Positions 1 through 64,000 are shown, counted from the stretch's first letter. The stretch: DNA of 64,000 bases from Streptomyces hawaiiensis (GCF_004803895.1 NZ_CP021978.1:2728001-2792000); one strand, 5' to 3'. Made by a program: numbers and translations. The notes: generated from the letters alone by a model not told the origin.

Positions 1-233
1 GGGGGCTTGAGGGCCCGGAAGGGATGGCGCAGCAGGCTCTCGCGCTGGGAGCCGCCGAAGTCGGAGGTGCGCATCCGCCAGCTCAGGTTGACGCGCAGAT
101 GGCCGGTGGCCGCGCCCTGTTTGGTGAGTGATATCTGCGCGCGCCGCTTGGTCAGCTCGATCGCGTTGGTCGACGCGTCGCCCGAGTCGAACTGTGCCTC
201 GCGGCCACGCCGAAGTCCGTCGAACAGGCCCAT
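1..233 (-). CDS. TerD-like stress protein, N-terminal part (cut by window edge)
   Basis: Only the first 77 codons are present; the gene runs off the left edge. It starts with ATG at 233 behind a GGGGGCGGA ribosome binding site. The visible protein begins MGLFDGLRRGREAQFDSG and reaches VNLSWRMRTSD, the sort of opening strand seen in TerD/TerA-type (CABP) stress proteins. It lies upstream in reverse order of a TerC-like gene and two clear TerD genes, all on the same strand, which supports a role in the Ter stress complex. Without the C-terminal Asp-rich calcium sites the family call is tentative. Confidence 0.5.
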   Translation of the reverse strand, partial: MGLFDGLRRGREAQFDSGDASTNAIELTKRRAQISLTKQGAATGHLRVNLSWRMRTSDFGGSQRESLLRHPFRALKP

Positions 234-297
234 TCCGCCCCCACGTTCACTTGGAGACCGCAGGTCATCGCGTTGCCCACGGCCCTTGACGACCGAC

Positions 298-333
298 GGG
301 GCGGCCACCGAGGGTCACCTCGGTGGCCGCCCC
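298..333 (-). terminator. Strong hairpin after the TerC-like gene
   Basis: A perfect 16-bp stem (298-313 with 318-333) around a GTCA tetraloop lies 29 bp beyond the stop codon of the TerC-like gene and ahead of the partial TerD-like gene. There is no T tract, as is usual for Streptomyces terminators. Confidence 0.75.
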
Positions 334-362
334 GCACAGAGCGTTCCTCACCCGGAGGGGTG

Positions 363-1508
363 TCACACCCCGGACGAGACCTGACTCTTCTCGTCCGAGC
401 CGGACCCGCCCTCGGCCGCCGCGATGGCGCGGTTGCGGCGCACGGAGGACCAGAAGGAGGCACCGATCAGGACGACGCCGATGGAGCCGGTGATGAACTC
501 GTTGATCTCGTACTGGATGGTCACCAGGAGGACGGCGGCGAGGGCGCCGATGGCGTAGTGAGCGCCGTGCTCCAGGTAGACGTAGTCGTCGAGGGTGCCC
601 TCGCGGACCAGGTACACGGTCAGGGACCGGACGTACATGGCGCCGATGCCCAGGCCGAGGGCCATCAGGACGATGTCGTTGGTGATGGCGAAGGCGCCGA
701 TCACTCCGTCGAAGGAGAAGGACGCGTCCAGGACCTCCAGGTAGAGGAACATGAAGAACGCGGCCTTGCCGGCCAGCCTGACCGCCGACTTGGGCTTGCC
801 CTCGCGCTCGGCCTTCTCCTCGGCCTCGTGCTCGCGCTCCTCCTCCTCTTCGAGCTTGTCCTCGAAGTAGCCGGAGAGGCCGCCGACGATCATGTAGGTG
901 ATCAGACCGGCGATGCCGGAGAGCAGGACGGTCTCCGCCTTGTCGGCGTGGGTGCCGCCGTGCTGGTGGGCGTTGGCGCCGAAGGTAATCGCGGAGATCA
1001 GCAGGACGATCAGGGCGATGCAGACCGACAGCATGTCGACCTTGCCGAGCTTGGCCAGCGGGCGCTCCAGCCAGCCGAGCCACTTGATGTCCCGGTCCTC
1101 GAAGATGAAGTCCAGGAAGATCATCAGCAGGAACATGCCACCGAAGGCGGCGATCGACGGGTGGGCGTCGGTGACGTACTGCTGGTACTGGTCCTTGTCG
1201 GTGAGCGCGAGATCGACGGCCTCGATCGGCCCGAGCTGGGCGCTGAGCGCGACGATCACGACGGGGAAGACCAGCCGCATGCCGAAGACGGCGATCAGGA
1301 TGCCGATCGTGAGGAAGATCTTCTGCCAGAAGGCATTCATCTTCTTCAGGATCCCGGCGTTGACCACCGCATTGTCGAAGGACAGCGAGATCTCGAGGAC
1401 GGACAGGATCGCAACGACGCCGAACGCGGTCCACCCTCCGTACAAGATCGCTGCGACCAGGCCGAGCGCGGTGACCGCGAACGACCACCCGAAGGTTTTC
1501 AGAACCAC
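363..1508 (-). CDS. DUF475/TerC-family integral membrane protein
   Basis: The 381-residue protein is a multi-pass membrane protein of the TerC superfamily, DUF475 branch, probably linked to metal or tellurite stress at the cytoplasmic membrane. Seven to nine hydrophobic segments are visible. The two family hallmarks with buried acidic residues are present: LEISLSFDNAVVNA near residue 42 and LEVLDASFSFDGVIGAF near residue 255. A highly charged Glu/Lys loop (EDKLEEEEEREHEAEEKAE, about 215-233) separates the two halves, which look like an internal duplication. The start is GTG at 1508 with only a weak ribosome binding site (GGGTAG). TerC and TerD genes cluster in many actinobacteria; the molecular activity is not known. 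Confidence 0.88.
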   Translation of the reverse strand: MVLKTFGWSFAVTALGLVAAILYGGWTAFGVVAILSVLEISLSFDNAVVNAGILKKMNAFWQKIFLTIGILIAVFGMRLVFPVVIVALSAQLGPIEAVDLALTDKDQYQQYVTDAHPSIAAFGGMFLLMIFLDFIFEDRDIKWLGWLERPLAKLGKVDMLSVCIALIVLLISAITFGANAHQHGGTHADKAETVLLSGIAGLITYMIVGGLSGYFEDKLEEEEEREHEAEEKAEREGKPKSAVRLAGKAAFFMFLYLEVLDASFSFDGVIGAFAITNDIVLMALGLGIGAMYVRSLTVYLVREGTLDDYVYLEHGAHYAIGALAAVLLVTIQYEINEFITGSIGVVLIGASFWSSVRRNRAIAAAEGGSGSDEKSQVSSGV

Positions 1509-1633
1509 TGGCTACCCAATCGTGTGTGTACGGGGCTCCCCCGCGCCGTACCCGGCTTTACAAAACTTTGAATCGGAAGTCTAGTCGGCATCCTTCCGCA
1601 CCCCACGGGGCCCCGGATTTTGCTCATATCGCG

Positions 1634-2209
1634 TTATGAGACGTTGACCCCGAAGTCCAGCGCGATGCCCCGCAGCCCCGACGCGTACCCCTGCCCGACG
1701 GCCCTGAACTTCCATTCGCCCTGGTAGCGATAGAGCTCACCGAAGATCATCGCGGTCTCCGTGGAGGCGTCCTCGCTCAGGTCGTAGCGGGCGAGTTCCT
1801 GGCCGTCGGCCTGGTTGACCACACGGATGAAGGCGTTGCTGACCTGGCCGAAGGTCTGGCCGCGCTCGTCGGCCATGTGGATGGAGACGGGGAACACGAT
1901 CTTGTCGCACTGCGGCGGGACCTTGGGGAGGTCGATCAGGAGCGACTCGTCGTCGCCGTCGCCCTCGCCGGTGAGGTTGTCACCGGTGTGCTCGACCGAG
2001 CCGTCCGGGCTCTTGAGCTGGTTGTAGAAGACGAACCACTCGTCCCCGAGCACGCGCCCGCTGCTGCACATCAGGGCGCTGGCGTCGAGGTCGAAGGGCG
2101 CTCCGGTGGTGGAGCGCGCGTCCCAGCCGAGCCCGACCAACACCTGAGTGAGGTCCGGTGCGGCCTTGGACAGGGAGACATTGCCCCCCTTGGCGAGTGT
2201 GACGCCCAT
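1634..2209 (-). CDS. terD: TerD-family calcium-binding stress protein
   Basis: The 191-residue cytosolic protein is a full-length TerD (CABP) domain. The diagnostic start [15 protein letters not shown], the DLDASALM segment, [12 protein letters not shown] (acidic calcium-binding stretch), NAFIRVVN and [14 protein letters not shown] are all present. TerD proteins bind calcium and associate with TerB and TerC at the membrane in tellurite and general stress responses. It is a close paralogue of the gene at 2345-2920, from which it is separated by a strong hairpin, so the pair looks like a tandem duplication. Start ATG at 2209 follows GGAGGGACAGC. Confidence 0.93.
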
Positions 2210-2268
2210 GATGCTGTCCCTCCCCTTGGGGCCACAGGCCCGGTGGTGTTACTGAGGTGGTCCTGCAC

Positions 2269-2303
2269 GTCCGGCGCCGCACGTAAACCGTGCGGCGCCG
2301 GAC
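2269..2303 (-). terminator. Hairpin between the two terD genes
   Basis: A 14-bp perfect stem (2269-2282 with 2290-2303) and a 7-nt loop lie 41 bp past the stop of the upstream terD gene and 59 bp before the start of the next. Confidence 0.7.
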
Positions 2304-2344
2304 AAGAGGACCTTCGGGCCCTGTCGCCAGGGCCCTTCAGTGGT

Positions 2345-2920
2345 TCAGACGTTCACGCCGAAGTCCTGCGCGATGCCGCGCAGGCCCGAGGCGTAGCCCT
2401 GGCCGATGGCGCGGAACTTCCACTCCGCGCCGTGCCGGTAGAGCTCACCGAAGACCATGGCGGTCTCGGTGGAGGCGTCCTCGCTCAGGTCGTAGCGGGC
2501 GATCTCGGTGCCGCCGGCCTGGTTCACGACGCGGATGAACGCGTTGCGCACCTGGCCGAAGGACTGCTGGCGGGTCTCGGCGTCGTAGATCGATACCGGG
2601 AAGACGATCTTTTCCACGTCGGCCGGGACGGTGGCGAGGTTGACCTTGATCTGCTCGTCGTCGCCCTCGCCCTCACCGGTGAGGTTGTCACCGGTGTGCT
2701 CCACGGAGCCGTCCGGGGTCTTGAGGTTGTTGAAGAAGATGAAGTGCTGGTCGTTGCCGACCTTGCCGGAGTTGTTCAGCAGCAGCGCGCTGGCGTCCAG
2801 GTCGAAGTCCGTGCCGGTCGTGGTGCGGATGTCCCACCCCAGACCGATGATGACCGCGGTCAGGCCCGGCGCCTCCTTGCTAAGCGATACGTTGCCGCCC
2901 TTGCTGAGGCTGACTCCCAC
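2345..2920 (-). CDS. terD: TerD-family calcium-binding stress protein (second copy)
   Basis: The 191-residue protein is a second complete TerD domain: [15 protein letters not shown] start, [22 protein letters not shown] acidic site, NAFIRVVNQ and [14 protein letters not shown]. It is collinear with its neighbour at 1634-2209 without gaps at the ends, so both copies are presumably functional. The start is GTG at 2920, chosen because GGAGG lies 4 nt upstream and because the residues match the usual family N-terminus. A possible stress-type promoter lies about 60-85 bp upstream (separate entry). Confidence 0.93.
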
Positions 2921-2976
2921 GAGTCCTCCATTGGTGTCCAGGGGCGGGATGCCCCGTTGTGCTCGGATGTCGGATC

Positions 2977-3004
2977 AACGAGTCGATCCTAGTGACGGGT
3001 TCCC
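2977..3004 (-). promoter_or_regulatory. Possible SigR/SigE-type promoter of terD
   Basis: On the minus strand GGGAAC (2999-3004) is followed 19 nt later by GTT (2977-2979). This resembles the published Streptomyces SigR pattern GGAAT-N18/19-GTT, with C for T in the -35 element; GGAAC is also the SigE-type -35. A TAGGAT hexamer lies between them, so an ordinary housekeeping promoter is not excluded. Confidence 0.3.
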
Positions 3005-3067
3005 GCCCCTCGCAGGCCCTGAGGCCGACAATTCAGCCGGTGTCGAGCGCATGCCGCCCGACCGGCG

Positions 3068-3526
3068 TCACAGGGAGTCGAGCGCCTTCACGTAGTCGTT
3101 CAGGTCGCGCGCGTCCGGCAGGCCGTTGACGACGGTCCACCGCACGACGCCCTCCTTGTCGATGACGAAGGTGCCGCGCACGGCGCAGCCCTTGTCCTCG
3201 TCGAAGACGCCGTAGGCCCGCGAGACGTTGCCGTGCGGCCAGAAGTCCGACAGCAGCGGGTACTCCAGGCCCTCCTGCTCGGCGAAGACGCGCAGGGTGT
3301 GGATGGAGTCGTTGGAGACGGCGAGCAGCTCGGTGTCACGGTCGGAGAACTGCGGCAGGTTGTCACGCAGCTCGCACAGCTCACCCGTGCACACGCCGGT
3401 GAAGGCGAAGGGGTAGAAGAGCAGCACCACGTTCTTCCGGCCCCGGAAGCCGGACAGCCGCACGGCCCTGCCGTGGTTGTCCTTGAGCTCGAAGTCGGGG
3501 GCCTTCTCGCCGGCCTGGATCGCCAT
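3068..3526 (-). CDS. AhpE/BCP-type peroxiredoxin
   Basis: The 152-residue cytosolic thiol peroxidase reduces hydrogen peroxide and organic hydroperoxides. The thioredoxin-fold signature PFAFTGVCTGELCELRD contains the peroxidatic Cys46; a second cysteine, Cys51, sits five residues later, where many AhpE proteins have none, and could act as resolving cysteine or be incidental. Length and sequence fit the AhpE group of one-Cys peroxiredoxins. It is transcribed in the same direction as the terD genes but with a 147-bp gap, so probably as its own unit. Start ATG at 3526. Confidence 0.92.
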   Translation of the reverse strand: MAIQAGEKAPDFELKDNHGRAVRLSGFRGRKNVVLLFYPFAFTGVCTGELCELRDNLPQFSDRDTELLAVSNDSIHTLRVFAEQEGLEYPLLSDFWPHGNVSRAYGVFDEDKGCAVRGTFVIDKEGVVRWTVVNGLPDARDLNDYVKALDSL

Positions 3527-3596
3527 CGCTGGGGGTGTCCCTTCGTGGGGCTTCTCGGGGTGGGACCACCCTACGCAGGCGTCGGCGCAGGCCGAA

Positions 3597-3623
3597 GGGC
3601 GGGCCGGCAGCGCCGGCCCGCCC
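3597..3623 (-). terminator. Hairpin after the DUF3052 gene
   Basis: A 12-bp GC-only stem (3597-3608 with 3612-3623) lies directly past the stop codon of the DUF3052 gene and before the peroxiredoxin gene. Confidence 0.7.
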
Positions 3624-3632
3624 GCCGTACGA

Positions 3633-4070
3633 CTAACGCTTGGACTTGGCAGCCTTGGGCGTGGCCAGCCGGCTACCGCTCCAGTCCTTGCCGACGCTGA
3701 CGCTCTTGGACGCCGTCAGACCCGCCGTGGTGGCGGCTTCCGAGATGTCGCTCGGCTCCACGTACCCCGAACGGCCGGTCTTCGGCGTCAGGAGCAGGAT
3801 CGCGCCGCCCTCCTCGATGTACGTGGTGGCGTCCACCAGCACATCCGTCAGGTCGCCGTCGTCGTCACGGAACCACAGCACAACGGCATCGGCCACGTCG
3901 TCGTAGTCCTCGTCCACCAGGTCGGCCTCGATGATGCCCTCGATGGCCTTGCGGAGCTCCTGGTCCACGTCGTCGTCGTAGCCGATCTCCTGGACCACCT
4001 GCCCGGGCTGGAACCCCAGCCTGGCGGCAGGGTTCGTCCGCTCCTCCGCGTGGTCCGCGGTCGCGCTCAC
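3633..4070 (-). CDS. DUF3052 domain protein
   Basis: A 145-residue acidic actinobacterial protein of the DUF3052 family, function unknown. Recognisable features are RLGFQPGQVVQEIGYDDDVD at the N-terminus and the acidic core VLWFRDDDGDLTDVLVD. An open frame continues upstream, but the GTG at 4070 is chosen because AGGAGG lies 6 nt upstream and the peptide then begins MSATADHAEERT as in the family. It is divergent from aceE, an arrangement conserved in Streptomyces. The C-terminus is Lys/Ser-rich (SKSVSVGKDWSGSR onwards). Confidence 0.88.
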   Translation of the reverse strand: MSATADHAEERTNPAARLGFQPGQVVQEIGYDDDVDQELRKAIEGIIEADLVDEDYDDVADAVVLWFRDDDGDLTDVLVDATTYIEEGGAILLLTPKTGRSGYVEPSDISEAATTAGLTASKSVSVGKDWSGSRLATPKAAKSKR

Positions 4071-4487
4071 GGGTTGCCTCCTGATCATGTTTTGGGAATA
4101 ACTCAGCCACGCGCGTGCGCGAAGCATTGGCCGTAGTCCACACGGGCGGGACCGATCGCGCAAGTACCCGGCCGTTCAGACCGCCGAAACGGTGACGATC
4201 CTGGCGGTGTCACCGCAACTCCTGGCACACCATCATGGTCCGAGGTGACGCACACCACACCTTTCTGCCCTGTTTGGGCGTTTGGGAATCGTCTGTGGGT
4301 ACGAGACTCGAAGGTATTCGCCCCATACGTCACGGAGTCGATCTCACGTCTTGGTTACCGCTGGGTAGAGATGACGTTTCCCGGCCCCGAGGTGGACCAT
4401 GGGAGCGGCGCGCCCCCAGCGACGACGCCCCGGCGACGACAAGCGAAACAGCGGCCCTCGCAGGCCCTCTGACAGGTAAGGAACAGC
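4071..4487. other. Divergent intergenic region DUF3052/aceE
   Basis: This 417-bp gap holds no convincing gene. It must carry the promoters of both flanking genes, but I could not place a clear -35/-10 pair for aceE. A loose inverted repeat GGTGAC/GTCACC (4191-4196 and 4209-4214) and a short direct repeat GTTTGGG near 4270-4290 are visible; neither can be assigned to a regulator. Confidence 0.5.
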
Positions 4488-7235
4488 GTGGCTTCCGCAT
4501 CCGATCGCAACCCGATCATCATTGGCGGCCTTCCGAGTCAGGTTCCTGACTTCGATCCCGAAGAGACTCAGGAGTGGCTCGACTCCCTCGACGCCGCCGT
4601 CGACGAGCGCGGCCGGGAACGGGCCCGCTACCTGATGCTGCGGCTGATCGAGCGGGCCCGCGAGAAGCGCGTGGCCGTGCCGGAGATGCGCAGCACGGAT
4701 TACGTCAACACCATCCCCACCAAGAGCGAGCCGTTCTTCCCGGGCAACGAGGAGATCGAGCGCAAGGTCCTGAACGCCACCCGCTGGAACGCGGCGGTGA
4801 TGGTCTCCCGGGCCCAGCGCCCCGGCATCGGCGTCGGCGGCCACATCGCCACGTTCGCCTCCTCCGCCTCCCTCTACGACGTCGGCTTCAACCACTTCTT
4901 CCGCGGCAAGGACGAGGGCGACGGCGGCGACCAGGTCTTCTTCCAGGGCCACGCCTCCCCGGGCATCTACGCCCGCGCCTTCCTGCTGGACCGGCTCGGC
5001 GAGGAGCACCTGGACGGCTTCCGCCAGGAGAAGTCGAAGGCGCCGCACGGGCTGTCGTCGTACCCGCACCCGCGGCTGATGCCGGACTTCTGGGAGTTCC
5101 CGACGGTGTCGATGGGCCTCGGCCCGATCGGCGCGATCTACCAGGCGCGGATGAACCGCTACATGCACGCGCGCGGGATCGCCGACACCTCGAAGTCACA
5201 GGTCTGGGCGTTCCTCGGCGACGGCGAGATGGACGAGCCGGAGTCGCTGGGCCAGCTGTCCATCGCCGCCCGGGAGGGCCTGGACAACCTGACCTTCGTC
5301 GTGAACTGCAATCTCCAGCGGCTCGACGGTCCGGTACGCGGCAACGGGAAGATCATCCAGGAGCTGGAGTCGATCTTCCGTGGCGCCGGCTGGAACGTGA
5401 TCAAGCTGGTCTGGGACCGCAGCTGGGACCCGCTGCTCGCCCAGGACCGCGACGGCGTGCTGGTCAACAAGATGAACACCACGCCGGACGGGCAGTTCCA
5501 GACGTACGCCACGGAGACCGGCGCGTACATCCGCGACCACTTCTTCGGTGACGACCACCGGCTGCGGGCGATGGTCGAGGGCATGACCGACGACCAGATC
5601 CTGCACCTGGGACGCGGTGGCCACGACCACAAGAAGATCTTCGCGGCGTACAAGGCGGCCGCCGAGCACAAGGGCCAGCCGACGGTCATCCTCGCCAAGA
5701 CGATCAAGGGCTGGACGCTCGGCCCGAACTTCGAGGGCCGCAACGCCACGCACCAGATGAAGAAGCTGACGGTCGACGACCTCAAGCGCTTCCGCGACCG
5801 CCTCCACCTGCCGATCCCGGACAAGGAGCTGGAGTCCGGCGTGCCGCCGTACTACCACCCGGGCCGGGACTCGGAGGAGATCCAGTACATGCACGACCGC
5901 CGCAAGTCGCTCGGCGGTTACGTCCCCACGCGCGTGGTCCGCTCCAAGCCGCTGGCGCTGCCCGAGGACAAGACGTACGCGACCGTGAAGAAGGGCTCGG
6001 GTCAGCAGTCCATCGCGACGACGATGGCCTTCGTCCGGCTCTTGAAGGACCTCATGCGGGACAAGGAGATCGGCAAGCGGTTCGTGCTGATCGCGCCGGA
6101 CGAGTACCGCACGTTCGGCATGGACTCGTTCTTCCCGAGTGCGAAGATCTACAACCCGCTCGGCCAGCAGTACGAGTCGGTCGACCGCGATCTGCTGCTC
6201 GCGTACAAGGAGTCGCCGAACGGTCAGATGCTGCACGACGGCATCTCGGAGGCGGGCTGCACGGCGTCGCTGATCGCCGCCGGATCGGCGTACGCGACCC
6301 ATGGCGAGCCGCTCATCCCCGTCTACGTCTTCTACTCGATGTTCGGCTTCCAGCGCACCGGCGACCAGTTCTGGCAGATGTCCGACCAGCTGGCGCGCGG
6401 TTTCGTCCTGGGCGCGACCGCCGGCCGTACGACCCTGACCGGTGAGGGCCTCCAGCACGCCGACGGCCACTCGCAGCTGCTGGCCTCCACGAACCCGGGC
6501 TGCGTGGCGTACGACCCGGCGTTCGGCTTCGAGATCGCGCACATCGTGAAGGACGGCCTGCGCCGGATGTACGGCGGCTCCGAGGAGCACCCGCACGGCG
6601 AGGACGTCTTCTACTACCTGACCGTCTACAACGAGCCGATCCAGCACCCGGCCGAGCCGGAGAGCGTGGACGTCGACGGCATCCTCAAGGGCCTCTACCG
6701 GTTCAGCGAGGGCACGGCGGGCTCGATCCCGGCGCAGATCCTGGCGTCCGGTGTCGCGGTGCCGTGGGCCGTCGAGGCGCAGAAGATCCTCGCCGAGGAC
6801 TGGAACGTCAAGGCGGACGTCTGGTCGGCGACCTCCTGGAACGAACTGCGGCGCGAGGCCGTGGACTGCGAGCGGCACAACCTGCTGCACCCCGAGGAGG
6901 AGCAGCGGGTGCCGTACGTGACGCGCAAGCTCGCGGACGCGCAGGGACCGGTCGTGGCCGTGTCCGACTGGATGCGGTCCGTTCCGGACCAGATCGCGCG
7001 CTGGGTGCCGCAGACGTACCAGTCGCTCGGCGCGGACGGCTTCGGCTTCGCGGACACGCGGGGCGCGGCCCGCCGGTTCTTCCACATCGACGCGCAGTCG
7101 ATCGTGGTCGGCGTGCTGACCGAGCTGGCCCGTGAGGGCAAGGTCGACCGCTCGGTGCTCAAGCAGGCCATCGACCGGTACCAGCTGCTCGACGTGTCGG
7201 CCGCCGACCCGGGGGCCGCGGGCGGCGACGCGTAG
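4488..7235 (+). CDS. aceE: Pyruvate dehydrogenase E1 component, homodimeric type
   Basis: The 915-residue enzyme is the thiamine-diphosphate-dependent E1 of the pyruvate dehydrogenase complex, which decarboxylates pyruvate and acetylates the lipoyl arm of E2. The ThDP/Mg site reads [10 protein letters not shown] followed by [20 protein letters not shown], typical of AceE; further conserved blocks include SAPDE-type [14 protein letters not shown] and [17 protein letters not shown] near residues 545 and 645. Length matches the single-chain AceE family (about 890-920). Start GTG at 4488 follows AAGGAACAGC. No E2/E3 gene is adjacent, as is usual for the actinobacterial single aceE. A terminator follows. 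Confidence 0.97.
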
Positions 7236-7260
7236 GGCGTCCAGGTCGCGGCCAGTTCCC

Positions 7261-7292
7261 GTGGGGCGGCACCCTGACCGGTGCCGCCCCAC
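7261..7292 (+). terminator. Terminator of aceE
   Basis: A 13-bp perfect stem (7261-7273 with 7280-7292) and a 6-nt loop lie 25 bp past the aceE stop codon. Confidence 0.8.
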
Positions 7293-7312
7293 GCGTTTCC
7301 TACCATGCTTCC

Positions 7313-8059
7313 ATGACGCTCCCGATGACCGCATCGACCACTCTGGCCCGTTGGGAGCGGCGCACCCAAGGCCCGCTGCTGGCGCTGGCCGTGCTGTTCG
7401 CGATCGCCTACGCCGTCCCGATCGTGGCTCCGGCGGCTTCGCGGGACGTGCTCACCGCGTGCCATGTCACCAACTGGGCGGTGTGGGCCGCTTTCGCCGC
7501 CGACTATCTGGTCCGCCTGCGGCTGGCCGAGGACCGGCTGCGGTTCGTGCGCGGCAATCCGCTGGCGCTGCTGGCCGTGGTGCTGCCGCTGGCGCAGCCG
7601 CTGCGGCTGCTGAAGCTGGTGTCGATGCTGTTCCTCGCCGGGCAGCGGGCGCGGTTGGCGTCGCAGGTACGGGTCACCACGTATGTCGCGGGGTCGTGCC
7701 TGGGACTGCTCGTCTTCGGTGCGCTGGCCGTGCTGGAGGTGGAACGGGACGAGCCCGGTGCCTCCATTCACACCCTGGGGGACGCGGTCTGGTGGGCGTT
7801 CACCACGATGACCACCGTGGGGTACGGGGACATGGCGCCGACCACCGGGCTGGGGCGGATGCTGGCCGTCGGGCTGATGCTGTCCGGGATCGCGCTGCTC
7901 GGTGTGGTGACGGCGAACATCGCCGCCTGGTTCATCGCACGGTTCGAGAAGGACGACGTCGAGGGGCGGCGGCAGACCGAGGCGATACGGGAGCTGACCG
8001 AGGAGGTGCGGGCGCTGCGGGGGGAGGTGGCGGCGCTCAAGGGGACATCGGTCGAGTAG
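7313..8059 (+). CDS. Voltage-gated-type potassium channel
   Basis: The 248-residue membrane protein carries the potassium selectivity filter TTVGYGD at residues 167-173, preceded by a pore helix (DAVWWAFTTM) and flanked by inner helices. Four further hydrophobic segments upstream, one with the charged pattern VRLRLAEDRLR, make a six-helix Kv-like layout with a degenerate sensor. The C-terminal 35 residues (EAIRELTEEVRALRGEVAAL) form a heptad coiled coil that probably tetramerises the channel. Most likely it conducts K+ passively across the plasma membrane. The start is ATG at 7313; a second ATG six codons later is also possible. Confidence 0.9.
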   Translation: MTLPMTASTTLARWERRTQGPLLALAVLFAIAYAVPIVAPAASRDVLTACHVTNWAVWAAFAADYLVRLRLAEDRLRFVRGNPLALLAVVLPLAQPLRLLKLVSMLFLAGQRARLASQVRVTTYVAGSCLGLLVFGALAVLEVERDEPGASIHTLGDAVWWAFTTMTTVGYGDMAPTTGLGRMLAVGLMLSGIALLGVVTANIAAWFIARFEKDDVEGRRQTEAIRELTEEVRALRGEVAALKGTSVE

Positions 8060-8075
8060 CGCGGGGCACACGGGT

Positions 8076-8102
8076 GGGCCCCCGGTGCGTCGCCGGGGGC
8101 CC
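8076..8102 (+). terminator. Terminator of the potassium channel gene
   Basis: A 10-bp stem (8076-8085 with 8093-8102) is followed on the plus strand by TTTCCCTT, one of the few T-rich tails in the window. It also separates this gene from the convergent DUF4190 gene. Confidence 0.75.
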
Positions 8103-8122
8103 TTTCCCTTGCCGCACTCGGG

Positions 8123-8428
8123 TCAGAACATTCCGATGCCCGGTGTGGCCGCTCCGGACAGCCAGATGATGGCCAGGAGCGTGTCGATGGCGCCCAGGAC
8201 CAGGGCGACCACGGCCGCGGTGGGGCGCGAGCCCGACCAGGCGCGGCCCATGGCGAGCCAGCCGCAGACCATCGCGGCGGGACCGAGAACGATCCCCAGC
8301 ACGAAGAAGCCCGCAACGGCGCAGATGACTCCGATGAGTCCGAGTGTCGCGCGATCCGTCCCGGTCCGTGACCACGTCCGGCTACGTGAGCGGGGGTGCC
8401 TGCGCGTACCGTGTCCGAAGCTCGCCAT
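8123..8428 (-). CDS. Small DUF4190-like membrane protein
   Basis: The 101-residue protein has an Arg/Ser-rich cytosolic head of about 25 residues and two transmembrane segments, LGLIGVICAVAGFFVLGIVLG and AAVVALVLGAIDTLLAIIWL. The pattern of an intervening GWLAMGRAW loop fits the DUF4190 group. Three start codons follow each other (TTG, ATG, ATG); the last, at 8428, has the best spacing (6 nt) from GGGAG. Function unknown. The 238 bp upstream up to the drug exporter gene hold nothing else I can support. Confidence 0.65.
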   Translation of the reverse strand: MASFGHGTRRHPRSRSRTWSRTGTDRATLGLIGVICAVAGFFVLGIVLGPAAMVCGWLAMGRAWSGSRPTAAVVALVLGAIDTLLAIIWLSGAATPGIGMF

Positions 8429-8666
8429 CATCAACTCCCGTAAACCCTCGGTCGGTTGGGGTTCTATTCGGGTACGACATGGCGAGTACCCCGTACCCGC
8501 GTTTCAATCCCGCTGCCTGCGCGCCGCCCCCCTCCGGCAGCGCGCCGCAGCGTTCACCCTCCATGTCCTGCGGAGGACTTGACCCACTGTGACCTGCGGC
8601 GCGTGCCGAAGGGGAGGGTTCGGCGGCCGTGTTCATCCTGATAGGCGAACGAGCCACCGGGGAGCG

Positions 8667-10286
8667 TCAGATGTGCGCCGCTCCCGCACCGGCCTGCGCG
8701 TTCTCACCGCGCTTGGTGAGGAACGCGACGAACACGGCGACGGCCGCCACGCCCGCGGCGGTCAGGGAGGCCAGGCTCATGCCGTCGATGAACGTGGTGT
8801 GCGCGACCTCGGTGATCTTCGCGGCGATCTGCTCGGGCGTGCCTTCGGGCACCGGGGCGCTCCCCTGTTGGACGGCCAGCGCGGCCTGCTCCGCCTGGGC
8901 CGGGGTGAGCGGCGGCAGCCCCGCGTCCGCCCAGTTGCCGGCGAGTTCGCTGTCGACCTTGGAGGCCATGACCGCGCCCAGCACGGCCGTACCCAGGCTG
9001 CCACCGATCTGCATCGCGGCCTGCTGGAGACCGCCGGCGACACCGGACAGCTCCATCGGCGCGTTGCCCACGATGACTTCCGTGGCCCCGACCATGACGG
9101 GCGCGAGGCCGAGGCCCAGCAGGGCGAACCAGACGGACATGACGCCGCTGCCCGTGTGTGCGTCCAGCGTGGACATGCCGTACATGGCGATCGCGGTGAA
9201 CGCCATGCCGCCGGCCAGCGGGATGCGCGGGCCGAACTTGGTGATCATCACGCCGGCGAGCGGGGATCCGACGATCATCATGCCGGTGAGCGGCAGCAGG
9301 TGCAGACCGGCGTCGATCGGGCTCATCCCGTGCACGTTCTGGAGGTAGAACGTCACGAAGAACAGGCCGCCCATGAAGGCGATGGCCATCAGGACCATGA
9401 GGACGACACCCGCCGACAGCGGGACGGAGCGGAACAGCCCCAGCGGGATCAGCGGCTCCTTCACCTTCGTCTCCCAGACGGCGAAGAGCCCGAAGCCGAC
9501 GACCGAGGCGACGATGAACGCCCAGGTCTTCAGATCGCCCCAGCCCCACTCAGGGGCCTTGATCAGCGCCCAGACGAGGCAGAACATCGCGGCGGACAGC
9601 AGGACGATGCCGAGGAGGTCGAAGGAGCGCGGGGCGTTCTCGGCGCGGTGGTCGAGCAGGATCAGCACGCCGAGGGCGACCGCGAGGACGCCGACCGGCA
9701 CGTTGATGAAGAACACCGACTGCCAGTTGACGTGCTCGACGAGCACGCCGCCGAGGATCGGGCCGCCCGCGGTGGACGCGCCGATGACCATGCCCCAGAT
9801 GCCGATGGCCATGTTCAGCTTCTCGGCCGGGAAGGTGGCCCGCAGCAGACCGAGCGCGGCCGGCATCAGCAAGGCGCCGAAGAGACCCTGGAAGACGCGG
9901 AAGACGATGACGGCCGTGATGCCCTTGGACAGCCCGATGGCGGCCGAGGAGGCGGCGAAGCCCGCCACGCCGATGAGGAACGTCTGCCGGTGACCGAATC
10001 GGTCACCGAGCTTGCCCGCGGTGATCAGGGAGACCGCGAGGGCGAGGAAGTAGGCGTTGGTGATCCACTGGAGATCCGACCATGCGGCCCCCAAATCCTT
10101 GCCGATCGCCGGGTTGGCTATGGCCACGATGGTGCCGTCGAGGGCCACCATCATGACCCCCACGGCGACGGTGATGAGGGTGAGCCAGGGGTGCCCTCGC
10201 AGGCCCTTGCCCGGCGCTGCGTCCGACGGCGACGCCGGTACCTTGCCCCCCGGCCCCGTCGAGTCGATGGTGGTCTGACTAGTCAT
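8667..10286 (-). CDS. DHA2-family MFS drug exporter (EmrB/QacA type)
   Basis: The 539-residue transporter has about 14 transmembrane segments, the hallmark of the proton-driven DHA2 multidrug family. Motif A-like GDRFGHRQTFLIG and the motif C region GIWGMVIGASTAGGPILGGVL are readable. It probably extrudes hydrophobic antibiotics or dyes across the cytoplasmic membrane. It is divergent from a TetR gene with shared operator-like repeats, the classic arrangement for local repression. No ribosome binding site precedes ATG 10286 and a promoter-like pair places transcription start at or next to the ATG, so the mRNA may be leaderless. Confidence 0.93.
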   Translation of the reverse strand: MTSQTTIDSTGPGGKVPASPSDAAPGKGLRGHPWLTLITVAVGVMMVALDGTIVAIANPAIGKDLGAAWSDLQWITNAYFLALAVSLITAGKLGDRFGHRQTFLIGVAGFAASSAAIGLSKGITAVIVFRVFQGLFGALLMPAALGLLRATFPAEKLNMAIGIWGMVIGASTAGGPILGGVLVEHVNWQSVFFINVPVGVLAVALGVLILLDHRAENAPRSFDLLGIVLLSAAMFCLVWALIKAPEWGWGDLKTWAFIVASVVGFGLFAVWETKVKEPLIPLGLFRSVPLSAGVVLMVLMAIAFMGGLFFVTFYLQNVHGMSPIDAGLHLLPLTGMMIVGSPLAGVMITKFGPRIPLAGGMAFTAIAMYGMSTLDAHTGSGVMSVWFALLGLGLAPVMVGATEVIVGNAPMELSGVAGGLQQAAMQIGGSLGTAVLGAVMASKVDSELAGNWADAGLPPLTPAQAEQAALAVQQGSAPVPEGTPEQIAAKITEVAHTTFIDGMSLASLTAAGVAAVAVFVAFLTKRGENAQAGAGAAHI

Positions 10287-10336
10287 ACCGCGAGGCTAGT
10301 GACAGCCACTGACAAATGACAAACCGATTCACTAGT
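10276..10336. promoter_or_regulatory. Divergent MFS/TetR control region
   Basis: For the minus strand, TTGTCA (10317-10322) and TAGCCT (10293-10298) are 18 bp apart, placing a start at about 10286, the ATG of the exporter. Two ACTAGT cores lie 53 bp apart: one inside the perfect palindrome TGACTAGTCA (10276-10285) over the start codon, one at 10331-10336 within CCGATTCACTAGTCGG. They are candidate TetR operators. A TATAGC element nearer the tetR gene may be its -10. Confidence 0.45.
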
Positions 10337-10401
10337 CGGTAACTGACACGACATCCCCGTATAGCCTGAACTGGGAGAACACTTCAGACGAGAGGCATGT
10401 C

Positions 10402-11034
10402 TTGAACCTGCGCGAACGCAAGAAGCGGCGCACCCGGGACGCACTGCTGCGGGCCGCGCTGGAACTGTTCGCCACGCGCGGGTACGAGGAAACGACCGTC
10501 GACGACATCGCCGCCGCCGTGGACGTCTCGCAGCGCACCTTCTTCCGCTACTTCGCTGGCAAGGAGGAGACGGCGTTCTTCGTGCCGCGCCTGGCGGAGA
10601 CCCTCGTCGTCGAGGCGTTGCGCACGCGCCCGCCGGGCGAGGTGCCGCTGGAGGCGCTGCGCCGGGCCGTACTGGAGAGCTGGGACGCGATCAACGAGGC
10701 CGTCGAGGAGCTCGTGCCGATCGAGCTCCACATGCGCGTCTACCGGGTGATCGAGTCGACGCCCGCACTGCTCGCCGCACATCTGCGGCGGTCGGTGGAG
10801 CTGGAGGAGCAGCTCGCGGGCATCATCGCCGAGCGCGAGGGGCTCGACGTGGACGCGGACCCCCGGCCGAGGATCGTCGTGGCCCTGTTCGGCGGGGTGA
10901 TTCGCGTCACCGAGCGGTTGTGGTCCGCGGGGGACGACCTCAGCCTCGGCGGAATGCGCGAACTCACCACCACATACCTGGATCAGGTGGGTCCCGCACT
11001 GGCCGGGAACTGGCGTGCGGAGCGGTCCCCTTAG
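10402..11034 (+). CDS. TetR-family repressor of the adjacent exporter
   Basis: The 210-residue regulator has a TetR helix-turn-helix at residues 9-55 (TTVDDIAAAVDVSQRTFFRYFAGKEE) and a ligand-binding C-terminal domain. It is divergent from the DHA2 exporter gene and most likely represses it until a substrate drug binds. The start is TTG at 10402 with GAGAGG 6 nt upstream; the nearby ATG at 10397 is blocked at once by a stop codon, which leaves TTG as the only sensible start. Confidence 0.9.
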   Translation: MNLRERKKRRTRDALLRAALELFATRGYEETTVDDIAAAVDVSQRTFFRYFAGKEETAFFVPRLAETLVVEALRTRPPGEVPLEALRRAVLESWDAINEAVEELVPIELHMRVYRVIESTPALLAAHLRRSVELEEQLAGIIAEREGLDVDADPRPRIVVALFGGVIRVTERLWSAGDDLSLGGMRELTTTYLDQVGPALAGNWRAERSP

Positions 11035-11107
11035 CCCATACACCGAAACGTGATCCCGGTCACTTGGTTAACGCGAGACCCCTTCGTTCTCCTAGTGTGT
11101 CCTTTCA

Positions 11108-12316
11108 GTGACTTCCTTCGACACCTCCCCGCAACTGAACGTCTGGCGCGCACTGCTCGCTCTGGCCGTCGTGTTCGTGATGCTGGCGACCACCGGCTGG
11201 ACGGCCCTGCGCAACCAGCGGGGCGACACGCCGTTGCAGGCCTCGCTCTCCGCCTGGGAGGACGGCCGGATCGGCGGTCACCGGCTGCCGGACCCGCAGT
11301 CCGAGCCGACGAGGCTGGCCCGCTTCTTCGCCTCGCTCACCGAGCAGGACCGTACGACCCTGGTCCGCAAGTACTCGCTCGCGGTGGGCAACATGAACGG
11401 CGCGCCGGTCGAGCTGCGCTATCGCGCCAACCACCTCGCGCTCGCCAAGGCGCGCAAGGTCGAGCGGGAACGCATGCACGACAAGCGCCTCACCGCGGCC
11501 GGGCAGCACGAGGCGGGCCGCAGGCTGCACCGCTTCGAGGACCTCATGGAGAAGGGCCGTCACATCCTGGCCTTCGACCCGGAAGGCTCGGGCCGGGTGG
11601 CGGAGGTCTTCGGCAACCTGCGCAGGGCCGAGCGGGTCTCGGTCGTCGTCCCCGGCGTCGACACCGACCTGCTCACCTTCCAGCGCACCCACCGCAAGTA
11701 CACGGCGCCCGTCGGCATGGCCAAGTCCCTGTACGCGGCCGAGCGGCAGGTGAGCCCCTCGACCCGTACGGCCGTGATCGCCTGGGCCGACTACACGGCG
11801 CCCAGCGGACTCGGCATCGACTCGGCCACGGCGATGCGTGCCGAGGAGGGTGCCGTGCGGCTGAACGCGCTGGTGCGGTCGCTGCCGGGCGGCTCGCCGG
11901 TCTCGCTGTTCTGCCACAGCTACGGCTCCGTGGTGTGCGGCGTCGCCGCGCACACGCTGCCGGGCCGGGTGTCCGACATCGCGGTGGCCGGCAGCCCCGG
12001 CATGCGCGTCGAGAAGGCGGCCCAGTTGCACACCAGCGCCCGGGTGTGGGCGATGCGGGACTCCGACGACTGGATCCAGGACGTGCCCTACCTGGAGGTC
12101 GGCGGGCTGGGCCACGGAGCCGACCCGGTGTCCACGGGGTTCGGGGCGAGGGTGCTGTCGGCGGCGGGCGCGAAGGGTCACGCGGGCTACTTCGAGCCCG
12201 GGACGGCAAGTCTGTTCAATTTCGCAGAGATCGGCGTTGGCGCATACCGCTCGGTGCACTGCGCGCACGAAGACGGCGTCTGCCGTACCGGTTTGTCCGG
12301 CACGGCGGCGGTCTGA
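11108..12316 (+). CDS. DUF1023 alpha/beta hydrolase, membrane-anchored
   Basis: The 402-residue protein has one N-terminal transmembrane anchor (WRALLALAVVFVMLATTGW, residues 13-31) and a C-terminal DUF1023 alpha/beta hydrolase domain. The nucleophile elbow reads FCHSYGSVVCG, Ser in the GxSxG position but with Cys as first residue; an Asp in VWAMRDSDDWI and a later His complete a plausible triad. Substrate unknown. The GTG start has no ribosome binding site, while TAGTGT (11093-11098) lies 9 nt upstream, which suggests a leaderless transcript. Confidence 0.85.
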   Translation: MTSFDTSPQLNVWRALLALAVVFVMLATTGWTALRNQRGDTPLQASLSAWEDGRIGGHRLPDPQSEPTRLARFFASLTEQDRTTLVRKYSLAVGNMNGAPVELRYRANHLALAKARKVERERMHDKRLTAAGQHEAGRRLHRFEDLMEKGRHILAFDPEGSGRVAEVFGNLRRAERVSVVVPGVDTDLLTFQRTHRKYTAPVGMAKSLYAAERQVSPSTRTAVIAWADYTAPSGLGIDSATAMRAEEGAVRLNALVRSLPGGSPVSLFCHSYGSVVCGVAAHTLPGRVSDIAVAGSPGMRVEKAAQLHTSARVWAMRDSDDWIQDVPYLEVGGLGHGADPVSTGFGARVLSAAGAKGHAGYFEPGTASLFNFAEIGVGAYRSVHCAHEDGVCRTGLSGTAAV

Positions 12317-12370
12317 CGCGCGTAGAGGCGAAGGAATTGCGGTCTGCTCGGGAGGGGGACGGAGGAGCGC

Positions 12371-13240
12371 GTGCCGCATACGATGAGCCGCATGGGTGAC
12401 GTACTGGCCGGATTTCATGCCGCCTGGGAGTTCGAGTCCGACTCCGTGCTCATCCGCTACGAACGGGGGATTCGAACACCCAAGCTCTTCCAGGCCCTCG
12501 GGGAACGTCGTGTGCCCCTGGAGGCGATCGCCGGAGTGACGCTGACCCACGGCAAACGCGGCACGGTCGTGCTGCGTGTCGAGCCGCGCCCCGGGGCGGA
12601 CCCCTTGATGGAGGCGGCCGCCGGGCAGCTGAAGGAGAGCGGCGACCCCTACCGGCTGGTGCTGCCCGCGGAGCGGGAGGTCCTCGCGGAGTACTACGCC
12701 GACGAACTGCGGACCCTGCTGACGGAGTCCGGGCCGGCGGACCGGTTCCTGGTGGAGCCGCCGAAGGGCCCGTTGTCCTTCAAGGCCTACGACGGCAAGG
12801 CGACCTTCGACGGACGGACCGTGAACTTCCGGTGGTTCTGGACGGGGGCGTCCTCGGCGAAGTGGAAGGCCGGCGACCAGAGCTTCTCCGTCGGGGAGCT
12901 GAACGGGGTGGAGTGGCGCTCGCCCGAGGTGTTCGAGGGACATCTGCGCCTGCTGCGGCGGGACATGGGAGAGGCCGCCGCGCAGGCGGATCAGGATCCG
13001 GCCGCGGTGGTGTTCGGGCTGGGGTACGGGCCGGTGCACGAGTCACTGCCGTTCGCCGCGGCGGTGCTGGCGGCGGTGCGGACGTCCGCACCGGTGGCCG
13101 CTGTGTCAGCGGCCGGGCCGCGCCGTGATCCTGCGGACATCGCCGAGCGGATTCGTCACCTGGGTGAGTTGCATCAGGCCGGGTTGGTGACGGATGAGGA
13201 GTTCTCGGTCAAGAAGGCCCAGTTGCTGTCGGAGCTTTAG
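12371..13240 (+). CDS. DUF4429 protein with C-terminal SHOCT motif
   Basis: The 289-residue protein contains two DUF4429-like beta-rich segments (about 15-105 and 130-205) and ends in a short SHOCT-type helix pair (IAERIRHLGELHQAGLVTDEEFSVKKAQLLSEL), a motif thought to mediate oligomerisation. No catalytic residues are evident. GTG at 12371 is chosen because GGAGGAG lies 3 nt upstream; ATG at 12392 is an alternative giving a protein seven residues shorter. Function unknown. Confidence 0.8.
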   Translation: MPHTMSRMGDVLAGFHAAWEFESDSVLIRYERGIRTPKLFQALGERRVPLEAIAGVTLTHGKRGTVVLRVEPRPGADPLMEAAAGQLKESGDPYRLVLPAEREVLAEYYADELRTLLTESGPADRFLVEPPKGPLSFKAYDGKATFDGRTVNFRWFWTGASSAKWKAGDQSFSVGELNGVEWRSPEVFEGHLRLLRRDMGEAAAQADQDPAAVVFGLGYGPVHESLPFAAAVLAAVRTSAPVAAVSAAGPRRDPADIAERIRHLGELHQAGLVTDEEFSVKKAQLLSEL

Positions 13241-13255
13241 CGTCTGCGGGGTGCT

Positions 13256-13318
13256 GCGCGCCGGCTGGTGCGGGTCGTGTGTGGCCGGTCGCGCAGTTCC
13301 CCGCGCCCCTAGGGGCGC
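13256..13318. repeat. Streptomyces dispersed intergenic element, copy A, with terminator
   Basis: The gap between two convergent genes contains GGTCGCGCAGTTCCCCGCG and a perfect 16-bp palindrome GCGCCCCTAGGGGCGC (13303-13318). I recognise this phrase as one that recurs between genes in many Streptomyces genomes. The palindrome can act as a terminator for both flanking genes. Related sequence occurs at 21604-21645 and 51938-51983. Confidence 0.6.
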
Positions 13319-13322
13319 TTCA

Positions 13323-14339
13323 CTACTCCCGGCCGGCGGAGGTGAAGGTCATGTCCGCGTAGCGGGCGCCCGCCACCTGGGCCGCGATGCCGTCCAGCAG
13401 GTCCAGTTGCTCGTCGGTCAGGACGATCCTGGTCGCCGCCGTGTTCTCCTCCACCCTGGCGGGCTTGCGGGTACCCGGGATCGGGATGACCGGCAGGTCG
13501 TGGATCGACGCCTGCTGCTGGGTCCAGGCCAGGGCCGTCTGACCGAGGGTCGCGTCGTGGGCCTCGGCCACCGAGCGGATCAGCTCCAGCAGGGTCGCGT
13601 TCGCCGTGGCGTTCTCGCCCGTGAAACGGGGCTGCTGACGGCGGAAGTCACCGGCGCTCAGGTCCTGCTCGGCGTTGGTGAAGGAGCCGGTGAGGAAGCC
13701 CCGGCCGAGCGGTGAGTACGCGACGAGGGCCACGCCCAGGTCACGGGCCGCGGGAACGACGTGCGTCTCGATGTCACGGCTGAACAGCGACCACTCCGAC
13801 TGCACGGCGGCGATGGGGTGGACGGCGTGGGCGGCACGCAGCTCGTCGGCCGTGACCTCGCTCAGGCCGAGGTGCTTGACCTTGCCCTCGCGGACCAGGT
13901 CGGCCATGGTGCCGACGCTCTCCTCGATCGGCACGTTCACATCACGCCGGTGCATGTAGTAGAGGTCGATGACATCGACGTCCAGGCGCTTCAGGCTCGC
14001 TTCGACGGCCTGGCGGATGTAGGGCGGGTCGTTGCGGATGACCCGGCGCGTCGGGTCGTCCGGGGGGATCGACAGGGCGAACTTGGTCGCGATGACGACC
14101 TCGTCACGGTGGGCTTTGAAGAACGGCGACAGGAACCGCTCGTTCTCGCCGGCGCCGTACGCGTCGGCCGTATCATAGAAGGTGACGCCGAGTTCGAGCG
14201 CCCGTTCCAGGGTGGCCCGGGACGCGTCCGCGTCCGAGGGGCCGTAGCCGAAGCTCATGCCCATGCAGCCGAGGCCCTGGACGCTCACCTCGGGACCGTG
14301 GTCGCCGAGGTTCGCCGTCGTGATCTTGCCGTCCGTCAT
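13323..14339 (-). CDS. Aldo/keto reductase
   Basis: The 338-residue NADPH-dependent oxidoreductase has the AKR catalytic tetrad in order: Asp and Tyr of FYDTADAYG (about 53-61), Lys of VVIATKFAL and His of DLYYMHRRD. The C-terminal cofactor site PVIPIPGTRKPARVEENTAA is intact. It resembles the AKR13/YajO-like group that reduces small aldehydes. Its start codon overlaps the stop of the MerR gene by four bases, so the two are translationally coupled and controlled from the MerR promoter. Confidence 0.93.
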   Translation of the reverse strand: MTDGKITTANLGDHGPEVSVQGLGCMGMSFGYGPSDADASRATLERALELGVTFYDTADAYGAGENERFLSPFFKAHRDEVVIATKFALSIPPDDPTRRVIRNDPPYIRQAVEASLKRLDVDVIDLYYMHRRDVNVPIEESVGTMADLVREGKVKHLGLSEVTADELRAAHAVHPIAAVQSEWSLFSRDIETHVVPAARDLGVALVAYSPLGRGFLTGSFTNAEQDLSAGDFRRQQPRFTGENATANATLLELIRSVAEAHDATLGQTALAWTQQQASIHDLPVIPIPGTRKPARVEENTAATRIVLTDEQLDLLDGIAAQVAGARYADMTFTSAGRE

Positions 14340-14803
14340 CGGGACCTCTCCGACGCCAGGGCACGCCCGGCGTCCGCGTAGAAACTGATCTTCCGGTCGA
14401 GCACGGCGAGCGTGCCCCGGAGTTCGTCGATCCTGGCCAGGACGTCCTCCCGGGTCGTCTTCAGCAGATCGAAGCGCTCGCCGTAGGTGTGGTCGCCCTC
14501 GCGCACCAGTTCCGCGTACCGGACCATGTCCGCGACCGGCATGCCCGTCAGGCGGAGCTTGCCGACCAGGTCGAGCCAGTCGAGGTCGCGGTTGGTGTAG
14601 CGGCGCTGGCCGGTGTGGGACCGGTCGATGTGCGGCATCAGTCCGATGCGCTCGTACCAGCGCAGGGTGTGAGCCGTCAGGCCGGTGAAGGCGACGACCT
14701 CGCTGATCGTGTAGTGGTCGTCGCCGTCCGGGCGCCGGTTCTGCTGCCGCGTCGGGCCGGCGCAGCTGTCGGTCCTGGTCCCCGTGGTCTCCATCACCGT
14801 CAT
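14336..14803 (-). CDS. MerR-family regulator
   Basis: The 155-residue protein has a winged-helix MerR domain (YTISEVVAFTGLTAHTLRWYERIGL, from about residue 31) followed by a long dimerisation helix; no cysteine metal-binding motif follows, so an organic or redox signal is more likely than a metal. ATG 14803 is chosen because it lies immediately after a textbook MerR promoter, although an open frame continues upstream. It is co-transcribed with the aldo/keto reductase, which it probably activates together with itself. Confidence 0.88.
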   Translation of the reverse strand: MTVMETTGTRTDSCAGPTRQQNRRPDGDDHYTISEVVAFTGLTAHTLRWYERIGLMPHIDRSHTGQRRYTNRDLDWLDLVGKLRLTGMPVADMVRYAELVREGDHTYGERFDLLKTTREDVLARIDELRGTLAVLDRKISFYADAGRALASERSR

Positions 14804-14810
14804 GGCCCCA

Positions 14811-14841
14811 ACGCTAGAACCCTGGAGTGCACTCCAAGCAA
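14811..14841 (-). promoter_or_regulatory. MerR-type promoter with 19-bp spacer
   Basis: On the minus strand TTGCTT (14836-14841) and TAGCGT (14811-14816) are separated by 19 bp instead of 17, and the spacer holds the perfect palindrome TGGAGTGCACTCCA (14823-14836). This is the classical arrangement for MerR activators, which untwist an overlong spacer. The expected start falls next to ATG 14803, so the transcript is probably leaderless. Confidence 0.8.
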
Positions 14842-15005
14842 GCGCCGACGGTAAGAAATCGGCAGGACCGTTCCTGATCCGGCTGGTCAGCGTACGCGGT
14901 CCTGAGTGTCGTACGTCGCGCCCTGTCGTGCGTCGCTCTGTCGGGTTCCGGCCCGAGCCCGACCCCTTGCCGGAGCTCACGCTCTGAGCGCATAGGCTCG
15001 AACGC

Positions 15006-15821
15006 ATGTCGCTGAAGAGCCTCGCGCTGATCGAGAACTGGCCGGTTCCCACCGCTGCGGCGGGTGTCGTACGGGCGGACGGCACCGTCCTCGGCACCCA
15101 TGGCCCGGCCGGGCAGCGGTTCCCGCTCGCCTCGGTGACCAAGCCGCTGGCCGCCTACGCGGTGCTCGTCGCGTACGAGGAGGGGGCCGTCGAGTTCGAC
15201 GAGCCCGCGGGTCCCACCGGGTCGACGGTCCGGCACCTGCTCGCGCACACCTCGGGCCTGGCCTTCGACGAGCACAGGGTCACGGCCCCGCCCGGGGAGC
15301 GGCGGCTGTACTCCAACGCCGGTTTCGAGCAGCTCGGCGACCATGTCGCGAGGGCGACCGACATCCCGTTCGCCGAGTACCTGCGGCAGGCCGTGCTGGA
15401 GCCGCTGGGCATGGCCTCGACGACCCTGGAGGGTTCCCCGGCCAAGGACGGGGTCTCGACGGTGGAGGATCTGCTGCGGTTCGCGGCCGAGGTGCAGGCG
15501 CCGAGGCTGCTGGACCCGCGTACGGTCGCCGAGGCGATGACCGTGCACTACCCGGGCACCAAGGGCGTCCTGCCGGGCTACGGCCACCAGAACCCCAACG
15601 ACTGGGGGCTCGGCTTCGAGATCCGCGACTCCAAGTCGCCGCACTGGACGGGCTCCTCGTCCTCACCGCGCACGTTCGGGCATTTCGGGCAGTCGGGTAC
15701 GTTCCTGTGGATCGACCCGGACGCGGGCGCGGCCTGCGTGGCGCTGACGGACCGGGCGTTCGGCCCCTGGGCGACCGAGGCCTGGCCGGCGTTCACGGAC
15801 GCGGTGCGCGCGGAGCTCTAG
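15006..15821 (+). CDS. Serine beta-lactamase-fold hydrolase
   Basis: The 271-residue protein belongs to the class C beta-lactamase/esterase (COG1680) fold: SVTK at 43-46 (acylated Ser43 and base Lys46), YSN at 103-105, and HFGQSGT near residue 225 for the third motif. No signal peptide is visible, so it is probably a cytosolic esterase or peptidase rather than a true beta-lactamase. It ends 15 bp from the convergent pirin gene. Confidence 0.87.
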   Translation: MSLKSLALIENWPVPTAAAGVVRADGTVLGTHGPAGQRFPLASVTKPLAAYAVLVAYEEGAVEFDEPAGPTGSTVRHLLAHTSGLAFDEHRVTAPPGERRLYSNAGFEQLGDHVARATDIPFAEYLRQAVLEPLGMASTTLEGSPAKDGVSTVEDLLRFAAEVQAPRLLDPRTVAEAMTVHYPGTKGVLPGYGHQNPNDWGLGFEIRDSKSPHWTGSSSSPRTFGHFGQSGTFLWIDPDAGAACVALTDRAFGPWATEAWPAFTDAVRAEL

Positions 15822-15836
15822 AAGAGGCCGGGCCCT

Positions 15837-16487
15837 CTAGGTCATCTCCCAGATCAGCAGCTCCGCCTCGCTCACGCCCTCGGCCTCCAGGCCCTTGGCG
15901 CCCGTGATCCGGGCCGCGTCACCGGCGCCCAGTTCCTCGCCGTCCAGACGGACGTCACCGCGTACGACATGCACGTACGCGTACGTCCCGTCCGGCACCG
16001 CCGTGCGCTCCCCGGGTCCGAGGCGCCGCACGTGCAGCATCGCGCCGGCCTCCGGGACGGCGTAGGGCGTCGAGTCGGCGATGCCGTGGACGACTTCGTG
16101 GAAGGGGTCGCCGCCTGGCCGGAGCGGGGCCAGCCACGTCTGGATGAAGGTCAGGGGCTCCGGGCCGTCGTTGCGCTCCACGTGCCGCACCCCGCCCGCC
16201 GAGCTGAGCCGCTGCACATCGCCGTGCCGAACGACCGACTCGTGCCCGGTGGAGTCCCGGTGGGTCAGCTCGCCCCGCACCACCCAGGTCACGATCTCGG
16301 TGTGACTGTGCGGATGCTCGTCGAAGCCGGCCCCCGGCGCCAGCCGCTCCTCGTTGCACGCGAGCACCGCACCGAAGCGGAGGTTGTCCGGGTCGTAGTG
16401 GGGGCCGAAGGAGAAGGCGTGCCACGTCTCGATCCCTGCGGCCGAATCCCCTCCGGGGTAGCGCTCGCCCGCGCGCCTCACGTCCAT
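15837..16487 (-). CDS. Pirin-family metal-binding bicupin
   Basis: The 216-residue protein has the pirin N-terminal cupin with metal ligands HPHSH near residue 58, His in ELTHRDS and a following Glu. Pirins bind iron or another divalent metal; some are quercetinases, others transcription cofactors. ATG 16485-16487 starts a protein opening MDVRRAGERYPGG as in the family; an in-frame GTG directly before it is an alternative. The gene is divergent from fasR with a 61-bp gap. Confidence 0.9.
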   Translation of the reverse strand: MDVRRAGERYPGGDSAAGIETWHAFSFGPHYDPDNLRFGAVLACNEERLAPGAGFDEHPHSHTEIVTWVVRGELTHRDSTGHESVVRHGDVQRLSSAGGVRHVERNDGPEPLTFIQTWLAPLRPGGDPFHEVVHGIADSTPYAVPEAGAMLHVRRLGPGERTAVPDGTYAYVHVVRGDVRLDGEELGAGDAARITGAKGLEAEGVSEAELLIWEMT

Positions 16488-16548
16488 CACGGAGTCCACC
16501 GTAGACCCGGCGGCCCACCTTCCCGTCCGGATAAGGCAGTCTTGTCCC

Positions 16549-17754
16549 GTGCCCGAACCCGAAACCAGTAAGAACGAAGCCGCAGCCCACGCCGTCCATC
16601 CGCATTCCGCGACGCTGAAGCGGCTGGAGAAGTCGTCCGGATCGCTGGCCGCGCAGGCCATCGCGCGGATGGACGAGACGCTGCCCTGGTACCGGGCCAT
16701 GCCCCCGGAGAACCGTTCCTGGATCGGTCTCGTCGCGCAGGCGGGCATCGCCGCGTTCACCGAGTGGTTCCGGCGTCCGGAGGCCCCGCAGGCCATCTCC
16801 ACCGACGTGTTCGGCACCGCGCCGCGCGAGTTGACCCGGGCGATCACACTGCGCCAGACCGTGGAGATGGTGCGCACCACCATCGAGGTCATGGAGAGCG
16901 CGATCGACGAGGTCGCGGCCCCCGGCGACGAGCGCGTGCTGCGTGAGGCGCTGCTCGTCTACGCGCGGGAGATCGCCTTCGCCACGGCCCAGGTGTACGC
17001 GCAGGCCGCCGAGGCACGCGGCGCCTGGGACGCCCGGCTGGAGTCCCTGGTCGTGAACGCCGTGCTCAGCGGCGAGGCCGACGAGGGTGCCGTGTCGCGG
17101 GCCGCCGCCCTCGGGTGGAACTCGCCCGAGCACGTGTGCGTGGTGCTCGGCACGGCGCCCGACGGGGACAGCGAGCTGACCGTCGAGGCCATACGGCGCG
17201 CGGCCCGGCACGCCAAGCTCCAGGTGCTCACCGGGGTGCTCGGCGACCGGCTCGTCGTCATCGCGGGCGGCAGCGACAACCCGCTGGCCGTCGCCAAGTC
17301 GCTCATCGGCCCGTTCGCGGCCGGGCCGGTCGTGGCGGGCCCGGTGGTGCCGGACCTGCTGGCCGCGACCCGGTCCGCGCAGGCCGCCGCGGCCGGGCTG
17401 AAGGCGGGTTCCGCCTGGCAGGACGCCCCGCGCCCGGTCCTGGCGGACGATCTGCTCCCGGAGCGGGCGATGGCCGGAGACCCCTCGGCCCGTGAGCAAC
17501 TGGTGGAGGAGATCTACAGACCGCTGGAGGAGGCAGGGGCCGCGCTCCTGGAGACCCTCAGCGTCTATCTCGAACAGGCGAGCAGTCTCGAGGGTGCCGC
17601 CCGGATGCTGTTCGTTCATCCCAACACCGTCCGCTACCGGCTTCGACGTGTGACTGACGTCACCGGTTGGTCACCCTCCGATGTACGCTCTGCGTTCACA
17701 CTGCGGATCGCGCTGATCCTGGGGCGTCTGGTCGATGGAGATCTCCAGCCCTAA
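16549..17754 (+). CDS. fasR: PucR-type activator of fatty acid synthesis (FasR)
   Basis: The 401-residue protein has a PucR/CdaR-like architecture: a central GGDEF-like regulatory domain and a C-terminal helix-turn-helix (YLEQASSLEGAARMLFVHPNTVRYRLRRVTDVTG). Position immediately upstream of fabD-fabH-acpP-fabF matches FasR of Streptomyces coelicolor (SCO2386), a published activator of this operon; the assignment rests on synteny plus family. Start GTG at 16549. The stop codon runs straight into a 10-bp inverted repeat upstream of fabD. Confidence 0.9.
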   Translation: MPEPETSKNEAAAHAVHPHSATLKRLEKSSGSLAAQAIARMDETLPWYRAMPPENRSWIGLVAQAGIAAFTEWFRRPEAPQAISTDVFGTAPRELTRAITLRQTVEMVRTTIEVMESAIDEVAAPGDERVLREALLVYAREIAFATAQVYAQAAEARGAWDARLESLVVNAVLSGEADEGAVSRAAALGWNSPEHVCVVLGTAPDGDSELTVEAIRRAARHAKLQVLTGVLGDRLVVIAGGSDNPLAVAKSLIGPFAAGPVVAGPVVPDLLAATRSAQAAAAGLKAGSAWQDAPRPVLADDLLPERAMAGDPSAREQLVEEIYRPLEEAGAALLETLSVYLEQASSLEGAARMLFVHPNTVRYRLRRVTDVTGWSPSDVRSAFTLRIALILGRLVDGDLQP

Positions 17755-17779
17755 GGTTTTGTCGGGGCTCGACAAAACC
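17755..17779. promoter_or_regulatory. Inverted repeat between fasR and fabD
   Basis: GGTTTTGTCG (17755-17764) and CGACAAAACC (17770-17779) form a perfect 10-bp inverted repeat around GGGCT, starting at the first base after the fasR stop codon. It is AT-rich compared with its surroundings and has no T tract, so a protein-binding site, possibly for FasR, is as likely as a terminator. Confidence 0.5.
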
Positions 17780-17843
17780 CCCCTGTGTTCTTCGTCCCTG
17801 TCCCCACGGGCGGCCGTGCCCGTTCCCAAGAGAGAGTGTGAGA

Positions 17844-18800
17844 GTGCTCGTACTCGTCGCTCCCGGCCAGGGCGCTCAGACGCCCGGCTTCCTGACTGAA
17901 TGGCTCGACTTCCCCGGTGTTCGCGGTGCCCTCGAGGCCTGGTCGGACGCCGTGGGACTCGACCTGATCCGTTACGGCACCGAGGCGGACGCGGAGGAGA
18001 TCCGCGACACCGCGGTGGCGCAGCCGCTGCTGGTCGCGGCCGGACTGGCGTCGGCGTCCCTGCTGTTCGAGGACCCGGCCGACTTCCCGCGGAAGGTCGG
18101 CGCCGTCGCCGGGCACAGCGTCGGCGAGTTCACCGCCGCCTCGCTCGCCGGGGTGCTCCCGCACGAGGAGGCCCTCCGCCTGGTCCGCACCCGTGGGCTC
18201 GCCATGGCCGAGGCCGCCGCCGTCACCGAGACGGGCATGGCCGCGCTGCTGGGCGGCGACCCGGACGTGACGGTCCCGCATCTGACGAAGCTGGGTCTGA
18301 CCCCCGCCAACATCAACGGCGCGGGCCAGATCGTCGCGGCCGGCACCAAGGAGCAGCTCGCCGCGCTGGAGGCGGACAAGCCCGAGGGCGTGCGCAAGGT
18401 CGTCGCGCTGAAGGTCGCCGGCGCGTTCCACACGCACCACATGGCCCCCGCGGTCGACACGCTGGCCAAGGCCGCCGAGGCCCTGACGCCCGGCGACCCG
18501 AAGCTCACCTACGTCTCCAACGCCGACGGGCGGGCCGTCGCCACCGGCAGCGAGGTGCTGGACCGTCTGGTCGGCCAGGTCGCCAACCCGGTCCGCTGGG
18601 ACCTGTGCATGGAGACCTTCAAGGAGCTGGGCGTCACGGCCCTGGTCGAGCTGTGCCCCGGCGGCACCCTCACCGGCCTCGCCAGGCGCGCCCTGCCCGG
18701 CGTGAAGACCCTGGCCCTGAAGTCACCCGCCGATCTCGACGCGGCTCGTGAGCTCATCGCCGAGACGCCAACATCTGCCGCTGACGCGGCGGGTGCCTGA
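17844..18800 (+). CDS. fabD: Malonyl-CoA:ACP transacylase
   Basis: The 318-residue enzyme loads malonyl units from CoA onto the acyl carrier protein for fatty acid and often polyketide synthesis. Nucleophile Ser92 lies in GHSVGE and catalytic His196 in AFHTHHM; the oxyanion loop PGQGAQ is at 7-12. The start is taken as GTG 17844, giving MLVLVAPGQG as in S. coelicolor FabD and 7 nt from GAGAG; a GTG two codons earlier is also open. First gene of the fabDHPF operon. Confidence 0.97.
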   Translation: MLVLVAPGQGAQTPGFLTEWLDFPGVRGALEAWSDAVGLDLIRYGTEADAEEIRDTAVAQPLLVAAGLASASLLFEDPADFPRKVGAVAGHSVGEFTAASLAGVLPHEEALRLVRTRGLAMAEAAAVTETGMAALLGGDPDVTVPHLTKLGLTPANINGAGQIVAAGTKEQLAALEADKPEGVRKVVALKVAGAFHTHHMAPAVDTLAKAAEALTPGDPKLTYVSNADGRAVATGSEVLDRLVGQVANPVRWDLCMETFKELGVTALVELCPGGTLTGLARRALPGVKTLALKSPADLDAARELIAETPTSAADAAGA

Positions 18801-18816
18801 CAAGGAGCCGGAGAGC

Positions 18817-19818
18817 ATGGCGAAGATCAAGCCCAGCAAGGGCGCCCCGTACGCACGCATCCTCGGTGTCGGCGGCTACCGCCCGACCCGGGTCGTGCCG
18901 AACGAGGTGATCCTCGAGACGATCGAGTCGTCCGACGAGTGGATCCGCTCGCGCTCCGGCATCGAGACGCGGCACTGGGCCTCCGACGAGGAGACCGTCG
19001 CCGCGATGTCGATCGAGGCGTCCGGCAAGGCCATCGCCGACGCGGGCATCTCCGTCGAGCAGATCGGCGGCGTCATCGTCTCGACCGTCTCGCACTTCAA
19101 GCAGACCCCTGCCGTCGCCACCGAGATCGCCGACAAGCTGGGCACCGCCAGGGCCGCCGCCTTCGACATCTCGGCCGGCTGCGCGGGCTTCGGCTACGGT
19201 CTCACGCTCGCCAAGGGCATGATCGTCGAGGGCTCGGCGGAGTACGTCCTGGTGATCGGTGTCGAGCGGCTGAGCGACCTGACGGACCTGGAGGACCGCG
19301 CGACGGCCTTCCTGTTCGGCGACGGCGCCGGAGCGGTCGTGGTCGGCCCGGCCAACGAGCCCGCGATCGGCCCGACCGTGTGGGGCTCCGAGGGCGACAA
19401 GTCCGAGACCATCAAGCAGACCGTGCCGTGGACGGACTACCGTGACGGGACGGTCGAGAAGTTCCCCGCGATCACCCAGGAAGGCCAGGCGGTGTTCCGC
19501 TGGGCCGTGTTCGAGATGGCGAAGGTCGCCCAGCAGGCGCTGGACGCGGCCGGGATCACCGTGGACGACCTGGACGTCTTCATCCCGCACCAGGCCAACG
19601 TGCGGATCATCGACTCGATGGTGAAGACCCTGAAACTGCCGGAGCACGTCACGGTCGCCCGTGACATCCGCACCACCGGCAACACCTCGGCCGCCTCGAT
19701 CCCGCTCGCGATGGAGCGGCTCCTGGCGACCGGCGAGGCGAAGAGCGGCGACACCGCGCTCGTCATCGGCTTCGGGGCGGGTCTCGTCTACGCCGCGACT
19801 GTCGTTACCCTCCCCTAG
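18817..19818 (+). CDS. fabH: Beta-ketoacyl-ACP synthase III
   Basis: The 333-residue condensing enzyme starts fatty acid synthesis by joining a short acyl-CoA (branched in Streptomyces) to malonyl-ACP. The Cys-His-Asn triad is Cys122 (ISAGCAGFGYG), His258 (FIPHQAN) and Asn289 (TTGNTSAAS). ATG 18817 follows GGAG at good spacing, 16 bp after fabD; the frame is open further upstream inside fabD, which is not used. Cytosolic, second gene of the operon. Confidence 0.98.
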   Translation: MAKIKPSKGAPYARILGVGGYRPTRVVPNEVILETIESSDEWIRSRSGIETRHWASDEETVAAMSIEASGKAIADAGISVEQIGGVIVSTVSHFKQTPAVATEIADKLGTARAAAFDISAGCAGFGYGLTLAKGMIVEGSAEYVLVIGVERLSDLTDLEDRATAFLFGDGAGAVVVGPANEPAIGPTVWGSEGDKSETIKQTVPWTDYRDGTVEKFPAITQEGQAVFRWAVFEMAKVAQQALDAAGITVDDLDVFIPHQANVRIIDSMVKTLKLPEHVTVARDIRTTGNTSAASIPLAMERLLATGEAKSGDTALVIGFGAGLVYAATVVTLP

Positions 19819-19899
19819 GCACTCCGTGCCGGATCATGCGATCCGGCACGGAGAGAAACACCTGCCACACCCTCTGGATATCTACGAAGGAGCGCCAAC

Positions 19900-20148
19900 A
19901 TGGCCGCCACTCAGGAAGAGATCGTCGCCGGTCTCGCCGAGATCGTGAACGAGATCGCCGGCATCCCGGTTGAGGACGTCCAGCTGGACAAGTCCTTCAC
20001 CGACGACCTGGACGTCGACTCGCTGTCCATGGTCGAGGTCGTCGTCGCCGCCGAAGAGCGCTTCGACGTCAAGATCCCCGACGAGGACGTCAAGAACCTC
20101 AAGACCGTCGGTGACGCGACGAACTACATCCTCAAGCACCAGGGCTGA
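19900..20148 (+). CDS. acpP: Acyl carrier protein
   Basis: The 82-residue acidic carrier has the phosphopantetheine attachment site DVDSLSMVE with Ser41 and the four-helix ACP pattern with FDVKIPDED before helix 3. A well-placed GAAGGAG precedes the ATG. It carries growing chains between FabD, FabH and FabF, whose genes flank it. The 81-bp gap after fabH is long enough to contain a processing site, but no hairpin stands out. Confidence 0.98.
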   Translation: MAATQEEIVAGLAEIVNEIAGIPVEDVQLDKSFTDDLDVDSLSMVEVVVAAEERFDVKIPDEDVKNLKTVGDATNYILKHQG

Positions 20149-20234
20149 TCAGCCGATCAGGCCTTCGGGCTGACTGCCCCGCCACCCGGCGGTGGCGCCG
20201 CTTAATCCTCGGATCCGTTGGAGAAAGAATTCCC

Positions 20235-21506
20235 GTGAGCTCGACCAATCGCACCGTGGTCGTCACCGGTATCGGCGCAACCACACCGCTGGGTGGCGAC
20301 GCAGCCTCTACCTGGGAGGGCCTGATCGCCGGACGTTCCGGCGTCAAGCCCTTGGAGCAGGAGTGGGCGGCCGACCAGGCCGTCAAGATCGCGGCCCCGG
20401 TCGCCGTGGAGCCGACCGAGGTCATCCCGCGGCCGCAGGCCCGCCGACTGGACCGCTCGGCGCAGTTCGCGCTGGTCGCGGCCAAGGAGGCCTGGGCCGA
20501 CGCCGGCTTCGAAGCGAAGGCCGGCGACGACCCGAACATCGACCCCGACCGGCTCGGCGCGGTCATCGCCTCCGGTATCGGCGGCGTGACGACGCTGCTC
20601 GACCAGTACGACGTGCTGAAGGAGAAGGGCGTCCGCCGCGTCTCCCCGCACACCGTGCCCATGCTGATGCCCAACGGCCCGTCGGCCAACGTGGGGTTGG
20701 CCGTGGGTGCCCGGGCGGGCGTGCACACACCGGTCTCCGCCTGCGCCTCGGGCGCCGAGGCCATCGGCTACGCCATCGAGATGATCCGCACCGGCCGCGC
20801 CGACGTCGTCGTCGCGGGTGGCACGGAGGCGGCGATCCACCCGCTGCCCATCGCCGCGTTCGGCAACATGATGGCGATGTCCAAGAACAACGACGACCCG
20901 CAGGGCGCGTCGCGCCCCTACGACACCGCCCGCGACGGCTTCGTCCTCGGTGAGGGCGCCGGTGTCGTGGTCCTGGAATCCGCCGAGCACGCCGCGAAGC
21001 GCGGGGCCCGGGTGTACGCCGAGGCGGTCGGGCAGGGCATCTCCGCCGACAGCCACGACATCGTGCAGCCGGAGCCGGAGGGGCGGGGCATCTCGCAGGC
21101 CCTGCAGAACCTGCTGGAGCGCAACGACCTGGACCCGGCGGAGATCGTGCACGTCAACGCGCACGCGACGTCGACGCCGGCCGGTGACATCGCCGAGCTG
21201 AAGGCGCTGCGGAAGGTGTTCGGCGACGACGCCGACCACTTCGCGGTGTCCGCGACGAAGTCGATGACCGGGCATCTGCTGGGTGGTGCCGGTGGGGTCG
21301 AGACGGTGGCGACCGTGCTCGCGCTGTACCACCGGGTGGCTCCGCCGACCATCAACGTCGAGAACCTCGACCCGGAGGCCGAGGCGAACGCCGACGTCGT
21401 CCGCGGTGAGGCGCGCAAGCTGCCGGTCGAGGGCCGGATCGCCGCGCTGAACGACTCGTTCGGGTTCGGTGGGCACAACGTGGTCCTGGCGTTCCGGACG
21501 ATTTGA
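20235..21506 (+). CDS. fabF: Beta-ketoacyl-ACP synthase II
   Basis: The 423-residue elongating condensing enzyme has Cys170 (VSACASGAEAIG), His310 (VNAHATSTPAGD) and His347 (SMTGHLLGGAGG), the KAS II triad, plus the C-terminal GFGGHN glycine loop. GTG start at 20235 with GGAGAAAG upstream. It catalyses decarboxylative condensation of malonyl-ACP with acyl-ACP during chain elongation. Last gene of the operon, followed by a terminator. Confidence 0.98.
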   Translation: MSSTNRTVVVTGIGATTPLGGDAASTWEGLIAGRSGVKPLEQEWAADQAVKIAAPVAVEPTEVIPRPQARRLDRSAQFALVAAKEAWADAGFEAKAGDDPNIDPDRLGAVIASGIGGVTTLLDQYDVLKEKGVRRVSPHTVPMLMPNGPSANVGLAVGARAGVHTPVSACASGAEAIGYAIEMIRTGRADVVVAGGTEAAIHPLPIAAFGNMMAMSKNNDDPQGASRPYDTARDGFVLGEGAGVVVLESAEHAAKRGARVYAEAVGQGISADSHDIVQPEPEGRGISQALQNLLERNDLDPAEIVHVNAHATSTPAGDIAELKALRKVFGDDADHFAVSATKSMTGHLLGGAGGVETVATVLALYHRVAPPTINVENLDPEAEANADVVRGEARKLPVEGRIAALNDSFGFGGHNVVLAFRTI

Positions 21507-21520
21507 TCCCGAGCGTTGTT

Positions 21521-21552
21521 CGGCCCGAACTCCCTGAGGGGGGTTCGGGCCG
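21521..21552 (+). terminator. Terminator of the fab operon
   Basis: CGGCCCGAAC (21521-21530) pairs with GTTCGGGCCG (21543-21552), with extra CCC/GGG pairing inside, 15 bp past the fabF stop codon. Confidence 0.75.
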
Positions 21553-21603
21553 TTCGCCGTTTCTGTGAAGTGGTGTGCCGGGTGCGGGCCGGTGGGGGCC
21601 GGT

Positions 21604-21645
21604 CGCGCCCACGCGGCGGAGCCGCACATGAAACAGCCCCGCGCC
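21604..21645. repeat. Streptomyces dispersed intergenic element, copy B
   Basis: A 42-bp stretch beginning CGCGCCCACGCGGCGGAG and ending in CAGCCCCGCGCC is nearly identical to 51938-51983; it differs only by a short insertion after the ATGAA. Upstream GGCCGGTGGGGGCCGGTCGCG is shared in part with copy A at 13256. It lies between fabF and DUF3145, both ends of convergent transcription, so it may act in termination. Confidence 0.65.
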
Positions 21646-21673
21646 GCCTACAGCGCGTCCCCCTCAAGTCCGT

Positions 21674-22168
21674 CTACACCACCTGGTGCAACCAGCGGAC
21701 CGGGGCGCCTTCGCCGGCGTAGCGGAAGGGTTCCAGCTCGTCGTCCCAGGGCTTGCCGAGGAGTTTGCTGAGCTCGGCCTCCAGGTCGGTCTCGCCGCGC
21801 TGCGAGCGCTTCAGGGCCGCTCTGAGCCGGTCCTCGGGGATGAGGATGTCGCCGTGGATGCCGGTGACGGCGTGGTAGATACCCAGGTCGGGGGTGCAGC
21901 TGTAGCGCTCGCCCTCGGCGGTGGCGCAGGGTTCCGCGGTGACCTCGAAGCGGAGGAGGTGCCAGCCGCGCAGCGCCGAGGCCAGCTTGGACGCGGTGCC
22001 CGCCTGGCCCTGCCAGGAGAACTCCGAGCGCCAGGTGCCCGGGGCGGCCGGCTGGCGGATCCAGTCCAGGCTGACGCGTGTGCCGAGCACCCCGGCGACG
22101 GCCCACTCGACGTGCGGGCACAGCGCGCGCGGCGCGGAGTGCACGTACAGAACTCCACGTGTCGTCAC
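21674..22168 (-). CDS. DUF3145 protein
   Basis: The 164-residue protein is a conserved actinobacterial DUF3145 member found next to the fab operon in Streptomyces. It begins MTTRGVLYVHSAPRALCPHVEW and ends in RYAGEGAPVRWLHQVV. GTG 22168 is chosen because GGAGG lies 5 nt upstream, although the frame is open further. No catalytic motif is evident; conserved linkage suggests a role near lipid metabolism but this is inference. Confidence 0.88.
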   Translation of the reverse strand: MTTRGVLYVHSAPRALCPHVEWAVAGVLGTRVSLDWIRQPAAPGTWRSEFSWQGQAGTASKLASALRGWHLLRFEVTAEPCATAEGERYSCTPDLGIYHAVTGIHGDILIPEDRLRAALKRSQRGETDLEAELSKLLGKPWDDELEPFRYAGEGAPVRWLHQVV

Positions 22169-22425
22169 CGGAACCTCCGGGCAGAGCGGGACATGGTGCA
22201 AGGGCGGAACGGCTGTGACCGGGCGGGTCACGTTGATGGCGAGGCTACCGTGCGGCGGAGCAAGGAGTGTGACGTACGGTCGGTCCAGGTGCCGGGAAAC
22301 GCCTGCCATTCACCCAGGGGGACGCTTGTACGGGTGTGAGCCGTTGCACCTGATCGGTCGGGAACCCTCGTGCGTTGTTATGGGTTGGGGAGACAGGCAC
22401 GGCGTGGCGAGGGGATGGACCAGGG

Positions 22426-23313
22426 ATGCGGAAGCGAGGCCGTCGCACACGGGGCGTTCTGGCCATGGTCGCGGCGGCCGTGCTGGGGGTCGCCGGGTGT
22501 GATGCCGTGGGGGGCGATTCCGCCGCCCCGTCGGAGACCGCGAAACCGTCGCCGAGGCCCACGCCCCTGTGGGACCGCAGTCCGAGTTCGGTCGCGGCCG
22601 TCGGTGACTCCATCACGCGCGGGTTCGACGCCTGTGACGTGCTGTCGGACTGTCCGGAGGCGTCCTGGGCGACCGGCGCGAGCCCCGAGGTCGACTCGCT
22701 CGCGGTGCGGCTGCTGGGGAAGGCCGGGGCCGCCCGGCGGAGCTGGAACTACGCCGTGACCGGGGCGCGGATGGCCGATCTGCCCGGGCAGATGGCGCAG
22801 GCGGTGCGGCGGAAACCGCAGCTGGTGACGGTGATGGTCGGGGCGAACGACGCCTGCCGGTCCACACCCTCGGCGATGACGCCGGTCTCCGCCTTCCGTG
22901 CCGACTTCGAGGACTCCCTGCGCTCCCTGCGCAAGGCCCTGCCCAAGGCGCAGGTGTTCGTGGCGAGCGTGCCGAACCTGAAGCGGCTGTGGTCGCAGGG
23001 GCGTACCAGCCCGATGGGCAAACAGGTGTGGCAGCTGGGCATCTGCCCGTCGATGCTGGGCGACCCGGACGCCCTGGACTCGGCGGCGGTTCTGCGGCGG
23101 GACACGGTGCACAAGCGGGTGGAGGACTACAACAAGGTGCTGAGGGAGGTCTGCGCCGAGGACAAGCGGTGCCGCTACGACGGGGGCGCGGTGCACGACT
23201 ACCGCTTCGGCACCGCCCAGTTGAGCCGCTGGGACTACTTCCACCCCAGCGTGAACGGACAGGCCCGGCTGGCCGAGATCGCGTACCGCACCGTCACCGC
23301 GAAGAAGCCCTGA
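22426..23313 (+). CDS. SGNH/GDSL-family lipoprotein esterase
   Basis: The 295-residue protein has a lipoprotein signal (RRTRGVLAMVAAAVLGVAGC, lipobox Cys at about residue 25), then a Ser/Pro linker and an SGNH hydrolase fold: block I AVGDSITRG with the nucleophile Ser, block III VGANDAC with Asn, and block V DYFHPSVNG with Asp and His. It is probably anchored on the outer face of the membrane and hydrolyses ester or acetyl groups. ATG 22426 is used; a longer open frame would bury the signal peptide. It may be co-transcribed with the epimerase gene 27 bp downstream. Confidence 0.88.
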   Translation: MRKRGRRTRGVLAMVAAAVLGVAGCDAVGGDSAAPSETAKPSPRPTPLWDRSPSSVAAVGDSITRGFDACDVLSDCPEASWATGASPEVDSLAVRLLGKAGAARRSWNYAVTGARMADLPGQMAQAVRRKPQLVTVMVGANDACRSTPSAMTPVSAFRADFEDSLRSLRKALPKAQVFVASVPNLKRLWSQGRTSPMGKQVWQLGICPSMLGDPDALDSAAVLRRDTVHKRVEDYNKVLREVCAEDKRCRYDGGAVHDYRFGTAQLSRWDYFHPSVNGQARLAEIAYRTVTAKKP

Positions 23314-23340
23314 CCCGGACCCTGGCCTAGAGTTCCGCAC

Positions 23341-24312
23341 ATGAACGAACTCTTCGGAACACTTTCCGACGGGACCCCGGTGCACCGCTGGACCCTGGAG
23401 CGGGCGGGCGTGCGGGTGCGGGTCCTGTCGTACGGCGGGATCGTGCAGTCCGTGGAGGTGCCGGACCGTGCGGGCCGGGCCGGGGACGTGGTGCTGGGGT
23501 TCCCGGATCTCGACGGGTATCTCGCCCACTCGGAGCCGTACCTCGGCGCCCTGGTCGGGCGGTACGCCAACCGGATCGCCGGGGGCCGGTTCACCCTGGA
23601 CGGGCGGACGTACGCGCTGGAGCCGAACAACGGGCCGAACTCGCTGCACGGCGGAGCGCGCGGCTTCGACAAGCGGGTGTGGGACGCGGTGCCGGTCGAG
23701 CACGGGGTGCGGCTGACGCGGGTCGGTCCGCACGGCGAGGAGGGGTTCCCTGGGCGGCTGGAGGTGTCGGCGACGTACACGCTCGACGAGGGCGGGGCGC
23801 TGCGGATCGCGTACGAGGCGGTGACGGACGCGCCGACCGTGGTGAACCTGACCAACCACAGCTACTTCAACCTGGCCGGTTCCGGTGACGCGGGCGGCCA
23901 TGAGCTGCGGCTGGCCGCCTCCCGGTACACGCCGGTCGACGCGGACCTGATCCCCGTCGGCGGCCCGGAGGAGGTCACCGACACGCGCTTCGACTTCCGC
24001 GAGGCCCGCAAGACCGGCTCCGGCTACGACCACAACTTCGTGCTCGACAAGGGGGTGACGGACACTCCGGTGGAGGTCGCCGAGCTGCACGACCCGGCGT
24101 CGGGGCGGGTGCTGACGGTGGCGACCACCGAGCCCGGCCTCCAGCTGTACACCGCCGACCACCTGGCCGGGCCCTTCGCGCCCGGCGACGGCATCGCGCT
24201 GGAGACCCAGCACTTCCCCGACTCGCCGAACCGGCCGGAGTTCCCGACGACCGTGCTGCGGCCGGGCGAGGTGTTCCGCTCGGAGACGGTGTACGGGTTC
24301 GGCACCCGCTGA
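23341..24312 (+). CDS. galM: Aldose 1-epimerase (cytosolic)
   Basis: The 323-residue enzyme interconverts alpha and beta anomers of aldohexoses. GalM motifs are complete: GRYANRI, NSLHGGARGFDKRVW (substrate His), TNHSYFNLAG (catalytic His) and ETQHFPDSPN with the catalytic Glu nearby. No signal peptide, in contrast to the exported paralogue at 48677-49822. It sits between an SGNH lipoprotein and a convergent GH3 glycosidase, consistent with sugar handling. Confidence 0.95.
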   Translation: MNELFGTLSDGTPVHRWTLERAGVRVRVLSYGGIVQSVEVPDRAGRAGDVVLGFPDLDGYLAHSEPYLGALVGRYANRIAGGRFTLDGRTYALEPNNGPNSLHGGARGFDKRVWDAVPVEHGVRLTRVGPHGEEGFPGRLEVSATYTLDEGGALRIAYEAVTDAPTVVNLTNHSYFNLAGSGDAGGHELRLAASRYTPVDADLIPVGGPEEVTDTRFDFREARKTGSGYDHNFVLDKGVTDTPVEVAELHDPASGRVLTVATTEPGLQLYTADHLAGPFAPGDGIALETQHFPDSPNRPEFPTTVLRPGEVFRSETVYGFGTR

Positions 24313-24333
24313 GGGGGCCCGTGACCGACCACG

Positions 24334-24369
24334 AGCCCCGGTCCGGAGGTCAGGTCCCGGACCGGGGCT
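24334..24369. terminator. Bidirectional terminator between galM and GH3 gene
   Basis: AGCCCCGGTCCGG (24334-24346) and CCGGACCGGGGCT (24357-24369) form a perfect 13-bp stem between two convergent genes, 21 bp past galM and 24 bp past the glycosidase stop. Confidence 0.78.
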
Positions 24370-24393
24370 GCTGGGTGGGGAACTTGTCCCGGA

Positions 24394-26847
24394 TCAGACG
24401 TTAATCGTCGCGGTGATCCTGCGGTCCGTGATCGAGCGTCCGACCTGGATCTCGTACGAACCCTTCACAAACGACCACGAGCCGGTCGCCTCGTCCCAGA
24501 CCTCGAAGGCGCGGCGCGGCAGTTCGACGGTGGCCTCGACGCTGTCGCCGGGGGCGGCCTCGACGCCCGCGAAGCCCGCGAGCCAGCGCGCCGGGCGGGT
24601 GGGGTCGGGCTCGCCCGGGGCCAGGTAGAGCTGGACGACCTCGCGGCCGGGGCGGTCGCCGGTGTTGCGGAGGCGGACCTTCGCTGTCGTCGTCTCGGCG
24701 GTCTCCTCCACCTCCACGGAATCGTAGGTCCAGTCGGTGTAGCCGAGGCCGTGACCGAAGGGGTAGGCGGGACTGCGGCCGTGCTTCTCCCAGGCGCGGT
24801 ATCCGATGAAGACGCCCTCTTCGTAGGGGAGTTCGCCGTTGCTGGGGACGACCTGGGTGACCGGGGCGTCGGTGAGGGCGCCCCAGGTGGTGGGCAGGCG
24901 GCCGCCGGGTTCGTGGGCGCCGGTGAGGACGTCCGCGAGGGCCGCGCCGCCCTCCTGGCCGGGGAACCAGGACAGGAGCACGGCGGCGACGTCGTCGCGC
25001 CACGGCAGTTCCACCGGGGAGCCGGAGTTGACGACCACGACGGTGTGGGGGTTGGCGGCGGCGACGGCGCGGACCAGGTCGTCCTGGCGGCCGGGCAGGC
25101 GCAGGTCGGCGCGGTCGAAGCCCTCGGACTCCACGCGGTCGGTGGTGGCGACCACGACGACGGCCGTGTCTGCGGCCCGGGCGGCCGCGGCGGCCTCGGC
25201 GACCAGTTCGTCGGCGTCGCGCTGCGGGTCCTGGTGGGCGAGGGTGAAGCCGATGACCCGCATGGGGTGGTCGCCGAGCGGCGGGACCGTGTGGGTGAGG
25301 GAGACCTCGACCGGTTCGCCCGCGGTGAGTTCGGGCCGGGCGTGGGGCACCGGGGCGCCGAAGAAGGCCGCGAAGGGGTCGCCGTCCTCGGCGGGGCGCT
25401 GGACGTCGTCGAAGTACGTGGTGCCGGCGACCGTGAGCTTGAAGGGGCCGAGGCCCTTGAAGCCGAAGGTGTGCGTGCCGCTCTCGCGCGGGGTGAAGGT
25501 GCCGGTCAGTTCGACGCTGTGCAGGGTGTCGTGCGTGACGCCGTCGGGCAGGTCGGCGCCCATCCACTGGATGTGGCCGCTGGGGGCCGAGCGCGCGCCG
25601 ATGACCCGGCCGGCCGCGTCGCGACAGACGGCGCGCAGCTCGAAGCCCTGGTCGGCGACGGGGAGTTCGGTGTTGGGGTCGGCACCGAGGGTGTAGGTGA
25701 GGGTGTCGTCGGGGAGGGCGGCGGTGAGGCCGTCGAGCGGGGAGACGACGCGGGCGGGGAAGACGGTGGCGGAGCCGCCGCCGAGGACGCGGGCGTCGCG
25801 GGCGGCGGCTCCGATCAGCGCGACCCGGCCGGGCTTCAGCGGCAGCGCGCCGCCCTCGTTGCGGACGAGGACGAAGGAGCGGCGGGCGATCTCGCGGGCG
25901 AGCGCCTCGCCGTGGACGGGCTCGGGCAGGTCGGTGACGGCCGGTTCGGCGCCCTGGAGGATGCCGACCCGGGCGGCGAGGCGCAGGACGCGGCGGACGG
26001 CCTCGTCGACCTGGGCCTCGTCCGCCTCGCCGTCCCGCACGGCCCGGGCGAGGGCCTCGCCATAGACCGTGCCGGGGCCGGGCATGGCGATGTCGAGGCC
26101 GCCGGTGAGGGCGCCGGTGGTGGAGCGGGCGGCGGTCCAGTCGGAGACGTTGGCGCCGTCGAAGCCCCATGTGCCGCGCAGGACCTCGTTGACCAGGTAG
26201 TGGTGCTCGGTCATGGTCGGGCCGTTGACGGAGTTGTAGGCCGTCATGATGCCCCAGGGGTGGGCGTTCTCGACGATCGCCTCGAAGGGGGCCAGGTACA
26301 GCTCGCGCAGGGCGCGTTCGCCGACGAGGTTGTTCACGGTGAGGCGGTCGGTCTCGGCGTCGTTGGCGACGAAGTGCTTGACGGTGGTGCCGACGCCGCC
26401 GGACTGGACGCCCCGGACGTACTCGGTACCGATCCGCCCGGTGAGGTACGGGTCCTCGCTGTAGGCCTCGAAGTGGCGGCCGCCGAGCGGGGAGCGGTGC
26501 AGGTTGACCGTGGGGGCGAGCAGGACGTGGACGCCCTTGCGGCGGGCCTCCTGAGCCAGCAGTACGCCTGCCCGGTGCGCGAGGCCGGGGTCCCAGGTGG
26601 CGGCCAGGGCGGTCGGGGAGGGCAGGGCGACGGACGGGTCGTCGGCGCTCCAGTGCACTCCGCGGACTCCGATCGGGCCGTCGGACATGACCAGTGAGGC
26701 CAGTCCGGCCTCCGGCAGCGCGGGCAGGCTCCACAAGTCCTGGCCGGCCAGCAGCCGCGTCTTGGCGTCCAGGCCGAGCTTGCCGAGGGCGGCCTCGACG
26801 GCGACCTCACGGGCCGCGTCCTGCATCGCCTGTGTCGTATCCGCCAC
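24394..26847 (-). CDS. Glycoside hydrolase family 3 beta-glucosidase with PA14 insert
   Basis: The 817-residue enzyme has the GH3 N-terminal TIM barrel (KHFVANDAETDR; nucleophile Asp236 in ANVSDWTA), the alpha/beta sandwich, a PA14-like insert around residues 400-530 (GTFTPRESGTHTFGFKGLG) and a C-terminal fibronectin III-like domain. No signal peptide, so it acts on imported oligosaccharides. GTG 26847 is chosen because GAGGAGG lies 5 nt upstream; the frame is open far beyond. The layout matches BglB/BglX-type beta-glucosidases or related beta-xylosidases; exact substrate not decidable. Confidence 0.93.
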   Translation of the reverse strand: MADTTQAMQDAAREVAVEAALGKLGLDAKTRLLAGQDLWSLPALPEAGLASLVMSDGPIGVRGVHWSADDPSVALPSPTALAATWDPGLAHRAGVLLAQEARRKGVHVLLAPTVNLHRSPLGGRHFEAYSEDPYLTGRIGTEYVRGVQSGGVGTTVKHFVANDAETDRLTVNNLVGERALRELYLAPFEAIVENAHPWGIMTAYNSVNGPTMTEHHYLVNEVLRGTWGFDGANVSDWTAARSTTGALTGGLDIAMPGPGTVYGEALARAVRDGEADEAQVDEAVRRVLRLAARVGILQGAEPAVTDLPEPVHGEALAREIARRSFVLVRNEGGALPLKPGRVALIGAAARDARVLGGGSATVFPARVVSPLDGLTAALPDDTLTYTLGADPNTELPVADQGFELRAVCRDAAGRVIGARSAPSGHIQWMGADLPDGVTHDTLHSVELTGTFTPRESGTHTFGFKGLGPFKLTVAGTTYFDDVQRPAEDGDPFAAFFGAPVPHARPELTAGEPVEVSLTHTVPPLGDHPMRVIGFTLAHQDPQRDADELVAEAAAAARAADTAVVVVATTDRVESEGFDRADLRLPGRQDDLVRAVAAANPHTVVVVNSGSPVELPWRDDVAAVLLSWFPGQEGGAALADVLTGAHEPGGRLPTTWGALTDAPVTQVVPSNGELPYEEGVFIGYRAWEKHGRSPAYPFGHGLGYTDWTYDSVEVEETAETTTAKVRLRNTGDRPGREVVQLYLAPGEPDPTRPARWLAGFAGVEAAPGDSVEATVELPRRAFEVWDEATGSWSFVKGSYEIQVGRSITDRRITATINV

Positions 26848-26990
26848 GCCGGCCTCCTCGTTGAAGTCGAGTACGTCATCATCCTGCCTCGGCGGCATGC
26901 GAAGGATTCGCGACCGCGACCGGTAATCGAGCAACCCACACTGCGAGCAACCACGTCCGCGAGAGCGAGGGCCGACGACCGACGACCGAC

Positions 26991-27236
26991 CTAGCGGGCC
27001 GGTACGGCGGCCACGACCTCCCCCTCGACGAGGGCCTCGGGGCGGCAGAGCCGGGCCGCCTCGAAGGTCATGCCGGTCGGCGGGGTGCCGGTGAGGAACT
27101 GCCGCCGTACGGTGCCGTATTCCGCCAGCCGGGAGATGCCGGCCAGGTACGCGGCGGCCTTCCTGGGCGCGGTGCGGGAGGCGACGGCGAAGATCCCCGT
27201 CTGCGCCGCACCCATGGCGTGGACCGCACCCGTCAC
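26991..27236 (-). pseudogene. RidA-family C-terminal remnant
   Basis: The last 45 or so codons read like the C-terminal half of a RidA (YjgF) enamine/imine deaminase: SRLAEYGTVRRQFLTG, then PPTGMTFEAARLCRPEALVE and EVVAAV. The conserved catalytic Arg position and the N-terminal half of the family (about 65 residues, with the GQ/G-x-D start) are missing; the open frame upstream, with Gly/Ala-rich text, does not resemble RidA. The gene has probably lost its 5' part by deletion. It lies upstream of the GH3 gene in the same direction. Confidence 0.5.
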
Positions 27237-27293
27237 GCGATACTGCGGCGGTCCGGCACCGACCCCCCACCGCGACGGAAGGCCTGAACACCC

Positions 27294-28526
27294 TTGAATT
27301 CCCTACGCGTTCGCCTCGGCGTCCTCGGCCTCGCCCTGCTGACCGGCTTCACCACCCCGACGGCGGCGAGCGCCGCCCAGGGGGCACCCGCTCCCACCGT
27401 CGAGGAGCAGCGGCTCGACCGGGCGGCGCCCCAGGAGATCCTGCGGCGCTCCGGGTTCGACACCGTGGCCCCGCGGCTGGCCCGGGCCCTCGACGCGGCC
27501 CGCTCCTACGGGGAGGCCCGCCGGGCGGTCACGCGCGAGGGCGCGCGGCTGTGGCAGCGCGCGGTCGACCGGGCGCAGGGGCGCGGCGGCGTGGGCGGGG
27601 ACCTCAGCCGGGACGACGACCGGCCCCTGTACTGGGCGCGGCTCGGCATGACGCGTGAGGTGCGCACCTGGGAGCCGGGGTTCGGCCTGACGGACGGGCG
27701 GCGGGCGGCGCTGCTGGGCGAGCTGGAGCGTACCTCGCGCGGCCAGAGCGCCATCAGCTATCCGCACGGCAAGGGCCTGAAGCGGATCCTGCTCACCGGC
27801 TTCGACCCGTTCACCCTCGATCGGGACATCCGTATCTCCAACCCGTCCGGCGCCACCGCGCTGGCGCTCGACGGCGCGGTGATCGAGACGGCGGACGGCC
27901 CGGCCCGGATCGAGACGGCCGTGTTCCCGGTGCGCTGGCGGGACTTCACCGAGGGCACCGTGGAGCGGACTCTGCGGCCGTACCTGCCGGAGGTCGACCT
28001 GTTCACGACGGTGAGCCAGGGCCGGGTCGGGCGGTTCGACATCGAGCGGACCAACGGGGCCTGGCGGGGCGGCTTCGGCGACAACGACAACATCGGCCGC
28101 ACCGAGACCGTGCCGGTGACCGACCCGGCCTCGCAGCCGCAGTGGACGACGACCACGCTGCCCTACGCGGCGATCGTCGCCGCGAACACCGGCCGCTTCC
28201 CCGTGTACGACAACACCGGCGTCACCGAGATACCGGCGGGCGGCACCGAGCCCGTCGTACGCCCCGACGGGCCCACCCCCGGCTCGACCGCTCGGGCGGG
28301 CGGCGGCGGGGACTACCTCTCCAACGAGATCGCCTACCGGGCGACGCTGCTCCGGGACCGGCTGGGGCTGCGCGACACGCTGCCGGGCGGGCATGTGCAC
28401 ACGCCGGTGCTGCAGTTCGGGGCCGGGAACACCACCGAGGTCACCGACCCGGAGTTCGTGCGGAACCGGCTGGACATCATCACGCAGGTGAGGACGATCC
28501 TGAAGGTGGCTGCGGAAGGGTCGTGA
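27294..28526 (+). CDS. Secreted pyroglutamyl-peptidase-like protein (catalytic Cys replaced by Ser)
   Basis: The 410-residue protein has a signal peptide (about 1-27, cleavage near ASAAQ), a helical region of about 130 residues, and a C15 pyroglutamyl peptidase I domain from residue 164 (RILLTGFDPF, SNPSG). The family Glu is at 251 (FDIERTNG) and a His at 367/369 (GGHVHTP), but the cysteine expected in GTYxCN reads GDYLSN, Ser343. It may be inactive, a serine variant, or have a new role outside the cell. TTG start at 27294 with GGAAGG 11 nt upstream. The end overlaps the convergent EI24 gene by 47 bp. Confidence 0.75.
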   Translation: MNSLRVRLGVLGLALLTGFTTPTAASAAQGAPAPTVEEQRLDRAAPQEILRRSGFDTVAPRLARALDAARSYGEARRAVTREGARLWQRAVDRAQGRGGVGGDLSRDDDRPLYWARLGMTREVRTWEPGFGLTDGRRAALLGELERTSRGQSAISYPHGKGLKRILLTGFDPFTLDRDIRISNPSGATALALDGAVIETADGPARIETAVFPVRWRDFTEGTVERTLRPYLPEVDLFTTVSQGRVGRFDIERTNGAWRGGFGDNDNIGRTETVPVTDPASQPQWTTTTLPYAAIVAANTGRFPVYDNTGVTEIPAGGTEPVVRPDGPTPGSTARAGGGGDYLSNEIAYRATLLRDRLGLRDTLPGGHVHTPVLQFGAGNTTEVTDPEFVRNRLDIITQVRTILKVAAEGS

Positions 28527-29295
28527 CGTCCCCGTCGCCCTCCTCACGGATCTCCTCGCCCAGCAGGTCACGCGCCATGAGGGTGGCGCCCGCGACCGCG
28601 CCCGGCATCAGGAACACCGCGACGAACGGCACCAGGAAGGCCACGGCGAGCGGCGTGCCGAAGCCCCACACGAGGGTCTTGCGGGAGCGCAGCAGGGTCA
28701 GGCGGGTGCGCAGTTCGACGCTGCGGCGCTGGAGGGCGACGGCGGTCAGTTCCTCGGTGAGGAAGAACCCGGTGACGAAGAACCCGATCACCGGGACGGC
28801 CGTCTGCCCGACCACCGGGATGAAACCGCAGGCGAACAGCAGCACACCCCACAGGGCGGCCCGCACCACGATGCGGAGACTGTCGCGGGCGGAGATCCAC
28901 AGTTCGCGCCAGAGCGGCAGCCCCGACTCGGGGGCGTGCCCGTCCGGGGACACGTCCCGGTCGACCTTCTCGGAGAGGTTCTCGTAGAAGGGCTGCCCGA
29001 TCAGCAGGGTCACCGCGGTGAAGGTCACGACGGCGAGGAGCAGGGAGAGGGCGAACAGCACGGCGGTCAGGAAGCCGCGGAAGAGCCCGAGCCAGGGGCT
29101 CGACCAGTCGTCGGCGAAGGGCGTCGCCCAGGTCACGGCGTCCTCGCCCCACAGCGCCAGCGCGACGAGCGCCGCCGCGTACAGGACGAGGGTGATCAGG
29201 CCCGGGAGCAGTCCGAAGCCGTATTGCCTGCCGTGCCGGGCCACCCACCGCTGGCCCTTCAGGAGGTACCGGAAACCCACCCCTAGATCGCGCAT
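28480..29295 (-). CDS. EI24/CysZ-family membrane protein
   Basis: The 271-residue integral membrane protein belongs to the EI24 (PF07264) superfamily that includes the sulfate permease CysZ. Around six hydrophobic segments are visible, for example FGLLPGLITLVLYAAALVAL, LFALSLLLAVVTFTAVTLLIG and VPVIGFFVTGFFL; the signature GQPFYENLSEKVD follows the second. Substrate unknown; no cysteine biosynthesis genes are nearby. The C-terminal 15 codons overlap the end of the convergent peptidase-like gene. Confidence 0.87.
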   Translation of the reverse strand: MRDLGVGFRYLLKGQRWVARHGRQYGFGLLPGLITLVLYAAALVALALWGEDAVTWATPFADDWSSPWLGLFRGFLTAVLFALSLLLAVVTFTAVTLLIGQPFYENLSEKVDRDVSPDGHAPESGLPLWRELWISARDSLRIVVRAALWGVLLFACGFIPVVGQTAVPVIGFFVTGFFLTEELTAVALQRRSVELRTRLTLLRSRKTLVWGFGTPLAVAFLVPFVAVFLMPGAVAGATLMARDLLGEEIREEGDGDVTTLPQPPSGSSSPA

Positions 29296-29438
29296 GGGGA
29301 AACCTTATCGGGGCAGGCCGGGCCGGTCCCCGACAGGGCCGTACGGGGCTGCGGTGAGACCAAGGCGCCCTTGTTGCCGTTGAGTCGAACCGGTACACCT
29401 CGCCGTACCGATCTCAGGAAGCCCCGGAGGAGGCACGC

Positions 29439-32006
29439 GTGCGCACCACGAGAAGCGTTCCCGCGAGACCCGCGCTGTTAGTCACCCTGGCCCTGGCCAC
29501 GGCGGGTTCACTCCTGCTCGCCCCCGGCGCCGCCGGTGCGGACCCCCAGCCCGTCACCCGTGAGGGCTCCGCCGTGGACGACCGCGCGGCCCGGGCTCCC
29601 GCGAGCGCGACGCGACGCGCGTTGACCGCGGACGTCGCCGCCCGCACCACCGCCCGCGCCTACCCCCGCCGCCAGGCCCTCTCCCCCGACCCGGAGAACC
29701 CCGGCGACAAGTCCCTGAAGCTGGGTCTCACGCCGTACCACGCGATCGCGCCGAAGCTGAACGCCCTGCAGCGCCTCGGCGACCGGGTGAGCGTGGAGGT
29801 GACGGGCCGCTCGGCCGGCGGCCACCGCCTCTACCTCGTCACCGTCACCGCCCCGGAGACCACCCGGCAGGCCCGCGCCCAGGAGCGGATGCGCGAGCTG
29901 ATCGGGAACACACCGGCCGCGGCGGCCAAGTCCCGTGAGATCAAGCGCGACTACAAGACCCCGGTCTTCGTCAACAGCAACATCCACGGCAACGAGTGGG
30001 AGGGCACGGACGCCTCCCTGAAGGTCATCGAGCGGCTCGCGACGGCGAAGGACGCCAAGACCAGGGACCTGCTCGCGCACAGCCGCCTGTACTTCAACAT
30101 CACGGCCAACCCGGACGGCCGTATCGCCGGGACCCGCGCCAACGCGGCCGGCTTCGACCTGAACCGGGACTTCGTCACCGCCTCCCAGCCCGAGACGCGG
30201 GCGATGCGGCAGATCGAGATCGGCACGCAGCCGGCCGTCCTGCTCGACCTGCACGGCTACGTCAACGGCACCCTCATCGAGCCCACCACTCCCCCGCACG
30301 GCGAGAACTACGAGTACGACCTCTTCCTGAAGAACAGCTACGCCAACGCCCTCGGCATGGAATCCGCGGTCAACGCCCTCGGCTACACGCCGGCGAAGGA
30401 CGGCGTGGAGGCGGCCCAGATCCCGTTCCGCGACCAGGAGGAGGGCTGGGACGACTGGCCGCCGATCTTCACCCCGCAGTACGCGGCCTTCCACGGCACG
30501 GTGGCCGCCCACACGGTGGAGATCCCCCTGGCGGTGAACAACGAGGAGTACGACGAGCTGCCCGTGCCGGAGCTGCGCCGCCGTTCGGCGGTCAACACGG
30601 CGGTGGCGGGCGCGGCGATCCGCGCGACCCTGGACCATGTCCGCGAGCACCGCGGCACCCTGATCACCGACCAGATCGAGGTCTTCCGCCGCGGCGCGAC
30701 GGGCGCCGCGCAGGTGCCGGTGTCCGCGCAGACGGTCCCCGGCGTGCCCGGCATCGGCCCGGAGGACGTCTACACGACCGTGTTCCCGCGCGCCTACGTC
30801 ATCCCGCCCGGCGACGCCCGCACCCAGCGCTCGGGACCCGCTGCCGCCCGCCTGGTCGATCACCTGCTGGCCAACGACGTCCGTGTCACCCGCGCCACCC
30901 GCCCCTTCCGGCTCGCCGGACGGACGTACCCCGGGGGTTCGTACGTCGTCGACATGCGCCAGCCCAAGCGCGGCATGGCGAACGTGCTGCTGGCCGACGG
31001 CCGGGACATCAGCGGCAAGGTCTCGGTGATGTACGACATCTCCGGCTGGAGCCTGGGCGGTCTGTGGGGCGCCACGGTCGAGCGGGTGCCGTCGGGCAGC
31101 CTGCGGGGCGCGCCCCTGCGCGCGATCGGCGAGGCCGCACCGGTGGCCCACCTGCCCGCGCACGGCGACCTCCGGCTGCGGCTGACTGATCCGCGCGAGG
31201 TCGCCGCCCTCAATTCCCTGCTGCGGCAGGGCGTGCCGGTTCGGCGGGCGGCGGACGGCAACGTGATCGTCCCGGCGTCGGCCCGCCGCGAGGCCCGCTC
31301 GGCCGCCCGCGCCCACGACGTCGCCTTCACGGCCACGCGGCAGAACGGCACGGCACCGCTGAACCGCCTCCGCGTCGCCGCCGCCGTCACGCCGGGCGAG
31401 CTGTTCGCCCTGCGGGAGATGGGCTTCGACGTCACTCCGGTCTCGACGGACGTCCTGAACGCCGGCTTCGACTGGTCCGGCACGGACGTGTTGTTCGTGT
31501 CCGCCGGCCTGGACCACGCGGCGTTGACCGCCTCCGCCCGGCGGGCTCTGGACGCCTTCCTGGACGGGCACGGACTGGTCGGCCGGGGCGCGACGGGAGC
31601 GGCCCTGAACGCGGCGGCGGGCCTGCTGGCCGTCAAGCCGGTGGAGGGCAACGCGGACGCGAACGGCGTGGTGCGGGTGCGGAACTCGGGCGGCATCACG
31701 CTCGACGCCCCGAGCCACGGCTTCGTCTACGCCCCGATCTGGTTCACCGACCTGGGGCCTGGCGTCCGCGTGGAGCAGTCGTACGCGACCGGGAACCCGC
31801 TGGTCTCCGGGCACTGGCGGCCGCTGCGGGACGGCACCGGCGGTCCCGCGGCCGCCGCCGGGCAGGCCTCGGTCGTCAGCGGGGACCGGACGGTTCTGTT
31901 CGGCACCGAACCACTCTTCCGGGACCATCCCAAGGGGGAATTCCCGCAGGTGGCAAGGGCATTGTTCACAGTGGCACACAGCGCTTCGGTTGAGGAGAGC
32001 GGATGA
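29439..32006 (+). CDS. Secreted M14 zinc carboxypeptidase
   Basis: The 855-residue exoenzyme has a signal peptide (residues 1 to about 34, ending GAAGADP), a propeptide region and an M14 domain from about residue 95. Zinc ligands His183 and Glu186 (NIHGNEWEG) and His272 (LLDLHGYV), and catalytic Glu361 (HTVEIPL) are in place. A long C-terminal region of about 480 residues with a Gly-rich beta pattern follows and may be a processing or binding module. Unusually large for M14 peptidases but typical of Streptomyces. GTG start with GGAGGAGG upstream; translationally coupled to the next gene by an ATGA overlap. Confidence 0.92.
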   Translation: MRTTRSVPARPALLVTLALATAGSLLLAPGAAGADPQPVTREGSAVDDRAARAPASATRRALTADVAARTTARAYPRRQALSPDPENPGDKSLKLGLTPYHAIAPKLNALQRLGDRVSVEVTGRSAGGHRLYLVTVTAPETTRQARAQERMRELIGNTPAAAAKSREIKRDYKTPVFVNSNIHGNEWEGTDASLKVIERLATAKDAKTRDLLAHSRLYFNITANPDGRIAGTRANAAGFDLNRDFVTASQPETRAMRQIEIGTQPAVLLDLHGYVNGTLIEPTTPPHGENYEYDLFLKNSYANALGMESAVNALGYTPAKDGVEAAQIPFRDQEEGWDDWPPIFTPQYAAFHGTVAAHTVEIPLAVNNEEYDELPVPELRRRSAVNTAVAGAAIRATLDHVREHRGTLITDQIEVFRRGATGAAQVPVSAQTVPGVPGIGPEDVYTTVFPRAYVIPPGDARTQRSGPAAARLVDHLLANDVRVTRATRPFRLAGRTYPGGSYVVDMRQPKRGMANVLLADGRDISGKVSVMYDISGWSLGGLWGATVERVPSGSLRGAPLRAIGEAAPVAHLPAHGDLRLRLTDPREVAALNSLLRQGVPVRRAADGNVIVPASARREARSAARAHDVAFTATRQNGTAPLNRLRVAAAVTPGELFALREMGFDVTPVSTDVLNAGFDWSGTDVLFVSAGLDHAALTASARRALDAFLDGHGLVGRGATGAALNAAAGLLAVKPVEGNADANGVVRVRNSGGITLDAPSHGFVYAPIWFTDLGPGVRVEQSYATGNPLVSGHWRPLRDGTGGPAAAAGQASVVSGDRTVLFGTEPLFRDHPKGEFPQVARALFTVAHSASVEESG

Positions 32007-33148
32007 CGCAGGAGATCCACGGCACCGTGGCGGACGGCTTCGAGGCGGTGCGCGAGGAGTTCGCCGCGTTCGTCGCCGGGGAGCGAGCCGACTACGAGGG
32101 GCAGCTGTGCGCCTACGTCCACGGCCGGAAGGTCGTCGACCTGTGGGCGGGGACCGCCGCCGACGCCCTCTACGGCGTGTTCTCGTCCACCAAGGGAGCC
32201 GCCTGCCTGGTCGTGGCTCTGCTCGTCCAGGACGGCACGCTCGAACTGGACCGCAAGGTGACGTACTACTGGCCGGAGTTCGCGGCCGAGGGCAAGGGCG
32301 CCCTGACCCTGCGGGATCTGCTGGCGCACCGGGCGGGCGTGGTCGGCACGGACTCCGGCTTCACGCTCGCGGAGCTGGCCGACGACCGCCAGCTCGCCGA
32401 GCGCCTCGCCGACCAGCGGCCGTTCTGGCGCCCGGGCACGGCGTTCGGCTATCACGCGCTGGTCGCCGGCGCCCTGGCCGGTGAGGTCGTACGCCGCGCC
32501 ACGGGCCGCACGCTCCAGGAGGTCTACCAGGAGCGGATCAGAACCCCGTACGGGCTGGACTTCCACCTGGGTCTGCCCGCGTCCGAGGAACCGCGCTTCC
32601 GCGGCACCCAGCCGCTGGAACCGACTCCCGAGCAGCAGGCCGTCCTCGACGCCACGCCCACGGGCCCGCACTCGCTGGCCTCGATCGCGTTCAACGGCCA
32701 CGCGGCGGAGCCGACCGACCTGGTCTCCCTTCCGAACATGCCGCTGATCCGCGCCAAGGGCCCGGCGTCGGTGGGCGGGGTGGCGTCCGCGCGGGGCCTG
32801 GCGGGGATGTACGCGGCGGCGATCAGCGAGGTGGGCGAGCTGCCGGCGCTGCTGAAGCCGGACACGGTGGCGGAGTTCGGCCAGCTCCACTCGGCGGGCT
32901 ACGACCTGGTCGCCCGGGCCCACAAGTCGTTCGGGCTCGGCTTCCAGACGACGGCTGACACGTGGCACCCGTTCCTCGGCGCCGGGACGATCGGGCACAG
33001 TGGCGCGGCCGGCTCCCAGGCCTTCGCGGACCCGTGGAGCGGCCTCGCCTACGGCTACACGCGCCGCCGGTTCGCCTTCCCGGGCGGGGCGGCACCGGAG
33101 AACAACCGCCTGGCGCTCTCGGTCCACACGGCGGCGCTCGCCTTCTGA
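32003..33148 (+). CDS. Beta-lactamase-fold esterase (EstB-like)
   Basis: The 381-residue protein belongs to the class C beta-lactamase-like esterases (family VIII). SSTK at 61-64 supplies Ser61 and Lys64, and a Tyr in FGYHALVAG (about 153) is the second motif; the third motif region reads IGHSGAAGSQ. No signal peptide. Translation is coupled to the upstream carboxypeptidase by a 4-bp ATGA overlap, so the two form an operon although one is secreted and the other seems cytosolic. Substrate unknown. Confidence 0.9.
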   Translation: MTQEIHGTVADGFEAVREEFAAFVAGERADYEGQLCAYVHGRKVVDLWAGTAADALYGVFSSTKGAACLVVALLVQDGTLELDRKVTYYWPEFAAEGKGALTLRDLLAHRAGVVGTDSGFTLAELADDRQLAERLADQRPFWRPGTAFGYHALVAGALAGEVVRRATGRTLQEVYQERIRTPYGLDFHLGLPASEEPRFRGTQPLEPTPEQQAVLDATPTGPHSLASIAFNGHAAEPTDLVSLPNMPLIRAKGPASVGGVASARGLAGMYAAAISEVGELPALLKPDTVAEFGQLHSAGYDLVARAHKSFGLGFQTTADTWHPFLGAGTIGHSGAAGSQAFADPWSGLAYGYTRRRFAFPGGAAPENNRLALSVHTAALAF

Positions 33149-33161
33149 GTCCGGGCACGGA

Positions 33162-33198
33162 CGGAGGCCGCACCCCACGTCCAAGGGTGCGGCCTCCG
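33162..33198. terminator. Bidirectional terminator, esterase/ohr
   Basis: A perfect 14-bp stem (33162-33175 with 33185-33198) with a 9-nt loop lies between the convergent esterase and ohr genes. Confidence 0.8.
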
Positions 33199-33216
33199 CG
33201 TACGCGACGAGTGTCG

Positions 33217-33636
33217 TCAGACCAGCGTCACGGTGATGTCGCCGCGGGTCGCCTTCGAGTACGGGCAGACCCCGTGGGCCTTCTCGATCAGCGACCGGGC
33301 GAGCCCCCGGTCCACCTCGGGGATGTCGGCCGAGATCTCGACGATGATCCCGAAGCCGTCCCCGTTCTTGCCGAGGCCGACCTTCGCGGTCACGGTCGAA
33401 CCGGTGAGGTCGGCCCCCTCCTGACGGGCGACGACACCGAGAGCGCCCTGGAAGCAGGCGCTGTACCCGGCGGCGAAGAGCTGCTCCGGGTTGGTGCCGG
33501 CGCCGCTCCCGCCCATCTCCTTCGGCGGGTTGACGACGAGGTCGAGCTTGCCGTCGTCGGTGGCGACCCGGCCGTCGCGCCCGTTCTCGGCGGTGGCGAT
33601 GGCGGTGTACAGGACGTCGGACTGCTGGATCGGCAT
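33217..33636 (-). CDS. ohr: Organic hydroperoxide resistance protein
   Basis: The 139-residue cytosolic peroxidase detoxifies organic hydroperoxides through its two redox cysteines, Cys61 (SACFQGAL) and Cys124 (HGVCPYSKAT), with Arg23 (DGRVATDDG) and Glu51 completing the Ohr active site. Length is typical of the Ohr branch of the OsmC superfamily. The usual partner OhrR is not adjacent: the nearest MarR protein at 34857 has no sensing cysteine. Reduced lipoyl proteins usually recycle the enzyme. Confidence 0.95.
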   Translation of the reverse strand: MPIQQSDVLYTAIATAENGRDGRVATDDGKLDLVVNPPKEMGGSGAGTNPEQLFAAGYSACFQGALGVVARQEGADLTGSTVTAKVGLGKNGDGFGIIVEISADIPEVDRGLARSLIEKAHGVCPYSKATRGDITVTLV

Positions 33637-33731
33637 GCGGTTGTGTTCCTTCGGTCGTCCGCCGCGGCTCGCGCCCGGGCCGGGACGGATTCGGAAACAA
33701 GTTACCGCATGCCGGAATCCGAAAGAAGGCG

Positions 33732-34754
33732 TCAGAGCTTGACGATCATCTTCCCGGTGTTGTCGCCGCGCAGAACGCCCAGGAACGCCTCCAGGTTGTT
33801 CTCGATGCCCTCGACGACGGTCTCCCGGTACTTCAGCTCACCGGAGGCGACCCAGGGGGCGACCTCCCGCACGAACTGCGGCTGCAGGTCGTAGTGGTCC
33901 CCGACCAGGAAGCCCTCGATGCGGCCACGGGTCGCGATCAGGCGGGCGAGGTTCTTCGGGCCCGGGGCGGGCTCGGTGTTGTTGTAGACGGAGATCATCC
34001 CGCAGACGGCGATCCGGCCGCCCTCGTTGAGGGAGCCGATGGCCGCCTCCAGGTGGTCACCGCCGACGTTGTCGAAGTACACGTCGATCCCGTCGGGGGC
34101 GGCGGCGCGCAGCTGCTTGCCCACGGACCCGTCCTTGTAGTTGAAGGCGGCGTCGAAGCCGTACTCCTCCACGAGGAGCTTCACCTTCTCGTCCGACCCG
34201 GCGGAGCCGATGACCCGCGAGGCACCCTTCAGCTTGGCGATCTGCCCGACCTGGCCGCCCACGGCGCCGGCGGCACCGGACACGAAGACGGTGTCGCCTT
34301 CCTTGAAGGCGGCGGTCCGCAGCAGGCCCGCGTAGGCGGTGAGGCCGGTCATGCCCAGCACACCGAGGTACGTCGACAGCGGCGCGGCGTCCGGGTCCAC
34401 CTTCACGGCGTTCTTCGCACCGACGACCGCGTACTCGCGCCAGCCGAAGAAGTGCAGCACGTGATCCCCGACGGACAGCCCCTCGGCGTTCGAGGCCACG
34501 ACCTCGCCGACGGCACCGCCCTGCATGACCTTGCCGAGCTCGAACGGGGCGACGTAGGACTTCGCGTCGCTCATACGGCCGCGCATGTACGGGTCCACGG
34601 AGAGGTACTTGTTCCGGACGAGGACCTGCCCCTCACCCGGCTGCGGAACCTCCGCCTCGACGAAGGCGAAGTCCTCGGGCTTCGGCCAGCCGACGGGGCG
34701 GCTCGCCAGGTGCCACTCGCGGCTGACGGCGGGGAGGGTGGGGGTGTCGGTCAT
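33732..34754 (-). CDS. NADP-dependent 2-alkenal reductase-like oxidoreductase
   Basis: The 340-residue medium-chain reductase lacks the zinc sites of alcohol dehydrogenases and carries the leukotriene B4 dehydrogenase/curcumin reductase pattern: PYMRGRM, VFVSGAAGAVGGQVGQIAK (dinucleotide fold), YFDNVGG and GMISVYN. It probably reduces the C=C bond of alpha,beta-unsaturated carbonyls with NADPH. ATG 34754 is the true start; the longer open frame is spurious. It is divergent from a MarR regulator across a region with two matching inverted repeats, so it is likely its target. Confidence 0.92.
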   Translation of the reverse strand: MTDTPTLPAVSREWHLASRPVGWPKPEDFAFVEAEVPQPGEGQVLVRNKYLSVDPYMRGRMSDAKSYVAPFELGKVMQGGAVGEVVASNAEGLSVGDHVLHFFGWREYAVVGAKNAVKVDPDAAPLSTYLGVLGMTGLTAYAGLLRTAAFKEGDTVFVSGAAGAVGGQVGQIAKLKGASRVIGSAGSDEKVKLLVEEYGFDAAFNYKDGSVGKQLRAAAPDGIDVYFDNVGGDHLEAAIGSLNEGGRIAVCGMISVYNNTEPAPGPKNLARLIATRGRIEGFLVGDHYDLQPQFVREVAPWVASGELKYRETVVEGIENNLEAFLGVLRGDNTGKMIVKL

Positions 34755-34786
34755 GATGCGCCTTACCTCACTGGCTCGATGCGGAT

Positions 34787-34827
34787 GTTTCAGTACCTGA
34801 AACAACCATGCTCCTGAAAATTTCAGG
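34787..34827. promoter_or_regulatory. Twin MarR-type operators
   Basis: Two inverted repeats built from the same half-sites lie between the divergent genes: GTTTCAG-TAC-CTGAAAC (34787-34803) and CCTGAAA-A-TTTCAGG (34813-34827), both perfect 7-bp arms. Centres are 25 bp apart. They are the obvious binding sites for the MarR protein encoded at 34857. Confidence 0.7.
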
Positions 34828-34856
34828 TTGTCAAATAACCGGGTACCCTCGATGGC

Positions 34857-35306
34857 ATGGCCTCCACCACGCCGACGCCCCCAGTCATGACCAATCGCCC
34901 CGATCCGCTGACCGTCGAGGTCGTCGAGCTGATCGGCGAGGTCGTGGCGCGGTTCCACGAGGACTACGAGTCGGCGGCGGCGGAGCACACCCTGACCGGC
35001 GCCCAGGCGCGGCTGCTCAGCCTGCTGTGTCTCGAACCGCTGCCGATGCGGAGGCTGGCCCGGCAGCTGAAGTGCGAGCCGTCCAACGTGACGGGGATCG
35101 TGGACCGGCTCGAGGCGCGGGGGCTGGTCGAACGGCAGCCGGATCCCACCGACCGACGGGTGAAGGTGGCGGCGGCGACCGCGGAGGGGCGGCGGGTGGC
35201 CCGGAGCCTGCGGGAGTCGCTGCGGTTCGCCCGGGAGCCCCTGGCCGGGCTCTCCGAGGGGGAGCGCGTGGCGTTGCGGGACACGCTGCGGCGGATGCTG
35301 GGCTGA
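34857..35306 (+). CDS. MarR-family regulator
   Basis: The 149-residue protein has the MarR winged helix (MRRLARQLKCEPSNVTGIVDRLEARGLVERQPDPTDRR split over residues 63-101) including the Asp-Arg wing tip. It lacks an N-terminal redox cysteine, which argues against an OhrR role despite ohr nearby. It is divergent from an alkenal reductase and presumably represses that gene and itself through the two inverted repeats in the 102-bp gap. Start ATG 34857; no good ribosome binding site, so possibly leaderless. Confidence 0.9.
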   Translation: MASTTPTPPVMTNRPDPLTVEVVELIGEVVARFHEDYESAAAEHTLTGAQARLLSLLCLEPLPMRRLARQLKCEPSNVTGIVDRLEARGLVERQPDPTDRRVKVAAATAEGRRVARSLRESLRFAREPLAGLSEGERVALRDTLRRMLG

Positions 35307-35323
35307 GGTCCGGCCCTCAGCCG

Positions 35324-37072
35324 TCAGCGGATCTTGTGCCCCAGGACCGCGTGGAGGGCGCTGCGCACGTGCGCGTACCGCCGGGCCGCCTGTTCGGGGT
35401 TCTGCGGCACGTGGCCGATGCCGTCCTCCCTGATGAGGGTCCAGGGGCGGCCCTGGGCCCTCGCGAGCGCGGCGGCGCGCGCCGTGTCCTGCCCGTCGAC
35501 GACCTCGTCCTGGTCTCCGTGGATGAGGAACACCGGCCGGTCCCCCGTGGCCGAGAGCCGGGCGGGGTCGAAGTCGGGATGGGGGTCCGTGGTGTCCGGC
35601 GCAAGGCCGAACCGCTGCTCGAACCAGCTCCGGTAGCGGGCGTCCGCCGCGACCGCCCGGTTCACATGACGACGCAGGTCGACGAGGGGGGCGCACGCGA
35701 CGGCACCGGCCAGTCGCCCGTCGAGGACGCAGCCGAGCAGCGCGAGGGCCCCGCCGAAGCTGCCGCCGAGCAGCGCGATGTCCCCGGGGCCGAGTCCGCG
35801 CGCCCGCGCTTCGGCGACGCAGGCGTCCAGGTCACCGCGGAAGGCCGCCCGCCAGTCGCTCCAGGGCCGTCGCCGGTGCTGTGATCCGTAGCCGACCGAT
35901 CCCGCGTAGTTGAGGCCGACGACCAGGATCCCGGCGTCCAGCAGTTCCCGGTACAGGCCGTCCCAGCGCAGCTCGTCGCGCTCGATGGACTCCGGGCCGC
36001 CGTGCAGGGACACGACCATGGCGACGGGGTCGCGCGCGGGGGCGTAGACCAGGGCGGGCGCGGGGCCCAGCCGGTGGTGCCGGCGTGTCGCCCCGCCCGC
36101 GTGGGCGGGGATCCGCCCGGGGCTGGAGGCGACGGCCCCTCCGGGGGTGATCCAGTGCCAGGAGGAGCCCGTGAGGGTGCTCAGGGCGTACACGCCGATC
36201 CCGGTGCGGTTCGCCACACGGATGCGCAGGCGTCCGGCTCCGGGGAGGTGCGGGGCGATCGGCCGGGCGCTGCCGTCGGCGGGGTCGACGAGGTCGAGGC
36301 GGTCGGTGGCTTCCTCGGTGCGGACGGCGAGCAGGCCGCCGGTGCCGTCGCGCAGGAAACGGGCGTCGTCCGTCCAGCCGCGGGAGGGCAGCGGGGTCAG
36401 GGATCCGTCCCCGAGGTCCCACAGGCTGAGCGTGGGCTCGGTGCCGGTGTCCGTGCGGTCCGCCAGGACCGCGCCCGTACCGCCCTCGCCGTCGAGCCAG
36501 CGGCCGACGACCGATGCCGCGACCCGGCCGGACGACGGGGCGCACAGGCGCAGGAGCGGGGGCCAGGGGCCCCGGTCCTGCGCCAGCACGGCGACGTCAA
36601 GCTCCGCGTTCCAGTGGACCGGTTCGCCGGGAGGCGCGTCCAGGAACCGGTGGGCGCGCACGCGACCGGACGGCGCGACGTCGAGGAACCGGCGGTTGCC
36701 GGCGTCGTCCTCCACGGTGAGGACGAGCGTGTCACAGGCCGTCTCCAGCACGTCGAGGAGCGTCCATGCCCCGGCCGCGGCGGCCGGGAGATCAGCCCGG
36801 CGGTGCGTCTCCTTGCCGTCCAGCGTCGTCTCGGTGACGGTGAGCCGGCCGTCGTCCCGCACGGACAACCGGGCCAGCGCCTGCCGGGCCCCCAGGAAGA
36901 GGACCGCGTCGGCGTCGAGGTCCGGACGGCACAGGACGCGGTGCCCGCCCCGGCGGTCCGTCTCGATGACGTCGAGCCGTCCGTCCGGGCCGACGGAGCC
37001 GAGCACGGGGCCGTCGTGCCAGGCGAAGAGGTGCCGGTCCCGCTCGGTGAAGAGGTCCTCAGCCAGGGACAT
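35324..37072 (-). CDS. S9-family prolyl-oligopeptidase-like peptidase
   Basis: The 582-residue protein combines an N-terminal beta-propeller (about 20-320) with a C-terminal alpha/beta hydrolase. Triad: Ser438 (GGSFGG), Asp522 (HGDQDEVVD) and His554 (DGIGHVP); oxyanion motif LHGGPES at 356-362. No signal peptide. It is the last gene of a minus-strand cassette (peptide, TPR protein, MFS exporter, peptidase) and overlaps the MFS gene by 14 bp. Such enzymes cut short peptides, often after Pro or another defined residue, so the 22-residue product of the first gene, with prolines at 8 and 10, is a candidate substrate (inference). Confidence 0.88.
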   Translation of the reverse strand: MSLAEDLFTERDRHLFAWHDGPVLGSVGPDGRLDVIETDRRGGHRVLCRPDLDADAVLFLGARQALARLSVRDDGRLTVTETTLDGKETHRRADLPAAAAGAWTLLDVLETACDTLVLTVEDDAGNRRFLDVAPSGRVRAHRFLDAPPGEPVHWNAELDVAVLAQDRGPWPPLLRLCAPSSGRVAASVVGRWLDGEGGTGAVLADRTDTGTEPTLSLWDLGDGSLTPLPSRGWTDDARFLRDGTGGLLAVRTEEATDRLDLVDPADGSARPIAPHLPGAGRLRIRVANRTGIGVYALSTLTGSSWHWITPGGAVASSPGRIPAHAGGATRRHHRLGPAPALVYAPARDPVAMVVSLHGGPESIERDELRWDGLYRELLDAGILVVGLNYAGSVGYGSQHRRRPWSDWRAAFRGDLDACVAEARARGLGPGDIALLGGSFGGALALLGCVLDGRLAGAVACAPLVDLRRHVNRAVAADARYRSWFEQRFGLAPDTTDPHPDFDPARLSATGDRPVFLIHGDQDEVVDGQDTARAAALARAQGRPWTLIREDGIGHVPQNPEQAARRYAHVRSALHAVLGHKIR

Positions 37073-38318
37073 GCGCGGGCTCCTTGCCGGTTTCGCTCGT
37101 GCGGGCGCCCAGACGTCCGTAGAACATCGGCACGAGGACGGCGTTGGCGGCGGTCAGCGCCGTGGCGACCAGGACCGTGCGGTCGCTTCCCAGCGCCTGG
37201 TAGAGCCAGCCGCCGACCGCGCCGCCGAGTGCGTCGCCGGCCAGGAACGCGCTCTGGACCAGGCCGAAGAACGCTCCCGCCACCGCACCGGGGAAGGCGC
37301 TCAGCTGGAGCAGTTCCTGGGACACGGTCGCCCCCAGCAGGAAGACGCCGCGCAGGACGAGGACCACGGCGGCGGTCCACGGATTCACGGCGAGCGCCAG
37401 CACGAGCGTGGCCACGGCACACGCGGATTCCGAGAGCAGGAAGACGCGCAGCGGCGGCCGCCGGCGCAGCACCGGCCCGGCCAGCGCCGCGGCGGTCAGC
37501 CTGCTCAGGCCCGCCGCGGCCAGGACGACACCGACGAGTTCGAGCGGTACACCCCGCTCCTTGAGCAGCAGGGGCAGATAGGGCGTGAGAAGGCTGACGT
37601 AGAAGCCCATCAGCAGCCCGGTTCCCACGACCCCGCACGCCAGCGCCCGGTTCCCGCGCAGGGTCTGGAGCAGGCCGGGTCCGGCCTTGTCGCCGGGGGC
37701 GGTTCCGGAACCCGGGCGGGCTGCCGTGCGGTCCGGGGGGACGGCCAGGGCCGCGGCCAGCACACAGCCCGCCGCCAGCAGCAGGACGAAGACGTATCCC
37801 CGGTCGTCGCCCCCGGCCAGCGCGACCAGAGCGCCCGCCGCGCCGGTGCCCAGGGCCATCCCGGCGTGGTTCATGAACTCCCGGCGGGCGACGACCCCGG
37901 CCCGCTGCTCCTCCGCCACGTGGTGCACGATCCAGGTACGGATCGCGATGAAGATCCCGGAGGCGCCGAGGCCGGCCACGAACCCGGACACCACGGCGAC
38001 GACGGGCAGCGCGTGCACCACCCGCAGCGCCATGCCCGCCGCATACAGCAGCGTGCCCGCCAGGAAGACGGGCCGGCTGCCCCAGCGGTCCGCCAGCCGC
38101 CCAGTGAAGACGGAGGCCGTGCCGGCGACGGCCATCGCGGTGTACGACAGGCCGAAGGCCACCAGATGTCCGTGGCGCTCGAAGTACAGGGGCTGCACGG
38201 TCTTGGACAGCCACATGCCCGTGAAGAACAGGAAGGTGAAGGCGGCGAGCCGGCGGCTGCCGGTCGCCCGCCGCCCGGGGTCGACTGCCTTGTGCGGAAG
38301 GCCTCTTGTCACGTTCAT
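37059..38318 (-). CDS. MFS exporter of the peptide cassette
   Basis: The 419-residue major facilitator has about 12 transmembrane segments and motif A GRLADRWGSRPVFLAG in the loop between helices 2 and 3. It resembles drug:H+ antiporters of the DHA1 type. Its start overlaps the TPR gene by 4 bp and its end overlaps the peptidase gene by 14 bp, so all three are translated from one mRNA. In this context it may export the small peptide or its processed form; sequence alone does not show the substrate. Confidence 0.85.
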   Translation of the reverse strand: MNVTRGLPHKAVDPGRRATGSRRLAAFTFLFFTGMWLSKTVQPLYFERHGHLVAFGLSYTAMAVAGTASVFTGRLADRWGSRPVFLAGTLLYAAGMALRVVHALPVVAVVSGFVAGLGASGIFIAIRTWIVHHVAEEQRAGVVARREFMNHAGMALGTGAAGALVALAGGDDRGYVFVLLLAAGCVLAAALAVPPDRTAARPGSGTAPGDKAGPGLLQTLRGNRALACGVVGTGLLMGFYVSLLTPYLPLLLKERGVPLELVGVVLAAAGLSRLTAAALAGPVLRRRPPLRVFLLSESACAVATLVLALAVNPWTAAVVLVLRGVFLLGATVSQELLQLSAFPGAVAGAFFGLVQSAFLAGDALGGAVGGWLYQALGSDRTVLVATALTAANAVLVPMFYGRLGARTSETGKEPAHVPG

Positions 38319-39853
38319 CCCGTCATCGCGGCGACCACCTGGTCCAGGTTGGCACGCGCGTCGCGGTCGTCGGGAGCGAGCACGACCACCTCTTGAAGCG
38401 CCTGCCGGGCGGCGGGCAGGTCTCCGGCGGCCGCGTGCTGCTCGGCGGTCAGCGTCAGGAACTTGACCGCGCTGTCCGGCGGCAGGCCGGTGAGGTCGGC
38501 GCAGAGCAGCAGTTTCAGCGCGGACTCGTAATCCTCGCTCTCCCCCAGGGCGTACGCCAGATCGTAGAGGGCGTCGTTGTCTCCCGGGACGAACGCGTGG
38601 GCGGCGCGGTACGCGCTCACGGCGTCGTCGGGGCGGCCCAGCTGGAGGTAGGTGAACCCCAGCAGCGAGTGGACTTCCTGGATGGACGGGCCGAGGTCGC
38701 GCGCGGTCAGCAGACAGGCGAGGGCCTCGGTGAAATCACCGAGGTCCAGGTGACAGTGCGCCAGTTCCATGTGATATTCCGGCATCTTGCCGTCGAGTTC
38801 GAGCAGTTGCCGATAGGCCCTGATCGCCTCGGCGTGATGGCCCGACCGGCGGTAACACTGCGCGAGGTTGTACACGAGCACGGTCTGGTGCATGCGATTC
38901 TTCGCGGAGCCGGAGCGCAGCCGTGCGATTCCGTCGGTGAGGAGCGCGATCGCCTCGTCGACCCTCCCACGCCGGAATTCGACCAGCGCGTATCCGTTCC
39001 GGTTGAAGACCTTGTGGAAGTCCAGGTCCTCGACGTCTGCCTGCCGCGATCGTTGGAGCAGCGCATAACCGTGTTCCAGGAACTCGGCGGCCTTGTCCAG
39101 GGACCGGAGAAAGGGTGGATGGTGTCGCGCGTACAGCATGGACAGGGCGTAATCCGCACCCGTCGCCGCGACCGCCGAGGTGCTTTCCCGCCAGCGCAGG
39201 TAGCAGAACTCGGCCTCCATCGTCCGGCCCTGCATGGCGTAGGAGAGGCCGAGTTTTCCCCAGACGGCGGGCTCGGCGCGGTGGTTGAGCACTACGGACA
39301 GGATCCGTTCGGCCGACCAGCTGTCGCCGAGGCTCAGATACCGGTCTGCCTCTTCCATGAGGAAGTCGAGATCGCCCTCCCCCGGGCTCCCGGCGGTCGA
39401 GCAGAGGTGTTCGACGCGCCGCTCCCGGGCGTTCTCCTCGTACGCCGGTGCGACGTCCGTGCCGGGAGCGCCGGGGAACAGCCGTACGGTGACGTCTGTT
39501 CCGAGCGTGGCCAGCGTCTCGAAGAAGAGCCGGCTGCCGTCGTCCAGGTGCTCGCACCCGGCCACCTCGACCGAGACCGAGCCGGCGTCCCGCGCCCATG
39601 CCCGGCCGACGTCCCGGAAGTTGCGGACGAGACGGTCCTTGAGGAAGAAGCGGATGCGGTCGTGCGCCTGCGCCGCATCGGTCAGGCTCTCCGTCTCCTC
39701 GACCGCGGCGCAGGCCGGGTCGTCGGGAGACAGGAGCTTCAGCCCGATCAGGGCCTGCCGCGGCCAGCTGTCGGTCCGCGCCCCGTGCAGCAGCTCCTTG
39801 ACCGGTAGGAATCCCACTGTTTTCCTGCGCGCCTCAACTGTGACACGACGCAA
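38315..39853 (-). CDS. TPR-repeat protein of the peptide cassette
   Basis: The 512-residue cytosolic protein has an N-terminal region of about 170 residues with no domain I recognise (containing CEHLDDGSRLFFETLATLGT), then at least six tetratricopeptide-like helical pairs: about 183-230, 283-313, 325-357, 359-390, 393-424 and 427-460 (for example YNLAQCYRRSGHHAEAIRAY). TPR superhelices bind peptides, so it may hold or sense the small peptide encoded just upstream. TTG 39853 follows GGGGGA closely; GTG 39817, behind AGGA, is a credible alternative start. No helix-turn-helix is present, unlike Rgg/PlcR receptors. Confidence 0.8.
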   Translation of the reverse strand: MRRVTVEARRKTVGFLPVKELLHGARTDSWPRQALIGLKLLSPDDPACAAVEETESLTDAAQAHDRIRFFLKDRLVRNFRDVGRAWARDAGSVSVEVAGCEHLDDGSRLFFETLATLGTDVTVRLFPGAPGTDVAPAYEENARERRVEHLCSTAGSPGEGDLDFLMEEADRYLSLGDSWSAERILSVVLNHRAEPAVWGKLGLSYAMQGRTMEAEFCYLRWRESTSAVAATGADYALSMLYARHHPPFLRSLDKAAEFLEHGYALLQRSRQADVEDLDFHKVFNRNGYALVEFRRGRVDEAIALLTDGIARLRSGSAKNRMHQTVLVYNLAQCYRRSGHHAEAIRAYRQLLELDGKMPEYHMELAHCHLDLGDFTEALACLLTARDLGPSIQEVHSLLGFTYLQLGRPDDAVSAYRAAHAFVPGDNDALYDLAYALGESEDYESALKLLLCADLTGLPPDSAVKFLTLTAEQHAAAGDLPAARQALQEVVVLAPDDRDARANLDQVVAAMTG

Positions 39854-39880
39854 AAGTCCCCCTGGTGGTGCCGAGTTGAA

Positions 39881-39910
39881 ACGCCCGGGACGGTTCTCCG
39901 CCCCGGGCGT
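39881..39910 (-). terminator. Hairpin between peptide gene and TPR gene
   Basis: ACGCCCGGG and its complement (39881-39889 and 39902-39910) form a 9-bp stem with further GG/CC pairing in the loop; on the minus strand it is followed by TTTCAA. It lies 23 bp past the stop of the 22-codon gene. Partial termination here would give more peptide than downstream protein, a common design for precursor genes. Confidence 0.65.
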
Positions 39911-39932
39911 TCAGTGATGTCCGGAGAGCCGC

Positions 39933-40001
39933 TCAGGAAGCGTTGTACATCACGGAGAAGACAACCTTCTTGGGCTTCGGCGCAGCCTTGATGAGCTTCA
40001 T
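39933..40001 (-). CDS. 22-residue peptide, candidate secreted or RiPP-type precursor
   Basis: ATG 40001 to TGA 39933 encodes 22 residues. A strong Shine-Dalgarno stretch, GGGGGAAAGAA, precedes the ATG directly. The first half is basic and Pro-containing (MKLIKAAPKPKK); the second half, from residue 13, is hydrophobic and ends VVFSVMYNAS. GC content is about 52%, far below the surroundings. The gene is followed by a hairpin and then by overlapping TPR, MFS and S9-peptidase genes on the same strand. No cysteine is present, so lanthionine chemistry is excluded; no radical SAM, P450 or cyclodehydratase gene is in the window. A leader-peptide/attenuator role is the main alternative. Confidence 0.7.
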   Translation of the reverse strand: MKLIKAAPKPKKVVFSVMYNAS

Positions 40002-40204
40002 TTCTTTCCCCCTTCTGAAAGGTCCGTCCGAGCGAATCCTGCGCGGACGCGGAAAGATGTACACGGCGCTCCGGTCACGGAAAAAGGGCGCTCGGAACCG
40101 GGCACGACCCCGGGTGCCGCGAACTCGACGTTTGCGGCCCGGTATTCAGGGGCAGGAAGGGGCGATTCCGTTCCCCGCGTGCTGCCGAGAATGGCCGACA
40201 GGTC

Positions 40205-40981
40205 TTACGTGCACCACCACAGGAACCGGTTGCACGTCTGGGACGGGGATGGTTCCGGTTCCGGGGTGGTCGGACCCGATGTCGGCGTCGGGGCCGGGGC
40301 CGGCGGGGCGGCCGTGGGAGCGGATGCCGGGCGGCTGGGGGCGCCTCCCGCCGTGGCCGACTCGGGGTCCTTCGCCGGTTCGTCGCCCTTCGGGGACTCC
40401 GACGTCTCGTCCTTCGGGGATCCGGAAGCGGACGGCGTGTCAGATGCCTCCGGTGAGGCGGAGCCTGACGCGTCCGCAGCCCCGGCTCCCTTCCCGCCGG
40501 AAGCGCTGCCCGGCTCCCCCGCCTCCGCCGAGGCGTCCCCGTCCGCCGACTCGCCCCCGGCCGCGGCCGGCTTCGGCGTCGAGCTGGGGGCGTCCATGCC
40601 GAGCTCCGCGAGGCTCAGACCGCCCGCGGCCAGCACGAACCCCGCCGCCACGAACAGGGTCCGGCGCCGGCGCCGGCGGTGTGCGGCGGCCTTGCGGTCC
40701 CGCCGGCTCGACCCGCCCGGGCTGTCGACGGCCGGGCCGTGCCCGCGCCCGCGGCCCCGACGACGCGCGGCGCGTCCCAGGTGCTCAGCGTCGTCATCGT
40801 CATCGCCGTACGCGGCGTCCGACCCTGCCGGCCCCTCCGGCGCGCCACCGGCGCTCTCGGACGCAGTGCCGTCGTAGCCGTACCCCGGCTCACGCCGCCG
40901 CAGCGTTTCGGCCGAGGTGCCGCACCCCGGGCAGGCAAGGGCGCCGTTGAGGTGCCGTCGGCACGGGTCGCAGTAGTCCAT
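40205..40981 (-). CDS. Zinc-ribbon membrane protein with Ser/Pro-rich exterior and CxxxxWWC tail
   Basis: The 258-residue protein begins with a four-cysteine zinc ribbon (YCDPCRRH and LACPGCGT, residues 4-22), has an Arg-rich stretch before a single transmembrane helix (TLFVAAGFVLAAGGLSLAEL, about 108-127), and a low-complexity Ala/Ser/Pro/Thr region to the end. The last residues, TCNRFLWWCT, form a conserved-looking Cys-aromatic motif that could be disulfide-bonded outside the cell. The domain order suggests a cytosolic zinc sensor linked to an extracellular tip. The function is unknown. It lies upstream of the peptide gene on the same strand with a 203-bp gap. Confidence 0.75.
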   Translation of the reverse strand: MDYCDPCRRHLNGALACPGCGTSAETLRRREPGYGYDGTASESAGGAPEGPAGSDAAYGDDDDDAEHLGRAARRRGRGRGHGPAVDSPGGSSRRDRKAAAHRRRRRRTLFVAAGFVLAAGGLSLAELGMDAPSSTPKPAAAGGESADGDASAEAGEPGSASGGKGAGAADASGSASPEASDTPSASGSPKDETSESPKGDEPAKDPESATAGGAPSRPASAPTAAPPAPAPTPTSGPTTPEPEPSPSQTCNRFLWWCT

Positions 40982-41061
40982 CTCGCGGGAAGATTAAGTT
41001 CCGCGCAGGTCACGTTCCTAGATCCAGCTGTGAAGGTTCTGTAGGGACACGACTCACCCAT

Positions 41062-41082
41062 GGTTTCGAAACTGTCGAAACC
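41062..41082. promoter_or_regulatory. Inverted repeat upstream of the dehydratase gene
   Basis: GGTTTCGA and TCGAAACC (41062-41069 and 41075-41082) form a perfect 8-bp inverted repeat around AACTG, about 170 bp before the dehydratase start. The TTTCGA half-site resembles the CGAAATNTCG motif 70 bp downstream, so it may be a second site for the same regulator. Confidence 0.45.
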
Positions 41083-41152
41083 GTTATGCGCGCGACCCAT
41101 TGACACCTCTGCCGCCCGATCCTTACTGTCACGCCAGCATTTCGAACGTGTG

Positions 41153-41166
41153 CCGAAATCTCGAAC
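41153..41166. promoter_or_regulatory. Shared operator, site 1 (dehydratase)
   Basis: CCGAAATCTCGAAC lies 87 bp before the dehydratase start. The core CGAAATCTCG (41154-41163) recurs with one variable base at 43534, 44514 and 54432, each upstream of a transcription unit of the sugar island. An ATTTCG at 41139-41144 adds an inverted half-site. Confidence 0.6.
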
Positions 41167-41253
41167 AGACCGAGTCGCCGGACCACGAGCGGGATGCTGA
41201 CGGAACACACTGACGAAAAACCAGAGCCGACGAAGCTGCGAGGGACAACCGCC

Positions 41254-42417
41254 GTGCGCATCACCGGAATCAGCACACACGTGGTCGGGACGCCTTGGCG
41301 CAACCTGACGTACGTCCAGGTGCACACCGACGAGGGGCTCACCGGAGTCGGCGAGACCCGGATGCTGGGACACACCGACGCCCTTCTCGGTTACCTGAGG
41401 GAGGCCGAGGCCAATCACATTCTCGGCTCCGACCCCTTCGCTGTCGAGGACCTCGTCAAGCGCATGAAGTACGGCGACTACGGCCGTGCGGGCGAGATCG
41501 TCATGTCCGGCATCGCCGTGATCGAGATGGCGTGCTGGGACATCAAGGGCAAGGCCCTGGGGGTCCCCGTCTGGCAGCTGCTGGGCGGCAAGGTCACCGA
41601 CAAGGTCAAGGCATACGCCAACGGCTGGTACACCACCGAGCGGACCCCGGAGGCCTACCACAAGGCCGCCCAGGGCGTGATGGAGCGCGGCTACCGGGCG
41701 CTCAAGATCGACCCCTTCGGCACCGGCCACTTCGAGCTGGACCACCAGCAGACCCTGTACGCCGTCTCCCTGATCGAGGCGGTCCGGGACGCCATCGGCC
41801 CCGAGGCCGAGCTGATGCTGGAGATGCACGGCCGCTTCTCCCCCGCCACGGCCGTGCGCCTGGCCAGGGAGCTGGCGCCGTTCAAGCCGGCTTGGCTGGA
41901 GGAGCCGGTCCCGCCGGAGAATTTCAAGGCGCTGGAGAAGGTCGCCGCCAAGGTCGACATGCCGGTCGCCACCGGTGAGCGCATCCACGACCGGATCGAG
42001 TTCCGGGAGCTGTTCGAGAGCCAGGCCGTCGACATCATCCAGCCGGACGTCGGCCACATCGGCGGCATCTGGGAGACCAGGAAGCTCGCGGCGACCGCCG
42101 AGACGCACTACATGCTCGTGGCCCCCCACAACGTGGGCGGCCCGGTCCTGACCGCCGCGTCCCTGCAGGTCGGCTTCACCGCCCCGAACTTCAAGATCCT
42201 GGAGCACTTCAACGACTTCGCCGACGCGGAGATCAAGAAGGTCGTCAAGGGCGCCCCGCAGGTGAACCCGGAGGACGGCTGCTTCCACCTCTCCGACGCC
42301 CCCGGCCTCGGTGTGGAGCTGGACGTCGACGCCGCCGCCGAGTTCCCCCAGCAGCAGGCCCGCTTCGACCTCTGGGCGGAGGGCTGGGAACAGCGCAAGC
42401 CGAAGGGCCCGCAGTGA
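41254..42417 (+). CDS. Enolase-superfamily sugar acid dehydratase (galactonate dehydratase-like)
   Basis: The 387-residue enzyme has the mandelate racemase/muconate lactonizing fold. Metal-ligand region LMLEMHGRF, WLEEPVPPE and ATGERIHDR give the three acidic ligands; LKIDPFG carries the Lys base and VAPHNVGG the His base. The overall layout resembles D-galactonate or arabinonate-type dehydratases, so it probably removes water from an aldonic acid. GTG 41254 is selected because GAGGGA lies at good spacing and the protein then begins MRITGIST as in the family. Its stop overlaps the next start (GTGA). Confidence 0.85.
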   Translation: MRITGISTHVVGTPWRNLTYVQVHTDEGLTGVGETRMLGHTDALLGYLREAEANHILGSDPFAVEDLVKRMKYGDYGRAGEIVMSGIAVIEMACWDIKGKALGVPVWQLLGGKVTDKVKAYANGWYTTERTPEAYHKAAQGVMERGYRALKIDPFGTGHFELDHQQTLYAVSLIEAVRDAIGPEAELMLEMHGRFSPATAVRLARELAPFKPAWLEEPVPPENFKALEKVAAKVDMPVATGERIHDRIEFRELFESQAVDIIQPDVGHIGGIWETRKLAATAETHYMLVAPHNVGGPVLTAASLQVGFTAPNFKILEHFNDFADAEIKKVVKGAPQVNPEDGCFHLSDAPGLGVELDVDAAAEFPQQQARFDLWAEGWEQRKPKGPQ

Positions 42418-43418
42418 GCACCGCGGTCGTCATCGACGCCCCGGGCGAGCACCGTCTCGTCCCGCACGAGCCCCGGCGGCCCGCGGCCGGCGAGGCGCTG
42501 GTCCGGGTGCACGCCTCCGGGATCTGCGGCAGCGACCGCGAGGTCTACCAGGGCAACCGCCCCGAGGGCTATGTGCGCTACCCGCTGACCCCGGGCCACG
42601 AGTGGTCCGGGACGGTGGAGGCCGTGGGCGCAGGCGTCCCGGAGTCCCTCGTCGGCCGCAAGGTCGTCGGTGAGGGCTTTCGAAACTGTCAGGTCTGCGA
42701 TCGCTGCCACGCGGGCGACACGACCCTGTGCACGGCCGGCTACGAGGAGACCGGGTTCACCCAGCCGGGCGCGATGGCGGCCACGCTGACCCTCCCGGCC
42801 CGTCTCCTGCACGCCCTCCCGGACGACTGCGACCTCACGGCCGCGGCCCTCCTGGAGCCCGCCGCGTGCATCGCGGCCGCCGCGCTGAAGGGCAACGCGC
42901 AGCCCGGCGAGCGCGTCGCCGTGGTCGGCACCGGCACCCTCGGCATGTTCGCCGTGCAGTTCCTGAAGGCGAACTCGCCGGCCGAGCTGCTGGTCGTCGG
43001 CACCCGCCGGGACCGTGAGGCGCTGTCGCGGCAGTACGGCGCGACGGACTTCCGGACGAAGGACCAGGAACTCCCGGACGACTTCGACGTGGTGATCGAG
43101 ACGGCCGGGTCCGCGGACGCCGCCCGGACCTCGGCCGGCCTGCTCAGGCGGGGCGGCCGGCTGGTCCTGACCGGCATCCCGGCACCGGACGCCGACGGTC
43201 TCGACCCGACCGACCTCGTCGTACGGCAGCTGGAGGTGCACACCGTCTTCGGTGCCCCGCCGGACGCCTGGGCGCACACGGTGCGGGTGTTCGCCGCCGG
43301 CCTGCTCGACCCGCTGCCGCTGGTGACGCACGAGCTGCCGCTCACCGAGTTCGCGCAGGCCATCGAACTGGTCGGGGCCGGCGATCCCAAGGTGGGCAAG
43401 GTCCTGCTCCGCCCCTAG
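42414..43418 (+). CDS. Zinc-dependent alcohol/polyol dehydrogenase
   Basis: The 334-residue medium-chain dehydrogenase has catalytic zinc ligands Cys38, His62 and Glu63 (GICGSDRE, PGHEWSG) and a structural zinc site (NCQVCDRCHAGDTTLC). The Rossmann motif VVGTGTLGMFAVQF binds NAD(P)+. It likely oxidises a sugar or sugar-derived alcohol, working with the dehydratase to which it is coupled by a 4-bp overlap. Related proteins include L-threonine and sorbitol dehydrogenases, so substrate is open. Confidence 0.9.
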   Translation: MSTAVVIDAPGEHRLVPHEPRRPAAGEALVRVHASGICGSDREVYQGNRPEGYVRYPLTPGHEWSGTVEAVGAGVPESLVGRKVVGEGFRNCQVCDRCHAGDTTLCTAGYEETGFTQPGAMAATLTLPARLLHALPDDCDLTAAALLEPAACIAAAALKGNAQPGERVAVVGTGTLGMFAVQFLKANSPAELLVVGTRRDREALSRQYGATDFRTKDQELPDDFDVVIETAGSADAARTSAGLLRRGGRLVLTGIPAPDADGLDPTDLVVRQLEVHTVFGAPPDAWAHTVRVFAAGLLDPLPLVTHELPLTEFAQAIELVGAGDPKVGKVLLRP

Positions 43419-43420
43419 AC

Positions 43421-43465
43421 GTACGCCGGTACGGGGGCAACCTGACGGCTCCCGTACCGGCGTAC
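43421..43465 (+). terminator. Long hairpin after the dehydrogenase gene
   Basis: GTACGCCGGTACGGG (43421-43435) pairs perfectly with 43451-43465, a 15-bp stem with a 15-nt loop, starting 3 bp past the stop codon. It ends the dehydratase-dehydrogenase unit before the next operator. Confidence 0.75.
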
Positions 43466-43532
43466 ACCCAGCCTTGCCCCACCCCGAGCGCCGTACTCAG
43501 AGCCGCGCCGTACTCAGAGCCGCGAACCTTGT

Positions 43533-43546
43533 CCGAAATATCGAAC
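43533..43546. promoter_or_regulatory. Shared operator, site 2 (U32-like gene)
   Basis: CCGAAATATCGAAC, 13 of 14 bases identical to site 1, lies 15 bp before the start codon, a position suited to repression. Confidence 0.6.
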
Positions 43547-43560
43547 CGAAGGACATTCCT

Positions 43561-44529
43561 GTGACCGACGCTTCCGCCACGGCAGCCCGCAGGCCCGGTG
43601 AGCAGGCGCTCACCGCCCTGGGCCTGAGCGCACCCGCCCCCGACCCCGCCGACGCCTCGCCGCACTCCTTCCCCGGCGGCGGCCGCTGGCGCACCGAGAT
43701 CCCCTCCTGCGAGGGTCCCGAGGCGCTGGCGGTGGTGCTGAAGGAGGCCTCACGGCTGGACGTGCCGATCCACCGGATCAGCCAGGGCAGCGGCGTGTGG
43801 ATGCTGACCGACGCCGAGATCACCGAGATGGTCGAGTCGACCGGTGAGCGCGACATCGAGCTCTGCCTGTTCACCGGCCCGCGCGGCACCTGGGACATCG
43901 GCGGGTCCACGCGCACCGACTCGCGGGGGGCCGGGCTGCGCGCCCGGGGCCACGACGCCGTCGCCGGCTGTGTCGAAGACGCCGTCAGGGCAACGGAGTT
44001 GGGTGTCAAGTGCCTGCTCGTCGCCGACGAGGGCGTGCTGTGGACGCTGCACCGGGCACGGGCCGCCGGAATCATCCCGGCCGACACGACACTCAAGGTC
44101 TCCGCGCTCATCGGCCCCGTCAACCCGGCCGCGTACGCGGTCTACGAGCGCCTCGGCGCCGACTCGGTCAATGTGCCGAGCGACCTGACGCTCGATCACC
44201 TCACCGAGATACGGCGGGTGTCGGGCGCCCCGATGGACATGTACATCGAGGCCCCCGACGACCTCGGCGGCTACGTGCGGATGTACGAGGTGGCCGAACT
44301 CATCAGACGCGGGGCCCCGTTGTACCTGAAGTTCGGCCTGTCCAAGGCGCCGGCGATCTACCCCTACGGGCACCACATGCGGGAGCTGACCCTGGCCACC
44401 GCCAAGGAACGCGTGCGGCGCGGCCGGCTCGCTCTGGACCTCCTGGCCCGCCACGGAGCGGACGGCGACATGGCGCCGCTCGGCTCACGGCTGCCCGGCG
44501 ATCTGCAACGGTTCGAAATCTCGTCATAA
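43561..44529 (+). CDS. U32-peptidase-like TIM-barrel protein of the sugar island
   Basis: The 322-residue protein appears to be a TIM barrel distantly like U32 family proteins: repeated strand/helix units (GVKCLLVADEGVLWTLHRA, STLKVSA-type ADTTLKVSALIGPVN, GADSVNVPSDLTLDHL) and a C-terminal APLYLKFGLSKAP with YPYGHHM. No signal peptide. I do not recognise a characterised homologue; the context (dehydratase, dehydrogenase, monosaccharide importer) suggests an aldolase or lyase acting on a sugar-acid product. GTG 43561 is chosen with AAGGAC upstream and because an operator occupies the sequence just before it. Confidence 0.65.
   Translation: MTDASATAARRPGEQALTALGLSAPAPDPADASPHSFPGGGRWRTEIPSCEGPEALAVVLKEASRLDVPIHRISQGSGVWMLTDAEITEMVESTGERDIELCLFTGPRGTWDIGGSTRTDSRGAGLRARGHDAVAGCVEDAVRATELGVKCLLVADEGVLWTLHRARAAGIIPADTTLKVSALIGPVNPAAYAVYERLGADSVNVPSDLTLDHLTEIRRVSGAPMDMYIEAPDDLGGYVRMYEVAELIRRGAPLYLKFGLSKAPAIYPYGHHMRELTLATAKERVRRGRLALDLLARHGADGDMAPLGSRLPGDLQRFEISS
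44512..44523. promoter_or_regulatory. Shared operator, site 3 (chvE)
   Basis: TTCGAAATCTCG overlaps the last codons of the U32-like gene, 145 bp upstream of chvE; the core CGAAATCTCG equals that of site 1. Confidence 0.45.
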
Positions 44530-44589
44530 CGTTCCGGCTACTCGCCTTACAAAAAAAGACACAGCCGCGCACAATCCCACACATCTCTT

Positions 44590-44641
44590 CTCGGTCTTTC
44601 CGGCACGACCACCCGGAACGACTTCGCGCCCTCAGACCGAG
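44590..44641 (+). promoter_or_regulatory. Nested hairpin in the chvE leader
   Basis: CTCGGTCT (44590-44597) pairs with AGACCGAG (44634-44641), enclosing TTCCGG/CCGGAA (44598-44603 and 44613-44618). The structure would sit in the 5' leader of chvE, ending about 13 nt before the ribosome binding site. It could affect mRNA stability or translation; no known riboswitch is matched. Confidence 0.35.
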
Positions 44642-44667
44642 CCCTGCCAACATCAAGGATGATGATC

Positions 44668-45780
44668 ATGCGTAACCGCAGAGCCGCTCTCACCGCCATA
44701 GCCGGAGCCGCGTCCCTCGCCCTCACCCTGTCCGCCTGCGGCCAGAGCGGCGAGGGGGGCAGCAAGGACAGCGAAGGCGACACCAAGGGCGCGACGATCG
44801 GCATCGCGATGCCGACCAAGTCCTCCGAGCGCTGGATCGCCGACGGCAAGAACGTCGTGACGGAGCTGGAGTCCAAGGGCTACAAGACCAAGCTGGTCTA
44901 CGGCGAGGACGACCCGGACCAGCAGGTCTCACAGGTCGAGAACCTGATCACGCAGGGCGTCAAGGCGCTGATCATCGCCGCGATCGACAACAAGTCGATG
45001 AACAACGTGCTCCAGCAGGCCAAGGACGCCAACATCCCGGTCATCTCCTACGACCGCCTGATCCTCGGCACGAAGAACGTCGACTACTACGCCTCGTTCG
45101 ACAACGAGAAGGTCGGCGAGCTCCAGGGCACCTACATCGTCGAGAAGCTCGGCCTGAAGGACGGCTCCAAGAAGGGCCCCTTCAACATCGAGCTGTTCGC
45201 CGGCTCCAACGACGACAACAACACCCGCTACTTCTTCGGCGGCGCGATGAAGGTCCTGCAGCCCTACATCGACAAGAAGCAGCTCGTCGTCCGCTCCGGC
45301 CAGACCAAGCTCAACCAGGTCACCACCCTGCGCTGGGACGGCGGCACCGCCCAGAAGCGCATGGACGACGTCCTGACGTCGGCCTACAAGAGCGAGCGCG
45401 TCGACGCGGTCCTCTCCCCCTACGACGGCATCTCCATCGGCATCCTGTCGGCGCTGAAGTCGGACGACTACGGCTCCAAGAGCAAGCCGCTGCCGGTCGT
45501 CACGGGCCAGGACGCCGAGGTCGCCTCGGTGAAGTCGATCATCTCCGGCCAGCAGTCGATGACCGTCTACAAGGACCTCCGTCAGCTCGCCAAGGTGTCC
45601 TCGAACATGGTCGACGCGCTGCTCAACAAGAAGAAGCCCGAGGTCAACGACACCAAGACCTACGACAACGGCGCGAAGGTCGTCCCGGCCTACCTGCTGG
45701 AGCCGGTCGCCGTCGACAAGAGCAACTACCAGAAGGAGCTCGTCGACTCCGGCTACCTCAAGGAGAGCGACCTCAAGTAG
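44668..45780 (+). CDS. chvE: ChvE-type multiple monosaccharide-binding lipoprotein
   Basis: The 370-residue solute-binding protein has a lipoprotein signal with lipobox LSAC (Cys about residue 24) and a periplasmic-binding-protein fold of the ribose/ChvE class ([35 protein letters not shown]). Anchored outside the membrane, it delivers pentoses or hexoses such as arabinose, xylose or galactose to the MmsAB transporter. Three ATG/ATC codons cluster at the start; ATG 44668 has the best spacing (8 nt) from AAGGA. Confidence 0.93.
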
Positions 45781-45826
45781 TCCCCGCCACCGACCGACGA
45801 TTCACCACTGATTGGAAGGCACGACC

Positions 45827-47377
45827 ATGGCGGGACCCGTCCTGGAAATGCGCTCGATCGTCAAGACCTTTCCCGGCGTCAAGGCGCTGTCGGACGTCAC
45901 ACTGACCGTCCGGCAGGGCGAGGTCCACGCCATCTGCGGGGAGAACGGCGCCGGCAAGTCGACCTTGATGAAGGTCCTCTCCGGCGTCCACCCGCACGGC
46001 ACGTACGAAGGCGACATCCTCTTCGAGGGTGAGGTCTGCGAGTTCAAGGACATCCGGGCGAGCGAGCAGCGCGGCATCGTCATCATCCACCAGGAACTGG
46101 CGCTGTCGCCGTACCTCTCCCTCGCGGAGAACATTTTCCTCGGCAACGAGCACGCCAAGGGTGGGTTCATCGACTGGAGGGAGACGCTGCGGCACGCCAC
46201 CGAGCTGCTGCGGCGGGTCGGGCTGGCCGACCACCCCGACACCCGCGTCGCCGACATCGGCGTGGGCAAGCAGCAGCTCGTGGAGATCGCGAAGGCCCTG
46301 TCGAAGAAGGTGAAGCTGCTCATCCTGGATGAGCCGACCGCCGCCCTGAACGACGAGGACAGCGACAAACTCCTGGATCTCATCCTGGAGTTGAAGAAGC
46401 AGGGCATCACCTCGATCATCATCTCCCACAAGCTCAACGAGATCCGCAAGGTCGCCGACTCGGTGACGATCCTCCGCGACGGCCAGACCATCGAGACCCT
46501 CGATGTGAAGGCCCCGGAGACCTCCGAGGACCGGATCATCAGCGGCATGGTCGGCCGCGACCTGGAGAACCGCTTCCCGGAGCGGTCGCCGCACGAGCCC
46601 GAGGAGGGCGCGGCGCCGGCCCTGGAGATCCGGGGCTGGACCGTGCACCACCCGATCGACCAGCAGCGCAAGGTGTGCGACGACGTGTCGCTCCACGTGC
46701 GGCGCGGGGAGATCGTCGGGATCGCCGGCCTCATGGGCGCCGGGCGCACCGAACTCGCGATGAGCGTCTTCGGCCGCACCTACGGCCGGTACGCCGGCGG
46801 CACGGTCCTGAAGGACGGCAAGGAGATCCGTACGAAGTCCGTCCCCGAGGCGGTCAAGCACGGCATCGCGTACGTCACCGAGGACCGCAAGCACTACGGA
46901 CTGAACCTCATCGACACCATCAACCGGAACATCTCGCTGAGCGCCCTGGGCAAGGTCGCCAAGCGCGGTGTGGTGGACGAGCACGCGGAGCGGCAGGTCG
47001 CCGAGGGCTTCCGCAAGTCCATGAACATCAAGGCGCCGACGGTGTTCGAGCCGGTGGGCAAGCTGTCGGGCGGCAACCAGCAGAAGGTCGTCCTCAGCAA
47101 GTGGATCTTCTCGGGTCCGGACGTGCTGATCCTGGACGAGCCGACGCGCGGCATCGACGTCGGCGCCAAGTACGAGATCTACACGGTCATCGACCAGCTG
47201 GCCGCCCAGGGCAAGGCGGTCGTCTTCATCTCCTCCGAGCTGCCCGAACTGCTCGGCATGTGCGACCGCATCTACACGATGGCCGCGGGGCGGCTGACGG
47301 GTGAGTTCTCGCGGGCCGAGGCCTCCCAGGAATCGCTGATGCGTCAGATGACGAAGGACAAAGAGGTAACCCGATGA
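45827..47377 (+). CDS. mmsA: Monosaccharide ABC transporter ATP-binding protein
   Basis: The 516-residue protein is a tandem ATPase, as in all ribose/xylose-class importers. The first half has Walker [10 protein letters not shown] and [12 protein letters not shown]; the second half has the degenerate Walker [10 protein letters not shown], signature LSGGNQQKV and [13 protein letters not shown]. It drives import through MmsB. ATG 45827 follows GGAAGG. The gene is 47 bp after chvE and overlaps mmsB by 4 bp. Confidence 0.96.
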
Positions 47378-48618
47378 GCACGGACGTGACCGCCAAGAGC
47401 CCGGCCCCCGCGCCGCCGGGCAAGAGCGGAGGGGCCGCGGCCGACGGCCTGCTGCAGCTGGTGATGGACGGCATGCGCCGCAACATGCGGCAGTACGGCA
47501 TGCTGATCGCGCTGGGCCTGATCGTGGTGCTGTTCGCCGTCTGGACCGACGGCGACCTGCTGCTGCCGCGCAACGTCTCCAACCTGGTGCTGCAGAACAG
47601 CTACATCCTGATCCTCGCGATCGGCATGATGCTGGTCATCATCGCCGGCCACATCGACCTGTCGGTCGGCTCACTGACGGCGTTCGTCGGCTCGATGGCC
47701 GCCGTGTTCATGGTGAAACAGGACCTGCCCTGGCCCGTCGCCGTGGTGCTGTGCCTGGCCGTGGGCGCGGTCGCGGGTGCCGTACAAGGGTTCTTCATCG
47801 CGTACGGCGGGATACCGTCGTTCATCGTGACCCTGGCGGGCATGCTGATCTTCCGCGGTCTGACGGAGATCTTCCTGGAGGGCCAGACCCTCGGCCCGTT
47901 CCCGGACGGACTGCAGAAGGTCGCCAACGGGTTCCTGCCCGAGGTCGGCCCGGACACGAACTACCACAACCTCACTCTGCTACTGGGCTTCGCGATGATC
48001 GCCTTCGTGATCTTCCAGGAGGTCCGTGACCGCAAGCGGCAGCAGGAGTTCAACCTGGACGTCCCGCCCACCAAGCTGTTCCTGCTGAAGCTGGTCGCGA
48101 TCGGCGCCGCCGTGCTGACGCTCACCATGCTGCTGGCCAGCTACAAGGGCGCCCCGATCGTGCTGCTCGTCCTGGGCGTGCTGCTCGTCGGCTTCGGCTA
48201 CATCATGCGCAACGCGATCATCGGCCGCCACATCTACGCCATCGGCGGCAACCTCCCGGCGGCCAAGCTGTCGGGTGTGAAGGACAAGAAGGTCACCTTC
48301 CTGGTCTTCCTGAACATGGGCATGCTCGCGGCCCTGGCGGGTCTGGTCTTCGCCGCCCGCTTCAACGCGGCCTCTCCCAAGGCCGGCCTCAACTTCGAGC
48401 TGGAGGCGATCGCGGCCTCGTTCATCGGCGGTGCGTCGATGAGCGGCGGTGTCGGCACCGTGCTCGGCGCGATCATCGGTGGCCTGGTCCTGGGCGTTCT
48501 GAACAACGGTATGAACCTCGTCGGTATCGGCACCGACTGGCAGCAGGTCATCAAGGGCCTGGTGCTGCTGGCGGCGGTCGGATTCGACGTGTGGAACAAG
48601 CGCAAGGTCGGTTCGTAA
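47374..48618 (+). CDS. mmsB: Monosaccharide ABC transporter permease
   Basis: The 414-residue permease has about ten transmembrane helices and the BPD_transp_2 signature ([20 protein letters not shown]; later AAKLSGV and [20 protein letters not shown]). It is the XylH/GguB-type channel subunit, dimeric in the membrane with MmsA. A Pro/Ala-rich N-terminal tail of about 30 residues precedes the first helix. Overlaps mmsA (ATGA). Confidence 0.95.
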
Positions 48619-48627
48619 GTCAGCTGG

Positions 48628-48652
48628 GGGCCCCGCCACAACGGCGGGGCCC
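48628..48652 (+). terminator. Hairpin after mmsB
   Basis: A 10-bp stem (48628-48637 with 48643-48652) around ACAAC follows mmsB; the exported epimerase begins 25 bp later, so this may reduce rather than end transcription. Confidence 0.6.
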
Positions 48653-48676
48653 TCTCCTCATACGGGAGCCGCACAC

Positions 48677-49822
48677 ATGGAACTGAACAGACGCACGGTC
48701 ATCGCGGGAGCGGCGGCGGGCATAGCCGCAACCACGCTCGGCGGCACGGCGCACGCCACGGGAGGCAGGAAGCCGGTGAAGACGCTCTTCGGCAAGCTGG
48801 CCGACGGCACCAAGATCTACAGCTGGTCACTGGAGAACGGCGGCACCCGCCTGAAGGTCCTCTCCTGGGGCGGTGTCGTCCAGTCCCTGGAGATCCCCGA
48901 CCGTCGCGGCCGGTACGCCAACGTCTCCGCGGGCTTCGACAACATCGAGGACTACGTCGCGAAGACCCCGTACTTCGGTGCCCTCATCGGCCGGTACGGC
49001 AACCGCATCGGCAAGGGCAAGTTCACCCTCGACGGCAAGAACTACCAGCTGTCCGTGAACGACGGCGAGCAGAGCCTGCACGGCGGCACCCAGGGCTTCG
49101 ACAAGCGCGTGTGGGACGTCGAGCCGTTCACCAAGGGCTCCGACGTCGGCCTGTACCTGTACTACACGAGCGTCGACGGCGAGATGGGCTACCCGGGCAC
49201 GCTCAAGACCAAGGTGACGTACACGCTCACCCGGCACGGCGACTGGCGCATCGACTACGAGGCCACCACGGACAAGGCCACCGTCGTCAACCTCACCAGC
49301 CACGTCTACTGGAACCTCGCCGGTGAGGGCAGCGGCACGATCGAGGACCACGAGCTCCAGATCGCCGCCTCCCGCTACACGCCCACCGACGCGGGCCTGA
49401 TCCCCACGGGCGAGCTGGCCAAGGTCGCGGGCACTCCCTTCGACTTCGGCCGGACCAAGCCGATCGGCCGGGACATCCGCACCTCGCACCCGCAGCTGGT
49501 GACCGCCAAGGGCTTCGACCACAACTGGGTCCTGGACAAGGGCATCACCGCCCGGCCCGAGCACGTGGCCACCCTGCGCGACCCGGCCTCCGGCCGCAGC
49601 CTGAAGATCGCCACGAACGAGCCGGGCCTGCAGTTCTACTCCGGCAACTTCCTCGACGGCACGCTGACTGGCCCGTCCGGCCGCACCTACCGGCAGGGCG
49701 ACGCGCTGTGCCTGGAGACGCAGCACTTCCCGGACTCGCCGAACAAGCCGAAGTTCCCGTCGACGGTGCTGCGGCCGGGGCAGACGTACCGGACGACGAC
49801 GATCCACACGTTCGACTGCTGA
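48677..49822 (+). CDS. galM: Exported aldose 1-epimerase
   Basis: The 381-residue epimerase has the GalM motifs GRYGNRIG, SLHGGTQGFDKRVW, TSHVYWNLAG and ETQHFPDSPN. Unlike the paralogue at 23341 it carries an N-terminal export signal of Tat type (NRRTVIAGAAAGIAATTLGG, cleavage after AHA at about 27). It would act outside the cell on monosaccharides released by the secreted glycosidases before uptake by ChvE-MmsAB, whose operon it closes. Confidence 0.94.
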   Translation: MELNRRTVIAGAAAGIAATTLGGTAHATGGRKPVKTLFGKLADGTKIYSWSLENGGTRLKVLSWGGVVQSLEIPDRRGRYANVSAGFDNIEDYVAKTPYFGALIGRYGNRIGKGKFTLDGKNYQLSVNDGEQSLHGGTQGFDKRVWDVEPFTKGSDVGLYLYYTSVDGEMGYPGTLKTKVTYTLTRHGDWRIDYEATTDKATVVNLTSHVYWNLAGEGSGTIEDHELQIAASRYTPTDAGLIPTGELAKVAGTPFDFGRTKPIGRDIRTSHPQLVTAKGFDHNWVLDKGITARPEHVATLRDPASGRSLKIATNEPGLQFYSGNFLDGTLTGPSGRTYRQGDALCLETQHFPDSPNKPKFPSTVLRPGQTYRTTTIHTFDC

Positions 49823-49909
49823 GGCCACTGACAGGTCTTCACAGAGTGGACACAAGTTCTGACCGTTTTCCCGACGGTTGAACAGTGCCACTGTGGCCTC
49901 CGTATGAAA

Positions 49910-49941
49910 GGGCGGCCCGCGCTCCCCCGCGCGGGCCGCCC
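49910..49941 (+). terminator. Terminator of the chvE-mmsAB-galM operon
   Basis: A 13-bp GC stem (49910-49922 with 49929-49941) with a TCCCCC loop is followed by TTAAA, 88 bp past the galM stop. Confidence 0.78.
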
Positions 49942-49992
49942 TTAAACGTCGGGTCCGGCCGTCCCCACGGGCCCGCCTCATACGGAGGTTCC

Positions 49993-51879
49993 ATGGCCGA
50001 CAACGTCACGTCGCTGTTCCGCAGTACCGCGGCACACAGCCCGTCGATGGCGGCTCTGACACGCGAGGGCGGCGAGGGAGCCGGCCCCGTGGACTTCTGT
50101 ATCCCCTGCAACCCCTACTTCCCGACCCCGGCCATGTTCGAGGACATGGCGGGCCGGCTGCGCGACATCATCACGTACTACCCGTCCAGCGCCGACACGA
50201 TCACGGCCGAGCTGTGCAGCCTGCTCCAGCTGCCCCCGCAGTGCGTGGCCATGGGCAACGGCTCGACCGAGCTCATCACCTGGATCGACCACCTGCTGGT
50301 CCGCGAGTCCCTCGCCGTCCCCGTCCCCACCTTCGGCCGCTGGACCGACCAGCCCATGGAGACCGGCAAGCGGGTCGACATGTTCCCGCTCCAGGAATCC
50401 AGCGGCTTCGCCCTCGACCTCGCGCAGTACGCCGAGTTCATCCGGTCCCGCGGCACGCGCGTCGCGGTGATCTGCAACCCGAACAACCCCGACGGTGGCT
50501 TCCTGCACAAGCACGCCATCGTGCAGTTCATGGACGCCATGGCGGACCTCGATCTGATCGTCGTCGACGAGTCGTTCCTGGAGTTCGCGGACGCCGAGGC
50601 CGAGCCGTCCGTCGTCCAGGAGGCGATGCTGCGGCCCAACGTCATCGTGCTGCGCAGCCTCGGCAAGAACTTCGGCCTGCACGGCATCCGCTTCGGCTAC
50701 CTCGTCGCCAACCCGGCGCTCGCGAGCCGGGTCCGCTCGATGCTCCCCAAGTGGAACCTCAACTCCTTCGCCGAGCACGTCGTCTTCATGCTGAAGGAGC
50801 ACGGCGCCGAGTACGCGCAGAGCCTGCATCAGGTGCGCCGCGACCGGCTCGACATGGCCGGCCAGCTCTCTTCCCTGCCCGGGCTGACGGTCTACCCGTC
50901 GCAGGGCAACTTCCTCTTCGTGCGCCTCCCCGTGGGCGCCGAGGGCACCGTCGTCCGGGACCGGATGCTCACCGAGCACCGGATCCTGGTCCGCGAGTGC
51001 GGCAACAAGATCGGCTCGTCCAGTCGCTTCCTGCGTCTCGTGGTGCGCCCCCAGGTGGACGTGCGTCGCCTGGTGTCCGGCCTGGAACAGGTGCTCTACG
51101 GGACGTCCAGGAGGGGAGCCGCCGTACCCGAGCTGGGCAACGGGACCAGCTACAGCTCGGGTACGGCGGCCGTGGACCGTCTGGTGAGCGAGACGAACGG
51201 GTCGGGCATGCGGGGGCTCGCGGCGCAGGCGGTGGGGATGGCCGCGGCGCCGGCCGCCGCCGCGGGGGCCGGCGGGCCGGGGCTCGCCCCGGCCCCGGCG
51301 GCGGCGAGTGTGGGCGGACCGGGACTCGCCCCCGCCCCGGCGGCCGCGAGCGTGGGTGGGCCGGGACTCGCACCGGCCCCGGCGGCCGCGAGCGTGGGCG
51401 GACCGGGACTCGCACCGGCCCCGGCGGCCCCTGCTCCGGCGCCCGTTCCGGCCACCGGCATCGGCATGCCGCTCCCCGCCGCCGCGTCCGCCGTACCGGC
51501 GGGCGTGGGCGGTGGGATGCCGATGCCGGCTGCGGCGCAGATGCCGCAGCCGCAGATGCCCCAGCAGATGCCTCAGCAGATGCCTCAGTCAGCGCCCCAG
51601 CCGATGGCCGCCCCGGCACCGCCCCTGGCGCCCGCGGCCCAGGCCCCGGCGTCCTTCCCGGCTCCGGCGTCGGTCCCCGCTCCGGCGCCGGCCCCCGTGC
51701 CCGCGCCTTCGCCCATGGCCGCCCCGTTCACCGGGCCCACGCCGCCCGGTGTCCCGGCCCGTGGGGGCCTGACGGCCGCGCAGGTGCGGGGCACGAACGG
51801 GCTGACGCCGGCGCCCGCCACGGGGTGGCCCGCCGCGCAGAGCTGGCCCAACGCGGCGGGGATGGGGCAGGCCGGGTAG
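49993..51879 (+). CDS. PLP aminotransferase (HisC/CobD-like) with long Pro/Ala-rich tail
   Basis: The 628-residue protein is a fold-type I aminotransferase in residues 1-370: substrate segment CNPNNPDGG (161-169), VVDESFLEF, and Schiff-base Lys225 (RSLGKNFGLHGIRFGY). It resembles histidinol-phosphate aminotransferase and threonine-phosphate decarboxylase. The remaining 255 residues are disordered-looking Pro/Ala/Gln-rich sequence, including four 14-residue repeats (427-478) and MPQQMPQQMPQ. Such a tail is very unusual for this enzyme class. ATG 49993 follows GGAGG; the gene lies between the sugar importer operon and the arabinanase operon with no evident link to either. Confidence 0.85.
   Translation: MADNVTSLFRSTAAHSPSMAALTREGGEGAGPVDFCIPCNPYFPTPAMFEDMAGRLRDIITYYPSSADTITAELCSLLQLPPQCVAMGNGSTELITWIDHLLVRESLAVPVPTFGRWTDQPMETGKRVDMFPLQESSGFALDLAQYAEFIRSRGTRVAVICNPNNPDGGFLHKHAIVQFMDAMADLDLIVVDESFLEFADAEAEPSVVQEAMLRPNVIVLRSLGKNFGLHGIRFGYLVANPALASRVRSMLPKWNLNSFAEHVVFMLKEHGAEYAQSLHQVRRDRLDMAGQLSSLPGLTVYPSQGNFLFVRLPVGAEGTVVRDRMLTEHRILVRECGNKIGSSSRFLRLVVRPQVDVRRLVSGLEQVLYGTSRRGAAVPELGNGTSYSSGTAAVDRLVSETNGSGMRGLAAQAVGMAAAPAAAAGAGGPGLAPAPAAASVGGPGLAPAPAAASVGGPGLAPAPAAASVGGPGLAPAPAAPAPAPVPATGIGMPLPAAASAVPAGVGGGMPMPAAAQMPQPQMPQQMPQQMPQSAPQPMAAPAPPLAPAAQAPASFPAPASVPAPAPAPVPAPSPMAAPFTGPTPPGVPARGGLTAAQVRGTNGLTPAPATGWPAAQSWPNAAGMGQAG
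51271..51426 (+). repeat. 42-bp tandem repeats inside the aminotransferase tail
   Basis: About 3.7 copies of a 42-bp unit encode GGPGLAPAPAAASV. Copies are nearly identical at the DNA level with silent changes (CTCGCCCC, CTCGCACC), implying recent expansion by slippage or recombination. Confidence 0.85.
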
Positions 51880-51937
51880 CGCCTTCTCGCCGTGGGCGGT
51901 GCTGTAACGGGCCGGCGCGGGGTCCGTCGTGGCTGTT

Positions 51938-51983
51938 CGCGCCCACGCGGCGGAGCCGCACATGAAGCACAGCCCCGCGCCCC
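51938..51983. repeat. Streptomyces dispersed intergenic element, copy C
   Basis: CGCGCCCACGCGGCGGAG and the following bases up to CAGCCCCGCGCCC match copy B at 21604-21645 apart from a GCAC insertion. It again lies between the 3' ends of convergent genes. Confidence 0.65.
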
Positions 51984-51990
51984 TGGGGAG

Positions 51991-53427
51991 CTATACCGCC
52001 GTCAGTTTCCATTGCTGGCAGGTGTTGTTCAGCCACGTCCACTGGCGTACGTCCGCGCCGTCCGCCGTCGAGCAGTTGGCGACGTCGGCCACCTTGCCGG
52101 TTGCCTTGTTGGTGATACGGACATAACCACCGTCCGTGGCCACGAACTGGAACCGCTGGCAGGTGTTGTTCAGCCAGGACCACTGGCGCAGGTCGGCGCC
52201 GTCGGCCGTCGAGCAGTCGGCGGTGTCGAGGGCCTTGCCGGTGGCGACGTTCACCAGACGGTGGGTGTCGTCGCCGAGGTCCTCCAGGCGCCAGCGCTGG
52301 TTGGTGTTGCCGTTGCAGGTGTACTGCGCGACGTTGGCCCCGTCGGCCGATGAACCCCCTGTCACCTCCATGCACTTGCCGCTGTTGCGGTTGGTGACGG
52401 TGTACGTCGTCGAGGCGGTGGCCGGCTCCCCCGAGGGCCCGGCCTGGCTCGCCCCGAGCCGGACGGGCATGCCGAGGTTCGGCGTGCCGTCGGAGTTCCA
52501 CGTGAACTTCTGCGCCCGGGTCGTACGGCCGTTGTCGCAGCCCTCCGAGGCGGAGTCGTTGGCGTGGTAGACGATCCAGTTCTCGCGGCCGTCGGGCGAG
52601 GTGAAGAAGCCGTTGTGGCCGGGCCCGTACACCCCGTTCGCGTCACTGCGCTGGAAGACGGGCGTGGACTTCTTGGTCCAGGAGGAGGCGGACAGCGGGT
52701 TCGAGCCGGTCAGCTCCAGTTGGCCCAGCTTGTAGTCGGGGGTCCAGCAGCCGCTCGCCGAGTAGATCAGGAAGGTGCGGCCGTTGCGCTGGAGGACCTC
52801 CGCGCCCTCGTTGACCGTGCCGCCCTGCCGTTCCCAGGCGTGCGTCGGCGTCGAGATCGTCGAGTAGGAGCCGCTGACGGTGTAGGGGTTGGACATCGGG
52901 GCGATGACGAGGTTCTGTGTGCCGCCGGTGATCGCGCTGCCCAGCATGTACAGCCGGCCGCCCACGTTCAGCACGCTCGGGTCGAGCATCCACACATCGC
53001 TGAGCCGGCCCTTGTAGGTGTACGGCCCCATGGGGTCGGAGCCCGCGCTCTCCAGCACATGGCTGCGCTGCGTCGGGTTGTAGTCGGACACGTTCTGCCC
53101 GGCGACGTAGTACAGGTACCAGCGGCCGTTGAGGAAGTGCAGCTCGGGCGCCCAGATGTTGCAGCAGCGGGAGGCGGCGTCGCCCTTCCACACCTGGACG
53201 CTGGGAGCGGTGGAGAGCCCGGCGAGGGTGGTGGACTTGCGGATGGTGATGACGTCGGTCCAACTCGTCGTCACCAGATAGTAGTTGCCGTCGTGGTATG
53301 AGATCCAGGGGTCGGCGCCCTTGACGGACTTGACCGGGTTGGCGAAGGAGGCGGCGCTCGCGGAGGGCTGGCCGAGGCTCAGCGCGAGCAGTAGGGCCGC
53401 CAGCAGGGTCAGTAGGCGACGGGCCAT
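51991..53427 (-). CDS. Secreted GH43 arabinofuranosidase with ricin-B domain
   Basis: The 478-residue exoenzyme has a signal peptide (1 to about 25), a GH43 five-bladed propeller (about 28-335) and a ricin-type beta-trefoil carbohydrate-binding domain (about 345-478, QRWRLEDLG and QWTWLNNTCQQW repeats). The catalytic acids are Asp39 (KGADPWISY), Asp149 (VWMLDPSVL) and Glu207 or Glu210. It likely removes arabinose side chains or arabino-oligosaccharides while bound to plant polysaccharide. The true start is ATG 53427, which overlaps the upstream arabinanase gene by 19 bp; longer open frames are spurious. Confidence 0.9.
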   Translation of the reverse strand: MARRLLTLLAALLLALSLGQPSASAASFANPVKSVKGADPWISYHDGNYYLVTTSWTDVITIRKSTTLAGLSTAPSVQVWKGDAASRCCNIWAPELHFLNGRWYLYYVAGQNVSDYNPTQRSHVLESAGSDPMGPYTYKGRLSDVWMLDPSVLNVGGRLYMLGSAITGGTQNLVIAPMSNPYTVSGSYSTISTPTHAWERQGGTVNEGAEVLQRNGRTFLIYSASGCWTPDYKLGQLELTGSNPLSASSWTKKSTPVFQRSDANGVYGPGHNGFFTSPDGRENWIVYHANDSASEGCDNGRTTRAQKFTWNSDGTPNLGMPVRLGASQAGPSGEPATASTTYTVTNRNSGKCMEVTGGSSADGANVAQYTCNGNTNQRWRLEDLGDDTHRLVNVATGKALDTADCSTADGADLRQWSWLNNTCQRFQFVATDGGYVRITNKATGKVADVANCSTADGADVRQWTWLNNTCQQWKLTAV

Positions 53428-54395
53428 CCGCTGCTCCAGTTCAAGAGGTTGATGCCGAGCTTGGGCGTGCCGCCCGCGTTGCCGTCGTAGTAGTGGTAGA
53501 CGATCAGGTCGCCGTCGGTGTCCTTCATGATCGACTGTCCGCCGGGGCCGACGACGTTGCCGTGCGACTCCAGGACGGGTGTGCCGCCGTTGTTCATCAG
53601 ATCGACGCCGTTCCGGTCCCGGTACGGCCCGGTGATGCTCGAGGCGCGCCCGACCTTGACCTTGTACGTCGAACTGGTCCCGTTGCAGCAGGTGTCGTAC
53701 GAGGCGAAGAGGTAGTAGTAGCCGCCCCGCTTCACGATGAAGGGCGCTTCCACGGCCTTGGTCCCGGTGGGGCGGGAGGCGAGCGAATACCGCGTGGTGC
53801 TGCCGGCCAGTTGCTTGCCGGTGGACGGATTGATCTGGATCATCTTGATGCCGGTCCACCAGCTGCCGAACGACAGCCACCACTTGCCGTCGTCGTTCAC
53901 GAAGAGGTTCGGGTCGATGGCGTTGAAGTCGCTGCCGGAGTTCGACGTGTAGACGGTGCCCTGGTCGGTCCAGCTGCCCGGCAGGCCGGTGCTGGAGGTG
54001 GCGAGGCCGATGGCGGAGGTGTTCGAGCCGAACTTCGAGACGGAGTAGTACATCAGGTACTTGCCGCCGTGGTACGAGATGTCCGGAGCCCAGGCCTCCG
54101 GGACGGACGAGTAGTTCCGCCACCAGCTCGGCCGGTTGCCGAAGGCGTCGGCGCTGTTCCTGAACGCGGTGCGGTCGCTGGACGCCTTGCCGGAGATGCC
54201 GCCACCGGTGGCGTACAGCAGGTACTGCCCGGACGAGGTGCGGATCATCGAGGGGTCGTGCGTGACGACGTCTCCGGTGACCCGGCCGGGGTTGGGGTAC
54301 GCGGAGGCCGTGCCGGGGATCAACGCCAGAAGGGCGGCGGCGGGCAGGGCGAACAGGGCGGTTCGCCGCCGGAGCGTACGGGGACTGCGGCTCAT
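53409..54395 (-). CDS. Secreted GH43 endo-1,5-alpha-L-arabinanase
   Basis: The 328-residue enzyme has an export signal with an Arg triplet (LRRRTALFALPAAALLALIPG, cleavage after ASA at 32) and a GH43 catalytic propeller. Base Asp47 (VVTHDPSMI), pKa modulator Asp161 (NAIDPNLF) and acid Glu216 (AVEAPFI) are all present. It cuts the backbone of arabinan. ATG 54395 is chosen for AGGAGAGG 6 nt upstream. First gene of a two-gene operon with the GH43-ricin enzyme, preceded by the shared CGAAATTTCG operator. Confidence 0.92.
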   Translation of the reverse strand: MSRSPRTLRRRTALFALPAAALLALIPGTASAYPNPGRVTGDVVTHDPSMIRTSSGQYLLYATGGGISGKASSDRTAFRNSADAFGNRPSWWRNYSSVPEAWAPDISYHGGKYLMYYSVSKFGSNTSAIGLATSSTGLPGSWTDQGTVYTSNSGSDFNAIDPNLFVNDDGKWWLSFGSWWTGIKMIQINPSTGKQLAGSTTRYSLASRPTGTKAVEAPFIVKRGGYYYLFASYDTCCNGTSSTYKVKVGRASSITGPYRDRNGVDLMNNGGTPVLESHGNVVGPGGQSIMKDTDGDLIVYHYYDGNAGGTPKLGINLLNWSSGWPVAY

Positions 54396-54430
54396 GCGGG
54401 TCCTCTCCTTGCGGTGGGGGTAAGAGCTGC

Positions 54431-54444
54431 TCGAAATTTCGAAC
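54431..54444. promoter_or_regulatory. Shared operator, site 4 (arabinanase operon)
   Basis: TCGAAATTTCGAAC, containing a perfect 12-bp palindrome (54431-54442), lies 35 bp upstream of the arabinanase start. Its core has the form CGAAATNTCG of sites 1-3. A further half-site, GTTCGAAC, is at 54456-54463. Confidence 0.65.
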
Positions 54445-54559
54445 AACATTCGCAAGTTCGAACGGACCGTAGAATCGAACCCCTTGCGCGTCAATGGTCC
54501 GCGCAGCAACAGCTGCGCGGACCAGGGGACATCGGCCGAGATCCGAGTGGCCGGACGTG

Positions 54560-55618
54560 TCAGCCGGTCGGAAGGCCCAGCCCGTAGTACCTGACGTGGT
54601 AGCCGTCCACGTACTCGGCCTCACCGCCGACGATCAGACCGGCCGGCTCGCTCACCCCCGCCGCCCTGGCCGTCGCCACGAGCATCGCCGCGAGGGCGGG
54701 GCCCTCGGGTTCGCCAGGGCCTCCCGCGTCGACGCGCCACACCGGATCGTCGTCGCGCCAGACCGAGGCCGTACCCGGGTGCTCGGCGACGGTGCCCCAG
54801 CCGAGCGAGGCCGCGTCGACGCCGTCCGGGGCGAAGCAGCCGATCGACAGCCGGTCGCCGCACGTGACGTCGAAGAGGAGGGGCGCACCACCGGCGGTCC
54901 GCCCGTAGAACGGCATCCCGACACTGATGCCGAGGGCGGTCGCCTCCGCGGGCAGGGCCCCGAGGAAGTCGCCCAGCGACCGGGTGACGGTCTGCCAGCT
55001 GCGGGCCGTCCAGCCGCCGGGGAAGCCGAGGCCGGCGTTGGCCGGATCGCGGTTGCTGCCGAAGAAGCCGCTGATCGCATGCTCTTCGCCGATGCCCTGG
55101 CGCCAGAACCAGTTCTCGGCCGGGTCGGTGGGCTGCAACACCAGCTCCGGTCCCGCCTTCCCGGCGCGCAGCTCCAGGGTGTCCGGGCTGCCGCGCCAGC
55201 GCATGAAGGGGGCGCCCCACAGCGGCCCGCTGTCGTAGAAGGGGCCCATGTCGCCGTGCGAACCCATGACGGGCGGCCGGCCCAGGGCTGCGGTCAGTTC
55301 CTCGTTGGCCGCCCGGAAGGCGGCGGCCTGCGCGGCGGCGTCGGGTGCGGCGGTCGCCACCGGCACCGCGAGCTCCACGTACGACTCGCCGTCGGCGTAA
55401 CGCTCTTCGTAGGTGCCGACGGGACGCAGGCGGGCGTCGCCCGAGGACCGGCCGGTGACCAGGACGGGATGGTCAGCCGTGCCGCCCCGGACCCAGCCGA
55501 GCCCGTCCGCCAAAGCCTTCACCCCGTCAGGCGTCCAGCCGCCGGTGTCCGCCGCGAGCAGTCGCCGGGCGAGGTCCGCGAGGGATTGTTCTGCCGTGCT
55601 TCCCCGTTGTCCGTTCAT
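54560..55618 (-). CDS. Conserved hypothetical protein
   Basis: I do not recognise this 352-residue protein. It has no signal peptide or membrane helix, an Ala-rich helical first half, and Trp/Gly-rich stretches in the second half (PAENWFWRQGIGEEHAISGFF, AGLGFPGGWTARSW). Composition suggests a soluble cytosolic protein with a mixed alpha/beta fold. It reads in the same direction as the downstream-strand PPOX gene, 20 bp away, so the two may be co-transcribed. Confidence 0.7.
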   Translation of the reverse strand: MNGQRGSTAEQSLADLARRLLAADTGGWTPDGVKALADGLGWVRGGTADHPVLVTGRSSGDARLRPVGTYEERYADGESYVELAVPVATAAPDAAAQAAAFRAANEELTAALGRPPVMGSHGDMGPFYDSGPLWGAPFMRWRGSPDTLELRAGKAGPELVLQPTDPAENWFWRQGIGEEHAISGFFGSNRDPANAGLGFPGGWTARSWQTVTRSLGDFLGALPAEATALGISVGMPFYGRTAGGAPLLFDVTCGDRLSIGCFAPDGVDAASLGWGTVAEHPGTASVWRDDDPVWRVDAGGPGEPEGPALAAMLVATARAAGVSEPAGLIVGGEAEYVDGYHVRYYGLGLPTG

Positions 55619-55638
55619 GCGCTCATCGTGCCGCGGCC

Positions 55639-56097
55639 CTATCCCTCGACGTCGAGCGCGGTCCCGTACAGCCGGTCCACCTTCAGCCGGATGACGACGC
55701 GCCGCTCGTCGACCAGCTCCTGGAGGAAGGCGTCCTCGTCCTCCGGTGCGGCGCCCGCCGGGATCATCGCGAGCAGCTCCCGGCCGACCGGGTCGCCGGG
55801 CTCCCTCGTGACGTCGGAGACCTCGGCGTCGCCCTCCGCGACGGCGAACGACCAGACGTCCCCGCCCTGCACGTGCAACGCCGCACGCGGTTCGCGGCGC
55901 AGATGCTTGACCTTGATGCGGTCGGCCGTCGTCGAGAACCGCACCGTGCGGGCCTCGGCGTCCCAGCTGTACAGCATGGTGGTCAGGTGGGGGTGGCCAC
56001 TGCGTTTGACGGTGGCGAGCGTGCCGAACTGCTGCGCGGCGAGCAGGTCGGAGAGGGCCGCGTCGGACAGGAGGCGAGGTGCCGGTCTCTGAGTCAT
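55639..56097 (-). CDS. PPOX-class flavin/F420-dependent protein
   Basis: The 152-residue protein has the split-barrel fold of pyridoxamine-5-phosphate oxidase-like, F420-binding enzymes: LAAQQFGTLATVKRSGHPHLTTM at the N-terminus and VRFSTTADRIKVKHLRREPRAALHV in the middle. It probably uses F420H2, FMN or heme; the substrate is unknown. Cytosolic, 152 residues being normal for the family. Confidence 0.88.
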   Translation of the reverse strand: MTQRPAPRLLSDAALSDLLAAQQFGTLATVKRSGHPHLTTMLYSWDAEARTVRFSTTADRIKVKHLRREPRAALHVQGGDVWSFAVAEGDAEVSDVTREPGDPVGRELLAMIPAGAAPEDEDAFLQELVDERRVVIRLKVDRLYGTALDVEG

Positions 56098-56201
56098 GAC
56101 ATCGCCAACACCGGTGTGGCGCAGATCATTTCAGGGTGCGCAGATCATTTCAGACCGCCGGGAGGAGTCCGCAGTCGCACTCGCCCTGCCATGCCGCGCA
56201 C

Positions 56202-56691
56202 CTACTGACCGGCCGTGACCGTCCGCACCAGGGAAAGCCGGCCCGGCAGGTCGACCTCGGCACGCACGGTCTTCCCGGGCGACGGCTTCCGCTCCAGGAC
56301 CTCCCACCGGTCGGCGAGCGCGGCGACGAGGGACAGTCCCCGGCCGTGTTCGTCGAGGGGCCCCGGCTGCTCCACGCCGCGTGGCCCGGGCGGGCTCGGC
56401 GGCCCGCTGTGCGTGTCGGTCACCTCGACACGGACGCTGCCGCCGACGAGCGACAGCCCCAGCTCGAAGTCCCGGCCCGGCACGCGCCCGTGCGTCACGG
56501 CACTGGCGGCGAGCTCGGAGACGATCAGGGCGACGGCGTCGGAGGCGTCCGAGTCATAGGGGGATGCCCCAGGTGTGCAGCCGGCCCACGGCCAGGTGCC
56601 GGGCCAGGCGGGCGCCCCGGGGAGTCGCGCTGAACCGCTGCACGAACACACGCACGGTGACGGCAGGTTGGGGAGTGGCAGGTGCTGTCAT
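56202..56691 (-). pseudogene. Frameshifted RsbW-like ATPase
   Basis: A histidine-kinase-like ATPase of the anti-sigma (SpoIIAB/RsbW) type common in Streptomyces. The N-terminus, from ATG 56691 (MTAPATPQPAVTVRVFVQRF onward to RLHTWGIP), and the rest (YDSDASDAVALIVSELAAS to stop 56202) lie in different frames; they would join at a run of five G (56559-56563), where four would restore the reading frame. The N-box reads ELAASAVTHG with Ser in place of the usual ATP-binding Asn. Both changes point to a decayed gene; a single-base sequencing error would explain only the first. Confidence 0.7.
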
Positions 56692-56823
56692 GCGGCCAAT
56701 CTCCCGCGCCGGAACCCGACTGTGCGAGGCCGGAGCCGCGTACGGCGGGCCAGCGTACGCGGTCACGCACGGGACAGTACTGGTGACGTGCCGTGACCGT
56801 GGCGCGGGGGAGGTGATTCGACG

Positions 56824-56988
56824 GTGGTCGATGGCGCGATGGGGACGGGCACGGGCGGCGAGCCGGAGCCGTCGGACAGCTTGCGGACGTTCGGGGCGGT
56901 GGTCCAGGGCTTGCGGGAACACGCCGGGCAGTCGCCTTCGGCGATCGGCCTCCGGCCGACCCTTGCCCCAGGCCGCTCCAGCCCGTGA
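56824..56988 (+). pseudogene. Truncated XRE-type regulator
   Basis: GTG 56824 opens a 54-codon frame with GGGGGAGG upstream. Residues 17-36 (SDSLRTFGAVVQGLREHAG) match the beginning of Streptomyces XRE/DUF5753 regulators, which are typically divergent from an RsbW-like ATPase gene as here. The reading then becomes unrelated and stops. The rest of the regulator is replaced by the inverted-repeat region that follows, so this is a remnant. Confidence 0.5.
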
Positions 56989-56998
56989 GAGAGGCGAA

Positions 56999-57154
56999 CG
57001 AGCGACCCGAAAGGCGGGTGACCCAGGCCTGCCGGTCCCTCCGGTGGGCCAAGGAGCCGCTCGCTCGCTTCTCTCCCGTGCTGGAGAGAGCCGAGTCAAG
57101 GGTGGCCCGCAGGGCCATCGCCGAAGGCGACGCGCAGCGCCCTTTACTCGGCTC
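56999..57154. repeat. Complex nested inverted-repeat region
   Basis: Within 160 bp, CGAGCG/CGCTCG (56999-57004 and 57058-57063) encloses ACCCG/CGGGT (57005-57009/57015-57019); CTCTCC/GGAGAG follows (57071-57076/57083-57088); then GAGCCGAGTCAAGGG (57088-57102) pairs with 57140-57154 (14 of 15), enclosing the two hairpins TGGCCCGCAGGGCCA and TCGCCGAAGGCGA. No coding signal is seen. It could be a structured RNA or a small repeat element inserted into the XRE gene. The remaining gap to 57229 holds nothing I can name. Confidence 0.5.
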
Positions 57155-57229
57155 ACGGAAGCACGACACTGCCCAAGAAGCGGGCGGGCCCACCAGCACC
57201 CAAAAGCGGGGCAGGGCCGGCTCCCGCTC

Positions 57230-57784
57230 TCACCGCCGCCCGCCGAACTCCCAGTCGTGCACCTCGACGTCGGCGTACCGGCCCGGGGTCAGCACAGCGC
57301 GCGCCGCCTCCCTGTCCGGGGCCCGGAGCAGGGCCGCCGTACCCAGCCAGACAACACCGTCGTCGGACAGCAGCGGCCCGTACGCGATCAGTTCGTCCCG
57401 CAAGCCGCCGCCCGGCACATCCGGATCGGCGCCTGTCCCCGAGCCGAACCCGAGAACGAGGTACCGCTTCCCGCCTGTCCGTCCACCGGGAAACTCCCAC
57501 ATCGTCCGCCCCAGTACATTCCGCCACCGCCGCAACAGCACGTCCCGGTACACCCCGGCCTGGTAGTTGGGCTCGTCGAAGGCGAACGCGCGGGCGGCGG
57601 CGACATCCGGCAGGTCGACGATGTGCACGCTGCCGGTGGGCGTCTCCCCGTCACCCGCGAAGGTCGGCCCGCGGGCGATCAGCTCCGCCTCGTACCGGTC
57701 CATGTAGGCCCAGTGCGCCTCCCCCAACTCCTCACGCAGCGGCAGGGAGCCGGGCCGGTCGCGGTGGTAGCAGAAGAACTCCAT
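57230..57784 (-). CDS. Double YciI-domain protein
   Basis: The 184-residue protein contains two YCII-related ferredoxin-like domains in tandem (about 1-85 and 105-180); each has the pattern of a short strand, AHWAYMDRYEAELIARGPTF or LRDELIAYGPLLSDDG, and a final strand with Asp/His. YciI domains are thought to have dehydrochlorinase-like or regulatory roles. Start ATG 57784 is divergent from and nearly abuts the hydrolase gene. Confidence 0.82.
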   Translation of the reverse strand: MEFFCYHRDRPGSLPLREELGEAHWAYMDRYEAELIARGPTFAGDGETPTGSVHIVDLPDVAAARAFAFDEPNYQAGVYRDVLLRRWRNVLGRTMWEFPGGRTGGKRYLVLGFGSGTGADPDVPGGGLRDELIAYGPLLSDDGVVWLGTAALLRAPDREAARAVLTPGRYADVEVHDWEFGGRR

Positions 57785-57848
57785 GGCTCATCCAACCTCA
57801 GTGGCTACTCTCATGTCTCCCAACGTCGTAACCGCAGGAGAGCAGACC

Positions 57849-58631
57849 GTGCGCAGCGCCGCCGTAACCCCCGAGGGCGACCGAATCCGCTGGGTCGAAC
57901 TGCCGGGGCAGGAACCGCCACGCGTCTACCTGCACGGACTGGGCGCCACATCACCGGCCTACTTCACTTCCGTCGCGGTCGACCCGAAGCTGACCGGGCA
58001 CCGCTCCCTGCTCCTGGACCTCCTGGGCCACGGCATCAGCGACCGCCCGACGCACTTCGACTACACCCTGGAATCACACGCCGACGCCCTCGCCAACGCC
58101 CTGACGGCGGCGGGCGTCTCGGCCGCCGATGTGATCGCCCACAGCATGGGCGGCTCGGTGGCGATCGTCCTGGCGGCCCGCCACCCCCACCTGGTCTCCC
58201 GCCTGGTGCTCGTCGACGCCAACCTCGACCCCATCCCACGCGCGCCGGGCTCCTCGGGCAGCAGTGGCATCGCCGCCTACTCCGAGGAGGAGTTCGTGAC
58301 GGGCGGCGGCTGGGAGGAAGTCCGCGACCGGGTCGGCGAGCACTGGTGGTCCACGATGCGCCTGGCGGGCCGCGAGGCCCTGCACCGCAGCGCGTTCCAC
58401 CTCACCCGCGGCACGGTCCCGACGATGCGCGAGCTCCTGCTGGATCTGAAGATCCCCCGCACCTTCCTGCTCCCCGAGGCCGACGGCCCGCTCCCGGGCG
58501 CCGACGCCCTCACGAAGGCCGGGGTGTCCGTCGTCGCGATCCCTGACTGCGGCCACAACATCATGCTGGACAACCCGGAGGCTTTCATCACCGCCACGGC
58601 CGCGGCCCTCACACCTCAAGCCGAGAACTGA
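57849..58631 (+). CDS. Alpha/beta hydrolase
   Basis: The 260-residue enzyme has an oxyanion motif YLHGLGATS, nucleophile elbow IAHSMGGSV (Ser), an acid in the region LLPEADGPLPG and His in DCGHNIMLDNPE. The lid contains Trp-rich GGGWEEVRDRVGEHWW. It resembles esterases and haloalkane/epoxide hydrolase-like proteins; substrate unknown. GTG 57849 is preferred (AGGAG 8 nt upstream) over ATG 57783, which would add 22 residues with no ribosome binding site. Confidence 0.88.
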   Translation: MRSAAVTPEGDRIRWVELPGQEPPRVYLHGLGATSPAYFTSVAVDPKLTGHRSLLLDLLGHGISDRPTHFDYTLESHADALANALTAAGVSAADVIAHSMGGSVAIVLAARHPHLVSRLVLVDANLDPIPRAPGSSGSSGIAAYSEEEFVTGGGWEEVRDRVGEHWWSTMRLAGREALHRSAFHLTRGTVPTMRELLLDLKIPRTFLLPEADGPLPGADALTKAGVSVVAIPDCGHNIMLDNPEAFITATAAALTPQAEN

Positions 58632-58837
58632 TCACTCGGACGACCGGCCGGGTGCACAGTCGGGCAGCAGCGGCATCGCCGCATTGCACGCGCTGGTTCG
58701 GGCGAGCCGTGCGGCGTCAGTGCCTTGGTTGTCGAACCAGCTTCTTCTGCGGCACCACCGATGTCCTCCTGGCCGCCGACCGCGACCCCATAGGGGGTCT
58801 TTCGGGGCTGCCCGTGCGGGAGGGGGTGCGTGGCGAG

Positions 58838-58950
58838 TCAGATGCCGAGCATGGTGTTGAGGTCGTCCAGGGACTTCACCGTCACGTAGTCGTAGCCGTG
58901 GGTCACCGGGTCGTAGCGCGGTCCAGCAGGATCAGGTTGCACACGTGGTC
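58838..58950 (-). pseudogene. C-terminal gene remnant
   Basis: On the minus strand RYDPVTHGYDYVTVKSL, then DDLNTMLGI and a stop (58838) reads like a real protein C-terminus with good codon bias. Just upstream KDHVCNLILLDRA lies in another frame, so at least one frameshift is present, and the rest is missing because the TetR gene ends there. I suspect a HAD-type nucleotidase end but cannot confirm. The plus-strand stretch 58632-58837 shows nothing else. Confidence 0.3.
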
Positions 58951-58951
58951 C

Positions 58952-59536
58952 TTACGAGCGGGGCGCTCCGTACGAACCCACCAGGCGGGCCAGTTGTCGG
59001 CCCGTCACCCGTAGTGGTTCCTCGCTGCGGTTGACCTGGGCCGTCACTTCGGCGCCTTCCAGGGCGCTGATGATGGTGGTCGCCAACTCCCCGGCGTCGC
59101 GGACCTGGAAGCCGGAGCGTAGGAGCCTCTCGGTGACGATCTGCTCCCAGCTGCGCAGCGCGTCGGCGCATGCCTGCTGGATTTCGGAGTCGGTTCCCAG
59201 GGTTTCCAGTGCCGCTGCCGTGACCGGGCAGCCGTCGGTCCAATCCGATGCGCGCAGTCCTTCGGCGAGCTGTCCGGCGCAGGCTTCTACGGCCGCGCCC
59301 GGGGCCTCCTCGCTGTTCAGAGCGTCGCGGAGGACCGCCGCGAACTCCCGGTCGCTGTACTTGATGGCGGCGACCGCGACGGCCTCTTTGCCGCCCGGGA
59401 AAAAGTGGTAGACGGAGCCCAATGTGGCCTCCGCCTCCTTGGCGATCTGCTTGATGCCCGTGCCGACATAGCCCTGGCGCTGCAGCAGGCGCGCTGCGGC
59501 GATGACGATCCGGTCCCGGGTGCTGGCCTGTCCCAT
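58952..59536 (-). CDS. TetR-family repressor
   Basis: The 194-residue regulator has an N-terminal TetR DNA-binding domain (IKQIAKEAEATLGSVYHFFPGGKE) and a C-terminal domain of the TetR_C_LmrA/YxaF type. ATG 59536 is chosen as the third of three possible starts since the protein then opens MGQASTRDRIV as in the family. It is divergent from an imine reductase-like gene; two matching 17-bp palindromic sites lie between them, so it most likely represses both. Confidence 0.9.
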   Translation of the reverse strand: MGQASTRDRIVIAAARLLQRQGYVGTGIKQIAKEAEATLGSVYHFFPGGKEAVAVAAIKYSDREFAAVLRDALNSEEAPGAAVEACAGQLAEGLRASDWTDGCPVTAAALETLGTDSEIQQACADALRSWEQIVTERLLRSGFQVRDAGELATTIISALEGAEVTAQVNRSEEPLRVTGRQLARLVGSYGAPRS

Positions 59537-59553
59537 GCGCACACCCTACTGGT

Positions 59554-59616
59554 TAGAACGTTCATTTTAGAGCCGTGCTACATTGCTCCATGCTCTGGAT
59601 AGAGCGCTCGTTTTAG
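59554..59616. promoter_or_regulatory. Twin TetR operators between tetR and imine reductase
   Basis: TAGAACGTTCATTTTAG (59554-59570) and TAGAGCGCTCGTTTTAG (59600-59616) share 14 of 17 bases, and each has an 8-bp palindromic core (GAACGTTC, GAGCGCTC). Starts are 46 bp apart. One is 18 bp from tetR, the other 77 bp from the reductase gene. Confidence 0.7.
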
Positions 59617-59692
59617 TCTCATCCTCGTTGCGGCACCGGCTCGTGCCGGGGCGGCGGTTGGTCGTGAACACATCCCGCGGAGGTCTTCCCAA

Positions 59693-60568
59693 ATGAGCAT
59701 CAAGCAGTCTGTGACGGTCATCGGACTCGGCCCCATGGGGCAGGCAATGGTCCACGCCTTACTCCGGCAGGGACACCACGTCACCGTCTGGAACCGCACT
59801 GCGTCCCGTGCCGATGCCCTCGTCGCGCGCGGCGCTGTACTCGCAAAGAGCGTCGAAGACGCCGTCGCCGCCAACGAACTGGTCGTCCTGAGCCTCACCG
59901 ACTACGACGCGATGTACACCGTGCTGGAACCGGCGTCCCACGTCCTGACCGGCCGCGTCCTCGTCAACCTCAGCTCCGACACCCCGGAGAAGACCCGCAG
60001 TGGGGCACGGTGGGTGTCCGAGCGCGGCGCGGTCCACCTCACCGGCGGTGTCACTGTTCCGCCTTCCGGCATCGGGCAGCCCGAGTCGTCCACCTTCTAC
60101 AGCGGGCCGCGCGAGGTGTTCGAGGCACACAGGTCCACCCTCGAAGTCCTGACCGGCACGGACTACCGGGGCGAGGACCCTGGCCTGGCCGCGCTCCTGT
60201 ACCAGATAGGCATGGGCATGTTCTGGACATCCATGCTCAGTTACTGGCAGGCCATCGCCCTCGCCGACGCCAACGGACTCACGGCGGCAGACGTCCTCCC
60301 GCACGCCACCGAGACCATGACCGGGATGCCGGGCTTCCTCTCCTTCTACGCCGAGCGCATCGACGCCGGCGAGCACAGCGGCGACGTGGACCGCCTCGCC
60401 ATGGGTATGGCCAGCGTCGAACACGTTCTGCACACCAACGCCGACGCGGGCGTCGACACCGCGCTTCCGGCCGCCGTAGCCGCTCTGTTCCGGCGCGGCA
60501 TGGACGCCGGGCATGCGGCAGACAGCTTCTCCAGCCTGGTGGAGCTGATGAAGGCGGCCAAGCCATAG
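59693..60568 (+). CDS. Imine reductase-like NADP-dependent dehydrogenase
   Basis: The 291-residue protein belongs to the beta-hydroxyacid dehydrogenase/imine reductase superfamily: Rossmann motif VIGLGPMGQAM at 9-19, NADP-preferring WNRTAS at 34-39, and a helical C-terminal domain. The residue in the Asp/Tyr active-site position is not certain from sequence alone. Members reduce cyclic imines or oxidise beta-hydroxy acids. ATG with GGAGG 9 nt upstream. Likely repressed by the divergent TetR. Confidence 0.87.
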   Translation: MSIKQSVTVIGLGPMGQAMVHALLRQGHHVTVWNRTASRADALVARGAVLAKSVEDAVAANELVVLSLTDYDAMYTVLEPASHVLTGRVLVNLSSDTPEKTRSGARWVSERGAVHLTGGVTVPPSGIGQPESSTFYSGPREVFEAHRSTLEVLTGTDYRGEDPGLAALLYQIGMGMFWTSMLSYWQAIALADANGLTAADVLPHATETMTGMPGFLSFYAERIDAGEHSGDVDRLAMGMASVEHVLHTNADAGVDTALPAAVAALFRRGMDAGHAADSFSSLVELMKAAKP

Positions 60569-60599
60569 TCGCAGCTCGACGAAATCCTCTGGTCTGAAC

Positions 60600-60707
60600 A
60601 TGACCAGCAGGGGTGACCTGACCCACGCTGAGTGGGCCGTGCTGGAGCCGCTGCTGCCGTCGACCGACAACCGGCGGCCGCAGCACAGAGGACTCGGACG
60701 CCGATAG
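60600..60707 (+). mobile_element. IS5-family transposase N-terminal scrap
   Basis: ATG 60600 to TAG 60705 encodes 35 residues, MTSRGDLTHAEWAVLEPLLP then a short unrelated tail. This phrase is the standard opening of Streptomyces IS5/IS4-type transposases (RGDLTDAEWALLEPLLP). No DDE core or terminal repeat follows in the next 200 bp, so it is a fragment left by an old insertion. Confidence 0.65.
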
Positions 60708-60906
60708 GGTCCCGGACGGCGGAACCGGCCCGGCCTCACTGGGCTCGACCGCCAACCGGGCCGCAGGAGCGGTCCGCTCGGTCCGCCCGTCGTGGTCGGC
60801 TCGGGTGGATGGCAGGCGATCAAGGCGATCTCCTGAACGCAGCACCAAGGGTGGCTCACCCGGCTCGCCCGACAGCGGGCCCGCTGAGCCACCCCCGTTC
60901 ACACCG

Positions 60907-61560
60907 TCACGACTTCTTCGGGCACTCCTTCCACGCCAGGTGGTACACCGTGCTGATGTCCCCGTCCGTGGAGTCCATGGTCATGAAGCTGACCTTGTCG
61001 GCCGACTGGGTGCCGGCGTTGACCCGGAGTTCGGTGTTGATGTTGAAGTTGCGCTGGACTCCGCAGGGTGCGTAGACCAGTTGGGCCCAGTCCGTCTCGT
61101 CGGTGGCCTGCCAGTTGTCGTTGAGGGGGCCGCTGAAGGGGTGGTTCTTGTAGACCGTGCTGGGCGAGCCCTGGAAGTAGTACGAGGCCCGCTGGCTCGC
61201 GCTCGCGCCGCGCTGGAGGGAGGCGAAGCCCCGGTAGTCCGCGCTCGCGATGGCGTAGGTGAAGCCGCCGGGGACGTGTACGACCAGGCTGAGCTGGCAG
61301 TTCCTGCGGAACGCGGTCGGATCGGAGTTCCCGCCGGCCTGGGCGAGGTAGTCGCTGTAGGTCACCGTGAACGCCGTGTTGTCCTCGGAGACGGCGACCG
61401 CTGCCGTGCCCTGCGGACAGCCGGAGCCGTTCACCGTGGCAACCTTGATGATGATCTTGTCCGGGGGCGGGTCGTCGAACCCGGAGGACGGGGATTGCGC
61501 GGGAAGTGCGCTGGTGAGCAGCGCGGCGATCGCGCCGCTCAGGAGCAGGCCACCGGCCAT
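60907..61560 (-). CDS. Secreted DUF4360 protein
   Basis: The 217-residue exported protein has a signal peptide (GGLLLSGAIAALLTSALPAQS) and a DUF4360 domain: SGCPQGTAAVAVSEDNTAFTVTYSDY, NCQLSLVVHVPGGFTYAIA with conserved cysteines likely forming two disulfides, and a C-terminal CPKKS. Function unknown; homologues are frequent secreted proteins in Streptomyces and fungi. ATG 61560 is used (GGGAG 4 nt upstream). A promoter with a good TTGACA element lies 32-61 bp upstream. Confidence 0.87.
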   Translation of the reverse strand: MAGGLLLSGAIAALLTSALPAQSPSSGFDDPPPDKIIIKVATVNGSGCPQGTAAVAVSEDNTAFTVTYSDYLAQAGGNSDPTAFRRNCQLSLVVHVPGGFTYAIASADYRGFASLQRGASASQRASYYFQGSPSTVYKNHPFSGPLNDNWQATDETDWAQLVYAPCGVQRNFNINTELRVNAGTQSADKVSFMTMDSTDGDISTVYHLAWKECPKKS

Positions 61561-61863
61561 GGTTCTCCCATCCGTTCGTGGGGGGTGGATCAATGCACGA
61601 GATTGGACATGGGCATGTCAAAGTGACAGCGCATGCACTCCCGACCTATGACCATTCCATGAAGGAGATGTGAACTTCGGGAGCGGTCGCATCGTACGCA
61701 GGGCGGCAGGGGTCGGCCAGGTCGCTCTCCGGCCATTCACACTGGCGGGAATTCACCGGGGCACCGGCAGGCGCATAGGGTGCGTTGCACCAGTGCGTCA
61801 GACCGAGGACATCCCGAGGACGGAATGAGGATCACGCACAGCGCCGCGCACGGCCGCCGCCCC
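61561..61863. other. Intergenic region between DUF4360 and Rrf2 genes
   Basis: The 303-bp gap contains the DUF4360 promoter (separate entry) and a short hairpin GGTGCGTTGCACC (61779-61791) 73 bp from the Rrf2 stop, which could help end that transcript. No gene with credible codon usage was found. Confidence 0.4.
61592..61621 (-). promoter_or_regulatory. Promoter of the DUF4360 gene with overlapping palindrome
   Basis: On the minus strand TTGACA (61616-61621) and TGCATT (61592-61597) are 18 bp apart. A 14-bp palindrome GACATGGGCATGTC (61606-61619) covers the end of the -35 element and the start of the spacer, a likely repressor site. Confidence 0.45.
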
Positions 61864-62322
61864 TCAGGGGTTCTCCCAGGCCGCCGGTTCCGCCGCCAGC
61901 CGCTCCACCGGCTCCGGCAGCGCCCCGGCCGCGAGGTCGGCGATCGTCACGCCCTCCAGGATCCTGCGCACATTGGCCCGCAGGGCGATCCACAGCGGCA
62001 GCAGCGGCTCGGCGGTGCCGGAGTAGGCGAGGCCGGTCGGCCGCTCGCCGCGCACCGAGACGATCGGCCCGTCCACGGCCCGGATCACATCCGCGACCGT
62101 GATCTCCGAGGCATCCCGGGCCAGCCGGTAGCCGCCGCCCCCGCCGCGCCGGCTGTCGACGACACCGGCGCGCCGCAGATCGCCGAGGATCCCCTCCAGG
62201 AACTTGTGGGGGATGTCCTGCGCGGTGGCGACGGCCTCCGCCTTGACCGGCCCCTCCCCCTGCCGGACGGCCAGCTCCACGACCGCTCGTACCGCGTAGT
62301 CCGCACGTGCCGAGATCCTCAT
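61864..62322 (-). CDS. Rrf2-family regulator without iron-sulfur cysteines
   Basis: The 152-residue protein has the Rrf2 winged helix (MRISARADYAVRAVVELA, AVATAQDIPHKFLEGILGDLRRAG, GYRLARDASEITVADVIRA). The three cysteines that bind an Fe-S cluster in IscR, NsrR and RsrR are absent; there is no cysteine at all, so it senses something else. ATG 62322 marks the conserved family start. It lies divergent from a GH35 gene across a repeat-rich region and may regulate it or DUF4360. Confidence 0.9.
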   Translation of the reverse strand: MRISARADYAVRAVVELAVRQGEGPVKAEAVATAQDIPHKFLEGILGDLRRAGVVDSRRGGGGGYRLARDASEITVADVIRAVDGPIVSVRGERPTGLAYSGTAEPLLPLWIALRANVRRILEGVTIADLAAGALPEPVERLAAEPAAWENP

Positions 62323-62356
62323 AGGACCATTGTCGCCGTCACCCTGTAGACATTGA

Positions 62357-62430
62357 GCACACGCACCACCCACCACATGCACCACGCACCACCTCCAGCA
62401 CCGCATCACGCACCACGCACCACGCACCGC
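62357..62430. repeat. Degenerate CACCACGCA tandem repeat
   Basis: The gap between the Rrf2 and GH35 genes consists largely of imperfect copies of CACCACGCA (for example CACCACGCACCACGCACC at 62411-62428). The purine-free runs give a strong C/A strand bias. It precedes the GH35 ribosome binding site by about 10 bp, so it lies in the promoter or leader. Confidence 0.6.
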
Positions 62431-62453
62431 AAGGCACAACAGGAGGCGCTCCC

Positions 62454-64000
62454 TTGGAGCTCAGCAGGCGTACCTTCCACGCTCTGGCCGGCACGGCGGC
62501 CCTCGGCTTCGCGCTGACCGGCAGCGGGTCGCCGACCTCCGCCAACCCGGCACGCCCCGCGCCCACGGGCCCGCCGCCGCCGGTGCCGAGCGCGGACGGC
62601 AGGCCGCACGAGATCGGCTTCGACCACTACTCGCTGCTGGTCGACGGCCGTCGCCTGGTCCTCTGGTCGGGCGAGATGCACCCCTTCCGGCTGCCCAGCC
62701 CGTCGCTGTGGCGGGACGTGCTGGAGAAGATGCGCGCCCACGGCTACAACGCCGTCAGCGTCTACGTCGCCTGGAACTACCACTCCCCCGCCCCCGGCCG
62801 GTACGACTTCACCGGCGTGCGCGACCTGGACCTTTTCCTGCGGACGGCCGCCGAGACGGGGATGTACGTGATCCTGCGGCCCGGCCCGTACATCAACGCG
62901 GAGGTCGACGCCGGCGGCTTCCCCGGCTGGCTGACCGCCACCGAGGGCCGGGCCCGGACCTCCGACCCGACGTACCTGCGCTACGTCGACGAATGGCTGA
63001 CCGCCATCAACGCCATCGTCGCCAAGCACCTGTTCACACGGGGCACGGGCACCGTCCTGCTCTACCAGATCGAGAACGAGTACGACGCGCACGTCGACGA
63101 GCCGTCCGGGCGCGCCTACATGTCGTACCTGTACGAGAAGGTCCGCGCCGACGGCATCGACGTGCCGCTGTTCCACAACGACAAGGGCAGGAACGGCTAC
63201 TGGGCGCCCGGCTCGTTCGGCACCGGCGGTGAGAAGGGGCGCTGGCTGTACGGGTTCGACGGATACCCGGAGCCGGGCGAGGTACCGCCGGACTGGGGGT
63301 CGTTCGGGACCGGCGGCAGGAAGGGCGGGGCCACGGCCAGCCCGAAGACGCCCGGGTTCGTGCCCGAGTTCGGCGGGGGCTGGTTCGACCCGTGGGGCGG
63401 GTCCTGGTTCGACGGCAAGGGGTACGCCGAGGCGCGCCGGACCCGGGACGCGGCGTACGAGCGGCGTTTCTACCTCACCAACCTCGCCAACGGCATCACC
63501 CTGCACAACGTCTACATGACGTACGGCGGCACCTCCTGGGGCTGGCTGCCCGCGCCGGCCGTCTACACCTCCTACGACTACGGCGCCGCGTTCGACGAGG
63601 CCCGCAACGCCACCCCGAAGCTCGCCCCGATGCACCAGATCGGGCAGTTGCTGCGGTTCGTGCCCGACCTCGCCAAGCTGGACCGGGCGAAGACGGTGCG
63701 GGCGGCCGACGAGCGGATCAGGGTCTACCACCTGGCCAACCCCGACACCGGGGCCCACTTCTACGTCCTGCGCAACGACTCCGGCGAGGCGGTCTCCTCG
63801 ACGCTGCCGGACGCCGGGATCGACGTGCCGGTCACCGTCCCGGCCCGGGACGCCAAGCTGATCGCCGCCGGTCTCAGGCTCGGGAAGCGGACGCTGGTGC
63901 ACTCCACCGTGCAGCCCATGGTGAGCCTGACCGCCGGACGGCAGGACATCGCCGTGTTCACGGGCCGCCGGGGCGAGATGGCACAGGTCGTCCTGGAGTG
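62454..64000 (+). CDS. Tat-exported GH35 beta-galactosidase (cut at right edge)
   Basis: The 515 visible residues form the start of a glycoside hydrolase family 35 beta-galactosidase. A twin-arginine signal is present (SRRTFHALAGTAALGFALTG), followed by a Pro-rich linker and the GH35 barrel: FRLPSPSLWRDVLEKMRAHG, acid/base Glu in LYQIENEYDA and nucleophile Glu in FVPEFGGGW. TTG start at 62454 is supported by AGGAGG 8 nt upstream and by the position of the Tat motif. It cleaves terminal beta-galactosides outside the cell, in keeping with the sugar island upstream. Confidence 0.93.
   Translation, partial: MELSRRTFHALAGTAALGFALTGSGSPTSANPARPAPTGPPPPVPSADGRPHEIGFDHYSLLVDGRRLVLWSGEMHPFRLPSPSLWRDVLEKMRAHGYNAVSVYVAWNYHSPAPGRYDFTGVRDLDLFLRTAAETGMYVILRPGPYINAEVDAGGFPGWLTATEGRARTSDPTYLRYVDEWLTAINAIVAKHLFTRGTGTVLLYQIENEYDAHVDEPSGRAYMSYLYEKVRADGIDVPLFHNDKGRNGYWAPGSFGTGGEKGRWLYGFDGYPEPGEVPPDWGSFGTGGRKGGATASPKTPGFVPEFGGGWFDPWGGSWFDGKGYAEARRTRDAAYERRFYLTNLANGITLHNVYMTYGGTSWGWLPAPAVYTSYDYGAAFDEARNATPKLAPMHQIGQLLRFVPDLAKLDRAKTVRAADERIRVYHLANPDTGAHFYVLRNDSGEAVSSTLPDAGIDVPVTVPARDAKLIAAGLRLGKRTLVHSTVQPMVSLTAGRQDIAVFTGRRGEMAQVVLE

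Follow-up and report, generated by a model that had tools for sequence, protein, structure and literature searches.

A 22-residue open reading frame in the window, the 64,000-nucleotide stretch of Streptomyces hawaiiensis DNA analysed here, is a real gene, and it heads a four-gene cassette (short peptide, TPR protein, MFS transporter and S9-family hydrolase) that occurs in several phyla, either carried on plasmids or inserted in a chromosome. A hairpin behind the peptide gene and the catalytic triad of the hydrolase are conserved in it. On balance, we favour the view that this unannotated gene is a precursor gene in a mobile cassette with a bacteriocin-like ribosomal product, arranged like microcin C but with the TPR protein standing in for MccB. 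By analogy with microcin C, the product of the cassette is probably a small exported peptide that acts as a bacteriocin or antibiotic.

The peptide gene (39933..40001, minus strand) encodes the precursor MKLIKAAPKPKKVVFSVMYNAS and is preceded by the ribosome-binding site AGAAGGGGG (40008..40016, minus strand), which has purine-rich counterparts in related loci. The initial annotation had described this reading frame, from ATG at 40001 to TGA at 39933, and a strong ribosome-binding site before it, and both are confirmed. It had also placed an ORF of about 52% GC in a region of 70+% GC; the first value is accurate (52.2%), while the second is slightly generous near the TPR gene, as the cassette ranges from 66 to 78% GC in 500-bp bins, with 66–68% beside the TPR gene. 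Each of nine loci has a single small ORF that matches the window ORF with a BLOSUM62 score of 48–93, against 23–27 for the best other small ORF per locus, and the best-scoring ORF was always the one immediately upstream of the TPR gene (9/9 loci). The motif FSVMY occurs once per locus, always within the peptide ORF (10 loci, the window being counted in its full 64 kb). For the peptide gene in its six Streptomyces copies, pN/pS is 0.21, and third codon positions hold 89 of the 146 pairwise differences. A chance ORF is ruled out by the BLOSUM62 gap to other small ORFs, the uniqueness of FSVMY and the pN/pS value; judged by these patterns of conservation, the 22-residue ORF is a real, unannotated gene under purifying selection.

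A TPR-protein scan of GTDB genomes recovered four other Streptomyces cassettes, and a fifth turned up among 393 Streptomyces genomes. All five carry a 23-residue peptide at the equivalent place (MKLIKAAPAAKKVTFSVMYNAQL, MKLIKAAPAVKKVTFSVMYNAPV, MKLIKAAPAAKKVTFSVMYNAPV, MKLVKAAPKAKKVVFSVMYNSAT and MKLIKAAPAAKKVTFSVMYNAAT), and the order peptide-TPR-MFS-S9 is identical in the six Streptomyces despite unrelated flanks. These four genes are all that the Streptomyces loci have in common (identity ~58–63% for TPR, ~65–69% for MFS and ~43–49% for S9), in keeping with the initial annotation's view of a peptide made without a classical tailoring enzyme in the window, and a larger gene cluster was rejected because the flanks differ in every genome. 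The peptide is rare, being present in 2 of the 393 sampled Streptomyces genomes, including the window's own; a second draw of Streptomyces genomes gave no further cassette, and a class-wide search beyond Streptomyces returned weak matches to the N-terminal domain of the TPR protein only. In the window, the cassette is bordered by a marR-type gene (34857..35306, plus strand) and an SCO2400-family gene (40205..40981, minus strand; NF049861, E 1.4e-36), both outside it, the latter being unlinked to the cassette in other genomes. Because these two genes are directly adjacent in a cassette-free relative (L103), forming an empty site, and are separated by different genes in two other relatives, the Streptomyces cassette is interpreted as an insertion at a variable site.

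The TPR protein was also used as a tblastn query against plasmids, and the TPR-MFS-S9 order was found on plasmids of Klebsiella pneumoniae (conjugative), Pantoea soli and P. agglomerans. On plasmid pSMON01 of Streptobacillus moniliformis, TPR and S9 genes are accompanied by ABC transporter genes that replace the MFS gene, and the peptide is kept; this exchange of the exporter while peptide, TPR and S9 stay speaks for a peptide product. The small ORFs of Klebsiella, Pantoea and Streptobacillus (MKMIKRKPAAKRVDFSVMYNR, MKMIKRAPKAKRVDFSVMYAGK, MKMIKRKPSAKRVDFSVMYGGTN and MKKLIKKKIELKKVNFSVMYCYKDGCLAF) have FSVMY intact and lie 47–76 nt before the TPR gene, each with a good ribosome-binding site, and the PLSDB gene tables, themselves incomplete, list none of them. 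The Klebsiella cassette had no match in complete E. coli genomes. The initial annotation had assigned the peptide gene to the TPR-MFS-S9 cassette, a claim that homologous cassettes devoid of a small ORF would contradict; a small ORF heads the homologous cassettes, in all nine complete ones compared (six Streptomyces, Klebsiella and two Pantoea) and in the TPR-S9-ABC cassette of Streptobacillus as well.

More distant TPR-exporter cassettes on plasmids are likewise headed by short peptides, for example in Listeria (MEKIMKPVPTRKTKSIGYNG), Bacillus badius (MKKVKVKATPVKAANAVVYSGN), Priestia (MKTVKITKKVVKASNAVMYSGN), Exiguobacterium (MKTVVIKKNSVRAKVVLGYN) and Vibrio (MKKSMLKKLPKLNKKVRTTTPYQAA). All five are without FSVMY, and what the Bacillus, Listeria, Exiguobacterium and Vibrio peptides have in common with the window peptide is above all a Tyr near the C-terminus. 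Since the distant peptides were grouped by position, size and this Tyr near the end, common descent with the window peptide is likely rather than proven. Upstream of the Acinetobacter TPR gene, no candidate peptide was found. The shared Tyr also bears on a different reading, in which the final product is not an antibiotic but a cofactor or other small molecule assembled at the conserved Tyr, with the peptide serving as scaffold. PQQ and mycofactocin arise in this way from a precursor Tyr, and the cassette does encode an enzyme of a peptidase family; however, the cassette has no radical SAM or redox enzyme, and its patchy presence (2/393 Streptomyces genomes) and plasmid location are unlike those of a cofactor pathway, so that a scaffold of this kind is very improbable.

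Conservation is unevenly distributed along the peptide. Across nine sequences, residues 1–19 have a mean identity of 80%, FSVMY is at 100% and the tail after Tyr-19 is at 25%, which is the combination of conserved leader and variable core that serves as a criterion for RiPPs; the tail also differs in residue number between peptides, and FSVMY does not change from Actinomycetota through to Fusobacteriota. The initial annotation had taken the basic half as leader and VVFSVMYNAS as product, a split that is probably wrong because conservation peaks at FSVMY and strong variation begins only after Tyr-19. A leader ending near Tyr-19 and followed by a short C-terminal core would look like this, as would a peptide that is used whole; a leader boundary at Tyr-19 is more likely than one in mid-peptide, the alternative being export of the whole peptide, as in microcin C. 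Against a product, a defensive peptide whose targets change would not usually have a body that is conserved rather than variable.

Directly 3' of the peptide gene, folding predicts a terminator- or stabiliser-like hairpin with a 15-bp stem and a 4-nt loop (39879..39912, minus strand), and the earlier report of a hairpin immediately after the ORF is thereby borne out. Folded with its flanks, the element at 39912-39879 has a dG of -34 kcal/mol and z = -4.2, with 1 of 200 shuffles equally good. A strong hairpin lies between the peptide stop codon and the TPR gene in all cassettes folded (z from -3.5 to -6.1), and the stem sequences are unrelated between distant loci, so that the place is common and the sequence is not. 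In the Streptomyces hairpin the U run is short, with no long U tract, and the element was not picked up by a generic terminator scan.

The microcin C operon consists of mccA, a terminator, mccB, the MccC exporter downstream and immunity enzymes, and ribosome-induced termination gives rise to a short, abundant mccA mRNA (PMC6495379). The window cassette has the same succession of a very short precursor gene, a terminator-like hairpin and then an operon, here encoding an MFS protein (putative exporter) and an S9 protein (putative hydrolase) where microcin C has its exporter and self-immunity hydrolase, and both systems are carried on plasmids, which in the present case are those of the relatives. 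In contrast to microcin C, the Streptomyces, Klebsiella and Pantoea cassettes lack MccB and have the TPR protein in its place, and no ThiF (MccB-type) match was found in the TPR, MFS and S9 proteins of the window (Pfam, NCBIfam). The microcin C precursor has 7 residues, whereas the peptides here have 20–29; its hydrolase is of family S66 rather than S9; and it ends in an Asn that carries the nucleotide, whereas the window peptide ends in NAS, other tails being variable. The lack of any recognised modifying enzyme in the cassette, MccB being absent, counts against a product, as do the lack of a long U tract in the Streptomyces hairpin and the Acinetobacter TPR gene for which no peptide was found.

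The MFS transporter (37059..38318, minus strand; 419 residues; PF07690, E 7.8e-35) is a putative exporter whose gene overlaps the TPR gene by 4 bp and occupies the equivalent position in the Streptomyces, Klebsiella, Pantoea, Listeria and Acinetobacter cassettes. It is followed, with a 14-bp overlap, by the gene for the S9-family serine hydrolase (35324..37072, minus strand; 582 residues; PF00326, E 2.3e-14), and the arrangement of the three genes on one strand with these overlaps agrees with the initial description. The hydrolase combines a beta-propeller with an alpha/beta hydrolase domain and has a putative triad, Ser438-Asp522-His554, which is retained in 9/9 other intact homologues aligned (Streptomyces, Klebsiella, Pantoea and Streptobacillus). 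In a model of moderate confidence (pLDDT 69.5), the nearest solved folds are puromycin hydrolases, with acylaminoacyl peptidases and prolyl endopeptidases coming next. The beta-propeller, the alpha/beta hydrolase and the conserved Ser-Asp-His are shared with puromycin hydrolases (3azo, 7c72), with acylaminoacyl peptidases and with the peptide macrocyclases PCY1 and OphP, but all of these are at ~20% identity or less to the window protein, so that neither its substrate nor its reaction (hydrolysis or cyclisation) can be assigned from them. Proline-specific cutting by S9, as proposed initially, was dropped because Pro-10 of the window peptide is not conserved and the fold is nearest to puromycin hydrolases. 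Similarly, cyanobactin and amatoxin pathways are marked by PatA/PatG or by a POP macrocyclase with proline specificity that works on a conserved Pro, and these features are not those of this cassette, in which Pfam found no subtilisin-like PatA/PatG (cyanobactin-type). As a lead only, drawn from the model, the puromycin-hydrolase-like S9 fold and the conserved Tyr might point to self-immunity through cleavage of an aminoacyl or peptidyl conjugate.

The TPR protein (38315..39853, minus strand; 512 residues, TTG start) was recognised from Pfam TPR matches, an AlphaFold model (pLDDT 85.7) and plasmid homologues, those of Klebsiella and Pantoea spanning 84–92% of its length. The model has an N-terminal alpha/beta part of ~130 residues and a C-terminal TPR superhelix. 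The Foldseek matches listed are TPR proteins, and the superhelix resembles those of OGT and LGN, which are peptide binders. For the N-terminal domain there was no Pfam match, and the Foldseek matches listed, being just TPR proteins, gave no fold for it. This domain is clearly related to those of Klebsiella/Pantoea and Streptobacillus (hhalign 97%) and moderately to that of Acinetobacter (68%), while values for Listeria, Bacillus/Exiguobacterium and Catenulispora-like proteins (1–22%) are not significant; the TPR halves are nonetheless homologous.

A short peptide gene adjoining a TPR gene, together with the modelled TPR superhelix, recalls the RRNPP pairs of Firmicutes (Rap-Phr, PlcR-PapR), and would suit a cell–cell signal that is sensed by the TPR protein, exported by the MFS transporter and trimmed by S9. 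However, the N-terminal domain differs from that of RRNPP proteins, and no helix-turn-helix, Rap-type or other regulator output domain was found in the TPR protein (Pfam, NCBIfam). Most RRNPP peptides carry a Sec signal, whereas the window precursor does not, and its operon encodes an exporter and a hydrolase. Since the wide spread on plasmids, the lack of a regulated target within the cassette and the tailoring enzymes of related loci also argue against it, a signal of this type appears quite unlikely.

For the bacteriocin-like reading, the layout suggests a scheme in which the mobile four-gene cassette would make and export a small, microcin-like ribosomal peptide. With microcin C as precedent, a short abundant peptide message would end at the hairpin, and read-through would supply a smaller amount of TPR-MFS-S9 message. 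The TPR protein would bind the 22-residue precursor via the conserved part ending at Tyr-19, leaving the variable tail as the likely site of modification or as the product. Export would fall to the MFS protein, as its family and the presence of an exporter in each cassette suggest, and S9 may either trim the peptide or, like MccF in the microcin C system, destroy product that has not left the cell.

Related TPR loci provide further indications of what the peptide is for. In Exiguobacterium, one peptide gene is present in three tandem copies that differ only synonymously, each with its own ribosome-binding site, and a hairpin follows only the last; such copies are expected for the precursor of a product. 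The peptide-TPR-MFS locus there adjoins genes for a ThiF adenylyltransferase and an O-methyltransferase, and the ThiF gene beside the TPR-MFS pair and the Asn-ending peptides make this relative microcin C-like. The Bacillus and Priestia cassettes have an additional O-methyltransferase, and that of Bacillus also a GNAT. A second TPR family, from a neighbouring actinobacterial family of the same order, has short peptides of its own (MKTIVVRKAGAVRLTSAAASCYCPS and others), with a membrane protein in most loci and, in two, a RiPP radical SAM C-methyltransferase (TIGR03975, E 1e-181). The TIGR03975-linked loci resemble the window in their short precursor (MK-rich in their case), which has a Tyr and ends in a variable tail, and in a TPR protein homologous to that of the window (26–35% identity over the TPR half), but differ in having mostly ~700-residue TPR proteins and an extra membrane protein of ~400 residues; no relative of the window S9 or MFS was found beside the second-family TPR genes. 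A PqqD-like start was suspected in membrane proteins of distant loci and was unsupported by Pfam.

The settings in Exiguobacterium, Bacillus, Priestia and the second TPR family are biosynthetic, and because of the tandem Exiguobacterium copies and the ThiF, O-methyltransferase, GNAT and radical SAM neighbours, the peptide is read as a product rather than as a regulatory leader. As such a leader, its translation, perhaps with stalling at FSVMY, would control the hairpin and a TPR-MFS-hydrolase operon for resistance to drugs or foreign peptides. A conserved peptide, an intergenic hairpin, efflux and hydrolase genes downstream and the resemblance of S9 to puromycin hydrolases would all fit, and arrest peptides can be conserved across phyla. 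Three synonymous copies in tandem, with the hairpin just after the last, are difficult to reconcile with this, as are the TPR relatives linked to ThiF, O-methyltransferase and radical SAM enzymes and the placing of all strongly variable residues after Tyr-19; in addition, one hairpin is common to the loci, and folding of the gaps showed no conspicuous rival stem, in what was an unsystematic look for alternatives. A regulatory leader is therefore considered unlikely.

No open-access paper was found with FSVMY sequences, nor, by title and abstract, an apparent description of a TPR-MFS-prolyl oligopeptidase RiPP. The peptides form an unannotated family of 20–29 residues that share an FSVMY core and come with an export cassette of their own; they occur in soil actinomycetes, on enterobacterial plasmids and in a Fusobacterium. 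If they are antibiotics, different phyla have exchanged a single TPR-led cassette, which could be mined by way of a small ORF missed in the gene tables examined. A bolder proposal, which we hold only tentatively, is that they constitute a new class of ribosomal peptide natural product, which plasmids and chromosomal insertion have carried through three phyla or more. Here the TPR protein, with its uncharacterised N-terminal domain, would stand in for all known RiPP modifying enzymes: it would either alter the peptide itself, at the conserved Tyr or beyond it, or hand it nearly unmodified to the exporter. For a TPR family that accompanies RiPP enzymes of several kinds, the cassette hints at a function, and it offers a direct test case of whether a TPR protein can replace a RiPP modifying enzyme.

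The interval between the marR-type gene and the SCO2400-family gene that flank the cassette (window 35307-40204) is an insertion hotspot, as it is empty in comparison locus L103 and holds different genes in L102 and L104. The SCO2400-family gene (40205-40981, minus strand; NF049861) lies immediately upstream of the cassette in the window and elsewhere occurs without linkage to it, and the protein it encodes here carries a Pro/Ser/Glu-rich tail with the last residues CNRFLWWCT.

The cassette on a Vibrio coralliilyticus plasmid (L084:8146-9693) comprises a peptide gene, a TPR gene split over two ORFs, an MFS gene and an S9-like ORF. Because this S9-like ORF lacks the catalytic Ser block, the cassette seems to be frame-disrupted. 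On the Exiguobacterium plasmid pE73, the peptide gene is present in three tandem copies (L077:7468-7763) that differ synonymously and all encode the identical MKTVVIKKNSVRAKVVLGYN, with ThiF and O-methyltransferase genes adjoining them. The pE73 locus, which includes a TPR gene, is likely a cluster of the microcin C-like kind.

Five Streptomyces genomes (L046-L050) encode the TPR protein's N-terminal domain again, at ~44% identity, this time fused to DUF6235 (for example, L047:5450-8595). DUF6423 and an FAD oxidoreductase follow, as does DUF6187 in L049. ORFs of 22 aa occur ~160 nt upstream in L047 and L050 (MKTAKAPSAIGSAIAVVVRDAI, MKLVKASPVTNGVVLPVTRNVG), and these five loci are possibly a related peptide system.

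Loci L051-L064 and L082 form a second RiPP-like family, of which we know no previous description, with short precursors of the pattern MK...R(K/R)xGx(V/I)RLTS...Y and a large TPR protein; most of the loci also encode a membrane protein of ~400 aa. A radical SAM C-methyltransferase is encoded in L055 and L056. In L082, the membrane protein and TPR genes alone are seen.
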